A DNA stretch of 64,000 nucleotides from Pseudomonas donghuensis (GTDB lineage Bacteria > Pseudomonadota > Gammaproteobacteria > Pseudomonadales > Pseudomonadaceae). Positions 1 to 64,000 of this stretch are shown piece by piece. Position 1 is the first letter of the stretch. Each line of letters begins with the position of its first letter. The translations under genes were made by a program, and so were the position numbers. Where the stretch lies: positions 158,735 to 222,734 of the forward strand of contig NZ_JH650757.1 of NCBI RefSeq assembly GCF_000259195.1, written 5' to 3'. The notes under the pieces are model-generated. The model was not told the DNA's origin and did not search any database. It was given only the letters and a program-made list of their open reading frames with translations.

Positions 1-224
1 CCACCGAAAAGTTCGACATCTACGTCACCGTTATCGGTGGTGGTGTCAGCGGCCAGGCCGGTGCGATCCGTCACGGTATCACCCGTGCACTGATGGACTA
101 CGACGAAACCCTGCGTGGCGCTCTGCGTCGTGCTGGCTACGTCACCCGCGACGCTCGTGAAGTCGAGCGTAAGAAAGTGGGTCTGCGTAAAGCACGTAAG
201 CGTCCTCAGTACTCCAAGCGTTAA
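1..224 (+). CDS. rpsI: 30S ribosomal protein S9, C-terminal part
   Basis: This is the 3' end of the gene for small-subunit ribosomal protein S9; the 5' part lies left of the window. The visible 73 codons read from base 3 and contain the S9 core ([18 protein letters not shown]) and the basic tail ending [17 protein letters not shown], which reaches towards the P-site tRNA in the ribosome. The ending is full length for the family. It is normally cotranscribed with rplM, which would be upstream outside the window, and it is followed at once by a strong terminator. Confidence 0.97.
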
Positions 225-240
225 TTTCGCTTCGGTGTTC

Positions 241-279
241 AAAAAAAAGCCCGGTTCCTGGTGGAACCGGGCTTTTTTT
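241..279 (+). terminator. Intrinsic terminator of the rplM-rpsI operon
   Basis: A run of A, a perfect GC-rich stem GCCCGGTTCC / GGAACCGGGC with the loop TGGT, and a run of seven T. It lies 17 bases after the rpsI stop. The flanking A and T runs are symmetrical, so it could also act on transcripts from the other strand. Confidence 0.93.
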
Positions 280-489
280 ATGTCTTGAATAACTATGCTG
301 TTGTTTGCTGTGACAACTTGCCGCATAGACGCAAGTCAAGAGTTATAAGGGATAGCGGGGTGGCACAAGGCTAATCACCTTGTCAGAGAAGGGTCTTTTC
401 ATTACCATGCGGCAAATTTTTAGCAGTTCAGAAATTACTTAGTAGATGCCTGTTGCAACAGGCCATTAAAGCTGATGGGAGAGGACTGA
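280..489 (+). promoter_or_regulatory. petABC upstream region and possible structured leader
   Basis: This is a 210-base gap before petA. A TATAAG hexamer at 344-349 could be a -10 element, but no convincing -35 sits at the right distance. Two inverted repeats are present. One is short (ACAAGG at 365-370 with CCTTGT at 378-383). The other is a perfect 9-base pair of arms 80 bases apart (TTGCCGCAT at 318-326, ATGCGGCAA at 407-415) followed by AAATTTTT. A good ribosome binding site (GGGAGAGG) precedes the petA ATG. Confidence 0.4.
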
Positions 490-1083
490 ATGAGCAATGA
501 CGGCGTCAATGCAGGCCGGCGTCGCTTCCTCGTAGCAGCCACGTCCGTGGTGGGTGCTGCAGGAGCGGTGGGGGCTGCGGTCCCGTTCGTAGGGTCATGG
601 TTCCCCAGTGCCAAGGCGAAAGCCGCAGGTGCACCGGTGAAGGTCAATATCGCCAAGGTAGAGCCTGGTCAGCAGATGATTGCTGAGTGGCGCGGTCAAC
701 CGGTGTTCATCGTTCGTCGTACCGAAGAGATTCTCGGCAACCTCAAGAAGATCACCGGCGATCTCTCCGACCCTGAGTCCAAGGCATCGGTTCAACCCAC
801 CTACGTCGATCCGTCGAACCGCTCGATCAAGCCGGAAATCCTCGTGCTGGTCGGTCTGTGCACCCACCTGGGCTGCTCGCCGACCTTCCGGCCGGAAGTG
901 GCACCTGTCGACCTGGGTCCGAAGTGGGTCGGTGGCTACTTCTGCCCGTGCCACGGTTCCCATTACGACCTGGCTGGCCGCGTCTACAAATCTCAGCCGG
1001 CGCCGCTCAATCTGCCAGTGCCGCCGCACTCTTATGAGTCGGACGACATCATTGTCGTCGGCGTCGATCAGGAGAACGCGTGA
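490..1083 (+). CDS. petA: Ubiquinol-cytochrome c reductase iron-sulfur (Rieske) subunit
   Basis: Rieske 2Fe-2S subunit of the cytochrome bc1 complex, which carries electrons from ubiquinol at the Qo site to cytochrome c1. The 197-residue protein opens with a Tat-type twin-arginine stretch (GRRRFLVAA) and one membrane anchor at about residues 18-37. The periplasmic cluster domain has both Rieske boxes, CTHLGC (Cys124, His126, Cys129) and CPCHGS (Cys152, Cys154, His155). It is the first gene of petABC, and its TGA overlaps the petB ATG by one base, which suggests translational coupling. Length and motifs are normal for Pseudomonas. Confidence 0.97.
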   Translation: MSNDGVNAGRRRFLVAATSVVGAAGAVGAAVPFVGSWFPSAKAKAAGAPVKVNIAKVEPGQQMIAEWRGQPVFIVRRTEEILGNLKKITGDLSDPESKASVQPTYVDPSNRSIKPEILVLVGLCTHLGCSPTFRPEVAPVDLGPKWVGGYFCPCHGSHYDLAGRVYKSQPAPLNLPVPPHSYESDDIIVVGVDQENA

Positions 1084-2294
1084 TGAGTAAGTTCATGGAT
1101 TGGGTTGACGCCCGCTTCCCCGCGACCAAGATGTGGGAAGACCATCTCAGCAAGTATTACGCACCGAAGAACTTCAACTTCTTCTACTTCTTCGGCTCCC
1201 TGGCCCTGTTGGTGCTGGTCAACCAGATCGTCACCGGTGTGTGGCTGACCATGAGCTTCACCCCTTCGGCCGAAGAGGCGTTCGCCTCGGTCGAATACAT
1301 CATGCGTGACGTCGAGTACGGCTGGATCCTGCGCTACCTGCACTCCACCGGCGCGTCGGCGTTCTTCATCGTCGTCTACCTGCACATGTTCCGCGGCCTG
1401 CTGTACGGCTCGTACCAGAAGCCTCGCGAGCTGGTCTGGGTGTTCGGCATGCTGATCTACCTGGCGCTGATGGCCGAAGCCTTCATGGGCTACCTGCTGC
1501 CGTGGGGCCAGATGTCCTACTGGGGTGCCCAGGTGATCATCTCGCTGTTCGGTGCCATTCCGGTGATCGGCGACGACCTGACCCAGTGGATTCGCGGTGA
1601 CTACCTGATCTCCGGGATCACCCTGAACCGCTTCTTCGCCCTGCACGTGGTGGCCCTGCCGATCGTCATTCTCGGCCTTGTGGTGCTGCACATCCTGGCG
1701 CTGCACGAAGTGGGTTCGAACAACCCTGATGGCGTCGACATCAAGAAGCTCAAGGACGAAAACGGCGTGCCGCTGGACGGCATCGCGTTCCACCCTTACT
1801 ACACCGTGAAGGATATCGTCGGCGTCGTCGTGTTCCTCTTCGTGTTCTGCGCCATCGTGTTCTTCTTCCCGGAAATGGGCGGTTACTTCCTGGAAAAACC
1901 GAACTTCGAACAGGCCAACGCCTTCAAGACCCCTGAGCACATTGCCCCGGTCTGGTACTTCACTCCGTTCTACGCAATCTTGCGGGCGGTGCCAGACAAG
2001 CTCCTGGGCGTGATCGCCATGGGCGCTGCGATTGCCGTGCTGTTCGTCCTGCCGTGGCTGGATCGCAGCCCGGTCAAGTCCATGCGCTACAAGGGCTGGA
2101 TGAGCAAGGTCTGGCTGCTGGTGTTCTGCATCTCGTTCGTGATCCTCGGTGTGCTCGGCGTTCTGGCGCCTACCCCGGGCCGTACGCTGCTGTCGCAGGT
2201 ATGCACCTTCCTGTATTTCGCCTACTTCCTTCTGATGCCGTTCTACACCCGGCTCGAGAAGACCAAACCGGTTCCGGAAAGGGTGACTGGCTGA
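1083..2294 (+). CDS. petB: Ubiquinol-cytochrome c reductase, cytochrome b subunit
   Basis: Cytochrome b of the bc1 complex (403 residues). It is a polytopic inner-membrane protein that binds two b hemes and forms the Qo and Qi quinone sites. The heme ligand pairs are visible as His87/His101 and His188/His203. The ATG at 1083 overlaps the petA stop; a GTG one codon upstream is also in frame but less likely. The ef-loop motif is PVWY (residues 289-292) rather than PEWY, a form I recall as usual in beta- and gammaproteobacteria. The TGA overlaps the petC start by one base. Confidence 0.97.
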   Translation: MSKFMDWVDARFPATKMWEDHLSKYYAPKNFNFFYFFGSLALLVLVNQIVTGVWLTMSFTPSAEEAFASVEYIMRDVEYGWILRYLHSTGASAFFIVVYLHMFRGLLYGSYQKPRELVWVFGMLIYLALMAEAFMGYLLPWGQMSYWGAQVIISLFGAIPVIGDDLTQWIRGDYLISGITLNRFFALHVVALPIVILGLVVLHILALHEVGSNNPDGVDIKKLKDENGVPLDGIAFHPYYTVKDIVGVVVFLFVFCAIVFFFPEMGGYFLEKPNFEQANAFKTPEHIAPVWYFTPFYAILRAVPDKLLGVIAMGAAIAVLFVLPWLDRSPVKSMRYKGWMSKVWLLVFCISFVILGVLGVLAPTPGRTLLSQVCTFLYFAYFLLMPFYTRLEKTKPVPERVTG

Positions 2295-3073
2295 TGAAAA
2301 AGCTATTTGCAGTATTGATTCTGGCAGTGATGCCCGCGTTCACCTTCGCCGCCGAACACGGCCTGGAGCTGGACAAGGTCGATATCGACCTGACCGACAA
2401 GGCCGCCATGCAGGACGGCGCACGCACCTTCGCCAACTATTGCATGGGTTGCCACAGCGCCAAGTTCCAGCGTTACGAGCGCGTGGCTGACGACCTGGGT
2501 ATTCCTCACGAGCTGATGCTCGAGAAGCTGGTGTTCACCGGCGCCAAGATTGGCGACCACATGAAGATCGGCATGAAGCCTGAAGATGCCAAGACCTGGT
2601 TTGGTGCCGCGCCGCCCGACCTCACCCTGGTTGCCCGGGTCCGTGGTACCGATTGGCTGTACAGCTACCTGCGTAGCTTCTATGAAGACAAGTCGCGTCC
2701 GTACGGGGTGAACAACAAGGTTTTCCCCAACGTCGGCATGCCTAACGTGCTGGTTGGCCTGCAGGGCAACCAGGTGATTGGCTGCAAGCAAGTGCAGACC
2801 GTGGTCGATGGCAAGAAGCAATACGACCCGCTGACCGGCTCGCCGTTGACCCATGAAGCATGTGACCAGCTGACCGTGGAGCCGAAATCCGGTACCCTGA
2901 CGCCAGAGCAGTTCGACGAGAAGGTCAAGAACCTGGTGACCTTCCTGGCCTACTCGGCTAACCCGGTCAAACTGGAAAGCCAGCGCATCGGTACCTATGT
3001 GCTGCTGTATCTGGCCTTCTTCTTCGTATTCGCTTACCTGCTCAAGCGCGAATACTGGAAGGACGTGCACTGA
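2294..3073 (+). CDS. petC: Ubiquinol-cytochrome c reductase, cytochrome c1
   Basis: Cytochrome c1 of the bc1 complex, which takes electrons from the Rieske centre and passes them to soluble cytochrome c. The 259-residue protein starts with a Sec signal peptide (MKKLFAVLILAVMPAFTFAA). The covalent heme site CMGCH is at residues 50-54, and a single C-terminal membrane helix (GTYVLLYLAFFFVFAYLL) anchors it, followed by a basic tail. In Pseudomonas c1 is a separate gene, whereas in some bacteria cytochrome b and c1 are made as one fused precursor. It is the last gene of petABC. Confidence 0.96.
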   Translation: MKKLFAVLILAVMPAFTFAAEHGLELDKVDIDLTDKAAMQDGARTFANYCMGCHSAKFQRYERVADDLGIPHELMLEKLVFTGAKIGDHMKIGMKPEDAKTWFGAAPPDLTLVARVRGTDWLYSYLRSFYEDKSRPYGVNNKVFPNVGMPNVLVGLQGNQVIGCKQVQTVVDGKKQYDPLTGSPLTHEACDQLTVEPKSGTLTPEQFDEKVKNLVTFLAYSANPVKLESQRIGTYVLLYLAFFFVFAYLLKREYWKDVH

Positions 3074-3097
3074 TCACGCAGTAGTTTCTGGTAGTTG

Positions 3098-3149
3098 AAC
3101 GCGCCCTGGGGCGCCTCTGGATTCACAGGGGCGCTCGCAGGGCGCGTTT
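3098..3149 (+). terminator. Long hairpin after petC, probable terminator
   Basis: Arms AACGCGCCCTG (3098-3108) and CAGGGCGCGTT (3138-3148) pair perfectly, and an inner GCGCCTCTG / CAGGGGCGC stem with one G-T pair extends the hairpin. A T-containing, AT-rich stretch follows. It probably ends petABC transcription or lowers read-through into sspA. Confidence 0.6.
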
Positions 3150-3191
3150 GCATTTGCAGCATTTATAAATTCATACGCGAGGAGGACCACT

Positions 3192-3809
3192 ATGGGCGTG
3201 ACCAACCGGTTAGCCTGCTACTCCGACCCCGCTGACCATTATTCTCATCGGGTGCGCATCGTTCTCGCCGAGAAGGGTGTCAGCGTCGAGATCATCAACG
3301 TCGATCCTGGTCGCCTGCCGCCCAAGCTGGTTGAAGTGAACCCCTATGGCAGCGTGCCAACCCTGGTCGATCGCGACCTGGCGTTGTACGAGTCGACCGT
3401 GGTGATGGAATACCTCGATGAACGTTACCCGCATCCGCCGCTGTTGCCGGTGTATCCAGTGGCGCGGGCCAACAGCCGCCTGCTGATCCACCGCATCCAG
3501 CGCGACTGGTGTGCGCTGGTCGACCTGATACTCGACCCGCGTAGCAAGGAGCCTGCACGCGTCCAGGCGCGCAAGGAATTGCGCGAGAGCCTGACCGGGG
3601 TGTCGCCGTTGTTTGCCGACAAGCCTTGTTTCCTCAGTGAGGAGCAAAGTCTGGTCGATTGTTGTCTATTGCCCATACTCTGGCGTTTGCCAGTGTTGGG
3701 TATCGAACTGCCGCGGCCGGCCAAGCCGTTGCTCGATTACATGGAGCGACAGTTTGCCCGCGAAGCCTTCCAGGCAAGCCTGTCCGCTGCTGAACGTGAA
3801 ATGCGCTAG
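3192..3809 (+). CDS. sspA: Stringent starvation protein A
   Basis: SspA is a GST-fold protein without transferase activity that binds RNA polymerase and modulates transcription in stationary phase and stress; in pseudomonads it also affects virulence and algD expression. The 205-residue product has the thioredoxin-like N-terminal domain ([19 protein letters not shown], then [19 protein letters not shown]) and the helical C-terminal GST domain. A strong ribosome binding site (GGAGGA) precedes the ATG. sspB follows 17 bases later, the usual operon. Confidence 0.96.
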
Positions 3810-3826
3810 GTTTTAAGGAGCTGTCG

Positions 3827-4258
3827 ATGAACTCCAGTCGCCCCTATTTGGTACGTGCACTCTATGAGTGGATCGTGGACAACGACTGCACACCGCATAT
3901 GCTGGTCAATGCCGAATACCCGGCCGTCCAGGTACCCCAGAGCTTCGCCAGTGACGGTCAGATCGTCCTGAACATCTCACCCAATGCCGTACGTCACCTG
4001 CACATGGATAACGAAGCAGTGAGCTTCGAGGGCCGCTTTGGCGGCGTCGCCCACACCCTGTTCGTGCCGGCCGGTGCGATTCTGGGTATTTATGCTCGGG
4101 AAAACGGCCAGGGCATGGTCTTCGAGCTCGAGCCGCCATTGCTCGACGATGAAGATGAAGAGGAAGACGACAACGTTGAGCCGGATGACGATGGTCCGCA
4201 GGGTGGTGGCCAGCCGCCACGGCCCAGCGGGCGTCCGAGCCTGAAGGTGGTCAAGTAA
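3827..4258 (+). CDS. sspB: ClpXP protease specificity-enhancing factor SspB
   Basis: SspB is the adaptor that binds ssrA-tagged, ribosome-rescued proteins and delivers them to ClpXP. The N-terminal substrate-binding domain occupies about residues 1-108 (SRPYLVRALYEWIVDN onward). A flexible, strongly acidic linker (DDEDEEEDDNVEPDDD) and a short basic tail ending RPSLKVVK follow; the tail is the ClpX-docking peptide of the family. Its length of 143 residues is normal for Pseudomonas. It is in an operon with sspA, and a terminator follows immediately. Confidence 0.95.
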   Translation: MNSSRPYLVRALYEWIVDNDCTPHMLVNAEYPAVQVPQSFASDGQIVLNISPNAVRHLHMDNEAVSFEGRFGGVAHTLFVPAGAILGIYARENGQGMVFELEPPLLDDEDEEEDDNVEPDDDGPQGGGQPPRPSGRPSLKVVK

Positions 4259-4259
4259 C

Positions 4260-4291
4260 GAAAAAGGCGATCCATGCGGATCGCCTTTTTT
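4260..4291 (+). terminator. Terminator of sspAB
   Basis: The stem AAAAAGGCGATCC / GGATCGCCTTTTT with a short loop ends in a T run directly after the sspB stop. The A run on the other side means it could also serve transcripts from the minus-strand lipoprotein gene that converges here. Confidence 0.92.
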
Positions 4292-4308
4292 GTGTCTGCC
4301 GGCCTGGA

Positions 4309-4527
4309 TTACAGGTCGGTGATGGTGCGGACCTGGTCCTTGTTGACCTTGATCACCTTGCCATCGAGCTGCTTGAACTCGTAGAAGCCGGCGGCGCGAT
4401 CGTAGTACGGCGCGTCGACTGCCTGGAATTCGCGGCCGTCGTTGAGGGTGATCTGGCTTGGGGTGGAGCAGCCGGCCAGGGTGGCGAGGGCGCCAATCAG
4501 CAAGGTTGGCAGCAGGCCGTTTTTCAT
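4309..4527 (-). CDS. YgdI/YgdR-type small lipoprotein
   Basis: This 72-residue lipoprotein has a clear lipobox: a signal peptide ending in LAGC, so Cys20 would be lipidated. The rest is a small SH3-like domain (SQITLNDGREFQAVDAPYYD, then GFYEFKQLDGKVIKVNKDQV) of the YgdI/YgdR family (DUF903). The function of this family is not established; members are envelope lipoproteins of unknown role. The gene converges on sspB and shares its bidirectional-looking terminator. A REP palindrome separates it from dolP. Confidence 0.88.
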   Translation of the reverse strand: MKNGLLPTLLIGALATLAGCSTPSQITLNDGREFQAVDAPYYDRAAGFYEFKQLDGKVIKVNKDQVRTITDL

Positions 4528-4566
4528 GGGGACTTCCTAGGTTCAGGTGGGTGTCAATCAGGTCCT

Positions 4567-4619
4567 CATCGCGGGGCAAGCCCGCTCCCACCGTGTAGGA
4601 GCGGGCTTGCCCCGCGATG
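4567..4619. repeat. REP palindrome
   Basis: A near-perfect inverted pair of REP units, ATCGCGGGGCAAGCCCGCTC and its reverse complement, around a loop of about 5 bases. It lies between the lipoprotein gene and dolP. Confidence 0.9.
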
Positions 4620-4625
4620 GGTTCA

Positions 4626-5929
<1,304 letters not shown>

Positions 5930-6301
5930 TCAGCACTCGAAGGCATTTTTCAGCCAGTTCAGTGCTGGGCCCGAATGGCCTTTGCCTTGCAAGGCGATGA
6001 CATCGAAACGGCAGGGGTGGTTGGCCCAGCGTGTTTCCTTTTGCAGAAAAGACTCGGCGGCTAGCACCAGTTTGTCCTGCTTGCGCCCGTCGATACTGGC
6101 CAGGGCACCGCCAAAGTCCGCGTGCAGCCGGTAGCGGACTTCGACGAATACTACTGTATCGCTGTCGAGCATGACCAGATCAAGCTCGCCGCGTTTGCAT
6201 CGCCAGTTCTGCGCCAGTAGCTGCAGGCCTTGCCCCTGAAGGTATTCAAGGGCTTGCCGTTCGGCGGCCTGGCCGGCCTGTTGGCGCGAACTGGCGGGCA
6301 T
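5930..6301 (-). CDS. yraN: YraN family protein (UPF0102)
   Basis: A 123-residue protein of the UPF0102/YraN family with a restriction-endonuclease-like fold. The predicted metal and nuclease residues are in GELDLVMLDSDTVVFVEVR, the E-x-D ... E-V-(K/R) pattern of that fold. Its biochemical role is not settled; natural transformation and DNA processing have been suggested for relatives. Its start overlaps the lpoA stop by one base, so it is in the lpoA operon. A gap of 135 bases separates it from gmhA. Confidence 0.92.
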   Translation of the reverse strand: MPASSRQQAGQAAERQALEYLQGQGLQLLAQNWRCKRGELDLVMLDSDTVVFVEVRYRLHADFGGALASIDGRKQDKLVLAAESFLQKETRWANHPCRFDVIALQGKGHSGPALNWLKNAFEC

Positions 6302-8121
6302 CAGCGTGGCGTATCGGGCAGGCGTTTGACCTGGCCGCCGGAGAACTCGGCCCAGGGCAGTTGCCGCTCGATGCGCTGGTTCTCGTTCATGCTCAGGCTG
6401 CCGGACAAGCCGTCGATGCGGTTTTCAGGCAGCGCGCGCAGCTGGCCCAGACGCGGTGCCAGGCTGAAGGCGTCGATGCCCATGGCGTACAGGCGGCCCA
6501 GGCTGCCGGCAGCTTGTGGCCACTGGCGCTCGACCTGCTGACGCAGCGGATTGCCGCTGTCGAGCAGCCACGGGGTATCGCAGAAGCGCACGCCGGTGAG
6601 GTCGTTGTACTGGTTGACGTCGCCGTTGGCGCTGTACACGTGCGAGGTGGCGTACACCGGAACGTCGCCGGCGTACTGGAAGTTCAGGGTCGGCTTGATC
6701 TGCTGGCCTTGCTGCGGGGTGGCGGCAAGGAAGATGAAGTCGATGTCCTGGCGGCGCGAAGGCTGGGCCGATACCGCACCGCCTACAGTGTTTTGCAGGC
6801 TCTTGGCGCGGCCTTCGCTCTGGCGCAGCTGGAACAGGTCAGCGATCTGCTGAGCCAGGGCCACTGGCTGATCGATGTGCTGGGCGGCCAGCAGGCTGCC
6901 GCCGTTGGCTTCCCAGTCCTGGCGGAAGGCCTTGAGCACGCGGTCGCCCCATTCGCCTTTTGGCACCAGGGCTACGGCGCGAACCATGCCGTCGGCGCGG
7001 GCGCGACGGGACACTTCACGGGCTTCGTCTTCGGCGGCGAGACCGAACTGATACAGCTGCTCCGGGCCTTTCTGGCCGGCGTCGCTGTAGTTCAGGGCCA
7101 GGGTGGTAATAGGCAGCTGCGGGTAGGCGGCGAGCTTTTTCACCAGCGGTTTTTCCAGCGGGCCAACCACCAGTTGCACGCCCGAGGCCTGGGCCTGGCG
7201 ATAGAAGTCATCCAGCGAGGTCAGTCGCGAGCTGTCGAAGACTTCGATGGTTGGCGGCTTCTGCCCGGCTTGCTGGGCCTGGAAGTGCGCGGCCATGAAG
7301 CCGTCACGCAGGGCGCGGGCGACGCCGGCCAGCTGGCCTTCCTGTGGCAGCAGCAGGGCAATCTTGGTCAGCGGCTGGCTGGTCAGTTCCATCAGCTTGA
7401 TCAGCGATGGCGGCAGTTGGGCGGCGGCCGGGTGATCGGCATGCTGCGTGCGCCAGGCGTCGATGGCGGCTTGTTGCTGTTCGACAGTGCCGGCACCTTT
7501 GACCGCCAGGGCCAGGCTGGCCCAGCCAGCCATGGTGTCGGTACCGGCGCTCAAGCCTTTGAGCTGGTCGCGCGGAACTGCCGCCACCAGGTTCCAGATC
7601 GCGTCATTGTTGGCGTTGGCGGCATTGCCCTTGAGCAGCGGCGTCAGTTGCACGCGCTCCTGGGCAGCAGCCAGGGGCTGGCCGTTGGCTTCCAGTACCA
7701 TGGCATGCACGTTGCGGGTGCGGATCTGTTGATCCTCCGGCAGTTCGTTCAGGCGCGCCAGGCTCGGGTGGCTCAGGGCGGTCAGGGCCAGCTTGGGCTG
7801 GTTGCGGCTCATGGCCAGTTCTGCCGCCAGGGTACTGGCGAACATCTGCTGGGCCGGTTTGAGCTGCTCCAGCGGCACTTGCTCGAGGATGCGCGCGGCG
7901 CGGGCATTGTCCTTTTGCTTGTAGGCCAGGTCGGCGGCGCTCAGGCGCAGCAGTGCTGCTTGCTCCGGGGTCTTGCTGGTAGTGGCCTGTTCAAGCAGTT
8001 GCTCGATGCTGGCATCCGGTGTGCGCGGCAGTTCGCCGAGGCTCGACGAGGGCGAGCTGGCGCAGGCTGCCAGCAGGGCGGCGAGGCAAAGGGCTGTGAA
8101 CAGCCGCAGGCAAGCGATCAT
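6301..8121 (-). CDS. lpoA: Penicillin-binding protein activator LpoA
   Basis: Outer-membrane lipoprotein that reaches through the periplasm to stimulate the transpeptidase of PBP1a. The 606-residue product begins with a lipoprotein signal (LCLAALLAACASS, lipidated Cys20). A TPR-like helical N-terminal domain covers about residues 30-250. A LppC-type domain with a periplasmic-binding-protein fold follows (KIALLLPQEGQLAGVARALR from about residue 258, then LVVGPLEKPLVKKL). It heads the lpoA-yraN-gmhA-dolP operon and is divergent from rsmI. Length and family match the pseudomonad form. Confidence 0.94.
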   Translation of the reverse strand: MIACLRLFTALCLAALLAACASSPSSSLGELPRTPDASIEQLLEQATTSKTPEQAALLRLSAADLAYKQKDNARAARILEQVPLEQLKPAQQMFASTLAAELAMSRNQPKLALTALSHPSLARLNELPEDQQIRTRNVHAMVLEANGQPLAAAQERVQLTPLLKGNAANANNDAIWNLVAAVPRDQLKGLSAGTDTMAGWASLALAVKGAGTVEQQQAAIDAWRTQHADHPAAAQLPPSLIKLMELTSQPLTKIALLLPQEGQLAGVARALRDGFMAAHFQAQQAGQKPPTIEVFDSSRLTSLDDFYRQAQASGVQLVVGPLEKPLVKKLAAYPQLPITTLALNYSDAGQKGPEQLYQFGLAAEDEAREVSRRARADGMVRAVALVPKGEWGDRVLKAFRQDWEANGGSLLAAQHIDQPVALAQQIADLFQLRQSEGRAKSLQNTVGGAVSAQPSRRQDIDFIFLAATPQQGQQIKPTLNFQYAGDVPVYATSHVYSANGDVNQYNDLTGVRFCDTPWLLDSGNPLRQQVERQWPQAAGSLGRLYAMGIDAFSLAPRLGQLRALPENRIDGLSGSLSMNENQRIERQLPWAEFSGGQVKRLPDTPR

Positions 8122-8244
8122 GTAAGGGTCCTGTTACTCGATCAAATTAACGGGCGATTGTACCCAAGCGCTGGCCGGGGCGCGATCTTGCTGGCGTTAA
8201 TCCTTCAATATAGGTGCTGGAACACCGGTTTGCGGTGATCCTGG

Positions 8245-8276
8245 TTGCCCAATGTTGCCGGGTCTCGGGCTACAAT
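8245..8276 (+). promoter_or_regulatory. Possible rsmI promoter
   Basis: A TACAAT hexamer at 8271-8276 is a good -10 element 32 bases before the rsmI start. The best -35 candidate, TTGCCC at 8245-8250, is 20 bases away, which is too far, so only the -10 is reasonably supported. Confidence 0.35.
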
Positions 8277-8307
8277 GGCGCTTTGATCATGACGACAGGT
8301 GTATGCA

Positions 8308-9183
8308 GTGACTGATGTTCCAGGGGCTTCCCAATCCACTTCGGGCACGCTTTACGTGGTGGCCACGCCAATCGGCAACCTGGATGACATGAGTGCCCGG
8401 GCGCTGAAAGTGCTCGGCGATGTGGCGTTGATTGCCGCTGAGGACACCCGTCACTCCATTCGTCTGTTGCAGCACTTCGGCATCAATACCCCCTTGGCCG
8501 CCTGCCATGAGCACAACGAGCGTGATGAGGGCAGCCGCTTTCTCACCCGCTTGCTGGCCGGGGATAACGTTGCGCTGATTTCCGATGCCGGCACGCCGCT
8601 GATTTCCGATCCTGGTTATCACCTGGTGCGTCAGGCCCGTGCCGCGGGCATTGCGGTGGTGCCGGTCCCGGGCGCCTGTGCCCTGATCGCGGCGCTGTCG
8701 GCCGCCGGCCTGCCATCGGACCGTTTTATCTTCGAAGGCTTCCTGCCGGCCAAGGCTGTAGGGCGTCGTGCGCGCCTGAGTCAGGTCAAGGAAGAGCCGC
8801 GTACGCTGATCTTCTACGAAGCGCCGCACCGGATCCTCGAGTGTCTGCAGGATATGGAAGAGGTGTTTGGTGGTGAGCGTCCGGCGCTGCTGGCCCGCGA
8901 GCTGACCAAGACCTTCGAGACCCTCAAGGGCTTGCCTCTGGCTGAACTGCGCGCTTTCGTCGAGGCCGACAGCAATCAGCAGCGTGGCGAGTGCGTGGTG
9001 CTGGTGGCGGGCTATAGCGCGCCGGAAGATGAGCAGGCGGTGAATAGCGAGGCGATGCGCATTCTCGACCTGCTGCTGGCGGAGATGCCGCTCAAGCGCG
9101 CGGCAGCCCTGGCGGCGGAAATTACCGGCGTACGCAAGAACCTGCTGTACCAGGTGGCGCTGGAAAAACAGAAAGCCCACTGA
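8308..9183 (+). CDS. rsmI: 16S rRNA (cytidine(1402)-2'-O)-methyltransferase
   Basis: RsmI methylates the 2'-O of C1402 in the 16S rRNA decoding centre; RsmH, encoded just downstream, methylates N4 of the same base. The product (about 291 residues) has the tetrapyrrole-methylase fold. Visible signatures are GTLYVVATPIGNLDD, EDTRHSIRLLQH, NVALISDAGTPLISDPG (SAM binding) and FYEAPHRILECL. I chose the GTG at 8308 with ACAGG upstream; a GTG at 8299 is an in-frame alternative adding three residues. It is divergent from lpoA, as usual in gammaproteobacteria. Confidence 0.94.
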   Translation: MTDVPGASQSTSGTLYVVATPIGNLDDMSARALKVLGDVALIAAEDTRHSIRLLQHFGINTPLAACHEHNERDEGSRFLTRLLAGDNVALISDAGTPLISDPGYHLVRQARAAGIAVVPVPGACALIAALSAAGLPSDRFIFEGFLPAKAVGRRARLSQVKEEPRTLIFYEAPHRILECLQDMEEVFGGERPALLARELTKTFETLKGLPLAELRAFVEADSNQQRGECVVLVAGYSAPEDEQAVNSEAMRILDLLLAEMPLKRAAALAAEITGVRKNLLYQVALEKQKAH

Positions 9184-9213
9184 TGTTATAGTGACATTAT
9201 CGGTTTTATCGCT

Positions 9214-9241
9214 TGTTCTTGACGCTCGCTACCGTTAACCT
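9214..9241 (+). promoter_or_regulatory. Possible rnpB promoter
   Basis: TTGTTC at 9214-9219 and TAACCT at 9236-9241 with a 16-base spacer would start transcription about 9249-9251, where the RNA is expected to begin. Both hexamers are imperfect. Confidence 0.4.
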
Positions 9242-9250
9242 TTGTGGCGG

Positions 9251-9613
9251 AGAGTCGATTGGACAGTCGCTGCCTTCTATTGTTTCGCAATAGAGGGGGG
9301 AGGAAAGTCCGGGCTCCATAGGGCAGAGTGCCAGGTAATGCCTGGGGGGCGCGAGCCTACGGAAAGTGCCACAGAAAATAACCGCCTAAGCACCTCGGTG
9401 CCGGTAAGGGTGAAAAGGTGCGGTAAGAGCGCACCGCATGACTGGCAACAGTTCATGGCTAGGTAAACCCCACTCGGAGCAAGACCAAATAGGGTTCCAT
9501 ATGGCGCGGCCCGCGTTGGAACCGGGTAGGTTGCTAAAGGCGTCCAGTGATGGCCGTCGTAGAGGAATGACTGTCCTCGACAGAACCCGGCTTACAGATC
9601 GACTCTCCACCTT
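9251..9613 (+). ncRNA. rnpB: RNase P RNA (bacterial type A)
   Basis: The catalytic RNA of ribonuclease P, which removes 5' leaders from tRNA precursors. The 5' end AGAGTCGATTGGACAG pairs through AGAGTCGAT with GATCGACTCT near the 3' end to form helix P1. The conserved core is present: GAGGAAAGTCCGGGCTCC at about 9299-9317, the later AGGGTGAAAAGGTGCGGTAAGAGCGCACC block, and the 3' CAGAACCCGGCTTACAG segment. The ends are set by comparison with the P. aeruginosa RNA as I remember it, so they may be off by a few bases. Confidence 0.95.
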
Positions 9614-9813
9614 TCCCCTCCTGCTTGAATCGATAGCAGATGCGTCTTTGTAATACCAAAAAAATCTTACTCTTAATAAATCACTTTAAGTTCGCGCTCT
9701 ATCCATCTGAGTGAGTTTGATTTTTTTCGTCAAAATCCCCTCCGATTTACCCTTTTGCCTTCTCCGTGTGCGCTAAATCTCCGATCTGTAAGGGATTTCC
9801 TTATAAGCGCGCC
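9614..9813. other. AT-rich spacer between rnpB and the mra promoter
   Basis: An AT-rich stretch with T runs (for example TTTGATTTTTTTCGTC near 9717-9731). I see no gene, clear rnpB terminator hairpin or repeat in it. Its base composition stands out from the neighbours and fits an upstream A-T-rich element for the strong promoter that follows. Confidence 0.5.
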
Positions 9814-9843
9814 TTGACGGTGTGGTAGGCGGATTCCTATAGT
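9814..9843 (+). promoter_or_regulatory. Promoter of the mraZ-led dcw cluster
   Basis: TTGACG (9814-9819), an 18-base spacer and TATAGT (9838-9843): five of six matches in each hexamer of a sigma70 promoter. Transcription would start near 9850, immediately at the MraZ repeats. Confidence 0.8.
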
Positions 9844-9850
9844 GTGCGCA

Positions 9851-9890
9851 AGTGGCAGAAAGTGGCATGAAGTGGGTTTTCTGGCACAAA
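9851..9890 (+). promoter_or_regulatory. MraZ operator, tandem 10-base repeats
   Basis: Direct repeats with an exact 10-base period begin at 9851, 9861 and 9871 (AGTGGC, AGTGGC, AGTGGG), with a weaker fourth copy CTGGCA at 9881. MraZ of E. coli and other bacteria binds tandem TGGGN-type boxes spaced one helical turn apart just downstream of its own promoter, and this array sits in that place. I infer autorepression of the dcw cluster. Confidence 0.82.
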
Positions 9891-9918
9891 AACGCTAACA
9901 TTGTGGGGAATCGCAGCC

Positions 9919-10374
9919 GTGTTCCGCGGAGCCAACGCCATCAACCTCGACGCAAAGGGCCGACTCGCAATGCCGAGCCGGTACCGTGACGAGCTCGATT
10001 CGCGTAGTTCCGGGCAGTTGATCGTGACCATCGATGCGGTTGATCCCTGTTTATGCGTGTATCCCCTCGATGAGTGGGAGCTGATTGAAGCCAAGTTGCG
10101 CGCCTTGCCGTCATTGCGTGAAGAGAACCGTCGCCTGCAGCGCTTGCTGATCGGCAATGCGGTGGATCTGGAGCTTGATGGCAGCGGGCGTTTCCTGGTG
10201 CCGCCGCGTTTGCGCGAGTACGCCAAGCTCGACAAGAAGGCAATGCTGGTGGGGCAACTGAACAAATTTCAGCTGTGGGACGAGGATGCCTGGAACGCGG
10301 TTTCGGCAGCCGACCTTGCAGCTATTCAACAACCGGGCGCCATGCCTGATGAACTGCGTGATTTGATCCTGTGA
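9919..10374 (+). CDS. mraZ: Transcriptional regulator MraZ
   Basis: MraZ is the DNA-binding regulator that controls the dcw cluster from its first position. The 151-residue protein has two AbrB/MazE-like SpoVT domains, each with a D-x-K/S-G-R core: [17 protein letters not shown] near residues 10-26 and [16 protein letters not shown] near 87-102. The start is the GTG at 9919 ([14 protein letters not shown]), preceded by GGGGAA. The stop overlaps the rsmH GTG by 4 bases. Its operator lies just upstream. Confidence 0.95.
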
Positions 10375-11314
10375 CTATAGATAGCGGCTTTAACCACATC
10401 ACCGTACTGCTTGACGAAGCCGTCGAGGCTCTCGCCGTACGCGCCGATGGCTGCTATCTGGATGGCACCTTCGGGCGCGGCGGGCATAGCCGCTTGATCC
10501 TCAGCAAGCTCGGGCCGCAGGGCCGGCTGCTGGGCTTTGACAAAGATCCTCAAGCGATTGCCACCGGGCAAGCGCTGGCGGCCGAAGACGGCCGCTTTGT
10601 CATTGTGCAGCGCAGTTTTGCCGAACTCGGCGCCGAAGTCGCCGAACGCGGCCTGGCCGGCAAGGTCAGCGGCATCCTGCTCGACCTGGGCGTGTCGTCG
10701 CCACAGCTGGACGATCCTGAGCGCGGCTTCAGTTTCCTCAACGATGGCCCGCTGGACATGCGCATGGACCCGACCCGCGGCGTCAGCGCTGCCGAGTTCA
10801 TTGCCAGCGCCCCCGAAGAAGAAATCGCCCGGGTCTTCAAGGAATACGGCGAAGAGCGCTTTGCCAAGCGCATGGCCCGTGCCGTGGTGCTGCGCCGCGA
10901 AGAAACCCCGTTCACCCGTACCGCCGACCTGGCTGAAGTGCTCAAGGTCGCCAACCCGGCCTGGGAAAAGGGCAAGAACCCGGCCACCCGTGCCTTCCAG
11001 GGCCTGCGCATTCACGTCAACAACGAACTCGGCGATCTTGAAGCCGGCCTTGAAGCGGCGCTCGATGCGCTGGAGGTCGGCGGGCGCCTGGTGGTGATCA
11101 GCTTCCATTCCCTGGAAGACCGCATCGTCAAGCTGTTCATGCGCAAGCTGGTCAAGGGCGAGGCCGACAACCTGCCGCGCAACCTGCCGGTCCAGCACAA
11201 GCATTTCGAGCCGAAGATCAAGGTCCACGGCAAGGCCCAGTTCGCCTCCGAGGCCGAGCTCAAGGCCAACCCACGTTCGCGTAGCGCCGTCATGCGCGTT
11301 GCCGAGAAGCTGCG

Positions 11315-11318
<4 letters not shown>
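10371..11318 (+). CDS. rsmH: 16S rRNA (cytosine(1402)-N(4))-methyltransferase
   Basis: RsmH (MraW) adds the N4 methyl group to C1402 of 16S rRNA using SAM. The 315-residue protein has the SAM-binding loop [10 protein letters not shown] at residues 30-39, the signature [20 protein letters not shown] and the C-terminal [13 protein letters not shown]. The GTG start lies within GTGA, overlapping the mraZ stop by 4 bases, and the end overlaps ftsL by 4 bases. It is the usual second gene of the dcw cluster. Confidence 0.97.
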
Positions 11319-13340
<2,022 letters not shown>

Positions 13341-13341
<1 letters not shown>

Positions 13342-14804
13342 TGACAATGCCATTGAGCAAGCTTTTTACCCAGGCCAGTCGCGATCCGTCGATCCGCGAG
13401 CTGACCCTGGACAGCCGTAACGTGCGCCCGGGCGACCTGTTCCTGGCGGTACCGGGTACGCGCATGGATGGTCGTGAGCACATAGCCGACGCGCTCAGCC
13501 GCGGTGCGGCAGCGGTCGCCTACGAAGCCGAAGGCGCCAGCGTGTTGCCGATCACCGACGTGCCGCTGATTCCGGTCAAGGGCCTGGCGGCGCAACTGTC
13601 GGACATCGCCGGGCGTTTCTATGGTGAGCCGAGCCGTCTGCTCGACCTGGTGGGCGTCACCGGCACCAACGGCAAGACCAGCGTTACCCAGCTGGTGGCC
13701 CAGGCGCTGGACCAGCTCGGTCAGCACTGCGGCCTGATCGGCACCCTGGGTACCGGTTTTTATGGCGCGCTGCAAAGCGGCCGCCTGACCACTCCGGACC
13801 CGATCGCCGTGCAGGCGACCCTCAACGACCTGAAGAAGGCCGGGGCCAAGGCCGTGGCCATGGAAGTCTCTTCCCATGCCCTGGACCAGGGCCGGGTCGC
13901 GGCCCTGGCATTCGACATTGCGGTGATGACCAACCTGTCGCGTGATCACCTCGATTACCACGGCAGCATGCAGTCTTATGAAGACGCCAAGGCGCGCCTG
14001 TTTGCCTGGCCGAACCTGCGTTGCCGGGTGGTCAACCTCGATGACGAGTTTGGTCGTCGTCTGGCGGCCGAGCAGGGCGAGTCGCGCCTGATCAGTTACA
14101 GCCTCAAGGATCCAGCCGCTTCGTTGTACTGCCGCGAAGCGCATTTTGACGACGATGGCGTGCGCGCCGTGATCGTTACCGCGCAGGGCGAGCACTCCCT
14201 GCGCAGCCGCCTGCTCGGGCGCTTCAACCTGAGCAACATGCTGGCGGCGGTCGGCACCTTGCTGGCCCTGGATTACCCGCTGGACGAAATTCTCAAGGTC
14301 ACCCCGACGCTGGAAGGCCCGGTCGGGCGCATGCAGCGCCTGGGTGGCGGCCTCAAGCCGCTGGTGGTGGTCGATTACGCGCATACTCCCGACGCCCTGG
14401 AGCAGGTGCTGCAAGCGCTGCGTCCGCATGCCAAAGGCCAGTTGCTGTGCCTGTTCGGCTGCGGTGGCGACCGCGATCGCGGTAAGCGTGCGCTGATGGC
14501 GGAAGTGGCCGAGCGCCTGGCTGACCGCGTGCTGGTCACCGACGACAACCCGCGCAGCGAAGACCCGCAGCAGATCTTCGCCGATATCCGCCCTGGCTTT
14601 GCCCAGGCCGATAGCGTCGAGTTCGTTGCCGGTCGCGGCGCGGCCATCGCACAGTTTATCGCCAGCGCCGGCGTTGACGATGTCATCGTCCTGGCTGGCA
14701 AGGGGCATGAGGACTATCAGGAAATCAACGGCGAGCGCCACGACTTCTCCGACCTGGTCGAAGCCGAAAAAGCCCTCGCCGTGTGGGAGGCGCCCCATGC
14801 TTAA
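13341..14804 (+). CDS. murE: UDP-MurNAc-L-Ala-D-Glu:meso-DAP ligase MurE
   Basis: Cytoplasmic ligase that adds meso-diaminopimelate to the peptidoglycan stem peptide with ATP. The 487-residue protein has the P-loop GVTGTNGKTSVTQL near residue 108, the central Mur-ligase domain and the C-terminal DNPR motif (VTDDNPRSEDP) that selects meso-DAP instead of lysine, as expected in a Gram-negative. The ATG at 13341 has a strong AGGGAGGA ribosome site; an in-frame TTG one codon upstream and an ATG at 13347 are less likely. It overlaps murF by 8 bases. Confidence 0.96.
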
Positions 14805-16167
14805 GCCATTGTCCCTCAGCCAGCTGACCGCGCCGCTCAATGGCCGCCTGCACGGCCAGGACGCAACCTTCAATGGCGTCAGCATCGACAGCCGCGCAAT
14901 CACGGCCGGGCAGCTGTTTGTCGCCCTGGCCGGGCCGCGCTTCGACGGCCACGATTACTTGAACGACGTTGCCGCCAAAGGCGCGGTCGCCGCCCTGGTG
15001 CAGCGCGAAGTGCCGGGTAGCAGCCTGCCGCAGCTGGTTGTGGCCGATACCCGTCTGGCCCTGGGCCAGTTGGGCGCGCTGAACCGCGCCGCATTCGACA
15101 AGCCGGTCGCCGCCATTACCGGTTCCAGTGGCAAGACCACGGTCAAGGAAATGCTCGCCAGCATCCTGCGTACCCGTGGCCCGGTATTGGCCACCCGTGG
15201 CAACCTCAATAACGACTTCGGTGCCCCGCTGACCCTGCTCGAACTGACCCCGGAACATACTGCGGCGGTCATCGAGCTGGGCGCCTCGCGCATCGGCGAA
15301 ATTGCCTACACCGTCGGTCTGACCAAGCCGCAAGTGGCACTGATCAACAACGCCGGTACCGCTCATGTCGGCGAGTTCGGCGGGCCAGAGAAGATTGTCG
15401 AAGCCAAGGGCGAGATCCTCGAAGGTCTGGGTCAGGATGGCGTGGCCGTATTGAACCTTGATGACAAGGCCTTCGGCATCTGGAAAAAACGCGCCGGCAA
15501 TCGCCCATTGCTGACCTTCGCCCTGAACAACGCAAATGCCGACTTCCACGCCAGCAGCATTGCTCACGACCCGCGCGGTTGCCCGTCGTTCGACCTGCAC
15601 AGCCCGCTGGGCGTGGCGCGGGTCCAGCTCAACCTGCTCGGTACCCACAACGTTGCCAATGCACTGGCCGCCGCCGCTGCCGCGCATGCCTTTGGTCTGA
15701 CGCTGGATGGCATCGTTCAGGGCCTCAATGCCGTGCAACCGGTCAAGGGCCGTACTGTGGTGCAGATGGCGCCCAACGGTGTGCGGGTAATTGATGACAC
15801 TTACAACGCAAACCCCACCTCCATGTGCGCTGCCGTTGATATACTCGCCGGCTTTTCCGGCCGCACCGTCCTGGTGCTCGGGGATATCGGCGAATTGGGC
15901 CAGTGGGCTGAGGAAGGGCATCGGCAGGTAGGCGAGTACGCCAAAGACAAGGTTTCGGCACTCTATGCGGTGGGCACCAACATGGCCCACGCGGTAGCAG
16001 CGTTCGGCGCCAATGCCCGACATTTCGCTAATCAAGCTGACCTGATCGACGCCGTTCGCGCCGCGGAGCAGGCCACCAACACCACTATTTTGATCAAGGG
16101 TTCGCGCAGCGCTGCGATGGAGAACGTCGTGGCGGCTTTGTGCGGTTCCAGCGGGGAGAAACATTAA
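14797..16167 (+). CDS. murF: UDP-MurNAc-tripeptide:D-Ala-D-Ala ligase MurF
   Basis: MurF adds the D-Ala-D-Ala dipeptide to UDP-MurNAc-tripeptide, finishing the soluble peptidoglycan precursor. The 456-residue protein shows the ATP-binding motif [13 protein letters not shown] near residues 107-119 and the later NAxPxSM-like segment [14 protein letters not shown]. The ATG at 14797 ([10 protein letters not shown]) lies inside the murE coding end. Its TAA overlaps the mraY ATG by one base. Confidence 0.96.
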
Positions 16168-17249
16168 TGCTGCTGCTGCTGGCTGAGTATCTGCAACAGT
16201 TCTATAAAGGCTTCGCGGTCTTCCAGTACCTGTCCCTGCGCGGGATTCTCGGTGTCCTGACCGCGTTGTCGCTGGCCCTTTGGCTGGGCCCATGGATGAT
16301 CCGTACCCTGCAGATTCGCCAGATCGGCCAAGCGGTCCGTAACGACGGCCCGCAATCGCACCTGTCCAAATCCGGCACCCCGACCATGGGTGGCGCACTG
16401 ATTCTCTCGGCTATCGGCATCAGCACTCTGCTGTGGGCCGACCTGACCAACCGCTACGTGTGGGTGGTGCTGATCGTCACCTTGCTGTTCGGCGCCATCG
16501 GCTGGGTCGATGACTACCGCAAAGTGATCGAGAAGAACTCGCGCGGCCTGCCCAGCCGCTGGAAGTATTTCTGGCAGTCGGTGTTCGGCCTGGGCGCGGC
16601 GATCTTCCTGTACATGACCGCCCCGACCAGCGTCGAAACCACCCTGATCGTGCCGATGCTCAAGGACGTCACCATCCCGCTGGGGATCGGTTTCGTGGTG
16701 CTGACCTACTTCGTCATCGTCGGCTCGAGCAACGCGGTCAACCTCACCGACGGCCTTGATGGCCTGGCGATCATGCCGACGGTCATGGTTGGCAGCGCCC
16801 TGGGTATCTTCTGCTACCTGTCGGGTAACGTGAAATTCGCCGAATACCTGCTGATCCCTTACGTGCCGGGCGCAGGTGAGCTGATCGTGTTCTGCGGCGC
16901 GCTGATCGGTGCCGGCCTGGGCTTTCTGTGGTTCAACACTTACCCGGCCCAGGTGTTCATGGGCGACGTCGGTGCGCTGGCACTGGGTGCGGCACTGGGC
17001 ACCATCGCCGTGATCGTGCGTCAGGAAATCGTCCTGTTCATCATGGGCGGTGTGTTCGTCATGGAGACCCTGTCGGTGGTGATCCAGGTGGCCTCCTTCA
17101 AGTTGACCGGCAAGCGCGTGTTCCGCATGGCGCCGATCCATCACCACTTTGAACTCAAGGGTTGGCCCGAGCCTCGGGTGATCGTCCGCTTCTGGATTAT
17201 CACCGTGATTCTGGTGCTGATCGGCCTTGCCACCCTGAAACTGAGGTAG
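16167..17249 (+). CDS. mraY: Phospho-N-acetylmuramoyl-pentapeptide transferase MraY
   Basis: MraY is the inner-membrane enzyme that transfers phospho-MurNAc-pentapeptide to undecaprenyl phosphate, forming lipid I. The 360-residue polytopic protein has about ten membrane helices. Catalytic signatures are [22 protein letters not shown] and the late MAPIHHHFE motif. The ATG at 16167 follows a GGGGAGAAA ribosome site inside the end of murF. murD starts six bases after its stop. Confidence 0.97.
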
Positions 17250-17255
17250 AAACGC

Positions 17256-18602
17256 GTGTCCTTGATCGCTTCTGACCACTTCCGCATCGTTGTCGGCCTC
17301 GGCAAGAGCGGCATGTCCCTGGTTCGCTTCCTGGCGAACCGGGGCATTGCCTTTGCGGTTGCCGACACCCGTGAGAACCCGCCGGAACTGGACACCCTGC
17401 GCCGCGATTTCCCGCAGGTGGAAGTGCGTTGTGGCGAGCTGGACGTAGAGTTTCTTTGCCGTGCCGACGAACTGTATGTCAGCCCCGGCCTGGCCCTGGC
17501 CACGCCTGCGCTGCAGCAGGCCGCTGCCCGTGGCGTGAAGCTGTCGGGCGACATCGAACTGTTCGCCCGCAACGCCAAGGCACCGATCATTGCCATCAGC
17601 GGCTCCAACGCGAAAAGCACCGTCACCACCCTGGTCGGCGAAATGGCCGCTGCGGCTGGCAAGCGTGTGGCGGTCGGCGGCAACCTCGGTACCCCGGCGC
17701 TGGACTTGCTCAGCGATGATGTCGAGCTGTACGTGATGGAACTGTCGAGCTTCCAGCTGGAAACCACCGACCAGCTCAATGCCGAAGTGGCCACCGTGCT
17801 CAACGTCAGCGAAGACCACATGGACCGCTACAGCGGCCTGCCGGCCTATCACCTGGCCAAGCACCGGATTTTCCGTGGCGCGCGGCAGGTGGTGGTCAAC
17901 CGCCAGGACGCCCTCAGCCGTCCGCTGCTGGCTGAAGGCCAGCCGGTATGGACCTTCGGTCTGAACACTCCCGACTTCAAGGCCTTTGGCCTGCGCGAAG
18001 AGAACGGCGAGAAGTACCTGGCCTTCGAGTTCCACAACCTGATGCCGGTACGCGAACTGAAGATTCGCGGTGCCCACAACCAGTCCAATGCCCTGGCGGC
18101 CCTGGCCCTGGGCCATGCCGTTGGCCTGCCGATGGATGCCATGCTCTCCAGCCTGCGCAGCTTTGCGGGCCTGGCGCACCGTTGCCAGTGGATTCGCGAG
18201 CGCAACGGCGTGAACTGGTATGACGATTCCAAGGCGACCAACGTCGGTGCCGCCCTGGCAGCCATCGAAGGCCTGGGCGCCGATATCGACGGCAAGCTGG
18301 TGCTGGTCGCCGGTGGCGACGGCAAAGGTGCCGACTTCAGCGCTTTGACTGCGCCGGTCGCGGCCAATTGCCGCGCCGTCGTGCTGCTGGGGCGCGACGC
18401 CGAGCGTCTGGCCGAAGCGCTGGGTGACGGCGTGCCGCTGATCCGGGTGAAAACCCTGGATGAAGCGGTGCAGCAATGCGCCGAACTGGCCCGGCCCGGC
18501 GACGCCGTGCTGCTGTCGCCGGCGTGCGCGAGCCTGGATATGTTCAAGAACTTCGAAGAGCGTGGGCGCCTGTTCGCCCAGGCCGTAGGAGGGCTGGCAT
18601 GA
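17256..18602 (+). CDS. murD: UDP-MurNAc-L-alanine:D-glutamate ligase MurD
   Basis: MurD adds D-glutamate to UDP-MurNAc-L-Ala with ATP. The 448-residue protein has the N-terminal UDP-binding domain (VVGLGKSGMSLVRFL), the P-loop ISGSNAKSTVTTLVG near residue 113, and the C-terminal ligase domain. The P-loop has Ala where E. coli has Gly (GSNGKS). The start is GTG at 17256 with GAGG upstream. Its stop overlaps the ftsW start by 3 bases. Confidence 0.96.
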   Translation: MSLIASDHFRIVVGLGKSGMSLVRFLANRGIAFAVADTRENPPELDTLRRDFPQVEVRCGELDVEFLCRADELYVSPGLALATPALQQAAARGVKLSGDIELFARNAKAPIIAISGSNAKSTVTTLVGEMAAAAGKRVAVGGNLGTPALDLLSDDVELYVMELSSFQLETTDQLNAEVATVLNVSEDHMDRYSGLPAYHLAKHRIFRGARQVVVNRQDALSRPLLAEGQPVWTFGLNTPDFKAFGLREENGEKYLAFEFHNLMPVRELKIRGAHNQSNALAALALGHAVGLPMDAMLSSLRSFAGLAHRCQWIRERNGVNWYDDSKATNVGAALAAIEGLGADIDGKLVLVAGGDGKGADFSALTAPVAANCRAVVLLGRDAERLAEALGDGVPLIRVKTLDEAVQQCAELARPGDAVLLSPACASLDMFKNFEERGRLFAQAVGGLA

Positions 18603-19813
18603 TCTTCGGCATCATCAAGCCTTACCCATCGCCGCTGATCAGCGGTCGCGGCATCGACCTTGATTTCGCCATGCTCGCCGGTTGCCTGGCGCTGCTCGGC
18701 CTTGGCCTGGTGATGATCACCTCGGCGTCTTCGGAAGTGGCCGCCGCGCAGTCGGGCAACCCGCTGTACCACATGTTCCGCCACCTGGTGTACGTGGCCA
18801 TCGGCGTCTTTGCCTGCATCGTCACCATGATGGTGCCGATCGCCACCTGGCAGAAGATGGGTTTCACCATGCTGGTTGGCGCCTTCGCGTTGCTGGTGCT
18901 GGTACTGGTGCCGGGCATTGGCCGTGAAGTGAACGGTTCGATGCGCTGGATCGGCTTCAGCTTCTTCAACGTCCAGCCCTCGGAGATCGCCAAGGTTTTC
19001 GTGGTCATTTATCTCGCCGGCTACCTGGTGCGTCGTCAGCAGGAAGTGCGCGAAAGCTGGATGGGCTTCTTCAAGCCGTTCATCGTGCTGCTGCCCATGG
19101 CCGGCCTGCTGCTGATGGAGCCGGACTTCGGTGCCACGGTGGTGATGATGGGCGCGGCGGCGGCGATGCTGTTCCTCGGCGGCGTCGGCCTGTTCCGTTT
19201 CAGCCTGATGGTGGTGCTGGCGGTGGCGGCGGTGTTCATCCTGGTCCAGGCCCAGCCCTACCGGATGGCGCGCCTGATCACCTTTACCGACCCCTGGTCG
19301 GATCAGTTCGGCTCCGGCTACCAGTTGACCCAGGCGTTGATCGCCTTCGGTCGTGGTGAGTGGCTCGGCGTTGGCCTGGGCAACAGCGTGCAGAAGCAGT
19401 TCTACCTGCCCGAAGCGCACACCGACTTCGTTTTCTCGGTACTGGCCGAAGAGCTGGGCGTGGTCGGCTCGCTGATCACTGTGGCGCTGTTCGTGTTCGT
19501 CACCGTGCGCGCGCTGTACATCGGCCTGTGGGCAGAAAAAGCCAAACAGTTCTTTGCCGCCTACATGGCCTTCGGCCTGGCGTTCCTGTGGATTGGTCAG
19601 TTTTTGATCAATATCGGCGTGAACGTCGGCCTGCTGCCGACCAAGGGCCTGACCCTGCCGTTCCTCAGTTACGGCGGTAGCTCCCTGGTGATCTGCTGTG
19701 CCTGCGTCGGTTTGCTGCTGCGCATCGAGTGGGAGAGCCGCACGCACCTGGGCAGTGAAGAACACGAATTCAATGAAAGCGATTTTGCCGAGGAGCCGAA
19801 TCATGGCCGCTAA
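18599..19813 (+). CDS. ftsW: Peptidoglycan glycosyltransferase FtsW
   Basis: FtsW is the SEDS-family glycosyltransferase that polymerises septal glycan strands from lipid II together with FtsI. The 404-residue protein has about ten membrane helices. SEDS signatures include NGSMRWIGFSFFNVQPSE (near residues 107-124), the TDFVFSVLAEELG segment, and a late block PTKGLTLPFLSYGGSSL. The ATG at 18599 is in ATGA with the murD stop. Its end overlaps murG by 11 bases. Confidence 0.96.
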   Translation: MIFGIIKPYPSPLISGRGIDLDFAMLAGCLALLGLGLVMITSASSEVAAAQSGNPLYHMFRHLVYVAIGVFACIVTMMVPIATWQKMGFTMLVGAFALLVLVLVPGIGREVNGSMRWIGFSFFNVQPSEIAKVFVVIYLAGYLVRRQQEVRESWMGFFKPFIVLLPMAGLLLMEPDFGATVVMMGAAAAMLFLGGVGLFRFSLMVVLAVAAVFILVQAQPYRMARLITFTDPWSDQFGSGYQLTQALIAFGRGEWLGVGLGNSVQKQFYLPEAHTDFVFSVLAEELGVVGSLITVALFVFVTVRALYIGLWAEKAKQFFAAYMAFGLAFLWIGQFLINIGVNVGLLPTKGLTLPFLSYGGSSLVICCACVGLLLRIEWESRTHLGSEEHEFNESDFAEEPNHGR

Positions 19814-20874
19814 CGGCAAGAACGTACTGATCATGGCAGGCGGCACCGGGGGCCACGTGTTCCCGGCGCTGGCCTGTGCCCGTGAATTCCAGGCGCGCGG
19901 TTACAGCGTGCACTGGCTGGGCACCCCGCGCGGTATCGAAAACGAGCTGGTGCCCCAGGCCGGGCTGCAATTGCACTTGATCCAGGTCACCGGCCTGCGT
20001 GGCAAGGGCAAGCTGTCGCTGCTCAAGGCGCCGTTCACCCTGGTCAAGGCGGTGCTGCAGGCGCGGCGGATCATCCGTCAGCTCAAGCCGGTGTGTGTGG
20101 TCGGCTTTGGCGGTTACGTGACCGGCCCGGGCGGCGTTGCGGCCCGGCTGTGCGGCGTGCCGGTGGTGATTCACGAGCAGAACGCCCGTGCCGGTACCGC
20201 CAATCGGCTACTGGTGCCTTTGGCTGGCCGAGTCTGCGAAGCTTTCCCCGACACCTTCGCGGCGTCGGACAAACTGCGCACCACCGGTAACCCGGTGCGC
20301 AGCGAACTGTTCCTGGAAACCCTGCGCGAGCCCCTGGGCGTGCGCAAGCCTCGTTTGCTGGTGCTCGGCGGAAGCCTGGGTGCCGAACCGCTGAACAAAT
20401 TGCTGCCCCAGGCTTTGGCCTTGGTGCCTCAGGAGATTCGTCCCGAGGTATTCCATCAGGCTGGCAAGCAGCATGACCAGATTACCGCCGAGCGTTACCG
20501 CGAGGCCGGTGTCGAGGCTCAGGTAGAACCGTTCATCAAGGACATGGCCCACGCCTATGGCTGGGCTGATCTGGTGGTCTGCCGCGCGGGTGCGCTGACT
20601 GTCAGCGAGCTGGCTGCGGCCGGCTTGCCTTCGATGCTGGTGCCCTTGCCCCATGCCATCGACGACCACCAGACCCACAACGCCCATTATCTGGCCCGTG
20701 AAGGCGCTGCCTTCCTGATGCCACAAGCGACAACTGGCGCAGCGCAACTCGCTGAACGCCTGAACGAGGTGCTGATGCAACCGGAAAAACTCATCACCAT
20801 GGCCGCCACTGCCCGGCGCCTGGCCAAGCCCGCTGCCACCCGCACCGTGGTCGATATCTGCCTGGAGGTGGCCC

Positions 20875-20882
<8 letters not shown>
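19803..20882 (+). CDS. murG: UDP-GlcNAc:lipid I N-acetylglucosaminyltransferase MurG
   Basis: MurG is a peripheral membrane GT-B glycosyltransferase that converts lipid I to lipid II. The 359-residue protein has the N-terminal [12 protein letters not shown] loop at residues 12-23, [18 protein letters not shown], and the C-terminal UDP-GlcNAc pocket with [18 protein letters not shown] and [11 protein letters not shown]. It starts inside ftsW and overlaps murC by 8 bases. Confidence 0.97.
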
Positions 20883-23285
<2,403 letters not shown>

Positions 23286-23289
23286 GCCC

Positions 23290-24159
23290 ATGCAAGGCGC
23301 GATGTTACGTCATCAGCAACCCGCCCCCGGCCGTAACAAGCCGGTGCCGCGTGGTGCCAGCCGGATGGTGGCCAAAGAGCCGCTGTCGGCGCGCCTGCCC
23401 AAGGCCAACTTTAGCGTGTTCAAGCGTCTGCTCTGGCCGGTGTTGCTGGTCGCCGCAGGGTTTGCTGCCTACGAGGGTGCCCAGCGCCTGATGCCGTACG
23501 CCGACCGGCCGATTACCAAGATCGCCGTACAGGGTGATCTGAGCTACATCAGCCAGCAGGCGGTGCAGCAACGGATCGCCCCGTACGTGGCGGCAAGCTT
23601 CTTCACCGTCGACCTGGCGAGCATGCGTGCGCAGCTGGAGCAGATGCCCTGGATCGCCCACGCCGAAGTGCGCCGGGTGTGGCCGGATGAAGTGGTGATC
23701 CGCCTGGAAGAACAGTTGCCAGTGGCGCGCTGGGGTGACGAAGCCTTGCTCAATAACCAGGGCCAGGCCTTCACCCCGCGCGAACTTGCCAACTATGAGC
23801 ACCTGCCGCAGCTGTTCGGGCCGCAGCGGGCGCAGCAAAAAGTAATGCAGCAATATCAGGTACTGAGCCAGATGTTGCGGCCGATGGGCTTTTCGATTGC
23901 CCGGCTGGAGTTGCGCGAGCGCGGCAGCTGGTTCCTGACCACCGGTGCCGGTAGCGCCGGGCCAGGTATCGAACTGCTGCTGGGACGCGATCATCTGGTG
24001 GAAAAGATGCGCCGTTTCATTGCCATTTACGACAAGACACTCAAAGAACAGATCACGAACATCGCCCGCATCGATCTGCGTTATGCCAATGGCCTGGCCG
24101 TTGGCTGGCGGGAACCGATTGCACCGACGACGGCCCAACCCGCCGTTGCGAAGAATTAG
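23290..24159 (+). CDS. ftsQ: Cell division protein FtsQ
   Basis: FtsQ is the bitopic divisome protein that recruits FtsL and FtsB and links early and late division proteins. The 289-residue product has a basic cytoplasmic tail of about 45 residues, one membrane helix ([18 protein letters not shown]) and a periplasmic POTRA domain ([20 protein letters not shown]) followed by the beta domain ([20 protein letters not shown]). The ATG at 23290 is used; an ATG at 23302 is also in frame. ftsA follows after 15 bases. Confidence 0.95.
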
Positions 24160-24174
24160 AGAGAGGCAGGACCC

Positions 24175-25434
24175 ATGGCAAATGCGCATAGCGGCAAAAT
24201 GATCGTCGGGCTGGATATCGGCACCTCCAAGGTTGTGGCCCTGGTGGGCGAAGTCGCCGCCGACGGCACCCTGGAAATCGTCGGTATCGGCACTCACCCA
24301 TCGCGCGGGCTGAAGAAGGGCGTGGTGGTCAATATCGAGTCCACCGTGCAGTCGATCCAGCGCGCGGTCGAAGAGGCCCAGCTGATGGCGGGCTGCCGGA
24401 TTCACTCGGCGTTCGTCGGTGTTGCCGGCAATCACATCCGCAGCCTGAACTCCCACGGCATCGTCGCCATCCGTGATCGCGAAGTCAGCGCGGCGGACCT
24501 GGAGCGCGTGCTCGACGCCGCCCAGGCCGTGGCCATCCCGGCCGATCAGCGGGTCCTGCACACCCTGCCGCAGGACTACGTGATCGACAACCAGGAAGGC
24601 GTGCGCGAGCCGCTGGGCATGTCCGGCGTGCGTCTGGAAGCCAAGGTCCACGTGGTCACCTGCGCCGTCAATGCCGCGCAGAACATCGAGAAGTGCGTGC
24701 GTCGCTGCGGCCTGGAAATCGACGACATCATCCTTGAGCAACTGGCTTCGGCCTACTCGGTCCTGACCGATGACGAGAAAGAACTGGGCGTATGCCTGGT
24801 CGACATCGGCGGCGGCACCACCGACATCGCCATCTTCACCGAAGGCGCGATCCGTCATACCGCGGTGATCCCGATTGCCGGCGACCAGGTGACCAACGAC
24901 ATCGCCATGGCCCTGCGTACGCCGACCCAGTACGCCGAAGAGATCAAGATCCGTTACGCCTGCGCCCTGGCCAAGCTGGCCGGTGCCGGTGAAACCATCA
25001 AGGTGCCGAGCGTCGGCGACCGTCCGCCGCGCGAACTGTCGCGCCAGGCCCTGGCCGAAGTGGTCGAGCCGCGTTACGACGAGCTCTTCACCCTGATTCA
25101 GGCCGAACTGCGTCGCAGCGGCTACGAAGACCTGGTACCGGCGGGCATCGTCCTGACCGGCGGTACCTCGAAAATGGAAGGCGCGGTGGAACTTGCCGAG
25201 GAAATCTTCCACATGCCGGTACGCCTGGGCGTGCCGCACAGTGTTCGCGGCCTTAGCGATGTGGTGCGCAATCCGATCTATTCCACCGGTGTGGGCCTTT
25301 TGACCTACGGCCTGCAGAAGCAGTCCGACGGCTTGACCCTGACCGGTATCAGCAGCAGCAACAACGGCTATGGCGATGAACCGAAGGCTCCAGCGTTTGA
25401 ACGCTTCAAACGTTGGGTCCAGGGCAACTTTTAA
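24175..25434 (+). CDS. ftsA: Cell division protein FtsA
   Basis: FtsA is the actin-like ATPase that tethers FtsZ to the membrane and recruits later divisome proteins. The 419-residue protein has the phosphate-1 motif VGLDIGTSKVVALVGEV, the SHS2/1C insert, the phosphate-2 motif CLVDIGGGTTDIAIF and the adenosine motif LTGGTSKMEGAVELAE. It ends with the amphipathic membrane-targeting helix (AFERFKRWVQGNF). GAGAGGCAGG precedes the ATG. Confidence 0.97.
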   Translation: MANAHSGKMIVGLDIGTSKVVALVGEVAADGTLEIVGIGTHPSRGLKKGVVVNIESTVQSIQRAVEEAQLMAGCRIHSAFVGVAGNHIRSLNSHGIVAIRDREVSAADLERVLDAAQAVAIPADQRVLHTLPQDYVIDNQEGVREPLGMSGVRLEAKVHVVTCAVNAAQNIEKCVRRCGLEIDDIILEQLASAYSVLTDDEKELGVCLVDIGGGTTDIAIFTEGAIRHTAVIPIAGDQVTNDIAMALRTPTQYAEEIKIRYACALAKLAGAGETIKVPSVGDRPPRELSRQALAEVVEPRYDELFTLIQAELRRSGYEDLVPAGIVLTGGTSKMEGAVELAEEIFHMPVRLGVPHSVRGLSDVVRNPIYSTGVGLLTYGLQKQSDGLTLTGISSSNNGYGDEPKAPAFERFKRWVQGNF

Positions 25435-25491
25435 AGTTTCAAAGCAGTAGTAGTAGGCGCAAAAAACTAGAGAACTGTAAGGAGAGGGAAA

Positions 25492-26682
25492 ATGTTCGAG
25501 CTCGTAGACAACGTCCCGCAAAGTCCGGTCATCAAAGTGATCGGTGTCGGTGGCGGCGGCGGCAACGCCGTCAATCACATGGTCAAGAGCAACATCGAAG
25601 GCGTCGAGTTCATCTGCGCCAACACCGATGCTCAAGCGCTGAAAAACATCGGCGCGCGTACCATCTTGCAACTGGGTACCGGCGTCACCAAAGGCCTGGG
25701 TGCCGGTGCCAATCCGGAAGTCGGCCGTCAGGCCGCGCTGGAAGACCGTGAGCGTATCGCCGAAGTGCTGCAAGGCACCAACATGGTGTTCATCACCACC
25801 GGCATGGGCGGCGGTACCGGTACCGGTGCGGCGCCAATCATCGCCGAAGTGGCGAAAGAGCTGGGCATCCTCACGGTTGCCGTGGTCACGCGTCCGTTCC
25901 CGTTCGAAGGCCGCAAGCGCATGCAGATTGCCGACGAGGGCATCCGTGCACTGGCTGACAGCGTCGACTCGCTGATCACTATCCCCAACGAGAAGCTGCT
26001 GACCATTCTCGGCAAGGACGCCAGCCTGCTGTCGGCTTTCGCCAAGGCTGACGACGTACTGGCCGGTGCCGTTCGCGGTATCTCCGACATCATCAAGCGT
26101 CCGGGCATGATCAACGTCGACTTCGCCGACGTGCGTACCGTGATGAGCGAGATGGGCATGGCCATGATGGGTACCGGCTGCGCCAGCGGTCCTAACCGTG
26201 CACGTGAAGCGACCGAGGCAGCCATCCGCAACCCGCTGCTCGAAGACGTCAACCTGCAGGGCGCCCGTGGCATCCTGGTCAACATCACTGCAGGTCCTGA
26301 CCTGTCGCTGGGCGAATACTCGGACGTCGGTAGCATCATCGAAGCCTTCGCTTCCGATCACGCCATGGTCAAGGTCGGTACCGTTATCGATCCTGACATG
26401 CGCGACGAGCTGCACGTTACCGTGGTTGCCACTGGCCTGGGTGCGAAAATCGAGAAGCCGGTCAAGGTTATCGACAACACCATGCAGGCCGCTGCGGCGC
26501 AAACCCCGGCACCGGCGCCTGTGCGCAACGAGCAGTCTTCGGTGAACTACCGTGACCTGGAGCGTCCGACCGTGATGCGCAACCAGGCTCACGCCGGTGC
26601 TGCCGCTGCTGCAAAACTTAATCCGCAAGACGATCTGGACTACCTGGACATCCCGGCATTCCTGCGTCGTCAGGCCGATTAA
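25492..26682 (+). CDS. ftsZ: Cell division protein FtsZ
   Basis: FtsZ is the tubulin-like GTPase that forms the Z ring. The 396-residue protein has VIGVGGGGGNAVNHM at the N-terminus, the tubulin signature GGGTGTG at residues 106-112 and the synergy loop with NVDFADVRTVM. A variable linker of about 60 residues and the conserved C-terminal peptide (DYLDIPAFLRRQAD), which binds FtsA and ZipA, complete it. A strong AAGGAGAGGG site precedes the ATG, and 57 bases separate it from ftsA, consistent with high independent translation. Confidence 0.98.
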   Translation: MFELVDNVPQSPVIKVIGVGGGGGNAVNHMVKSNIEGVEFICANTDAQALKNIGARTILQLGTGVTKGLGAGANPEVGRQAALEDRERIAEVLQGTNMVFITTGMGGGTGTGAAPIIAEVAKELGILTVAVVTRPFPFEGRKRMQIADEGIRALADSVDSLITIPNEKLLTILGKDASLLSAFAKADDVLAGAVRGISDIIKRPGMINVDFADVRTVMSEMGMAMMGTGCASGPNRAREATEAAIRNPLLEDVNLQGARGILVNITAGPDLSLGEYSDVGSIIEAFASDHAMVKVGTVIDPDMRDELHVTVVATGLGAKIEKPVKVIDNTMQAAAAQTPAPAPVRNEQSSVNYRDLERPTVMRNQAHAGAAAAAKLNPQDDLDYLDIPAFLRRQAD

Positions 26683-26733
26683 TGAAATTTATCAGGGGTA
26701 TAAGGGTGATTGGTGTTCAGCAAAGGCCGGGTC

Positions 26734-26742
26734 TGGTATTAT
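26734..26742 (+). promoter_or_regulatory. Extended -10 promoter of lpxC
   Basis: TGGTATTAT matches the extended -10 consensus (TGn followed by TATAAT with one mismatch). It lies 52 bases before the lpxC ATG, in the 112-base gap after ftsZ. No good -35 is at 17 bases, which is tolerated by extended -10 promoters. Confidence 0.55.
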
Positions 26743-26758
26743 CCTCAGCCTTTGTTGA

Positions 26759-27706
<948 letters not shown>

Positions 27707-27735
27707 GTACGAACACTCTCTTCTTTAGTTTTTTT

Positions 27736-27760
27736 CGGCCACCTTCGGGTGGCCTTTTTT
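27736..27760 (+). terminator. Terminator of lpxC
   Basis: Stem GGCCACC / GGTGGCC with a TTCG tetraloop and six T, 30 bases after the lpxC stop. It closes the dcw-lpxC transcription unit. Confidence 0.93.
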
Positions 27761-27775
27761 ATGCCTGGTTTTTGT

Positions 27776-27817
27776 GTGGGAGCCGGTCTTGCCGGCGATG
27801 GGCTGCGCAGCAGCCCC
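27776..27817. repeat. REP element, single variant unit
   Basis: GTGGGAGCCGGTCTTGCCGG followed by CGATGGGCTGCGCAGCAGCC: a single pseudomonad REP-type unit with a small internal stem (GGGCTGC / GCAGCCC), in the convergent gap between lpxC and dciA. Confidence 0.7.
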
Positions 27818-27829
27818 ATGCACGGAATA

Positions 27830-28297
27830 TCAGCCGTCCGCCGCATCCTTGTCCCGCGCATGACTGGCCAACCGCTCCAGCGCCGCCCGCAGCTTGGGAT
27901 CGCTGATGCCTTCAGCGGTCGCCTGAATGCTCTCGGCCGCCCGGCTCGACAAGTCTGCGGTGTGCCCGACTGCCCGGCTCTGGGTGGTCGGTGGCTGCAC
28001 CTTGAACAGGATCCGGGTCAGGCTGGCAAAGGCTTCGAGGGTCTGCAACTGGCGCTGCAGGCGTTTTTGCTGGTAGCGCAGGCGGGTGGCCCAGTGGCCG
28101 TCGGTGACGATCAGCAGCAGCGTGCCCTCGCGCCAGGAGGCGATATGGCAATGTTCGCGGGCCGCCGGCTGCAGCTGGCTGTCGAGCAGCTTCTGCAGTT
28201 GCGCCAGGCGCTGGGCCTGGCTGAACAGGGCTTTGAGCGGCCGGGCTTCGCGCAGAAGAACAGCGGGGGCGCGGGCTGGCGAGGGGCGAAAAGCCAT
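27830..28297 (-). CDS. dciA: DUF721 protein, probable DnaB loader DciA
   Basis: A 155-residue DUF721 (DciA-family) protein. DciA is the ancestral loader or operator of the replicative helicase DnaB in bacteria that lack DnaC/DnaI. The N-terminal region has the KH-like DciA fold (LKALFSQAQRLAQLQKLLDS, then GTLLLIVTDGHWATRLRYQ) and the C-terminal part looks disordered and helical. It is divergent from secA, a position I recall for this family in many proteobacteria. The function here is inferred from the family. Confidence 0.85.
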   Translation of the reverse strand: MAFRPSPARAPAVLLREARPLKALFSQAQRLAQLQKLLDSQLQPAAREHCHIASWREGTLLLIVTDGHWATRLRYQQKRLQRQLQTLEAFASLTRILFKVQPPTTQSRAVGHTADLSSRAAESIQATAEGISDPKLRAALERLASHARDKDAADG

Positions 28298-28580
28298 GAA
28301 GGGACACCTGAAGTTACAGAGCTGCCATCTTAGCAGATCGCCCGTGCCAGGCCTTGTTTGGGCTGCGAGGGTAAAACTTCATGTTGCAATGGGTTGAAGT
28401 TGGCGAAAAAGGCCTTATTTTAACCAGGCCCCGTCAAAGCGCTGTGCCAGCATCGTGGAAATCCGCCACTTTCCTCACCATCGTTTCCGGGTAGAATGCT
28501 CGTTCGCATGCGGCCATAAGGGCTGCACGGGCGACTTACGGGGCCGCCCTCCATCCCCACGTGTGGAAGATCCTGCCGAT
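28298..28580 (+). promoter_or_regulatory. dciA-secA divergent region with secA promoter candidates
   Basis: This 283-base divergent gap holds two possible promoters for secA. The first is TTGAAG (28394-28399), a 16-base spacer and TATTTT (28416-28421). The second is TAGAAT at 28492-28497 with only a weak -35. No SecM-like arrest gene is seen. The stretch from 28455 is open and in frame with secA, but the SecA family N-terminus starts at 28581. Confidence 0.4.
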
Positions 28581-31313
28581 ATGTTTGCGCCTTTGTTAAA
28601 AAAACTTTTTGGAAGCAAGAACGAGCGTGAAGTCAAACGCATGCTCAAGACGGTACAGATCGTCAATGCCTTCGAAGAGCAGATGGTGGCCCTCTCGGAT
28701 GAGCAGCTGCGCGCCAAGACCGCAGAGTTCAAAGAGCGCCTGGCCAAAGGCGAGACCCTCGACCAGCTGTTGCCTGAAGCCTTCGCGGTCGCCCGTGAAG
28801 CGGGCAAGCGGGTCATGGGCATGCGTCACTTCGATGTGCAGCTGATCGGCGGCATGACCTTGCACGAAGGCATGATCGCAGAAATGCGTACCGGTGAAGG
28901 CAAGACCTTGGTCGCAACCCTGGGCGTATACCTCAATGCCCTGTCGGGCAAAGGCGTGCACGTGGTCACGGTGAACGACTACCTGGCCCGCCGCGACGCC
29001 AACTGGATGCGTCCACTATACGAATTCCTCGGCCTGAGCGTCGGTGTCGTCACACCGTTCCAGCCGCCGGAAGAGAAGCGCATCGCCTATGCCGCCGACA
29101 TCACCTACGGCACCAACAACGAATTCGGGTTCGACTACCTGCGCGACAACATGGCGTTCAGCATGGAAGAGAAATTCCAGCGTGAGCTGAATTTCGCCGT
29201 GATCGACGAAGTCGACTCCATCCTGATCGACGAAGCGCGCACCCCGCTGATCATCTCCGGCCAGGCCGAAGACAGCTCCAAGCTGTACATCGAGATCAAC
29301 AAACTGATCCCGCGCCTCAAGCAGCACATCGAGGAAGTCGAGGGCCAGGTTACCCAGGAAGGCCACTACAGCATCGACGAGAAGAGCCGCCAGGTTGAAC
29401 TCAACGAAGCCGGTCACCAGTTCATCGAAGAGATGCTCACCCAGGTCGGCCTGCTGGCCGAGGGCGAGAGCCTCTATTCGGCACACAACCTGGGCCTGCT
29501 GACCCACGTCTACGCCGGCCTGCGTGCGCACAAGCTGTTCCATCGCAACGTTGAGTACATCGTCCAGGACGGCCAGATCCTGCTGATCGACGAGCACACC
29601 GGCCGTACCATGCCGGGCCGCCGTCTGTCCGAAGGCCTGCACCAGGCGATCGAAGCGAAAGAGAACCTGAACATCCAGGCCGAGAGCCAGACCCTGGCCT
29701 CGACCACCTTCCAGAACTACTTCCGCCTGTACAACAAGCTGTCCGGCATGACCGGTACCGCCGACACCGAGGCCTTCGAGTTCGCCCAGATCTATAACCT
29801 CAACGTTATGGTCATCCCGCCGAACAAGCCACTGGCGCGCAAGGACTACAACGACCTGGTGTACCTGACCGCGGAAGAGAAGTACGCCGCGATCATCGCT
29901 GACATCAAGGAAAGCATGACCCAGGGCCGTCCGGTGCTGGTGGGTACCGCTACCATCGAGACCTCCGAGCACATGTCCAACCTGCTCAAGCAGGAAGGCA
30001 TCGATCACAAGGTCCTCAACGCCAAGTACCACGAGAAAGAAGCCGAGATCATTGCCCAGGCCGGTCGCCCGGGTGCGCTGACCATCGCCACCAACATGGC
30101 CGGTCGCGGTACCGACATCCTCCTGGGCGGTAACTGGGAAGTCGAAGTCGCCGCCATGGAAAACGCGACGCCTGAGCAGGTCGCGCAGATCAAGGCCGAC
30201 TGGCAGAAGCGTCACCAGCAGGTGATCGAGTCCGGTGGCCTGCACGTGATCGCCTCCGAGCGTCACGAATCGCGCCGTATCGACAACCAGCTGCGTGGCC
30301 GTTCCGGCCGTCAGGGCGACCCGGGTTCGAGCCGCTTCTACCTGTCGCTGGAAGACAGCCTGATGCGTATCTTCGCCTCCGACCGGGTGAAGAACTTCAT
30401 GAAGGCGCTGGGCATGCAGTCCGGTGAAGCCATCGAGCATCGGATGGTCACCAACGCCATCGAAAAGGCCCAGCGCAAGGTCGAAGGCCGCAACTTCGAC
30501 ATTCGCAAGCAGCTGCTCGAATTCGACGACGTCGCCAACGAGCAACGTAAAGTCATCTACCACATGCGTAACAGCCTGCTGGCAGCCGACAACATTGGCG
30601 ATACCATCGCCGACTTCCGCGAGGAAGTGCTCGACGCCACCGTCGCCCTGCACATTCCGCCGCAGTCGCTGCCCGAACAGTGGGACGTGGCCGGCCTGGA
30701 AGCGGCACTGGCCAGCGATTTCGGGGTCAAGCTGCCGATTCAGCAATGGCTCGACGAAGACGACCACCTGTACGAAGAAACCCTGCGTGCCAAGCTGATG
30801 GCCGAGCTGCTGGCGGCCTACAACGAGAAGGAAGAACAGGCCAGCGCCGAAGCGCTGCGCACCTTCGAGAAGCAGATCCTGCTGCGCGTACTCGACGACC
30901 TGTGGAAAGACCACCTGTCGACCATGGACCACCTGCGTCACGGTATCCACCTGCGCGGTTATGCGCAGAAGAACCCGAAGCAGGAGTACAAGCGCGAGTC
31001 GTTCAACCTGTTCCAAGAGCTGCTCGATTCGATCAAGCGCGATACCATCCGCGTGCTCTCGCACGTTCAGGTGCGCCGCGAAGATCCGGTCGAGGAAGAA
31101 GCCCGTCTGCGCCGCGAAGCCGAAGAACTGGCCGCACGCATGCAGTTCCAGCACGCCGAGGCTCCGGGCCTGGAAGCTGAACCGCAGGAAGAGGGCGCTG
31201 ACGTTGCCGTGGCCACCGCGCCCGTGCGCAACGAGCAGAAACTGGGCCGCAACGAGCCATGCTGGTGCGGTTCGGGCAAGAAGTTCAAGCAGTGCCACGG
31301 CAAGATCGACTGA
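28581..31313 (+). CDS. secA: Protein translocase ATPase SecA
   Basis: SecA is the motor ATPase that drives preproteins through SecYEG. The 910-residue protein begins [16 protein letters not shown] and has the Walker A segment [13 protein letters not shown] near residue 103 and the DEAD-like Walker [18 protein letters not shown]. The preprotein cross-linking domain, NBD2 ([36 protein letters not shown]) and helical scaffold follow. A C-terminal zinc-binding SecB tail ([14 protein letters not shown]) completes it. It has its own leader and a following hairpin terminator, so it is probably monocistronic. Confidence 0.98.
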
Positions 31314-31347
31314 TCACACCGTCGTTGCACCCCGCTGACATCTGAAC

Positions 31348-31386
31348 ACCGCGCCGCGACTGGTCCTGACCGTCGCGGCGTTGTTC
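31348..31386 (+). terminator. Terminator after secA
   Basis: A perfect 9-base GC stem CGCCGCGAC / GTCGCGGCG followed by TTGTTCC, 38 bases after the secA stop. The T run is short, so termination may be partial. Confidence 0.65.
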
Positions 31387-31439
31387 CATCTCAAGCGCCG
31401 GTTATCTTGATCCGACGCATTTTTTCTAGGAGCGCTTTC

Positions 31440-32657
31440 ATGGCTGTTGGTCTTGGTCCTTTGCCAACGTTGCACCCGGTTCCAGGTTTTGAACTCGGCA
31501 TTGCCTCTGCGGGCATCAAGCGCCCTGGGCGCAAGGACGTGGTGGTAATGCGCTGCGCCGAAGGCTCCAGCGTTGCCGGCGTGTTCACCCTGAACGCTTT
31601 CTGCGCCGCCCCGGTGATCCTCGCCAAGCAGCGCGTGCAGGGCAGCGTGCGCTACCTGCTGACCAACACTGGCAATGCCAACGCCGGCACCGGTGCCCCG
31701 GGCCTGGCCGCGGCCGAGCGCACCTGCGCGAAGCTCGCCGAGCTGACCGGCGTTGACGCCAGTGCCGTGCTGCCGTTTTCCACCGGCGTGATCGGTGAGC
31801 CACTGCCGGTCGAGAAGATCGAAGGCGCCCTGCAGGCAGCCCTTGATGACCTGTCGGAAAACAACTGGGCCGCTGCCGCCACCGGCATCATGACCACCGA
31901 TACCCTGCCCAAAGGTGCCAGCCGTCAGTTCCAGCATGACGGCGTGACCATTACCGTCACCGGTATCAGCAAGGGTGCGGGGATGATCCGCCCGAACATG
32001 GCGACCATGCTCGGCTATATCGCCACCGACGCCAAGGTGGCCCCGGCGGTGCTCAAGGACCTGATCCTCGACGGCGCCAACAAGTCGTTCAACCGCATCA
32101 CCATCGACGGCGATACCTCGACCAACGACTGCTGCATGCTGATTGCCACCGGCAAGGCCGATGTCGCCGAAGTCACCGAAGCCAGCGGCCCATTGTTCGA
32201 CGCGCTGAAAAAGGCCGTGTTCGAAGTGTGCATGGAGGTGGCCCAGGCCATCGTCCGTGACGGCGAAGGCGCGACCAAGTTCGTCACCGTTGAAGTCAAC
32301 GGCGGCGGCAACCACCAGGAGTGCCTGGACGTCGGCTATGCCGTGGCCCACTCGCCGCTGATCAAGACCGCCCTGTTCGCCTCCGACCCGAACTGGGGCC
32401 GTATCCTTGCCGCCGTCGGCCGTGCCGGCGTGCCGGACCTGGACGTCAGCCTGATCGACGTTTACCTGGGTGATGTGTGCATCGCCAGCAAGGGCGGGCG
32501 CAGCGCCAGCTACACCGAAGCCCAGGGTTCGGCAGTCATGGCCAAGGAAGAGATCACCATCCGTATCGAGCTGGGCCGTGGCCAGTGCAGCGAAACCATC
32601 TGGACCACTGACCTGTCCCACGAGTACGTGAAAATCAACGCCGAATACCGTACCTGA
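31440..32657 (+). CDS. argJ: Bifunctional ornithine acetyltransferase / N-acetylglutamate synthase ArgJ
   Basis: ArgJ transfers acetyl from N-acetylornithine to glutamate, recycling acetyl in arginine synthesis, and can also use acetyl-CoA. The 405-residue precursor is an Ntn-hydrolase that cleaves itself before a threonine; the site is in KGAGMIRPNMATMLGY, between Ala and Thr, giving alpha and beta chains. An AGGAGCG ribosome site precedes the ATG at 31440. The gene stands alone between secA and the GST-like gene. Confidence 0.96.
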   Translation: MAVGLGPLPTLHPVPGFELGIASAGIKRPGRKDVVVMRCAEGSSVAGVFTLNAFCAAPVILAKQRVQGSVRYLLTNTGNANAGTGAPGLAAAERTCAKLAELTGVDASAVLPFSTGVIGEPLPVEKIEGALQAALDDLSENNWAAAATGIMTTDTLPKGASRQFQHDGVTITVTGISKGAGMIRPNMATMLGYIATDAKVAPAVLKDLILDGANKSFNRITIDGDTSTNDCCMLIATGKADVAEVTEASGPLFDALKKAVFEVCMEVAQAIVRDGEGATKFVTVEVNGGGNHQECLDVGYAVAHSPLIKTALFASDPNWGRILAAVGRAGVPDLDVSLIDVYLGDVCIASKGGRSASYTEAQGSAVMAKEEITIRIELGRGQCSETIWTTDLSHEYVKINAEYRT

Positions 32658-32669
32658 CCGACTGCAATA

Positions 32670-32710
32670 CCGGCTCCCACAATGCCTGTGGGAGCTGGCT
32701 TGCCAGCGAT
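32670..32710. repeat. REP element
   Basis: An imperfect palindrome: CCGGCTCCCAC, a loop, GTGGGAGCTGGCTTGCCAGC. It lies 12 bases after argJ, and its right arm runs towards the start of the GST-like gene. Confidence 0.75.
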
Positions 32711-32753
32711 AAGGTCCGCAGGACCTTTTCTCCACTCCATCTGGAGCCGAACC

Positions 32754-33386
32754 ATGAGCTATCACCTGATCATCGGCGACAAGCTGTATTCCTCCTGGTC
32801 GCTGCGCGCCGCCCTGGCCCTTGAGCTGGCCGGTGTTTCCTATGAAGAAACCCTGATCAAACTCAACCAGCCCGATACCCGCCAGCGTCTGCTCGAGCAT
32901 TCGCCCACCGCCAAGGTGCCACTGCTCAAGAGCGAGCATGGTGTGATCGCCGACTCCCTGGCGATCGCCGAGTACCTGGCAGAGCGTCACCCCGAAGCCA
33001 ATCTCTGGCCAACCGACATCGCTGCCCGGGCCCAGGCCCGTTCGGCCTGCGCGCAGATGCACAGCGGTTTTTTTGCCCTGCGCGGCAACATGCCGTTCGA
33101 TCTGTCCCGGGATCAAGCGCTGGAAACCGTGCCGCTGGACGTACAAGTCGATATCGACCGTATCGTCGCGCTCTGGTCCGAATGCCGCCTGGCAGCCAAA
33201 GAGGCTGGCCCGTACCTGTTCGGCAGGGTGAGCCTGGCCGACGCCTTCTTCGCCCCGGTCGCGGTGCGCTTGCGCACCTACCGGGTTGAAGTGCCGGCGG
33301 AAGCGGCGGCCTATATCGAAACCATCTACCAATGGCCAGCCTTCCAGGCCTGGCAAAAGGCTGGCTTGGCGGAGCGTGAAGGGTGA
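32754..33386 (+). CDS. Glutathione S-transferase family protein
   Basis: A 210-residue GST-fold protein. The N-terminal thioredoxin-like domain has YHLIIGDKLYSSWSLRAALA and the cis-Pro region SPTAKVPLLKSEHGVIADSL; the helical C-terminal domain starts near residue 85. The SSWSLR segment and a serine near residue 14 suggest a serine-type GST (zeta or YfcF-like). The substrate cannot be told from sequence. Its stop overlaps the mutT start by 4 bases (GTGA), so the two may be cotranscribed. Confidence 0.88.
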   Translation: MSYHLIIGDKLYSSWSLRAALALELAGVSYEETLIKLNQPDTRQRLLEHSPTAKVPLLKSEHGVIADSLAIAEYLAERHPEANLWPTDIAARAQARSACAQMHSGFFALRGNMPFDLSRDQALETVPLDVQVDIDRIVALWSECRLAAKEAGPYLFGRVSLADAFFAPVAVRLRTYRVEVPAEAAAYIETIYQWPAFQAWQKAGLAEREG

Positions 33387-34327
33387 AGCGTGTGCATGTA
33401 GCCGCTGCGGTCATTCGCGGCAGCGACGGGCGTATTCTGATTGCCCGCCGCGCTGACAGCCAGCATCAGGGCGGTCTGTGGGAGTTTCCGGGTGGCAAGG
33501 TCGAAGACGGCGAAGCGGTCGAGCTGGCCCTGGCGCGTGAGCTGCAGGAAGAGCTGGGCATCGTCGTCACTGCGGCGCGTCCGCTGATCAAGGTCAAGCA
33601 TGATTATCCGGACAAGCAAGTGCTGCTGGATGTCTGGGAGGTCAACGGCTTTACCGGCGAGCCCCATGGCGCCGAAGGCCAGCCCCTGGCCTGGGTGACC
33701 GCGCGGGAACTGCCGCAGTACGACTTCCCCGAGGCCAACCAGCCAATCGTTGCCGCTGCGCGCTTGCCGGCTGAATACCTGATCACCCCCGAGGGCCTGG
33801 AAGTCCCGCAGATGCTGCGTGGCATTCAGAAGGCCATTGCCGGTGGAATCAAACTGGTACAACTGCGTGCACCGAACATGTACGACCCTAAGTACCGCGA
33901 TGTGGCGGTGGATGCGGTGGGGCTGTGTGCGGGCAAGGCGCAGTTGATGCTCAAGGGCCCGCTGGAGTGGCTGGGAGACTTCCCGGCGGCCGGTTGGCAC
34001 CTGACCTCCGAGCAGTTGCGCAAGTACGCCAGCAACGGCCGGCCGTTCCCCAAGGAACGCTGGCTGGCGGCGTCCTGCCATAACGCTGAAGAGCTGGCGT
34101 TGGCCGAGCAGATGGGCGTGGATTTCGTCACCCTGTCGCCGGTGCAGGCAACCCAGACTCATCCGCACGCCGTGCCGTTGGGGTGGGAGCAGGCGCAGCA
34201 ACTGATCGAGGGTTTCAGCAAACCGGTGTATTTGCTCGGTGGCGTGGGTGCTGCCGAGCGCGACAAGGCCTGGCTGCATGGGGCCCAGGGTGTGGCGGGG
34301 ATCCGCGCGTTCTGGCCTGAGCTCTGA
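33383..34327 (+). CDS. mutT: Nudix (MutT) and thiamine-phosphate-synthase-like fusion protein
   Basis: A 314-residue two-domain protein. The N-terminal 130 residues are a MutT-type Nudix hydrolase, with RILIARRADSQHQGGLWEFP and an intact Nudix box GGKVEDGEAVELALARELQE followed by ELGI. This domain is expected to clear 8-oxo-dGTP. The C-terminal region (about 140-314) is a ThiE/TenI-like TIM barrel (LMLKGPLEWLG, SCHNAEELALAEQMGVDFV, LLGGVGAAERD). This fusion is common in gammaproteobacteria; the role of the second domain is unproven. The start is GTG, overlapping the GST gene. Confidence 0.92.
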   Translation: MKRVHVAAAVIRGSDGRILIARRADSQHQGGLWEFPGGKVEDGEAVELALARELQEELGIVVTAARPLIKVKHDYPDKQVLLDVWEVNGFTGEPHGAEGQPLAWVTARELPQYDFPEANQPIVAAARLPAEYLITPEGLEVPQMLRGIQKAIAGGIKLVQLRAPNMYDPKYRDVAVDAVGLCAGKAQLMLKGPLEWLGDFPAAGWHLTSEQLRKYASNGRPFPKERWLAASCHNAEELALAEQMGVDFVTLSPVQATQTHPHAVPLGWEQAQQLIEGFSKPVYLLGGVGAAERDKAWLHGAQGVAGIRAFWPEL

Positions 34328-34331
34328 ACTG

Positions 34332-34392
34332 ATCGCGGGGCTAGCCCGCTCCTACAGGATCGCCACCTGTAGAAGCGGGCTTGACCCGCGAT
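34332..34392. repeat. REP palindrome
   Basis: Inverted REP units ATCGCGGGGCTAGCCCGCTC and GAAGCGGGCTTGACCCGCGA around a short loop, in the convergent gap between mutT and the cobalamin adenosyltransferase gene. The long stem may also end transcription. Confidence 0.85.
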
Positions 34393-34399
34393 GAGGCCC

Positions 34400-34966
34400 T
34401 CAGGGTTTGGCCGCAGCCTGCCACAGCACCTCGGCAACGCCCTGGCGCCGTGCAATCAACCGCGCCGCGACAAACAGCAAATCCGACAACCGATTGATGT
34501 ACGCCAGGCCGACCCCGGCCAATGGCTCGACACTGTTCAACTGCTGGCAACGCCGCTCGGCGCTGCGCGCCAGGCTGCGGCACACATGGGCCTGGGCAAT
34601 CAGCGCGGAACCACTGGGCAGGATGAAGTTCTCCAGTGGACCCAGCTCTTCGTTCCAACGGTCGATTGCCGCTTCCAGGCGTTCCACTTCAGCGTTGTTC
34701 AGCGCCTGATAAGCAGGCATCGCCAGTTCCCCGCCCAGATCGAACAGCCGGTGCTGACAAGGCGCCAACACTTCACTGAGCTCATCCAGCCCCTGCTCGG
34801 TCAACCCGGCCAGCAACACACCCAGCTGGCTGTTGAGGCTGTCCACCTCGCCAATGGCTTCGATCCGTGGGTGGTCCTTGGGCACGCGGCGGCCATCGCC
34901 CAGACCGGTTTCACCTTTGTCGCCGGTGCGGGTGTAGATCTTCGACAATCGAAAACCCATGCTCAT
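34400..34966 (-). CDS. Cob(I)yrinic acid a,c-diamide adenosyltransferase, PduO type
   Basis: A 188-residue PduO-type ATP:cob(I)alamin adenosyltransferase that attaches the adenosyl group to cobalt(I) corrinoids. The N-terminal ATP site is typical (SKIYTRTGDKGETGLGDGRR), followed by HPRIEAIGEVDSLNSQLG and the helical bundle with CRSLARSAERR and YINRLSDLLFVAARL. The ATG lies in ATGA, overlapping the stop of the upstream sensor kinase by 4 bases. The coupling to a kinase is unusual in content but the overlap is clear. Confidence 0.93.
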   Translation of the reverse strand: MSMGFRLSKIYTRTGDKGETGLGDGRRVPKDHPRIEAIGEVDSLNSQLGVLLAGLTEQGLDELSEVLAPCQHRLFDLGGELAMPAYQALNNAEVERLEAAIDRWNEELGPLENFILPSGSALIAQAHVCRSLARSAERRCQQLNSVEPLAGVGLAYINRLSDLLFVAARLIARRQGVAEVLWQAAAKP

Positions 34967-36975
34967 GACTCCGTTTTGGTGGGGGCAAGCGGCAGGCGCA
35001 AGGTGAAGCAGGTACCCTGGCCGGGTGCCGATTGCACCTCCATCTGCCCCTTGTGGTTGTTGGTGATGATGAAGTACGACACCGACAGGCCCAGGCCTGT
35101 GCCCTGGCCGATTTCCTTGGTAGTGAAGAACGGCTCGAAGGTACGTTTGCGCACCGTTTCGGGCATGCCGATGCCGTTGTCCTCGACCTGGATTTCTGCC
35201 CACGGCGGATTGAGCCGGGTGCGCAGGGTGATACGCCCGGGTTCGCTGTCGTCCGGGCGCAGGTGAATGGCCTGGGCGGCGTTTTTCAGCAGGTTGAGCA
35301 GCACCTGTTCCAGTTCGTTGGCGGTGCACGGCACCGGGCCCAGGTTGGGGTCGAACTGGCGGACGATGGCCTGGCCCTTGAAGTCGAAACCGATGGTCAG
35401 GTCGAAGTCGTTGCCGGCGATTTCCACCGCCTGGTCGATCAGCGCCGGCAGGTCGCAAGGCGCCAACTGGCGGTTGCTGCGGCGGCTGAAGCTGAGCATG
35501 TGGGTAACGATCTTCGCGGCGCGGGCACCGGCCTGCTGGATGCCGTCGAGCAACTGCGGCACTTCGCGGTTTTCCAGGTAGCGGTTGACGGAGGGCAGGT
35601 CAATGCCGATTTCGTCGGCTTGTTCGATGTTCTTGGCCAGGTCCGGCGACAGCCGCCGGCGGATGTTCTGCACGTTATGCAGGATGGCGCCGAGGGGATT
35701 GTTGATTTCGTGAGCCATGCCGGCTGCCAGGCCACCGACTGAAAGCATTTTTTCCGACTGAACCATCATTTCTTCCAGCGACAGCCGCTGGGTGATGTCG
35801 TCGATGCGGATCACCACGCCACGGCCACCGCCGCCCATCAGCGGGTAGAAGGTCAGGGCGTAATGGCGGGCGTCGTCGTCCTTGGTCCAGGTCACCCGTT
35901 CGATCTTCGCCACCTGGTGCTTCTCGACGCTCTCCTTGAGCTGCGGGAGGAACGGCTTGAGCGGTTCGAAGGCGAGGAATATCGGCTGGTTCAGCGCTTC
36001 ATCCAGCGGCGTACCGGAGAGCGCGCTGGCTTCCTGGTTCCATTGGGTGACGTAGAGCTGTTCGTCGAGGGCGATCAACGCCGAGGGCATGGAGTCGATG
36101 ATGCTGTTGAGGTAATTCTGAAAGCCGGTGAGTTTTTTCTCGATCTTGCTGCGTACCTGGACTTCCAGCTCCAGCTTGCGGTTGGTGTGGCGGGTTTCTT
36201 CGGCCAGGCCCTGGGCTTGGTCGTAGGCTTCCTGGAACTCGTCGCGGGTGCGTTTGAGCTGCTGCTCGCGGGCTTCGATACGCGAAAGCATGGTGTTGAA
36301 GGCGTCGGCCAGGCTGCCAATTTCATCGTCGTTGCCGCGTTTGGCACGCAGGGCGTAGTTTTCTTCGCGGGTGACCTGGCGCGAAAGTTCTTCAAGCTGG
36401 TAGATCGGTTGGGTGATCAGGCGTTTGATCTGCCGGGCGATGATCATCCACAGCAGGATACTGAACACCAGGATGCCCAGGCTGGCGGTCAGGGTGCCGG
36501 TGTAGAAGGCCATCGGCAACTCGCTGCTGGCCACCAGCAACAGGTGCCCGGGCGGGCCGCCAGCGCGTGGCAGGTTCACCAGCTGGGTGCTGCGAAACTC
36601 GGTCAGGCGCCAGTTTTCGATAGCGCGGTAGCGTTTGGGCAGTGGCAGCTGCTCGCCATGCTGCAACTGCGCCAGCAACTTGCCGTCGCTGCCGTACAGG
36701 GCGGCGGCCCGCAGCGGGGTGTAGCTGTCGAGTTCCTTGAGCAGGGTCTTGGCGGCCTCCGGCGAATCGCTGGCCTGCTGCGCCAGTTGCGGGTTGGACA
36801 CCAGCCGGCCAATGGTCTGCAGGGCTTGCGGGGCCATGCTCTCCTGGGAGATCCAGTAGGCGGCGCTGATAAAGGTCAGGTTGGCCACCAGCAGGATGGT
36901 GATCAACAGCACCAGCAGGGCGGCCAGCAACTTCTGGCCGACCGGCAGGTTCTCCAGGCGTTCGCGCAAGGTCAT
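34963..36975 (-). CDS. Orphan membrane sensor histidine kinase (HAMP-PAS-HisKA-HATPase)
   Basis: A 670-residue inner-membrane histidine kinase. Membrane helices are at about residues 15-40 and 160-182 and enclose a periplasmic sensor domain of about 120 residues. Then come a HAMP domain (about 183-235), a coiled coil (235-285), a PAS domain (about 290-395) and the HisKA box with phospho-acceptor His422 (MAHEINNPLGA). The HATPase domain shows the N box LLNLLKNAAQAI, then DNGIGMP and GTGLGLS. No receiver domain or response-regulator gene is next to it. The signal and partner are unknown. Confidence 0.93.
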   Translation of the reverse strand: MTLRERLENLPVGQKLLAALLVLLITILLVANLTFISAAYWISQESMAPQALQTIGRLVSNPQLAQQASDSPEAAKTLLKELDSYTPLRAAALYGSDGKLLAQLQHGEQLPLPKRYRAIENWRLTEFRSTQLVNLPRAGGPPGHLLLVASSELPMAFYTGTLTASLGILVFSILLWMIIARQIKRLITQPIYQLEELSRQVTREENYALRAKRGNDDEIGSLADAFNTMLSRIEAREQQLKRTRDEFQEAYDQAQGLAEETRHTNRKLELEVQVRSKIEKKLTGFQNYLNSIIDSMPSALIALDEQLYVTQWNQEASALSGTPLDEALNQPIFLAFEPLKPFLPQLKESVEKHQVAKIERVTWTKDDDARHYALTFYPLMGGGGRGVVIRIDDITQRLSLEEMMVQSEKMLSVGGLAAGMAHEINNPLGAILHNVQNIRRRLSPDLAKNIEQADEIGIDLPSVNRYLENREVPQLLDGIQQAGARAAKIVTHMLSFSRRSNRQLAPCDLPALIDQAVEIAGNDFDLTIGFDFKGQAIVRQFDPNLGPVPCTANELEQVLLNLLKNAAQAIHLRPDDSEPGRITLRTRLNPPWAEIQVEDNGIGMPETVRKRTFEPFFTTKEIGQGTGLGLSVSYFIITNNHKGQMEVQSAPGQGTCFTLRLPLAPTKTES

Positions 36976-37026
36976 GTGAAAGGCGTAATCCCGGTTTGTA
37001 AGTGAAAGGGCAGGGTAGCGCCGTGC

Positions 37027-38037
<1,011 letters not shown>

Positions 38038-38057
38038 TTATTTTTTGGAGAAAAGGT

Positions 38058-38543
38058 ATGCCGTCGTTCGACGTGGTATCGGAACTGGACAAGCACGAAG
38101 TCACCAACGCCGTGGAAAACGCGGTCAAAGAGCTGGATCGTCGCTATGACCTCAAGGGCAAGGGCAGCTTCGAGTTCAAGGAAAAGGAACTGACCGTCAA
38201 CCTCACCGCCGAAGCTGAATTCCAGCTCGAGGCGATGATCGACATCCTCAAGCTGGCCCTGGTCAAGCGCAAGATCGACGTGCAGTGCCTGGAAGTGAAG
38301 GACGCCTTCGCCTCGGGCAAGGTCATGAAGCAGGAAGCAGTGCTCAAAGAGGGCATCGATAAAGAGCTGGCGAAGAAAATCGTTGCTCACATCAAGGATG
38401 CCAAGCTCAAGGTCCAGGCCGCGATCCAGGGCGAGCAGGTACGCGTCACCGGCAAGAAGCGCGACGATCTGCAAGAGGCGATCGCCGCCCTGCGCGCCAA
38501 AGAGTTCGGCATGCCCCTGCAGTTCAACAATTTCCGCGACTGA
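38058..38543 (+). CDS. yajQ: YajQ family nucleotide-binding protein
   Basis: A 161-residue YajQ-family (UPF0234) protein. In Xanthomonas a YajQ protein binds cyclic di-GMP and works with a transcription factor; P. fluorescens YajQ is linked to phage phi6 transcription. The N-terminal [20 protein letters not shown] and [17 protein letters not shown] and the C-terminal [13 protein letters not shown] are family signatures. GGAGAAAAG precedes the ATG. The window also ends in a GGDEF/EAL gene, but no direct link is shown. Confidence 0.95.
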
Positions 38544-38659
38544 AGTCACGGAGCCCGGAACCTTGGCGCCTTTTTGGCGTCCGAGGGCCGAGGCGCCGCT
38601 GAATCGTTTGCGGCAGGTCTTTTTCAGCTTTTTGCCGCTCGGCATCAGGAGAGTACACG

Positions 38660-39502
38660 ATGGATTTAAACGCTGAGGTCGACCAGCTGGTCAAGGCTTC
38701 GCAAACCTGGCTACCGATGATCATGGAATACGGCAGCCGCCTGTTGCTGGCGCTGCTGACCCTGGCCATCGGCTGGTGGGTAATCAACAAGGTCACCTAC
38801 CGCCTGGGCAAATTGCTGGCCCTGCGCAATGCCGACCTGGCCTTGCAGGGTTTTATCAGCAGCCTGGCCAACATCATTCTGAAGATCCTGCTGATTGTCA
38901 GCGTGGCCTCGATGATCGGCATCGAGACCACCTCGTTCGTCGCGGCCATCGGTGCCGCGGGCCTGGCTATCGGCCTGGCCCTGCAGGGCAGCCTGGCCAA
39001 CTTCGCTGGCGGCGTGCTGATCCTGCTGTTCCGCCCGTTCCGCATTGGCGACTGGATCGAAGCCCAGGGTGTGGCGGGTACCGTCGACAGCATCCAGATC
39101 TTCCATACCGTGCTGCGTACCGGCGACAACAAGACCGTGATCTTGCCCAACGGCAGCCTGTCCAACGGCATCATCACCAACACCAACCGCCAGCCGACGC
39201 GCAAGGTGGTGTTCGATGTTGGCGTCGACTACGACGCCGACCTGCAAAAGGCCCGCAACGTGTTGCTGGAACTGGCCCAGGACCCGCGGGTACACCAGGA
39301 CCCGGCACCCCAGGCCGTGGTTTCGACCCTGGGCGACAGCTCGATCACCGTCTCGCTGCGTATCTGGGTCAACACTGCCGACTACTGGGACGTGCTGTTC
39401 ATGCTCAACGAGCATGCCCGTGACCGCCTCAAGGCCGAAGGCATCGACATTCCCTTTCCGCAGCGGGTGATCCGCGTGGTGCAGGAAGCGGCGGTGCAGT
39501 AA
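38660..39502 (+). CDS. Small-conductance mechanosensitive channel, MscS family
   Basis: A 280-residue MscS-type channel that opens under membrane tension to release solutes in hypo-osmotic shock. Three membrane helices (about residues 22-44, 60-85 and 90-112) are followed by the pore helix with the glycine/alanine-rich GAAGLAIGLALQGSLANFAG and the beta domain (FRPFRIGDWIEAQGVAGTVD, then VILPNGSLSNGIITN). The length is close to that of E. coli MscS (286). Confidence 0.95.
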   Translation: MDLNAEVDQLVKASQTWLPMIMEYGSRLLLALLTLAIGWWVINKVTYRLGKLLALRNADLALQGFISSLANIILKILLIVSVASMIGIETTSFVAAIGAAGLAIGLALQGSLANFAGGVLILLFRPFRIGDWIEAQGVAGTVDSIQIFHTVLRTGDNKTVILPNGSLSNGIITNTNRQPTRKVVFDVGVDYDADLQKARNVLLELAQDPRVHQDPAPQAVVSTLGDSSITVSLRIWVNTADYWDVLFMLNEHARDRLKAEGIDIPFPQRVIRVVQEAAVQ

Positions 39503-39507
39503 ACCTT

Positions 39508-39557
39508 TCGCGGGGCAAGCCCGCTCCTACCAGGTGGGAGCGGGCTTGCCCCGCGAT
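39508..39557. repeat. REP palindrome
   Basis: TCGCGGGGCAAGCCCGCTCC and its reverse complement around a short loop, directly after the mscS-family gene. Confidence 0.9.
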
Positions 39558-39656
39558 GCTTTCAGCAGCCATTACACTTGTTCACGTCTTCGCGCTATCT
39601 GCGCCCGGTGCATTCTGGCATATAGGCTGGCTTACTTTTGTTTGCCCGGTCTTATC

Positions 39657-40919
39657 ATGCTTACCCCCCTGATCAACATCACGCCTTTGCGGGCGTTTTG
39701 TTTCGCCATGACCCTGGCGCTGTTCGAGCTGCTCACCTACCTCGCCAGTGACGTGGTGATGCCGGCCATGCCGGTGGTGGTCGGTGACCTGAACGCCAGC
39801 CCCGAATTCATTCCCCACGCCTTGAACCTGTACCTGCTCGGTGGCGTGCTGTTGCAATGGCTGATCGGCCCGCTGGCCGACCGCTATGGCCGTCGGCCGA
39901 TGCTGCTGGGCGGCTGCGCGTTCTTCTGCCTGGCCTGCATCGCCACCTTCTGGGTGCAGAGCATCGAGTTGTTCAACCTGCTGCGGCTGCTTCAGGGGAT
40001 CGGCCTGGGCTTTGTGGTAACGGTCAGCTACCCGGCGCTCAACGAGGCGTTCAGCGAGGCCGATGCGGTGCGAATGATGGCTTTGCTGGCCAACATCGCC
40101 TTGCTGTCGCCACTGCTCGGCCCGCTGGTCGGTACCCTGCTGCTGGAGTGGGTGTCCTGGCGCTGGCTGTTCGTGCTGTTTGGCACGGCGGCGGTGTTGG
40201 CCTGGTTCGCCCTGTACCGGTTCATGCCGGAAACCCTCGGCGTCGAGCGCCGCGACGGCTCGCGCCTGGCGTTCCAGCCGATCCACCTGCTGCCGTTGCT
40301 GGCGGGGTATGGGCAACTGTTGGCCAACCGCCGCTTTGTTGCCGGCAGTGCTGCGCTGGGTCTGGTCGGCCTGCCGCTGATCGGTTGGATCGGGCTGTCG
40401 CCGGTGCTTTTGATCCATGACGAGGGCCTGAGCACTTTCGATTACGCCCTGTGGCAGTTGCCGGTGTTTGGCGGCCTGATCCTCGGCAACCTGATCATCA
40501 ACCGGATTGCCGACCGTTATGCGCTCACCGCCTTGGTACGCCTGGCGTTGTGGCCATTCCTGATCGGTTTGCTGGGCATGATGCTCGGCACCTGGTTGCT
40601 CCCTTCGGTACTGAGCCTGGTGGCCGGCATGTCGGTGTATGCGCTGGGCCTGGGTATCGCCAACGCCGTGCTATACCGCATGACGCTGTTCTCCAGCGAA
40701 CAGAGCAAGGGCCTGGTGTCGGCGATGCTGGGGATGATCACCATTGCCCTGCTGGGTTTTGGTGGGGCGTTGCTGGCGATGCTCGGCGCTGGCGCCAGCC
40801 TGTTGCACTTCGCCTTCGCGGCAGGCGCGGCGGGGATTCTGGCGCTGTGGCCGCTGTGGGTCGTTCTGAGCGCTTGCAGTCGCTTGCCAGAGGCTATCCC
40901 GGAGTCAATCCGGCAATAG
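39657..40919 (+). CDS. MFS multidrug transporter, MdfA-like (DHA1 family)
   Basis: A 420-residue twelve-helix major facilitator. Motif A is GPLADRYGRRPMLLGG after helix 2. The helix-1 acidic residue (ALFELLTYLASDVVMPAMP) and helix-5 motif C-like segment (LLSPLLGPLVG) place it with drug:proton antiporters of the MdfA type. The ATG at 39657 is chosen because the first membrane helix follows immediately. The gene converges on ampG with only 12 bases between the stops, so transcripts probably overlap. Confidence 0.9.
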   Translation: MLTPLINITPLRAFCFAMTLALFELLTYLASDVVMPAMPVVVGDLNASPEFIPHALNLYLLGGVLLQWLIGPLADRYGRRPMLLGGCAFFCLACIATFWVQSIELFNLLRLLQGIGLGFVVTVSYPALNEAFSEADAVRMMALLANIALLSPLLGPLVGTLLLEWVSWRWLFVLFGTAAVLAWFALYRFMPETLGVERRDGSRLAFQPIHLLPLLAGYGQLLANRRFVAGSAALGLVGLPLIGWIGLSPVLLIHDEGLSTFDYALWQLPVFGGLILGNLIINRIADRYALTALVRLALWPFLIGLLGMMLGTWLLPSVLSLVAGMSVYALGLGIANAVLYRMTLFSSEQSKGLVSAMLGMITIALLGFGGALLAMLGAGASLLHFAFAAGAAGILALWPLWVVLSACSRLPEAIPESIRQ

Positions 40920-40931
40920 CCTCAGCGCGGT

Positions 40932-42473
40932 TCAGGGGCGCTCTGCAGCGGCGTTTTCGACGGGCTCCTGCTTGCCCCGCTCCTGGTGCCACTGCAGGGC
41001 AATCAGAATCAGGGTCGGCACGCCGAGCAGGGCGGTGATCAGGAAGAAGTCGTGATAACCGAACTTCTCGACCATCACCCCCGAGTAGCCGCCGATCAGC
41101 CGCGGCAACAGCAGCATGATCGAACTGAGCAGGGCGTACTGAGTGGCCGAGAACTTCAGGTTGGTCAGGCTCGACAGGTAGGCGACGAACGCCGAAGTGG
41201 CCAGGCCTGAGCTGAAGTTGTCCAGCGAGATGGTCACGATCAGCATCTGCAGGTTGGCGCCCATGTCGGCGAGCATCAGGAACAGGATGTTGGTCGCCGC
41301 CGAAGCCACGCCGCCGATGAACAGGATCGGCAGAATGCCGAAGCGCACGATCAGCAGGCCACCAAAACCGGCACCCACCAGGGTCATGATCAGGCCGAAG
41401 ATCTTGCTGACACTGGCGATCTGGTCCTTGGTAAAGCCCTGGTCGATATAGAACACGTTAGCCATCACGCCCATCACCGTGTCGGACATCCGGTAGGTGG
41501 CGATCAGCCCGAGCAGCAGCAGGGCCTGCCAGCGATAGCGGGTGATGAAATCGTTGACCGGCGTGAGGACCGGCGCCAGCCCGCGCCGGCCCATGGACGA
41601 CAGGCACAGGGCGGTGAGGGTGATGTAGAGGATCGCGCGCAGGAAGGCGCGGTCTTCGAGCAGCAGGTCGAGCAGGCTCACGCCTTCGAACAGCACGCTG
41701 GCGAAATCGGTGTTGTACAGCTGGGTGAAGGTCGCCGGTACCGATACCAGCAGGATGATCAGCACGAACACCGACGCCAGCTGGTGGGCCAGGCCATAGC
41801 GCGCCGCCGACAGCTGGGTGCGCAGCGGCACGGGTGGTTCGCGCATCAACAGGGTGGTGATGACCGCTGGCAGCATCATCACGCCGAACAGCACGTAGGT
41901 GCCGGTCCAGGCTTTGTGCAGGTAGCTGAAGCCGGTGGAGCCGAAGCCTTCGGCGAAGAACAGCGCACCGGCGGTGGCCAGCAGCGCAGCAACCCGGTAG
42001 CCGGCCATGTAACTGGCGGCAAGGGCGGCCTGGCGCTGGTCGTCGGCGATTTCCAGGCGGTAGGCATCGACGGCGATGTCCTGGGTAGCCGAAGCAAAGG
42101 CCACCAGCACCGCCAGGGCGATCAGCCACGACAGATGTTTTTGCGGGTCGCAAAAGCCCATGCCGACCAGGCCGATGACCACCAGGACTTGCGACAGCAC
42201 CAGCCAGGAACGGCGGCGTCCGAGTTTGCCAAGCAGCGGCAGGCGCCATTGGTCGAGCAGCGGCGACCACACCCACTTGAAGGCATACGCCAGGCCGATC
42301 AGGCTGGCATAACCGATGGTTTCACGGGCCACGCCGGCTTCGCGCAGCCAGACCGACAGGGTCGAAAACACCAGCATGTAAGGCAAGCCGGCGGCAAAGC
42401 CGAGCAACAACAGCACCAGTGTCGACGGGCTGGCATAGGCAGCGAGCGCAGCGCGCCAGGTTTTACGGGGCAT
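40932..42473 (-). CDS. ampG: Muropeptide permease AmpG
   Basis: AmpG imports GlcNAc-anhydroMurNAc peptides from the periplasm for cell-wall recycling and so feeds the AmpR/AmpC induction pathway. The 513-residue MFS protein has about 14 helices. Family signatures are the N-terminal LLLGFAAGLPYMLVFSTLS, the motif AFKWVWSPLLDQWRLP, and ASATQDIAVDAYRLE. It is alone on its strand between the converging MFS gene and the alkyltransferase-like gene. Confidence 0.95.
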   Translation of the reverse strand: MPRKTWRAALAAYASPSTLVLLLLGFAAGLPYMLVFSTLSVWLREAGVARETIGYASLIGLAYAFKWVWSPLLDQWRLPLLGKLGRRRSWLVLSQVLVVIGLVGMGFCDPQKHLSWLIALAVLVAFASATQDIAVDAYRLEIADDQRQAALAASYMAGYRVAALLATAGALFFAEGFGSTGFSYLHKAWTGTYVLFGVMMLPAVITTLLMREPPVPLRTQLSAARYGLAHQLASVFVLIILLVSVPATFTQLYNTDFASVLFEGVSLLDLLLEDRAFLRAILYITLTALCLSSMGRRGLAPVLTPVNDFITRYRWQALLLLGLIATYRMSDTVMGVMANVFYIDQGFTKDQIASVSKIFGLIMTLVGAGFGGLLIVRFGILPILFIGGVASAATNILFLMLADMGANLQMLIVTISLDNFSSGLATSAFVAYLSSLTNLKFSATQYALLSSIMLLLPRLIGGYSGVMVEKFGYHDFFLITALLGVPTLILIALQWHQERGKQEPVENAAAERP

Positions 42474-42516
42474 GGGCCAACATCTGCCTCAAGTTTGCGA
42501 AAACAAAGCGCGCACT

Positions 42517-42870
42517 CTAACCGCTGTGCTCCATCGGGCGCCAGCCATGGCGCAGCATATCCACACGATTATTGTGCAAGGTGATGCCTTCTGCGCGCAG
42601 TCGCGCACGCTGTTCGTCGCCCGAAGGGGTGCCCAGCGCCAGGCTCAAGCGCCCGCCGGCGCCCAGTACCCTGTGCCAGGGGAGCTGGGTGTCGCTGGGC
42701 AACTGGCTGAGGGTACGCCCGACCCAGCGCGCTGCGCGACCAAGACCGGCCAGTTGCGCGAGCTCGCCGTAGCTGATCACCTTGCCCTCGGGCACCTGGC
42801 CAAGCACCAGATAGAGTGCCATTCGTCGGGCTTCGGCGCTTTCGGTCGGATCGCCAGGCATCCCGTTCAT
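42517..42870 (-). CDS. Alkyltransferase-like protein (ATL, MGMT family)
   Basis: A 117-residue homologue of the DNA-binding domain of O6-alkylguanine-DNA alkyltransferase in which the active-site cysteine is replaced by tryptophan: the motif is PWHRV instead of PCHRV. ATL proteins bind O6-alkylguanine without repairing it and hand the lesion to nucleotide-excision repair. The helix-turn-helix segment is GKVISYGELAQLAGLGRAAR. The start may be the ATG at 42870 or the one at 42861; neither has a strong ribosome site. Confidence 0.92.
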   Translation of the reverse strand: MNGMPGDPTESAEARRMALYLVLGQVPEGKVISYGELAQLAGLGRAARWVGRTLSQLPSDTQLPWHRVLGAGGRLSLALGTPSGDEQRARLRAEGITLHNNRVDMLRHGWRPMEHSG

Positions 42871-43022
42871 CGCGGGATGCGCCCATGCCGTGCGAGGAGC
42901 ACCGGGCCGTGCGGGCAAATAAGAATTGAACTCATCGACATGGGGCAGGTCAGTCCTTGCTCTGATGGCGGGTATCTGGATAATGCCCGACTTTTTTCGC
43001 GAACCCGAGTCCGTTGCTGCTT

Positions 43023-44030
43023 ATGTTTTCTAGAGCCCTGTTGTGCGTTGCCCTCGCCGCTGCCTGTTCCCCCGCCCTTGCAGACACCGTGTGGATGAAA
43101 AACGGTGACAGGCTCAGTGGCAAGATCAAGGTCTTCGATGGCGGCAAACTGTTGCTCGAAACACCGTACGGCGGCTCCATCGCCCTGGACTGGAAACAGG
43201 TCAAGACCCTGGAAAGCGACCAGGAGCTGCTGGTCAAGCAGGATGCCTACAGCGGTGAGAAGGCCAAGTCGCTGCACGCGGCGGACGCAGGCCAGGTGAC
43301 GTTGGCCAATGGCGAGACGCCCAAGACCGTCGAGCTTGCCAGCATCCAGCAGATCATGAAGCCAAAGCCGGTGGTCGAGGACCTGTCGTGGAAGGGTAAC
43401 GTCGACCTGGCCATGGACTACAAGCGCGCCGAAACCGACAGCGACGACTATGACATCGACTTCAAGACCACCGCACGCCACGGCCGCTGGCGGCACCAGG
43501 CCGAAGGCGAATACAACCGCGAGAGCAAGAACGACGTCACCACCACCAACAACTGGAGCGGCGAATACGCGCTGGACCGCTTCATCACCGAGAAGTGGTT
43601 CTGGCAGGGTCGTCTGGAATACAAGCGCGATCATATCGAAGACCTCGCTCGCCAGCGCACCGTGGGTACCGGCCCGGGTTACCAGTTCTGGGACAATGAA
43701 CTGGGCGCGTTCTCCCTCGGTTCGCTGCTCAACCGTACCGACTATGAATACGCTGACGGCGGCAAGGACAACTTCTATTCCTTGGCCATGAAGTGGGACT
43801 ACAACCGCTACCTGATCGGCAAGCGCGTCGAGTTTTTCACCAACGGCGAAGTCGGCAAGCCTCTGGGCGGCGTCGCCGAGTACGCCCTGGATGCCGAAGT
43901 CGGTCTGCGCTACAAGGTCACCGAGTGGGCGTCGCTCAACCTCAAGGCCGAGAAGGACATCATCAGTGGTACCCGTGACAGCGACCTGGACAAGACCCGC
44001 TATACCGCAGGTTTCGGCGTCGCCTGGTAA
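43023..44030 (+). CDS. DUF481 outer-membrane beta-barrel protein
   Basis: A 335-residue DUF481 (YdiY-like) protein. A Sec signal peptide (about residues 1-21, ALLCVALAAACSPALA) is followed by a small SH3-like domain (DTVWMKNGDRLSGKIKVFDG). A long C-terminal region of alternating aromatic strands (KWFWQGRLEYKRDHIEDLAR and similar) ends in the terminal aromatic residue typical of outer-membrane barrels (FGVAW). The function is unknown. The ATG at 43023 is used; an upstream TTG is in frame but unlikely. Confidence 0.87.
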   Translation: MFSRALLCVALAAACSPALADTVWMKNGDRLSGKIKVFDGGKLLLETPYGGSIALDWKQVKTLESDQELLVKQDAYSGEKAKSLHAADAGQVTLANGETPKTVELASIQQIMKPKPVVEDLSWKGNVDLAMDYKRAETDSDDYDIDFKTTARHGRWRHQAEGEYNRESKNDVTTTNNWSGEYALDRFITEKWFWQGRLEYKRDHIEDLARQRTVGTGPGYQFWDNELGAFSLGSLLNRTDYEYADGGKDNFYSLAMKWDYNRYLIGKRVEFFTNGEVGKPLGGVAEYALDAEVGLRYKVTEWASLNLKAEKDIISGTRDSDLDKTRYTAGFGVAW

Positions 44031-44050
44031 GCACGCTGGCAACCCTGAGC

Positions 44051-44069
44051 GATAATGATTATTTTGTCG
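44051..44069 (+). promoter_or_regulatory. Fur-like box before the HugZ-family gene
   Basis: GATAATGATTATTTTGTCG: the first nine bases match the 19-base Fur consensus exactly and 12 of 19 match overall. It contains GATAAT and GATTAT hexamers in tandem, the arrangement Fur binds. It is 72 bases before a gene of a heme-utilisation family, which makes iron control plausible. Confidence 0.6.
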
Positions 44070-44140
44070 GTTAACTAGCCTGGCCGTGTGCTCGTGCGCA
44101 CGGCCAGCATTACGAGGTTTATCCAGCGGGGAGTCATACA

Positions 44141-44872
44141 GTGAGCGCTAAAGCCGCAACACAGGCACGGGAGCTGCTGCTCAAGGAATACCGCGGGGTG
44201 CTGTCGACCCATTCCAAGTCAATGCCGGGGTTTCCCTTCGGTTCGGTGGTGCCGTACTGCCTGGATGCCGACGGTAACCCACTGATCCTGATCAGCCGTA
44301 TTGCCCAGCACACCCACAACCTGCAAAAGGATCCCAAGTGCTCGCTGCTGGTGGGGGAGCGTGACGCTGAAGATGTCCAGGCAGTGGGGCGCCTGACCGT
44401 GCTGGCCGAGGCGCACCAGCTGGTTGCGCCCGAAGCGGTCGAAGCCGCTGCCGAGCGTTACTACCGTTATTTTCCCGAATCGGCCAATTATCACGCCGCC
44501 CACGATTTCGACTTCTGGGTGCTCAAGCCGGTGCGCCATCGCTACATCGGTGGCTTCGGCGCGATTCACTGGATCGATCACCTGACCCTGGCCAACCCTT
44601 TTGCCGGCAAGGCCGAACAGAGCATGATCGAGCACATGAACAGCGATCATGCCAACGCCATCGAGCACTACGTCCAGCTCAGCGGCCTGCCTCAGGGCAC
44701 GGCGGCGCAGATGGTCGGCATCGACAGCGAAGGCATGCACCTGCGCATTGGCCAGGCGCTGTACTGGTTGCCGTTCGCGGCGCCTTGCAATACGCCGATA
44801 CAAGTACGCGAAGCCCTGGTTTTTCTGGCCCGCGCTGATCAATGGCCGCAGCGGGAAACCGCCGAGGCTTGA
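44141..44872 (+). CDS. HugZ-family heme utilisation protein (FMN-binding split barrel + DUF2470)
   Basis: A 243-residue protein with an N-terminal PNPOx-like split barrel (SVVPYCLDADGNPLILIS, then HTHNLQKDPKCSLLVGE) and a C-terminal DUF2470 domain (QSMIEHMNSDHANAIEHYVQ). This layout is that of the HugZ/HutZ family, whose studied members in Campylobacter, Helicobacter and Vibrio bind or break down heme for iron. The Fur-like box upstream supports that role here, but activity is inferred. The start is GTG at 44141 behind a GGGGAG site. Confidence 0.86.
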   Translation: MSAKAATQARELLLKEYRGVLSTHSKSMPGFPFGSVVPYCLDADGNPLILISRIAQHTHNLQKDPKCSLLVGERDAEDVQAVGRLTVLAEAHQLVAPEAVEAAAERYYRYFPESANYHAAHDFDFWVLKPVRHRYIGGFGAIHWIDHLTLANPFAGKAEQSMIEHMNSDHANAIEHYVQLSGLPQGTAAQMVGIDSEGMHLRIGQALYWLPFAAPCNTPIQVREALVFLARADQWPQRETAEA

Positions 44873-44936
44873 AATGGCGATGGATCGCATCCATTAAAGG
44901 TCTACTGCAAGGACATCTTGCGCAGAGGAACCGTTG

Positions 44937-45440
44937 ATGCGTGCTTTTCTATTGCTGTTTCTGATTTTTCCGGTGCTGGAGCTGTATGTGTTTTACAGGG
45001 TCAGCGTCGCGATCGGCTTCTTTCCGGCGCTGTTGCTGATCATTGCCGGCTCCGCCCTGGGCGTGCTGGTGGTGCGGGTGGCAGGGCTTGCCACCGCCCT
45101 GCGTGCCCGCGAGAGCCTGCAGCGTGGCGAATTGCCCGCTGAAGACATGTTCCATGGCCTGATGCTGGCGCTCGGTGGCGGCCTGCTGCTGTTGCCGGGC
45201 TTTGTCAGTGATGTGATCGGCCTGGTCTGCCTGCTGCCGTTCACCCGCCGTCTGCTCGGGCGCAAGATGCGCGAGCGCGCCGAGGCCCAGGCCATGCGCC
45301 AGCGGGCGTTTGGCGATGACCCGTTCATGGCGCGTCCAGGCCCGCCTGGGCGTGGCCATCAGCCCACCGTGATCGAAGGTGAAGTGGTGGGGCGTACCGA
45401 CCCTGATCAGCCTAACCTGCGGGGTCCGCGCGATCTTTGA
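44937..45440 (+). CDS. fxsA: FxsA family membrane protein
   Basis: A 167-residue FxsA (phage T7 exclusion suppressor) family protein of the inner membrane. The N-terminal helices (FLLLFLIFPVLELYVFYRVS and GFFPALLLIIAGSALGVLVV) and a third (LALGGGLLLLPGFVSDVIGL) form the conserved domain, followed by a polar proline-rich tail. In E. coli overproduction of FxsA relieves F-plasmid exclusion of phage T7; the normal role is unknown. It lies just upstream of groES as in E. coli and ends at a terminator. Confidence 0.92.
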   Translation: MRAFLLLFLIFPVLELYVFYRVSVAIGFFPALLLIIAGSALGVLVVRVAGLATALRARESLQRGELPAEDMFHGLMLALGGGLLLLPGFVSDVIGLVCLLPFTRRLLGRKMRERAEAQAMRQRAFGDDPFMARPGPPGRGHQPTVIEGEVVGRTDPDQPNLRGPRDL

Positions 45441-45459
45441 TGGTTATCCATGCGTTGCC

Positions 45460-45488
45460 AACGGCCCCTTTCGGGGCCGTTTTGCTTT
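45460..45488 (+). terminator. Terminator of fxsA
   Basis: Stem AACGGCCCC / GGGGCCGTT with a TTTC loop, then TTTTGCTTT. It lies 20 bases after the fxsA stop and separates that gene from groESL. Confidence 0.9.
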
Positions 45489-45525
45489 ATCGGATGGCCG
45501 TTGCTAAAAAAATTCATCAGCAAGC

Positions 45526-45553
45526 CTTGTAATTGCCCTTGGCGACCTCATGT
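45526..45553 (+). promoter_or_regulatory. Heat-shock (sigma32) promoter of groESL
   Basis: CTTGTA (45526-45531), a 14-base spacer and CCTCATGT (45546-45553) match the sigma32 consensus CTTGAA / CCCCATnT with one mismatch in each block. The leader to the groES ATG would be about 140 bases. Confidence 0.85.
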
Positions 45554-45697
45554 ATGGGTCACCGCAAGGTTTCTGGTGATTTGCACCAGACATTACATGT
45601 GTGGTCCGCCCTGCGGGCTACGAGCGGCTACGCCGCAAGCATCAACCCGCCGGTGTCGATACCGGCCGATGAAAACCACAATTAGGAGAGATCGACA

Positions 45698-45991
45698 ATG
45701 AAGCTTCGTCCTCTGCATGACCGCGTCGTTATCCGTCGCAGCGAAGAAGAATCGAAAACCGCTGGCGGTATCGTTCTGCCAGGTTCGGCCGCTGAAAAAC
45801 CTAACCGTGGCGAAGTCGTCGCTGTAGGTGCCGGCCGCACTCTGGACAACGGTGAAGTGCGTGCGCTGGCCGTGAAAGTGGGTGACAAGGTGGTTTTCGG
45901 CCCTTACTCGGGCAGCAACACTGTGAAAGTTGACGGCGAAGACCTGCTGGTGATGGCTGAGAACGAGATTCTCGCTGTCATCGAAGGCTGA
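45698..45991 (+). CDS. groES: Co-chaperonin GroES
   Basis: GroES is the heptameric lid of the GroEL folding chamber. The 97-residue protein starts [20 protein letters not shown], has the mobile loop [20 protein letters not shown] near residues 18-37 that binds GroEL, and ends in the usual [12 protein letters not shown]. It is behind the sigma32 promoter and is separated from groEL by 47 bases. Confidence 0.98.
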
Positions 45992-46032
45992 TTCCGCTGG
46001 TTTCCCGTTACTCCAAAGTATTCAAGGATTAA

Positions 46033-47691
<1,659 letters not shown>

Positions 47692-47710
47692 GCCAGCCTG
47701 ACCCGCTTGA

Positions 47711-47744
47711 TAAAAAGCCCCGCCTAGTGCGGGGCTTTTTTTTG
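47711..47744 (+). terminator. Terminator of groESL
   Basis: AAAAAGCCCCGC, a short loop, GCGGGGCTTTTTTTT: a perfect stem with an upstream A run and eight T, 22 bases after groEL. Confidence 0.94.
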
Positions 47745-47772
47745 CCTGAATTCTGGGGTTGCTGTGCAATCT

Positions 47773-47831
47773 ATCACCGGCAAGACTGGCTCCCACAGGG
47801 ATCTGTATGTGGGAGCTGGCTTGCCAGCGAT
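47773..47831. repeat. REP element pair
   Basis: ATCACCGGCAAGACTGGCTC and its approximate inverse GAGCTGGCTTGCCAGCGAT around a central stem TCCCACAGGG / ATGTGGGA, in the convergent gap between groEL and the PAP2 gene. Confidence 0.75.
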
Positions 47832-47853
47832 GCAGTCACCGCGCAGGCCGGTC

Positions 47854-48588
47854 TTACGAGGACGGCACGGTAACCGCAGCCTTGTGCTTCAACTCAACCG
47901 GCCGGCGATACAGCACCCAGTAATAACAGCCAAGGCTGATCAGCCAGCAGAACACCGCCGTCCACACGTTGTGCGAAAAAAAGTGCGCGCCCTGCAGCAT
48001 GCGCCCCACTGAAAACAGCGTGCCCAGGCCAAAGGCGAACACCAGCGCTGCCTTGGCCAGGCGTGGACGCCGGTCGCGCAAGACAAAAAACAGGGCAAAC
48101 AGGGTAAAGCCGGTCGCCGCATGGCCACCCGGCCAGCAGCGTCCGGGCTTATCGGTGGCCGGGCGCGGGCTGAGCAGCTCGCTGTAGGTCTCCTTGCCGC
48201 CAAATTCGCTCAGGCTCCAGGGGCACTGCACCGCCGTCACGGCTTTGACCGGCGTGACAAAACTGGTCGACAGCCCCATGGCCAGGACCAGGCAGCCCAG
48301 CTCCCGACGCCAACTGAACAGGCGTGTCCAGAAGAAACTCGCGGCGAAGGCGACAACCGCCAGCAAGCCGAGGACGATCACCGCCTGTTTGGCCCGGTCA
48401 TGCAGGATATCTTCGAGAAAGTAGCTGTGCCGGCCGATGAACTGCCCCGCCACCGGGTCGAACGCCAGCTTGGCCAGGTCCATGTCCAGTGAGGTCAGCT
48501 CCAGCAGGATCAATATCACCGCGGTGACGGCGGGGATGCCCAGGGCAATCCAGAAATTCAGCGGACGGGAGTAGGCAGGTAGTGACAT
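47854..48588 (-). CDS. PAP2-family membrane phosphatase, probable ColR target
   Basis: A 244-residue integral membrane protein of the PAP2 (type 2 phosphatidic acid phosphatase) family. Relatives remove phosphate from lipids such as undecaprenyl pyrophosphate or lipid A. Motif 2 is CWPGGHA and motif 3 is GRMLQGAHFFSHN, with the catalytic histidine present but His in place of the family's usual final Asp. About six membrane helices are visible. It is divergent from colR, and a ColR box lies 78 bases before its start, so ColRS control is likely. The exact substrate is unknown. Confidence 0.87.
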   Translation of the reverse strand: MSLPAYSRPLNFWIALGIPAVTAVILILLELTSLDMDLAKLAFDPVAGQFIGRHSYFLEDILHDRAKQAVIVLGLLAVVAFAASFFWTRLFSWRRELGCLVLAMGLSTSFVTPVKAVTAVQCPWSLSEFGGKETYSELLSPRPATDKPGRCWPGGHAATGFTLFALFFVLRDRRPRLAKAALVFAFGLGTLFSVGRMLQGAHFFSHNVWTAVFCWLISLGCYYWVLYRRPVELKHKAAVTVPSS

Positions 48589-48666
48589 GGCAAGTCCAGG
48601 CAGGTCAAAGGGGCAGTCCGACCGCCAATTTTCGGCTAGCCGCCATCGCCTGTCCGTGAAGGCTCG

Positions 48667-48682
48667 GTGAAAAAAACGTTAA
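48667..48682 (-). promoter_or_regulatory. ColR box upstream of the PAP2 gene
   Basis: Read on the minus strand, TTAACGTTTTTTTCAC matches all defined positions of the ColR consensus as I recall it for P. putida, (T/C)(T/C)NA(C/G)NN(T/C)TTTTTCAC. It lies between the PAP2 gene and colR and points towards the PAP2 gene. Confidence 0.8.
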
Positions 48683-48776
48683 CCTGCAATAAAGTCGCGC
48701 CGACCTAGCCGAGCGCTGCTGATGGCCGTAAGCTGCGCCTGCCAAGCAGGCAAAAGCGCCGGACGGGAGACACCCC

Positions 48777-49460
48777 ATGCGAATTCTACTGGTTGAAGAC
48801 AACCGCGATATCCTCGCCAACCTGGCCGACTACCTGGGCCTGAAGGGTTACACGGTGGACTGTGCCCAGGACGGTCTCTCCGGCCTGCACCTGGCTGCCA
48901 CCGAACACTACGACCTGATCGTGCTCGACATCATGTTGCCAGGCATCGACGGCTATACCCTGTGCAAGCGCCTGCGCGAAGACGCCCGGCGCGACACCCC
49001 GGTGATCATGCTCACCGCCCGTGATCAGCTGGACGATCGCCTGCAGGGCTTCCGCTCCGGCGCTGACGACTACCTGCTCAAACCGTTTGCCCTGTCGGAG
49101 CTTGCCGCGCGCATCGAAGCGGTGCTGCGTCGCACCCAGGGCGGTGGTCGGCGTACCCTGCAGGTCAGTGACCTGGTCTACGACCTCGACACGCTGGAAG
49201 TCAGCCGCGAGGGCAAATTGCTCAAGCTCAACCCGGTCGGCCTGAAGCTGCTGGCGGTGCTGATGCAGAAGAGCCCGCATGTGCTGCGCCGCGAAGTACT
49301 CGAAGAGGCGCTGTGGGGCGACGATTGTCCGGACAGCGACAGCTTGCGCAGCCACGTTCACCAACTGCGCCAGGTCATCGACAAACCGTTTGAAAAACCC
49401 CTGCTGCATACCGTCCACGGCGTCGGCTATCGCTTGGCCGAGGGCCGTGATGGAGTTTAA
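48777..49460 (+). CDS. colR: Response regulator ColR
   Basis: ColR is the OmpR-type response regulator of the ColRS system, which in P. putida responds to zinc and iron(III) excess and protects the cell envelope. The 227-residue protein has a receiver domain with acidic residues EDN near the start, the phospho-acceptor Asp51 in VLDIMLPG and Lys101-type LLKPF, followed by a winged-helix DNA-binding domain (VLRREVLEEALWGDD, then LLHTVHGVGYRLAEG). It overlaps colS by 11 bases. Its identity rests on sequence and on the flanking ColR boxes. Confidence 0.93.
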   Translation: MRILLVEDNRDILANLADYLGLKGYTVDCAQDGLSGLHLAATEHYDLIVLDIMLPGIDGYTLCKRLREDARRDTPVIMLTARDQLDDRLQGFRSGADDYLLKPFALSELAARIEAVLRRTQGGGRRTLQVSDLVYDLDTLEVSREGKLLKLNPVGLKLLAVLMQKSPHVLRREVLEEALWGDDCPDSDSLRSHVHQLRQVIDKPFEKPLLHTVHGVGYRLAEGRDGV

Positions 49461-50748
49461 ACAAAGCCTTGCCCAGCGGATCATCATTGCCTTTGCCCTG
49501 ATGAGTGCGATGGTGGCCGGGGCCTTCGCCTTCGGCATTGTCGCTACGGTCCACCTGGTTGAAGAACGCTTGATCTCCGCCGTGCTGGGCGGCGACCTGC
49601 AACGTTTGCTGCGCATGGACAGCGTCAGCGACTGGAGCCACCGGCCGCGGCCGGACCAGCTGTTCTATTTCAGCGGCGGGCGTGATGACTTCGAGCTGCC
49701 CAAGGATTTGCGTCACCTTGACCGTGGCTTTCATGAAGTGTTTCGTGAAGATCTGTCCTACCACGCGATGGTCGAAATCGTCGATGGCCGTCGCTACGTG
49801 CTGTTGCAGGACCAGAGTGATTTCGAAGAGCGCGAGCGAGTGCTGTTCGCGGTGGTCGTGGTCGGCTTTGTCCTGAGCCTGGCGCTGGCGGTATTCCTCG
49901 GCTGGGTCCTGGCCCGGCGGGTGATGGCACCGGTGATTCGCCTGGCCCGCCAGGTGCGCCACCGTGATCAACTGCTGGGCCTGGCGCCGCCCTTGGCGCC
50001 CGATTACGCTGCGGATGAAGTCGGTCAGCTGGCCGTGGCGTTCGACGATACCCTGGGGCGTCTGCGCGATGCGCTGACCCGTGAGCGCCTGTTTACCAGT
50101 GATGTCAGCCATGAGCTGCGCACGCCGTTGATGGTGCTGGCCAGCTCCTGTGAGCTGTTGCTGGTCAACCCCAACATCGACACCCGCGCCCGATCCCAGG
50201 TCGAGCGCATTGCCCGGGCCACCGAAGAGATGCAGGAGTTGGTGAAGACCTTCCTGATGCTCGCCCGTGCCCAGCGTGACGAAGGCGCGGTCGCCTCGCA
50301 GGCGAGTATGAAAGAGGTGGCCGATGACCTGATTGGCGTCTGGCGCGATACCATCGAGCAGAAAGGCCTGACATTGCTGTACGACGCCAAGGCTGCAACC
50401 CCGACCTTGTACAACGCCACCTTTCTTCAGGCGGTCATGGGCAACCTGCTGCGCAATGCGGCGCACTACACCGATCAGGGCTTTATTCGCCTGACGCTGG
50501 AACCGGCGGGGTTCCTGGTCGAAGACAGTGGTGTAGGGATTCCCGAAGAGCAGCGTGAAGCCATGTTCCGGCCGTTTGTGCGCGGCGATGAAAAGCGTGG
50601 CGAGGGCCTGGGCTTGGGCTTATCACTGGTGCAGCGGATTTGTGACGACCAGGGCTGGAGCGTCAGCCTGACCGCCATGGTGCCCCATGGCTGCCGCTTT
50701 CACGTAGACCTGAGCCTGGCACTGCAAAGGCCGACTGACCTCGAATAG
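49450..50748 (+). CDS. colS: Sensor histidine kinase ColS
   Basis: ColS is the membrane kinase that activates ColR. The 432-residue protein has membrane helices at about residues 11-34 and 132-154, a periplasmic domain of about 95 residues, HAMP, HisKA with SHELRTPLM and a HATPase domain (NLLRNAAHY, GVGIP, GLGLGLS). The periplasmic E126-x-x-E129 pair (in FEERER) agrees with the ExxE metal-sensing motif reported for P. putida ColS, and His35, Glu38, His95 and His105 are also there. The ATG lies inside the colR end. Confidence 0.93.
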   Translation: MEFKQSLAQRIIIAFALMSAMVAGAFAFGIVATVHLVEERLISAVLGGDLQRLLRMDSVSDWSHRPRPDQLFYFSGGRDDFELPKDLRHLDRGFHEVFREDLSYHAMVEIVDGRRYVLLQDQSDFEERERVLFAVVVVGFVLSLALAVFLGWVLARRVMAPVIRLARQVRHRDQLLGLAPPLAPDYAADEVGQLAVAFDDTLGRLRDALTRERLFTSDVSHELRTPLMVLASSCELLLVNPNIDTRARSQVERIARATEEMQELVKTFLMLARAQRDEGAVASQASMKEVADDLIGVWRDTIEQKGLTLLYDAKAATPTLYNATFLQAVMGNLLRNAAHYTDQGFIRLTLEPAGFLVEDSGVGIPEEQREAMFRPFVRGDEKRGEGLGLGLSLVQRICDDQGWSVSLTAMVPHGCRFHVDLSLALQRPTDLE

Positions 50749-50802
50749 GGCCATTGGCCAGCCGTGAAAGTTTGTAATTAATTGAAACTTTTGTCGTGAC
50801 AA

Positions 50803-50818
50803 CTAACGAATTTTTCAC
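50803..50818 (+). promoter_or_regulatory. ColR box upstream of the methyltransferase-kinase operon
   Basis: CTAACGAATTTTTCAC matches the ColR consensus except at one position (A for T/C before the T run). It is 66 bases before the methyltransferase ATG and points towards it, the same arrangement as at the PAP2 gene. Confidence 0.78.
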
Positions 50819-50884
50819 ATCAGCATGACCTGACGCCAACGCTTGCCAGCCTAAGGTGGGCACATTGGAGTCAGGAGATGCACA

Positions 50885-51565
50885 ATGCGTAGCCCTATCA
50901 AACTCGAGTTTTCGGATAAGTACGACCAGCAGCACGCCCAGGAATACTTCCTCAAGCACCAGGACGGCCTGGCGCGCCGGATGTCCCACCAGCGTGACGA
51001 GCAACTGGCCCGTCGCGCCCTGGCCCTGGCTGGCGAACCGGGGCTGGTGCTCGACTTGCCGTGCGGTGCCGGGCGCTTCTGGCCGTTGCTGGCGGAAAAG
51101 CCCAACCGGGTGATCATTGGTGCCGACAATTCCGAAGCCATGCTCGAAACCGCGCGGGCCTCGCAGCCGGCTGCGGTGGTGGAACGGGTACGTACCTTGC
51201 AGACCTCCGCATTCGCCATCGATTTACCGGACAACTCGGTCGACAGTATTTTTTGCATGCGGCTGATGCACCACATCGGCGATGCGGCCCATCGCAAAAC
51301 ATTACTCTCTGAATTTCAACGGGTTACCCGCGACAGCGTGATCGTCTCGCTGTGGGTGGATGGCAATTTCAAAGCCTGGCGGCGCAAAAAGCTCGAGCAG
51401 CGGCGTTACGTCGAAAAAGGGCAGGGCAGTTACCAGAATCGTTTTGTGTTACCTGTTGCCACGGTTGAAAAGGAATTTGAAGCCGCAGGTTTCCGCATTC
51501 AGGAACGATTGGACTTTTTACCGTTCTACGCCATGTGGCGAGTCTATCTTTTGCGTAAGGGGTAA
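50885..51565 (+). CDS. SAM-dependent methyltransferase, class I
   Basis: A 226-residue class I methyltransferase. The SAM-binding motif is LVLDLPCGAGRFWPLL near residue 56, followed by an acidic-asparagine VIIGADNSEAMLE motif and a FAIDLPDNSVDSIFCMRLMH segment (motif post-II of the UbiE/Methyltransf_11 type). The substrate is unknown. It starts an operon with the kinase and small protein below, preceded by a ColR box, and stands after colS. An envelope lipid or LPS substrate is inferred only from this context. Confidence 0.87.
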   Translation: MRSPIKLEFSDKYDQQHAQEYFLKHQDGLARRMSHQRDEQLARRALALAGEPGLVLDLPCGAGRFWPLLAEKPNRVIIGADNSEAMLETARASQPAAVVERVRTLQTSAFAIDLPDNSVDSIFCMRLMHHIGDAAHRKTLLSEFQRVTRDSVIVSLWVDGNFKAWRRKKLEQRRYVEKGQGSYQNRFVLPVATVEKEFEAAGFRIQERLDFLPFYAMWRVYLLRKG

Positions 51566-51572
51566 GCGGGGA

Positions 51573-52283
51573 ATGGGGTTTGAGCGCACAGCAGCAACGA
51601 CGAACAAGGATCAGTTCGATCATTTCTGGCAGCAGCAGGGCGAATGGGTCGAGGAGCCCAATCAGCGTCGTGGCGGCGAGAGTGGTGTACAGCGACTGAG
51701 CGACGACGCTGGCCATACGTTTTATGCCAAGCGCCAGATCGGCCATATCTACCGCAGCCTGTTGCACCCCTTCGGGCGCCCTACCGTGTTGCGTGAATAC
51801 GATGCCCTGAACAGCTTCGAGCAACTGGGGGTGCGGGTGCCGCATATTGTCTATTGCGGCGTTGACCGTGATGCCGCGCATCAGTGGCGAGCCTTGCTGG
51901 TCAGCGAGGCGCTGGAAGGCTTCGAGGATATCGACAGCTGGTTCGCCGCCGGTGCCCGAGAGCGGTACCACCCGGCATTACACGAGCGGGTGCTGGAGGA
52001 CCTGGCGCAGAACCTGGCGCGGATGCACCGCGGTCATTGGCAGCATGGTTGCCTGTATGGCAAGCATGTCTTCGTCAAGGTCATTGGCCAAGGTGCCGAG
52101 GCTCGGGCTGAAGTGGCCCTGCTGGACCTCGAAAAGTGCCGCCGGCGCATCAGTTGTCAGCGTGCCGCGCTCAATGACCTTAAACAACTGCGCCGCCATT
52201 CGTCTTTCAACGACACAGAGTGGCAAAAACTGCTCTATTTTTACCAAGGAGCGTTTGGCAGCGCTGTCAAAGGTTTAGAGTAA
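51573..52283 (+). CDS. InaA/WaaP-type lipopolysaccharide kinase family protein
   Basis: A 236-residue protein of the LPS-kinase/InaA family, a small eukaryotic-like kinase fold whose members phosphorylate LPS core heptose or Kdo. Visible parts are the Lys-containing strand FYAKRQIGHIYRSL, the hinge area VSEALEGFEDIDSW, the catalytic-loop-like HRGHWQHGCLYGKHVFVK, and DLEKCRRR in the place of DFG. The catalytic loop shows HGCLYGKHV rather than HGDLHxxN, but the family commonly deviates. It is cotranscribed with the methyltransferase (7-base gap) and with the next small gene (1-base overlap). Confidence 0.85.
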   Translation: MGFERTAATTNKDQFDHFWQQQGEWVEEPNQRRGGESGVQRLSDDAGHTFYAKRQIGHIYRSLLHPFGRPTVLREYDALNSFEQLGVRVPHIVYCGVDRDAAHQWRALLVSEALEGFEDIDSWFAAGARERYHPALHERVLEDLAQNLARMHRGHWQHGCLYGKHVFVKVIGQGAEARAEVALLDLEKCRRRISCQRAALNDLKQLRRHSSFNDTEWQKLLYFYQGAFGSAVKGLE

Positions 52284-52510
52284 TGAAACTAGAAATAGCC
52301 CGAGGTTTGTTTCTGGTGATTGCCTTGGCCGTGGCAACCGCTGCCGTAGCGGCGTGGGAGGAGCCTCGCCCGCAGGTTTTCAGCAAGGTCGATGCCGGTG
52401 CGCAATGCCCGTTGCCACGGGTGGTAAAACCCCAGGTCGATGCCAAGCCGGATCACGACCTGTTGTTATTGCTGTTCGGCCTGAGCCAGGGCGTACGCGC
52501 CAGCGGCTGA
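52283..52510 (+). CDS. Small hypothetical secreted or membrane-anchored protein (75 aa)
   Basis: A 75-residue protein I cannot assign to a family. An N-terminal hydrophobic helix (GLFLVIALAVATAAVAAW) resembles an uncleaved or cleaved signal peptide, and the rest is proline- and valine-rich, with one cysteine (GAQCPLPRVV) and a second hydrophobic stretch (DLLLLLFGLSQG). Its ATG overlaps the kinase stop by one base (TAATG), and codon use fits the neighbours, so it is probably a real part of the ColR-controlled operon. Confidence 0.65.
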   Translation: MKLEIARGLFLVIALAVATAAVAAWEEPRPQVFSKVDAGAQCPLPRVVKPQVDAKPDHDLLLLLFGLSQGVRASG

Positions 52511-52514
52511 CCCC

Positions 52515-52613
52515 TGTGGGAGCGGCGGTGCGACGATTCGACTTGCCCCGCGATCGATCCCCAAGCGAAGGTTATTCAGGCACCACCTCTTCGCGGGGCA
52601 AGCCCGCTTCCAC
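52515..52613. repeat. REP units in opposite orientation, right unit inside a gene
   Basis: A degraded REP (GTGGGAGCGGCGGTGCGACG ... ACTTGCCCCGCGA, to 52553) faces TCGCGGGGCAAGCCCGCTTC at 52591-52613. The 11-base segments TTGCCCCGCGA and TCGCGGGGCAA pair exactly. The right unit lies within the last codons of the RND permease gene. Confidence 0.8.
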
Positions 52614-55600
52614 GGCCAGCAGGGTATAGATGCACGGCAGCACGAACAGGGTGAACAAGGTGCCCACGGACATCCCGGTGGCGATTACCGTGCCGATGTC
52701 GAAGCGGCTGACCGCACCGGCGCCGGTGGCGAGAATCAACGGCACCATGCCAAACACCATCGCGGCGGTGGTCATCAGCACCGGGCGCAAGCGAATCGCC
52801 GCAGCTTCTTCCACTGCTTCGCGCGCACTGAGGCCTTTTTGCAGGCGCAACTGGTTGGCGAACTCGACGATCAGGATGCCGTGCTTGCTGATCAGCCCGA
52901 TCAGGGTCACCAGCCCCACCTGGGTGTAGATGTTCATGCTCGAGATGCCCAGGAACAACGGAATCAACGCGCCGCAAATCGACAGCGGCACGGTCACCAG
53001 GATCACCAACGGGTCGCGGAAGCTCTCGAACTGTGCCGCCAGCACCAGGAAGATGATCGCCAGGGCCAGGCCGAAGGTTACCCACAGGGCGCTGCCTTCC
53101 TGGACGAACTGACGCGCCGCGCCGCCATAGTCAAAGCCATAGCCCTCCGGGGCTTCTTCGCGGGCGATGCTGCGCACGGTATCCAGCGCCTCACCCATGC
53201 TGACCGTCGGGAAGCCCTGGATGATTACCGAGTTCAATTGCTGGAACTGGTTGAGCTGGCGCGGTCGGGCGCGGTCGCTGATGCTGATCAGGGTCGACAG
53301 CGGCAGCATCTGCCCTTGCTGGTTTTTTACGTAGTAGTTGTTCAGCCAGTCGGGGTTATCGCGGTAGGGCCGCTCGACCTGGGCGATGACCTTGTAGCTG
53401 CGCCCGTCGATGGTAAAGCGGTTGATCTCCGCTTCAGCCAGCAGCGTCGCCAGGGTACCGCCCAGGGCGTCCATCGACACGCCCATCTGCGCCGCCTTGG
53501 CCCGGTCGATATCGACCACCACCTCCGGCTTGTCGAAGGCCAGGTCGATGTCGAGGAAGGCGAATTTGCCAGAGGCCTGGGCGCGCGTCTTGACCCGCTC
53601 GGCGACCTCGAGCAGCGACGCATAGTCGTTGGCGGTGTTGATCACGAAGGCGAACGGCAGGCCTTCGCCAGTGCCTGGTAGCGAGGGCAGGTTGAAGCCG
53701 AAGATCTGCAGGCCGCTGATGCCCTCAAGCTTGGCCTGCACCAGCGGTAGCAGCTCCATCTGGGTGCGCTCGCGCTCATTCCAGGGCTTGAGCAAAAAGC
53801 CGCCGATGCCCGACTGCACGCCATTGAAGCCGTTGATCTGGAACGAAGAGTAATACTCGGGGAAGTCCTTGAAGATCGTGATGAACTCATCGGTATAGCT
53901 GTTCAGGTAGTCGAGGTTGGTCGGCTGTGGCGCGGTAGCCATCATGAAGATGACGCCCTGGTCTTCATCTGGCGCCAGTTCATTCTTGGTGAACATCAGG
54001 AACACCGGAATCAGGCACAGCACGATCAGCGCAAATACCAGCACCACCGGCCGTGTGTTGAGGGTGCGATGGAGGATTTTCTGGTAACGCTGCTTGAGCC
54101 GCTCGAACAGCACATCCAGGCGATGCGCCAGGCCCGTGGGATTTTGCTCGTGGCGCAGGAGCAAGGCGCACATCATCGGCGACAGGGTCAGGGCGACGAT
54201 GCCGGAGATCACCACGGCGCCGGCCAGGGTCAGGGCGAACTCCTTGAACAGCGCGCCGGTCAGCCCCTCCAGAAAGCCGATAGGGGCGTACACCGCGGCC
54301 AGGGTGATGGTCATCGAGACCACCGGCATGGCGATCTCCCTGGCGCCTTCCAGGGCCGCTTCGTACGGCGATTTACCTTCTTCGATATGACGGTGGATGT
54401 TCTCCACCACGACAATGGCGTCATCGACCACCAGGCCGATGGCCAGCACCATCGCCAGCAGGGTCAGCAGGTTCAGTGAGTAGCCCATCAACTGCATGAA
54501 GAACAATACGCCGATCATCGACAGCGGAATGGTGACCACCGGGATCAGCACCGAGCGCAAGGCGCCGAGGAACAGGAAAACCACGACGATGACGATCAGC
54601 ACCGCTTCGACCAGGGTTTTTACCACTTCGTTGATCGACGCCTGGATGAACAGTGTGGCGTCGTAGGCAATCGAGGACTTCAGGTTCGGCGGCAACTGGC
54701 TTTCAAGCTCGGGCATGAGCTTGCGCACCTCCTTGATCACCTCCAGCGGGTTGGCCGCCGGGGTAGCCTTGATGCCGATGTACACCGATGGCGTGCCGTC
54801 GAAGGAGCTGACCGTGTCGTAGTTCTCCGCGCCCATCTCGACCCGCGCCACATCGCCGAGCAGCACCCGGCTGTCGCCGCTGGTCTTGAGCGGGATCTTG
54901 GCGAAGGCTTCGGCGCTCTTCAGTTCAGTGGTGGCGTTGATGCTGGTGACGATGTATTCACCCTTGAGCTCGCCCGCCGCGGAAAGGAAGTTGTAGCCGC
55001 GCACCGCCTGGGTCACGTCATTGGCGCTCAGGCCGTAGCCTGCCAGCTTCACCGGGTCGATCCACAGGCGCATGGCGAACAGCTGGTTGCCGAGGATCTC
55101 GGCCTCGGCCATGCCGGGCAGGGTCGCAAGCTTGGGCTGGATCACCCGTGACAGGTAATCGGTGATTTGCGGGTTGCTCAGCTCGCTGCTGTAGAAGCTG
55201 ATGTACATCAGCGCCGAGGCGTCGGCGGCTTCCTTGCTCAGCACCGGGTCTTCGGCATCCTGGGGCAGCTTGTTCTTGACCTCGTTGGCCTTGGCCAGCA
55301 GCTCGGTGAACAGACGGTCGCTGTCTGAACCGATGCGTGCATAGATCGAGATCACCGAGAAGTTCTGCCGGCTCACCGAGGTCATGTAATCGATGCCTTC
55401 GGCGCTGGCCAGGCTCTGCTGCAGCGGTTGGGTGATGTAGCCCTGGATGGTCTCGGCGTTGGCCCCGGGGTAGGCGGTGGTCACCGTGATCAGGGCGTTT
55501 TCCATCTGCGGATATTGGCGGATCGGTAACTTGCTCCAGGCCTGGAAGCCCAGCAGCACGATCAGCAGGCTGACCACGCTGGCCAGCACCGGGCGGCGAA

Positions 55601-55622
55601 TGAACGGATCGGTAAAGGCCAT
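52572..55622 (-). CDS. RND multidrug efflux permease (HAE1 family)
   Basis: A 1016-residue inner-membrane resistance-nodulation-division pump that exports drugs with proton influx. N-terminal FIRRPVLASVVSLLIVLLG and twelve predicted helices with two large periplasmic loops are present. The helix-4 proton-relay pair is in GLVVDDAIVVVENIH, and a late LISKHGILIVEFANQ segment matches the family. The C-terminal residues AGLPREEVVPE are encoded by a REP-like sequence. It follows its adaptor gene by 13 bases; no outer-membrane channel gene is adjacent, so it may share one such as TtgC or OprM. Confidence 0.93.
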   Translation of the reverse strand: MAFTDPFIRRPVLASVVSLLIVLLGFQAWSKLPIRQYPQMENALITVTTAYPGANAETIQGYITQPLQQSLASAEGIDYMTSVSRQNFSVISIYARIGSDSDRLFTELLAKANEVKNKLPQDAEDPVLSKEAADASALMYISFYSSELSNPQITDYLSRVIQPKLATLPGMAEAEILGNQLFAMRLWIDPVKLAGYGLSANDVTQAVRGYNFLSAAGELKGEYIVTSINATTELKSAEAFAKIPLKTSGDSRVLLGDVARVEMGAENYDTVSSFDGTPSVYIGIKATPAANPLEVIKEVRKLMPELESQLPPNLKSSIAYDATLFIQASINEVVKTLVEAVLIVIVVVFLFLGALRSVLIPVVTIPLSMIGVLFFMQLMGYSLNLLTLLAMVLAIGLVVDDAIVVVENIHRHIEEGKSPYEAALEGAREIAMPVVSMTITLAAVYAPIGFLEGLTGALFKEFALTLAGAVVISGIVALTLSPMMCALLLRHEQNPTGLAHRLDVLFERLKQRYQKILHRTLNTRPVVLVFALIVLCLIPVFLMFTKNELAPDEDQGVIFMMATAPQPTNLDYLNSYTDEFITIFKDFPEYYSSFQINGFNGVQSGIGGFLLKPWNERERTQMELLPLVQAKLEGISGLQIFGFNLPSLPGTGEGLPFAFVINTANDYASLLEVAERVKTRAQASGKFAFLDIDLAFDKPEVVVDIDRAKAAQMGVSMDALGGTLATLLAEAEINRFTIDGRSYKVIAQVERPYRDNPDWLNNYYVKNQQGQMLPLSTLISISDRARPRQLNQFQQLNSVIIQGFPTVSMGEALDTVRSIAREEAPEGYGFDYGGAARQFVQEGSALWVTFGLALAIIFLVLAAQFESFRDPLVILVTVPLSICGALIPLFLGISSMNIYTQVGLVTLIGLISKHGILIVEFANQLRLQKGLSAREAVEEAAAIRLRPVLMTTAAMVFGMVPLILATGAGAVSRFDIGTVIATGMSVGTLFTLFVLPCIYTLLAVEAGLPREEVVPE

Positions 55623-55635
55623 GGCGGTTCCTTGA

Positions 55636-56793
55636 TCAGTTGCTGCGCGGCTGGCGGGTGGGGGCTTGCAGGGTCTTGTCCGGGCTGATGCTGATCGGCG
55701 CGCCCTGGGTGAGTTTCAGTTGGCCGGCGGTGACCACCGTTTCACCGGCCTTGAGCCCTTTGCTGATCACCACCAGGCCATCGCGGCGTTCACCGGTTTC
55801 CACGAAACGGCGCTCGGCGATCAGTGTCGCCTGGCCTTCGGGGGTGGCCTGTGGCTTGGCGTCCTCGGCCTTCTCGGGCTTTTTCGCCACGGCGACGTAC
55901 ACCGAGTTGCCGTAGAGCGTATAGGTGACCGCGCTTTCCGGCACCACCACCTGTAGCTGCGGATCGGGCAGCAGCACCTGCAGGCTGGTGAACATGCCGG
56001 GCAGCAGCTTGCCGTCGGGGTTGGCCAGGGTGGCGCGGACCTGCACGTTGCGGGTGCTGTCCTCAACCTTGGGGTTGATGGCGCTGAGGGTGCCGGGGAA
56101 GTTCTCCTGTGGGTAGGCGGCGACGTTGACCAGCACCTGCTGGCCAATGCTCAGCTTGGGAATCGACTGCTCGGGGACAAAGAAGTCGACGTAGAGGCTG
56201 CTCAGGTCCTGCAGGGTCGCGATGACTGTGCCGCTGGCCAGGTAGTCGCCGACGTCCACCTGGCGGATGCCGATGGTGCCGCTGAACGGTGCGTTGATGC
56301 TCTTTTTCGCCAGTGCGGCCTTGAGTTGTTCGACCACCGCCTTGGTGCGCTTGAACTGTGCGCTCAAGCGATCGAACTCGCCCTTGGAAATGGCCTGGCT
56401 GCCGACCAGCTGGCTGCCGCGGCTGTAATCGACCTGGGCCAGGCCCAGGTCGGCCAGGGCGGTACCCAGCAGCGCGGTTTCGACATCGCTGTCCAGTTGC
56501 AGCAACAGCTGGCCCTTGCTGACCTGCTGCCCGGACTCGAACTGCAGGGCCTTGACCGTGCCGGCGATCTCCAGGCTCAGGTCGACCCCTTGCAGGGCCT
56601 TGAGGCTGCCCACTGCCGGCAAGCGGTTCTGCCAGGCGCGTTCGCTGGCCTCGGTCGCCGCCACGTTGATCGGTGGCTTGGGGGCCGCGAACATCTGGAT
56701 CTGCTGATAGATGGCAAAGGCTTTGTAGCCCCCCAGGATCAGCACGAGCAGCAGGACAACACCCAACATGATCAGCATGCGGCGGCGCAGCAT
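55636..56793 (-). CDS. RND efflux periplasmic adaptor (membrane fusion protein)
   Basis: A 385-residue HlyD/AcrA-type adaptor that links the permease to an outer-membrane channel. An N-terminal membrane anchor (LIMLGVVLLLVLILGGY) is followed by lipoyl halves (VDLSLEIAGTVKALQFESGQ and NAPFSGTIGIRQVDVGDYL), an alpha-helical hairpin of about 60 residues between them, a beta-barrel and a membrane-proximal domain. There is no lipobox, so it is membrane-anchored rather than lipidated. It is upstream of and cotranscribed with the permease. Confidence 0.93.
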   Translation of the reverse strand: MLRRRMLIMLGVVLLLVLILGGYKAFAIYQQIQMFAAPKPPINVAATEASERAWQNRLPAVGSLKALQGVDLSLEIAGTVKALQFESGQQVSKGQLLLQLDSDVETALLGTALADLGLAQVDYSRGSQLVGSQAISKGEFDRLSAQFKRTKAVVEQLKAALAKKSINAPFSGTIGIRQVDVGDYLASGTVIATLQDLSSLYVDFFVPEQSIPKLSIGQQVLVNVAAYPQENFPGTLSAINPKVEDSTRNVQVRATLANPDGKLLPGMFTSLQVLLPDPQLQVVVPESAVTYTLYGNSVYVAVAKKPEKAEDAKPQATPEGQATLIAERRFVETGERRDGLVVISKGLKAGETVVTAGQLKLTQGAPISISPDKTLQAPTRQPRSN

Positions 56794-56918
56794 AGTCCAG
56801 TTCCTTGGAGACGAATTGTGGTTCGCTTGGCACGACGACGGGCGTCCCTGCCCACGTGCGATGTAGCCGAATATTACTCTGTTGACCGGGCCTGGGAAGC
56901 CTGTGTTCCCGGCTATTT

Positions 56919-58016
56919 TCAGGCCAGGTGCAGGTGGTTGTCCCAGAGCCCCGAGGGCAGTTGCAGCGGCTGGCCGATCAGCTCGTTTTTACGGCAGTCG
57001 TACAGGCGGCAACGGCCCTGTCCGGAGGTCACGACAAAACCGTCGGCCACGGCGACGACGCCGGCGCAATCGGGCATCGGGGCGTCCAGGCGTACCTGGG
57101 CGCTGTCCAGGTCCCAGATGAACAAGCGGTTGGCCCGTGGTGCGGTCAGCGCCACCAGGCGCAGCTCATTGTGAACGGCGACGCTGGCGGTGTAGTGGGC
57201 CATCGACTGCAACTGCTGCTCGGGCACCGGGAAGGCTTCGAATGCCTGGCCCGGACGTTTGATCGCCAGCAGTTCGGCCGTCTCGTGGCTGGCGCCCATG
57301 AACTGTTGGCCGGCGACGATGGTGCCGTCGGCGGCAATCGCCAGGTGGCGCACACTGTTCATCTGCTGGCCGAGTACCTCTTTGCTCAGCAGGGTACCGT
57401 CGCGCTGCATCAGCACCAGGCTTGGCTGCATGGCATCGAGGTTCATCTCCACCCGGCTTTCGGCCTCGGTGCGGATACCGCCGTTGGCCACCACCAGGGT
57501 CTCGCCGTCGGGCATCCACGACACCTGGTGCGGGCCGATGCCGTGGGTCGGGATTTCACCGCTGTGCTGCAGACGTTCGCCGTCGAACCGATACACCCCG
57601 AGCACGCCACGACCGGGGTCGGTGGTGTCGTTCTCGGTGGCATAAAGCCATTCACCGCTCTTGTGGATCACCGCGTGGCCGTAGAAGTGCCGGTTCGGCT
57701 GCGAGGTGATGGTCTGCAGCAAGCGGCCATCGCGCAGGTCGATCAGGTAGCTCTCGGTGCCGGGGCGGCGGGCGACGAACAGGGCAATCGGCTGCTCGGG
57801 GTGGTTGATGATGTCGTGGCAACGCTGGCCCACCAGGGTGGCGAATACCTGGGTACCGTCCAGGCGGTAGCCGACGGCATAGTGCTTGCCGTCGCCATCG
57901 TCACGCGCCGAGAGCAGCAGCGGGGCGCTGCTCTTGTTGCGAAACAGGGCCCAGCCGCCGAGGGTGAGGGCGCTGAGCACAACGCTACCGAGTTTGAGAG
58001 CCTGGCGTCGCAACAT
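56919..58016 (-). CDS. DUF1513 beta-propeller-like protein, Tat signal
   Basis: A 365-residue DUF1513 protein of unknown biochemistry. The N-terminus MLRRQALKLGSVVLSALTLG has the twin-arginine pattern, so it is probably exported folded, as cofactor or metal proteins are. The remainder has repeating short strand blocks (LYATENDTTDPGRGVLGVYR, HQVSWMPDGETLVVANGG, HLAIAADGTIVAG) that read as a seven-bladed-propeller-like fold. Its start is 2 bases after the stop of the second imelysin gene, so it ends this operon. A role together with these genes is inferred. Confidence 0.85.
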   Translation of the reverse strand: MLRRQALKLGSVVLSALTLGGWALFRNKSSAPLLLSARDDGDGKHYAVGYRLDGTQVFATLVGQRCHDIINHPEQPIALFVARRPGTESYLIDLRDGRLLQTITSQPNRHFYGHAVIHKSGEWLYATENDTTDPGRGVLGVYRFDGERLQHSGEIPTHGIGPHQVSWMPDGETLVVANGGIRTEAESRVEMNLDAMQPSLVLMQRDGTLLSKEVLGQQMNSVRHLAIAADGTIVAGQQFMGASHETAELLAIKRPGQAFEAFPVPEQQLQSMAHYTASVAVHNELRLVALTAPRANRLFIWDLDSAQVRLDAPMPDCAGVVAVADGFVVTSGQGRCRLYDCRKNELIGQPLQLPSGLWDNHLHLA

Positions 58017-58018
58017 GA

Positions 58019-59083
58019 TCAGTCACCGTCGTTGGCATTGAAGCCCAGCTGGATGCCCAACGCCTTGGCCAGCTCGCCTTCGTGCAGGCGGTGGACGACG
58101 TTGAGGCTGTCGTAAATGGCATTCAGTTGCTGGCGACCGGCTTCGTCGTCGAGCAACTCACCCAGGGTTTTCTGGTTGATGGCCAGCAGCTTGATCGCAT
58201 TGGCGTAGGCGGCGTCGATCTTGTCGGCCAGGGCCTGCTGATCCTTGCCCAGCAGGCCACGCAGGCCTTTGTTGTCGACCCCGACCCAGACGGTCTGGGC
58301 CGCGTTCAGGCTGGCTTCCAGGCTTTTCAGCGAGGAGTGGCTGCGCCAGGCTTCGGCCTGCAGCGGCTGCGGGATGCCCTTGCTCAAGCGGCCCATCGGC
58401 GCGCCGAGCTTTTTCTTCAGGGTGTCCAGGGCGGTGACCTGGGCGCGCAGCAGGTCGGCAATGGCTTCGTGGGAGTCGGCATAGCGCTGGTTGGGGAACT
58501 TGGTCATCTGCGCCAGCATGCCATCGGTGCTGTTCCAGCCTTTGAGGATTTCTTCGGCCAGGGTCTTCTGGTGTTCGCCGATGGCCACCAGCAGCGGGCA
58601 GTAACGGGCTTTCTGTTCGGCGTTGGCGGCGTCCGGCTTGCTGTCGAAGAGGATGTACTCGTAAGCCGACAGGCCGCGCACGACGACACTGGATTTGCCC
58701 AGGGTTTCGGCATCGACCGGCGTGTCGGCATTGATCAGTTGCTCGACCTGACGACCGACCAGGTTCTTCTTGTCGGGCCAGAACTGCACCTGCCAGGCGC
58801 GGTTGCCTTCCGCCAGCGGGCCAATCAACAGCGGCTGCAGCTCGGCCCAGGCTTTTTGCGCATGGAGGAAGTCGGCGCGGGCAGTGGCCAGGTCCGCTTT
58901 GCCTTCACAGAAAGCCAGGGCACTGACGGCCAGTTGGCGGTCGGCTTCGACCCAGCGGCTGTAGGTCGGCAGGATCACCTGTTGGGCGATCGCCGCCGAG
59001 GTCAGCGCTTGCGGGTCTTGCGGCGAGCAGGCGCCGAGGGCGAGGGCGGCAAGGCTGGTGAACAACAGTTTGGGACGGAACAT
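58019..59083 (-). CDS. Imelysin-family lipoprotein, variant without the histidine motif
   Basis: A 354-residue imelysin (peptidase M75) family lipoprotein, with lipobox LALGACS (Cys19). Imelysins are helical-bundle envelope proteins related to EfeO and iron-regulated IrpA; proteolysis is doubtful. At the place of the GxHxxE motif this protein reads GLSAYEYILF (residues 137-146): the glutamate is kept and the histidine is missing, a form found in a second subgroup. It lies 15 bases after the di-heme gene and 2 bases before the DUF1513 gene. Confidence 0.9.
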   Translation of the reverse strand: MFRPKLLFTSLAALALGACSPQDPQALTSAAIAQQVILPTYSRWVEADRQLAVSALAFCEGKADLATARADFLHAQKAWAELQPLLIGPLAEGNRAWQVQFWPDKKNLVGRQVEQLINADTPVDAETLGKSSVVVRGLSAYEYILFDSKPDAANAEQKARYCPLLVAIGEHQKTLAEEILKGWNSTDGMLAQMTKFPNQRYADSHEAIADLLRAQVTALDTLKKKLGAPMGRLSKGIPQPLQAEAWRSHSSLKSLEASLNAAQTVWVGVDNKGLRGLLGKDQQALADKIDAAYANAIKLLAINQKTLGELLDDEAGRQQLNAIYDSLNVVHRLHEGELAKALGIQLGFNANDGD

Positions 59084-59098
59084 GCCCGGCTCCTTTGC

Positions 59099-60526
59099 TT
59101 AAAGTGAATTCAGAAAGGCCAGCAACGCGGCGCGCTGCTCGGCATTGAAGGTCAGTACGTGCTGCTTGGCCGCCTCGGCCTCGCCGCCGTGCCAGAGCAC
59201 GGCTTCGAGCAGGTCGCGGGCGCGGCCATCATGAAGAAACTGGGTGTGACCGCTGACGGTCTGGTTCAAACCGATGCCCCACAGCGGCGGGGTGCGCCAG
59301 TCCTGCCCGCTGGCGGCGAACTCGGTGCGGTTATCCGCCAGGCCCGGGCCCATGTCGTGCAGCAGCAGGTCGCTGTAGGGGCGGATCAGCTGGCTGGCCA
59401 GCTCCGGCTCGGCGGCGTCGCTGGCGGTGGTGAACTGTGGCGTGTGGCAGCGTTGGCAACCGGCCTGGTGGAACAGGTTCTTGCCGGCCAGGACCTGGGT
59501 TGAATCGACGTCCTTGCGCACCGGCACCGCCAGGTTACGGGTGTAGAACAGCACCAGGCGCAGGATGTTGTCGCTGACTTCCTGCTCGCCATTGGCGCCG
59601 TTACCGTTGGCGGCGTTGAGGCAGTCGGTTTGCGCCGGGGTGCAATCGTCCATCGGCCGCAGACTGGTGGTCAGGCCCATGTCACCGGAAAAGGCGTGGA
59701 CATTCTGCTGATTGAGGTTTGGCTGCCCGGCCTTCCAGCCAAAGCGGCCGACTACGGTCTGGCCCAGGGCATCGTCCCAGACCCGGTTGGCGCGGCCACG
59801 GATGCCATCGCCATTAACGTCATCGGGGTCGGCGTTGGCCAGGATTGCCGCCTCAGGGATGGCTTCGAGCAGGCCCAGGCCGATCATCGGCGGGGCGACC
59901 CGGGCGGAGAAACGGGTGTCCGGGTGCATCGGGCCGTAGCCCAGCTGGCTGATCTGCAACCGCGGCGTGCGCAGCTCCACGTGGGTACCGTCCTTGAAGG
60001 TTACGGTGTGCGCATCGTATTCAACGCGCACCTTGCCTTCGGGGGCGACACCGGGCACTGCCATGTCCTGCAACTGACCGCCATACACAGGCTCCGGGAC
60101 GATGCCCAGTTGCTCGATGACCTTGGCGTACTGTGGTTGGTCAGGGATCGACAGGCGCACCAGCATCGACACCGAGTTGGCCGCGTTGGGCCCGGGCGGA
60201 TGGCCGCGACCGTCCTTGATGTGGCAGTTCTGGCAGGCATTGGTATTGAACAGCGGGCCCAGGCCGTCGCGGGCAGTGGTGGTTGACGGCGCAATCACCC
60301 AGGGGCTGCGGAAAAAGCTGTTGCCGACGCTGAAGTCCAGGCGCCGGCTTGGCGGCAGGTTGGCCGAAGGCATGGAGTAGGCGTTCTGGTCGCGCTTGTT
60401 CACCGTGGCCTTGCCACCGGCCAGCGCCTCACCGGGCTCGGCCTGGGTGAAATGCGGGGCATCGTCGCAACCGGCCAGGAACAGGGCCAGAAGCAGGGGG
60501 CTGAGGCGGGAAAGCAACGAGGACAT
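59099..60526 (-). CDS. Di-heme cytochrome c-type lipoprotein (DUF1111, thiol oxidoreductase-like)
   Basis: A 475-residue member of the DUF1111 di-heme family, often labelled thiol oxidoreductase; the true electron donor and acceptor are unknown. It has a lipobox (FLAGCDD, Cys20) and two heme-binding motifs, CQNCH (residues 98-102) and CQRCH (357-361). A calcium-loop-like DDVNGDGIRGR near residue 240 also stands out. The ATG at 60526 is used; a TTG one codon upstream is in frame. It is followed closely by the second imelysin gene, and a REP and a terminator separate it from the first. Confidence 0.92.
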   Translation of the reverse strand: MSSLLSRLSPLLLALFLAGCDDAPHFTQAEPGEALAGGKATVNKRDQNAYSMPSANLPPSRRLDFSVGNSFFRSPWVIAPSTTTARDGLGPLFNTNACQNCHIKDGRGHPPGPNAANSVSMLVRLSIPDQPQYAKVIEQLGIVPEPVYGGQLQDMAVPGVAPEGKVRVEYDAHTVTFKDGTHVELRTPRLQISQLGYGPMHPDTRFSARVAPPMIGLGLLEAIPEAAILANADPDDVNGDGIRGRANRVWDDALGQTVVGRFGWKAGQPNLNQQNVHAFSGDMGLTTSLRPMDDCTPAQTDCLNAANGNGANGEQEVSDNILRLVLFYTRNLAVPVRKDVDSTQVLAGKNLFHQAGCQRCHTPQFTTASDAAEPELASQLIRPYSDLLLHDMGPGLADNRTEFAASGQDWRTPPLWGIGLNQTVSGHTQFLHDGRARDLLEAVLWHGGEAEAAKQHVLTFNAEQRAALLAFLNSL

Positions 60527-60621
60527 CAATAATCCTGGGGCTTGGGCAAAAAACCGGCGTGCAAGCTTAGCAGGCTCAGGGAAATTGAATAAGAGGGATT
60601 TGCGTTTGCTGGATGAAATCT

Positions 60622-60670
60622 ATCGCGGGGCAAGCCAGCTCCTACAGTGGGAGCGGGCTTGCCCCGCGAT
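60622..60670. repeat. REP palindrome
   Basis: ATCGCGGGGCAAGCCAGCTC and its inverse GAGCGGGCTTGCCCCGCGAT around a short loop, between the first imelysin gene and the di-heme gene. Confidence 0.9.
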
Positions 60671-60679
60671 AATGCGCAT

Positions 60680-60707
60680 AAAAAAGACGACCCGAAGGCC
60701 GCCTTTG
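60680..60707 (-). terminator. Terminator of the first imelysin gene
   Basis: On the minus strand AAGGCGGCC, a TTCG loop, GGTCGTCTT and a T run form a 9-base stem with two G-T pairs, right after the stop. Read-through into the di-heme gene may still happen, since that gene has no clear promoter of its own. Confidence 0.8.
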
Positions 60708-60722
60708 TTAACCGCTACTGAA

Positions 60723-62057
60723 TCAGAACTCGTGATCAGCGCTGTCTGGCGCCAGGTTGGCAATCCCCAGCTTGCTTGCGGCCTGTTCGATCGCACCGGT
60801 CTGTTTGACCAGGGCGGCGATGGCGTCACGCACGATCTGGTTGCCGGCAGCGTTGTCGGCCGCGATCAGCTGGTCGTAGTGCTCGCCTTTGGCGGCGTGG
60901 TCGACCATGACCTGGATCTTGGCTTCGGTCGCTTCCAGGTCGGCCTTGAGGGTGGTGTCGGTAGCTGCGTCGACCTTGGCCACCAGCGACGACAGGCTTG
61001 GCCCAGTCAGCTTGGTGCCGTCGGTGCGGGTGTATTCGCCCAGGTAGACGTTGCGGATGCCCTTGGCGTCGTAGAAGTGCGAGTTGTGGGTGTTGTCGCT
61101 GAAGCAGTCTTGCTCGTCTTCAGGCGAGTTGGCTTCCAGGGAAACTTTCATGCGCTCGCCAGCCAGTTCGCCCAGCGACAGGCTGCCCATGCCGAACAGC
61201 ATCTTGCGCAGGCCGTCGTTGACAGGCTCGGCTTCGAGGGTGGCGCGGTAGTTGGTGGCGACGTTCGGCGCCCAGTTGCCGACCATTTCTTCGAGGTCAT
61301 TGACCAGCAGTTGGGTTACGGCTTTCAGGTAGGCGCGACGGCGTTCGTTGTGGCCGCCGGTAGCGCCCTTGCCTTCCAGGTAGTCGGAGGCAGGACGGGC
61401 GCCAGCGCCTGGGCCGGTGCCATTCAGGTCCTGGCCCCAGAGCAGGAATTCGATGGCGTGGTAGCCGGTGGCGACGTTGGCTTCGGAGCCGCCCAGTTCG
61501 TTCAGGCTGGCCAGTTTCTCCGGGGTGATGTCCTTGACGTCAATCTTGTCTTCGCCGACCTGCACTTGCAGGTTGGCGATGATGTTGGCGGTCGCGCCAG
61601 GGTTGCCCAGGGCGTGCTCGTAGCTCTTATCGACGTAATCGATCAGGCCTTCGTCCAGCGGCCAGGCGTTCACCTGACCTTCCCAGTCGTCGATGATGGT
61701 GTTGCCGAAGCGGAACACTTCACTCTGCAGGTACGGCACGCGTGCGGCGACCCAGGCGGCCTTGGCGGCGTTCAGGGTTTCGTCGTTGGGCTTGGCGAGG
61801 AAGGCGTCGATGGCGGTTTGCAGGGTCTTGGCGGTGCTCAGCGAGTCGCTGTAGACGGCATGGACCATGTCGGCGTAATGCTTGACCACGGCCTTGGCTG
61901 CTGCCTCGTCAACGGCGCCAGCAGGTGCGGCAGCCGAGGTGGTGGCGGCCGGAGTTTGCGGTGCGGCGGCCTTGTCCTTGTCCTTGCTGTCGCCGCAACC
62001 GGCGAGAGAGATGGCAATGGCCAACAGACTGGCGGTGGCCAGAGGCATACGAATCAT
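60723..62057 (-). CDS. Imelysin-family lipoprotein with GxHxxE motif (IrpA/EfeO-like)
   Basis: A 444-residue imelysin-family lipoprotein. Its lipobox is SLAGC (Cys21). The conserved GYHAIEFLLWG motif is at residues 198-208 (His200, Glu203), the predicted metal site of the family. A second block GPGAGARPASDYLEGKG and a late HNSHFYDAKG resemble iron-regulated IrpA. A Fur-like box overlaps its promoter 60 bases upstream. It heads a set with a di-heme lipoprotein, a second imelysin and a DUF1513 protein. The call is secure for the family; iron binding is inferred. Confidence 0.92.
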   Translation of the reverse strand: MIRMPLATASLLAIAISLAGCGDSKDKDKAAAPQTPAATTSAAAPAGAVDEAAAKAVVKHYADMVHAVYSDSLSTAKTLQTAIDAFLAKPNDETLNAAKAAWVAARVPYLQSEVFRFGNTIIDDWEGQVNAWPLDEGLIDYVDKSYEHALGNPGATANIIANLQVQVGEDKIDVKDITPEKLASLNELGGSEANVATGYHAIEFLLWGQDLNGTGPGAGARPASDYLEGKGATGGHNERRRAYLKAVTQLLVNDLEEMVGNWAPNVATNYRATLEAEPVNDGLRKMLFGMGSLSLGELAGERMKVSLEANSPEDEQDCFSDNTHNSHFYDAKGIRNVYLGEYTRTDGTKLTGPSLSSLVAKVDAATDTTLKADLEATEAKIQVMVDHAAKGEHYDQLIAADNAAGNQIVRDAIAALVKQTGAIEQAASKLGIANLAPDSADHEF

Positions 62058-62114
62058 GGCGAATTCCTGCGTCGAGAGGTTGGACAAGCGTACCGGGGCA
62101 CGCAAAACTGCAAC

Positions 62115-62144
62115 ATAATGCGAAAGATTTGCATTTTGTGTAAA
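62115..62144 (-). promoter_or_regulatory. Promoter with Fur-like operator upstream of the imelysin gene
   Basis: On the minus strand TTTACA (62144-62139), an 18-base spacer and CATTAT (62120-62115) form a plausible sigma70 promoter. Within it, AATGCGAAAGATTTGCATT (62117-62135) is an inverted repeat. It matches 16 of 19 bases of a common pseudomonad Fur-site form as I recall it (AATGCGAATGATTATCATT). Confidence 0.6.
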
Positions 62145-62208
62145 GGGGCAGTCACGTAAATATTCAAATGCGTGTTTTTGTCACTTCTGGCGATGCGGAC
62201 GGGGGTTA

Positions 62209-64000
62209 TTACAGAATCGAAACCTGGTTGCGCTGCGCCTGTTTCAGGAACGCGGTCAACTCCCGGGCTGGCAGTGGTTTGCTGTAGTGATAGCCCTGAC
62301 CTTCATGGCAACCTTGGGCAATGATGTAGGCCTCCTGTTCAGCCGTCTCCACGCCCTCGGCGATCACCTGCATGCCCAGGCTCTTGCCCAGCTGAATGAT
62401 GGCGCGAACGATGGTGGCATCGTCGTCGTCATCGAGCAGGTCCTGGACGAAGCTCTTGTCGATCTTGATCTTGTCCAGCGGCAGCGATTTCAGGTAGCTG
62501 AGCGAGGAGTAGCCGGTACCGAAGTCGTCAATGGCGATCAGCGCCCCGGAGCGGCGCAGGCTCAGCAGGTGCTGGGCGGCGGTGCTGATGTCTTCCATCA
62601 GGCCGGTTTCGGTGACCTCCAGCTCCAGGCTGCGCGGTGGCAGGCGGTAGATCTGCAGCAGGTTGTTGACCACCCGCGGCAGCTCGTTGTGGTGCAGTTG
62701 CACGGTCGACAGGTTGACCGCCATGCGCAGTTCGCTGAAGCCCTGGTCATGCCAGTCGCGCAGTTGCCGGCAGGCCTGGTCGAGTACCCACTCGCCGATG
62801 GTGATGATGTTGCCGTTCTGCTCGGCCAGAGGGATGAACTGGTCGGGCGGGACCATGCCCAGCTCCGGATGCTGCCAGCGCAGCAGCGCCTCGACGCCGA
62901 CCACGCGGTGGTCGCGGTAGCTGATCTGCGGTTGATAGACCAGAAACAGCTGGTTGCGCGGCAGGGCTTCGCGCAGGTCTTTTTCCAGCTCGCGACGGCG
63001 GCGCATCTCGCTGTCGACGCTGGCGATGTAGAACTGGTAGCGGTTGCGTGAGCGGGCCTTGGCCAGGGTCATGGTCTGCTCGGCTTTTTGCAGCAGCTTC
63101 TCGGTGCTGTCGCCGTCTTCGGGGAACAGGGTGATGCCGATGGTGGCGCGCAGGCGGATTTCCTGATGGTCGAGCGCGAACGGCGCCTCGAGGTCATCGA
63201 GAATGCTCTGGGCCAGTTCTGCCGCTTCGTAGGGCTGCTCGATATCGGCCTGGACCAGGGCGAACTGGTCGCCACCCAGGCGTGCCAGGGCGCCAAGCCG
63301 GCCACTGTGGGCGCGCAGGCGATCGGCCAGGGCCAGCAGCAACTGGTCGCCGGCCTGGTAGCTGAATTGCTCGTTGATGCTCTTGAAGTCATCCAGGCCG
63401 ACACACAGCACTGCCACCCGGCGTTGCAGGCGACCGGCGTCGATCAGGATCTTGTCCAGTTGCTGCTGTAATTGCTGGCGATTGGGCAGGCCGGTGAGAA
63501 AGTCGTATTGGGCCATGCGCAGCAGGCTGTTCTCGGCCTCGTGACGCAGGTGGGTGTTGCGCTCGATCGACGCCAGCAATTGGTTGGCGGTATTGACCCA
63601 CAAGCCCAGCTCGTTCTTTTCGTGGCCCTTGATCAGCGGCAACTGATGCTGGCTGGGGCGGTCGGGGTTGATCTGGGTGAGGTGCTCGATGATCTTCGAC
63701 AGCGGCTTGGTCAGCATCCAGTGATAGACCAGGTACAGCACCAGGCCCATGGCCAGGGCGCGCAGCACACCGGAAATGAAGATGATCACCGAACTGACCA
63801 GAAAGCCCTCGCCATAGGACGCGGTGTCGAGGGTGATGCTCAGGTCGCCGTAATATTCGCTGTAGGGGCCACGGCCGACCAGTTGGGTGGTGAAGCTGCG
63901 TTCCTGGCCGAGAATCAGGTCGGTCAACCAGCGGCTGGAGACTTCCTGCAGCGGGCGGGATTTTTCCGCCAGCATGGTTTCATTGGGATGGCCGATGGCG
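62209..64000 (-). CDS. GGDEF/EAL domain protein, N-terminal part missing
   Basis: The C-terminal 597 residues of a membrane-bound cyclic di-GMP enzyme; the frame stays open to the window edge, so the start lies outside. Visible parts are a periplasmic segment, a membrane helix (VIIFISGVLRALAMGLVLYL), a short HAMP-like linker and a GGDEF domain in which the signature reads GGDQF. The EAL domain has its key residues (EALLRW, the EVTETG glutamate, IDDFGTGYSSLSYL, DKIKIDKSFV, EGVET). Phosphodiesterase activity is likely; diguanylate cyclase activity is doubtful because of the Glu-to-Gln change. Confidence 0.92.
   Translation of the reverse strand, partial: AIGHPNETMLAEKSRPLQEVSSRWLTDLILGQERSFTTQLVGRGPYSEYYGDLSITLDTASYGEGFLVSSVIIFISGVLRALAMGLVLYLVYHWMLTKPLSKIIEHLTQINPDRPSQHQLPLIKGHEKNELGLWVNTANQLLASIERNTHLRHEAENSLLRMAQYDFLTGLPNRQQLQQQLDKILIDAGRLQRRVAVLCVGLDDFKSINEQFSYQAGDQLLLALADRLRAHSGRLGALARLGGDQFALVQADIEQPYEAAELAQSILDDLEAPFALDHQEIRLRATIGITLFPEDGDSTEKLLQKAEQTMTLAKARSRNRYQFYIASVDSEMRRRRELEKDLREALPRNQLFLVYQPQISYRDHRVVGVEALLRWQHPELGMVPPDQFIPLAEQNGNIITIGEWVLDQACRQLRDWHDQGFSELRMAVNLSTVQLHHNELPRVVNNLLQIYRLPPRSLELEVTETGLMEDISTAAQHLLSLRRSGALIAIDDFGTGYSSLSYLKSLPLDKIKIDKSFVQDLLDDDDDATIVRAIIQLGKSLGMQVIAEGVETAEQEAYIIAQGCHEGQGYHYSKPLPARELTAFLKQAQRNQVSIL

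Follow-up and report, generated by a model that had tools for sequence, protein, structure and literature searches.

The two-component system ColRS of Pseudomonas is followed by three closely packed genes, which code for a methyltransferase, a protein with the fold of lipopolysaccharide (LPS) kinases and a protein of only 75 residues. The question raised by this locus is whether the third gene is simply the last member of a ColR operon or has a control and a function of its own. Here we present the analysis of the locus in a stretch of 64,000 nucleotides from Pseudomonas donghuensis (contig NZ_JH650757.1), hereafter the window, together with its comparison in 119 sampled genomes of the genus and 148 genomes of the family Pseudomonadaceae. 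The best explanation overall, which we hold with somewhat better than even confidence, would be a warA-warB operon with a separable third gene that has its own promoter, and with an atypical WarB. As far as the searchable literature goes, the element within the warB end and the loss of the HRD aspartate in WarB appear to be new. Papers are cited by their PMC numbers.

The warA-warB operon and its control by ColR

The gene order (Table 1) is that of the warA-warB operon, which is represented by PP0903-PP0905 in P. putida, PA4379-PA4377 in P. aeruginosa and orf222-wapQ in P. fluorescens. This operon likewise lies behind colRS and shares the ColR box 55-100 nt 5' of warA, the methyltransferase, the InaA-type kinase-fold protein and the small third gene. 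The three-gene locus is a ColR-activated warA-warB operon with a PP0905-like gene, and the operon itself was already known. A preliminary description made from the letters of the window had reported three tightly coupled genes behind a ColR box, and this was borne out with start and end exact: warA and warB are 7 nt apart, and warB and the small gene share 1 nt (TAATG). Its remark that no biochemical role is known no longer holds, as the pair is WarA/WarB. In the original WarA paper the two proteins reportedly form a complex and are compared to the O-antigen terminator WbdD.

Table 1. Features of the locus, with positions counted from the first letter of the window.
Feature	Position	Strand	Remarks
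PAP2-type phosphatase gene	47854..48588		
ColR box TTAACGTTTTTTTCAC	48667..48682	-	upstream of the PAP2-type phosphatase gene; 0 mismatches
colR, response regulator	48777..49460	+	P. putida PP0901 in same order
colS, sensor kinase	49450..50748	+	match at E<=1e-100 in 118/119 genus genomes
ColR box CTAACGAATTTTTCAC	50803..50818	+	upstream of warA; 1 mismatch to published consensus
warA-type SAM methyltransferase	50885..51565	+	226 aa; position of PP0903 / PA4379
warB, InaA-type kinase-fold protein	51573..52283	+	236 aa; K53 (beta3-Lys), E75 (alphaC-Glu) and D185 (DFG-Asp) kept; C160 at HRD-Asp position
Putative AlgR-type box CCATTCGTC	52196..52204	+	within warB coding end, 87 nt 5' of small gene; 1 mismatch to consensus CCGTTCGTC
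Putative -10 element TATTTT (TANNNT)	52236..52241	+	31 nt past the box
Conserved leader TTTGGCAGCGCTGTCAAA, near-palindrome	52254..52271	+	precedes Shine-Dalgarno of small gene
Small gene, exported or single-span protein	52283..52510	+	75 residues; position of PP0905 / PA4377

The product of warA matches Methyltransf_25 of Pfam (E 2.8e-16) and WarB matches PF06293 (E 2.3e-57; 194.2 bits versus a cut-off of 21.3); profile searches with Pfam and NCBIfam placed the 75-residue protein in no family above its cut-off. The small gene shares 95% identity with its relative in P. wadenswilerensis and 92% with that in P. rubra.

In P. putida, where PP0903-PP0905 are treated as a three-gene operon, PP0903 is activated by ColR, which protects a site 5' of this gene (PMC2689224), and the PP0903 promoter is induced by zinc, iron, manganese and cadmium via ColS (PMC4074579). 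PA4377-PA4379 of P. aeruginosa are described as one operon (PMC3902932), in which WarA is PA4379 (PMC9769906); according to a review it is a c-di-GMP-responsive methyltransferase and affects O-antigen length (PMC7168646). In P. fluorescens WCS365 plant protection is lost in a warB deletion, not in a warA deletion (PMC8805031). The ColR control, metal induction and envelope role suggested in the preliminary description are thus published for the orthologous operon (PMC2689224, PMC4074579, PMC8805031, PMC7168646). Metal sensitivity, which it had proposed as a check, is found in P. putida in part: deletion of PP0903-PP0905 alone leaves the zinc and iron MIC as before, and the zinc MIC falls from 5 to 4 mM when PP2579 is deleted as well (PMC4074579).

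The published ColR consensus reads (T/C)(T/C)NA(C/G)NN(T/C)TTTTT(C/G)AC (PMC2689224); a first ad hoc ColR-like pattern had given no site at the locus. In 92 loci of the genus warA precedes the small gene, and in 91 of these the core TTTT(C/G)AC lies 55-100 nt 5' of warA, versus 0.6% of random placements; the whole consensus is matched with no mismatch in 9 of the 92 loci, one in 35, two in 25, three in 16 and four in 7. On these sequence counts the ColR box upstream of warA is not due to chance. Where neither enzyme gene lies upstream (13 loci), the best ColR match has 3-4 mismatches in 12 and one in L068; where the kinase gene comes first (14 loci), there are none in L116, two in three loci and 3-4 in ten. 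By eye, a T-tract resembling a ColR box is kept at the deletion junction of L064. The perfect ColR box on the minus strand, upstream of the PAP2-type phosphatase gene, agrees with PP0900 as a published ColR target (PMC2689224).

WarB and the HRD aspartate

The structural model of WarB (mean pLDDT 92) resembles the LPS heptose I kinase WaaP (RfaP, PDB 6dfl) with a VIA-align Z of 18.8 (rmsd 3.5, 207 aligned residues, 19% identity) and PRPK/Bud32 with a Z of 19.2, which is a tie. WarB has the fold, the Lys, the Glu, the His and the DFG Asp of WaaP but differs from it by a Cys in place of the HRD Asp. In an alignment of 92 proteins from the warB position longer than 200 residues and 20 paralogs, 110 have Cys at this position and two have Ser (91 Cys and one Ser at the warB position, 19 Cys and one Ser among the paralogs), and all 112 keep K53, E75 and the DFG D185 as well as the His and E187. 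The Cys also occurs in E. coli InaA, which agrees with WarB in the HGC loop, the Lys, the Glu and the DFG Asp and differs in the setting of its gene, between yfaE and the yfaH pseudogene and outside any methyltransferase operon. Against the InaA equivalog NF007383 of NCBIfam WarB scores 171.3 bits, under the curated cut-off of 235. The genome's own WaaP and a second kinase of its waa cluster have the HRD Asp; the waa-cluster paralog L202, which we take to be WapQ from its gene order, has HGC for HRD, and a core-LPS gene may thus share this anomaly.

Growth is not supported by the WaaP variants D163A, H161A and K51A (PMC6147952). Since WarB keeps the ATP-binding residues and lacks the HRD Asp that WaaP needs, it is probably not an ordinary LPS kinase, and would more likely be a nucleotide-binding partner of WarA, or an atypical transferase, than a conventional LPS heptose kinase. 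The paired chemical change of the envelope that the preliminary description had proposed retains the support of the methyltransferase and kinase folds, but a plain phosphorylation step is doubtful with Cys or Ser at the HRD position in 112/112 proteins. Whatever its chemistry, WarB is functional, as is evident from the phenotype that the warB deletion of P. fluorescens has of its own (PMC8805031).

Of the other explanations the one with the best standing, to which we give a little less than an even chance, is that WarB has activity, either as an atypical kinase or in the transfer of another group, the base having moved, for example, to E187, which lies near the DFG Asp and could replace the missing residue. 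The invariance of the Lys, Glu, His, DFG Asp and E187 favors such an activity, as does the precedent of SelO, a kinase-fold family that lacks the HRD Asp and is argued to have kept its activity (PMC3281104); the failure of WaaP D163A to support growth (PMC6147952) speaks against it, and a literature search gave no activity report for any InaA-type protein. The same search turned up no paper that we recognized as treating InaA-type proteins as pseudokinases.

A conserved element within the end of warB

The end of warB carries a conserved element that the preliminary description did not see. Over the 90 loci with full gene order (out of 119), synonymous change has a mean of 0.488 across warB and drops to 0.242 over its final 30 codons, lower than in any other window of the gene; suppression is strongest in the last 10 codons (0.135) and still amounts to 0.293 in codons -30 to -21. 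No such fall is seen at the ends of warA (0.432) and colS (0.509), nor in 20 InaA-type kinases without a small gene behind them (0.53-0.58), of which two have the box described below at <=1 mismatch and 18 lack it. The invariant positions, surveyed in 78 of the 119 loci, are a box CC(A/G)(T/C)TCGTC and, about 31 nt on, TANNNT, whose last T is in coding copies the third base of the codon for F223 (TTT).

Within intact warB the box is present at <=1 mismatch in 96/96 loci, a match reached by 0.7% of random 25-nt windows, with TANNNT 30-33 nt on in 96/96. Part of this conservation is protein constraint, as the coding copies encode RHSS. The 23 remaining genus loci, in which the kinase gene is missing or truncated, lies elsewhere or is set apart by a gap, are non-coding at this position; here the box is kept at <=1 mismatch in 19, the other four copies having 2-3 mismatches, and TANNNT follows after 30-33 nt in all 23 and after exactly 31 nt in 18. 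Grouped by the gene directly upstream, the box is found in 101 of the 103 loci with a kinase and in 14 of the 16 without an intact one; seven of the 103 have it in the gap behind the kinase and count as non-coding in the division into 96 and 23. In the 16 loci the distance from box to ATG is 84 to 89 nt and that from box to TANNNT is 31 nt in 15. Three species that share a common loss keep 69/90 columns over the last 90 nt versus 28/86 above. The 80 best named loci, partly of the same species, all have the box and the spacing.

In 20 loci from other genera the box is present at <=1 mismatch in 14, of which 12 have it at -84 to -87 (g2, g4, g6, g8, g9, g12, g15 and one of g10); at this threshold it is missing in L216, L217, L218, L219, L223 and L225. 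Only four of the nine loci of other genera without a kinase directly upstream have the box, one of them out of place, and the element appears not to be universal outside the genus.

A classical -35 is not recognizable, and by eye the spacer is unconserved in the loci without kinase; the missing -35 is as expected for an activator-dependent promoter. An RNA hairpin over the leader was considered and rejected: the sequence folds, but one of the eight pairs is found in only 19% of the loci and there is no convincing compensating change. Taken as sequence patterns, the box and the -10-like element suggest that the small gene probably has an AlgR-type promoter of its own besides read-through from the ColR promoter. 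A search of open-licence papers on PA4377 to PA4379, and on AlgR together with ColR, warA, warB or inaA, brought up no mention of an internal promoter or an AlgR-type box for the third gene, or of its retention without warAB. AlgR control of the small gene likewise did not come up in this search.

The AlgR core consensus is CCGTTCGTC, common to RB1 and RB2 of algD and ABS1 of algC, from which natural AlgR sites depart by one or more bases (PMC4064291). The AlgR-activated promoters of algD, algC and fimU have the same 9-bp box, and the placement of the putative box, at about -52 to -44, would be near that of algD RB3 at -45 (PMC4064291). RB3 differs in its opposite orientation, and the warB-end box in its location within a coding end, where AlgR action is putative. 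The window's own box departs from the AlgR consensus at position 3. This position is G, as in the consensus, in 14/23 non-coding copies versus 0/96 coding ones, and exact CCGTTCGTC is found in 8/23 versus 0/96; in the coding copies a histidine codon fixes it as A. The box thus seems to move towards the AlgR consensus once it is freed from coding. Position 4 is C in 45/119 loci, a variant not among the AlgR sites given in the accessible portion of PMC4064291. The identification with AlgR is a 9-bp match made after the motif had been seen.

The genome has a single LytTR match (L208, E<=0.001), presumably AlgR judging from its sequence and the hemC-like ORF behind it. AlgR matches are found in 104/104 family genomes with the small gene and in 143/148 overall, and since AlgR is nearly universal in the family its presence says little. 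With no second LytTR match in the genome, AlgR comes first among possible activators of the small gene, and is a strong candidate only.

Less probable than not, but to be taken seriously, is an internal promoter that is real and answers to a regulator other than AlgR. That the motif preceded the match would agree with this, as would the A at position 3 and the frequent C at position 4 of the coding copies and the frequent lack of the box in other genera without the kinase; the G at position 3 in 14 of the 23 non-coding copies, eight of which are exactly CCGTTCGTC, and the single LytTR match of the genome argue for AlgR instead.

Slightly less probable again is a plain three-gene ColR operon without internal promoter, in which the conserved warB end would reflect translational coupling, ribosome binding and protein constraint. 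The TAATG overlap, the description of the three genes as an operon (PMC2689224, PMC3902932) and the concentration of synonymous suppression in the last 10 codons (0.135) are in its favor. The suppression nevertheless reaches codons -30 to -21 (0.293), which is far for a ribosome-binding site, and outside intact warB the box is kept in 19/23 loci and the spacing in 23/23, while the distance to the ATG varies from 84 to 89 nt. A promoter within warB, with AlgR as candidate activator, remains the reading that we prefer.

The small gene and its place in the locus

In the 75-residue protein A21-x-A23 may mark a site for signal peptidase; the sequence also contains C42 and, towards its C-terminus, a hydrophobic helix. 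Helices are placed at 2-24 and 58-70 by a structural model of low confidence (pTM 0.33). The protein occurs in 119/119 sampled genomes of the genus and, at E<=0.01, in 104/148 genomes and 14/19 genera of the Pseudomonadaceae, a tally that includes two weak matches, in G143 (2.9e-4) and G172 (0.005), as sole carriers for the genera g19 and g18. In an order-wide sample it was found in 8/194 genomes, all eight in the Pseudomonadaceae, and a comparison with phages gave no match. The 80 named loci, which are best matches and partly of the same species, are titled Pseudomonas in 78 cases, Pantoea in one and gamma proteobacterium in one. The locus titled Pantoea sp. Cy-639 (L278) is of the Pseudomonas type and the genome is probably mislabelled.

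The neighborhoods of all 119 genus genomes were compared in stretches of up to 20 kb, mostly 12 kb and shorter at contig ends. The complete order colR-colS-warA-warB-small gene is found in 90/119 loci; in six the small gene follows colRS without either of the enzyme genes in between, and in 15/119 colRS are absent from the stretch examined. For the 104 loci in which the small gene has ColS beside it, a quick ColS tree was calculated under a simpler model; beside colRS the kinase gene is lost or truncated in 9/104, with at least four state changes on this tree, and warA has at least six. The dN/dS of the small gene is 0.11-0.19 in seven pairs of species in which no intact kinase gene lies directly upstream.

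The genomes of L061-L063 have no InaA-type match at E<=0.001 and all three have a warA relative of 49-52% elsewhere; for L074-L076 no warA match reaches E<=1e-30, and the kinase matches of these genomes are distant, the best having an E of about 1e-33 to 1e-31. Loss of warA or warB function from such genomes would not be established by these counts, since more distant relatives can sit elsewhere in the genome. From its retention without the enzyme genes at the locus and its low dN/dS, the small gene appears to be under selection of its own and separable from WarA/WarB in control and function. A role as fixed partner of ColS was also considered and is weakened by G011 (one of the 119) and at least 8/104 family carriers without a ColS match at E<=1e-100, although these may have ColS proteins of weaker similarity.

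Several loci depart from the usual arrangement. In L116 the segment of kinase and small gene is tandemly duplicated, with a partial colS copy in between, and L067 has a warA-like gene 3' rather than 5' of the small gene and no colRS in the stretch examined. Several genomes (L237, L239, L240, L242, L243) possess a second cluster of colS-like (about 52%), warA-like and warB-like genes without the small gene, separate from a pair of warB-like and small gene elsewhere. Codon 3 of the small gene (52289-52291 of the window) is CTA or TTA in 92/119 loci, both rare leucine codons in Pseudomonas.

The model of the preliminary description, in which WarA and then WarB modify LPS core or phospholipid with the small protein as adaptor, is improbable: the methyltransferase and kinase folds and the effect of WarA on O-antigen length (review PMC7168646) agree with it, but the missing HRD Asp and the loss of plant protection in P. 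fluorescens with warB and not with warA, so that the two are not partners in every case (PMC8805031), speak against it, and the adaptor role is rejected because the small protein is kept intact where both enzyme genes are gone from the locus and has a conserved upstream element of its own.

In the explanation that we favor, metal-activated ColS/ColR would act on warA via the ColR box and yield WarA and WarB together with the small protein, the latter by read-through, as is published for the orthologs. A promoter for the small gene alone would lie within the last 30 codons of warB and consist of the AlgR-type box and the TANNNT -10. The small protein would belong to the envelope, with a helix at the N-terminus that serves for export or as an anchor, then a stretch that contains a single Cys, and a hydrophobic helix at the C-terminus; acting independently of WarA and WarB, it may respond to envelope stress or modulate a sensor, under two two-component systems. 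Small membrane feedback regulators of sensor kinases are known from the MgrB type. By description only, the small protein is like these in being short, with one predicted N-terminal hydrophobic helix, and under two-component control; unlike them, it is retained in some genomes that lack a close ColS.

A joint reading goes further and must be called speculative, with a low probability: the small protein would be a family-wide envelope regulator at which ColR, by read-through, and AlgR, through the warB-end promoter, meet, a feedback modulator of AlgZ/FimS or ColS independent of WarA/WarB, and WarB and the InaA/WapQ-like clade would be pseudokinase-type partners.

A specialist would probably be surprised by the putative internal promoter, the small protein's apparent independence and the missing Asp, each of which should be directly testable. 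The missing Asp makes the annotation 'LPS kinase InaA' directly testable. If the explanation is true, a gene that is present in every sampled genome of the genus and regarded as the last of three genes in a ColR operon would answer to another regulator, and metal sensing would be linked to the AlgZR network. The promoter of the small gene may then also be lost when warB is deleted, so that warB phenotypes would need checking.
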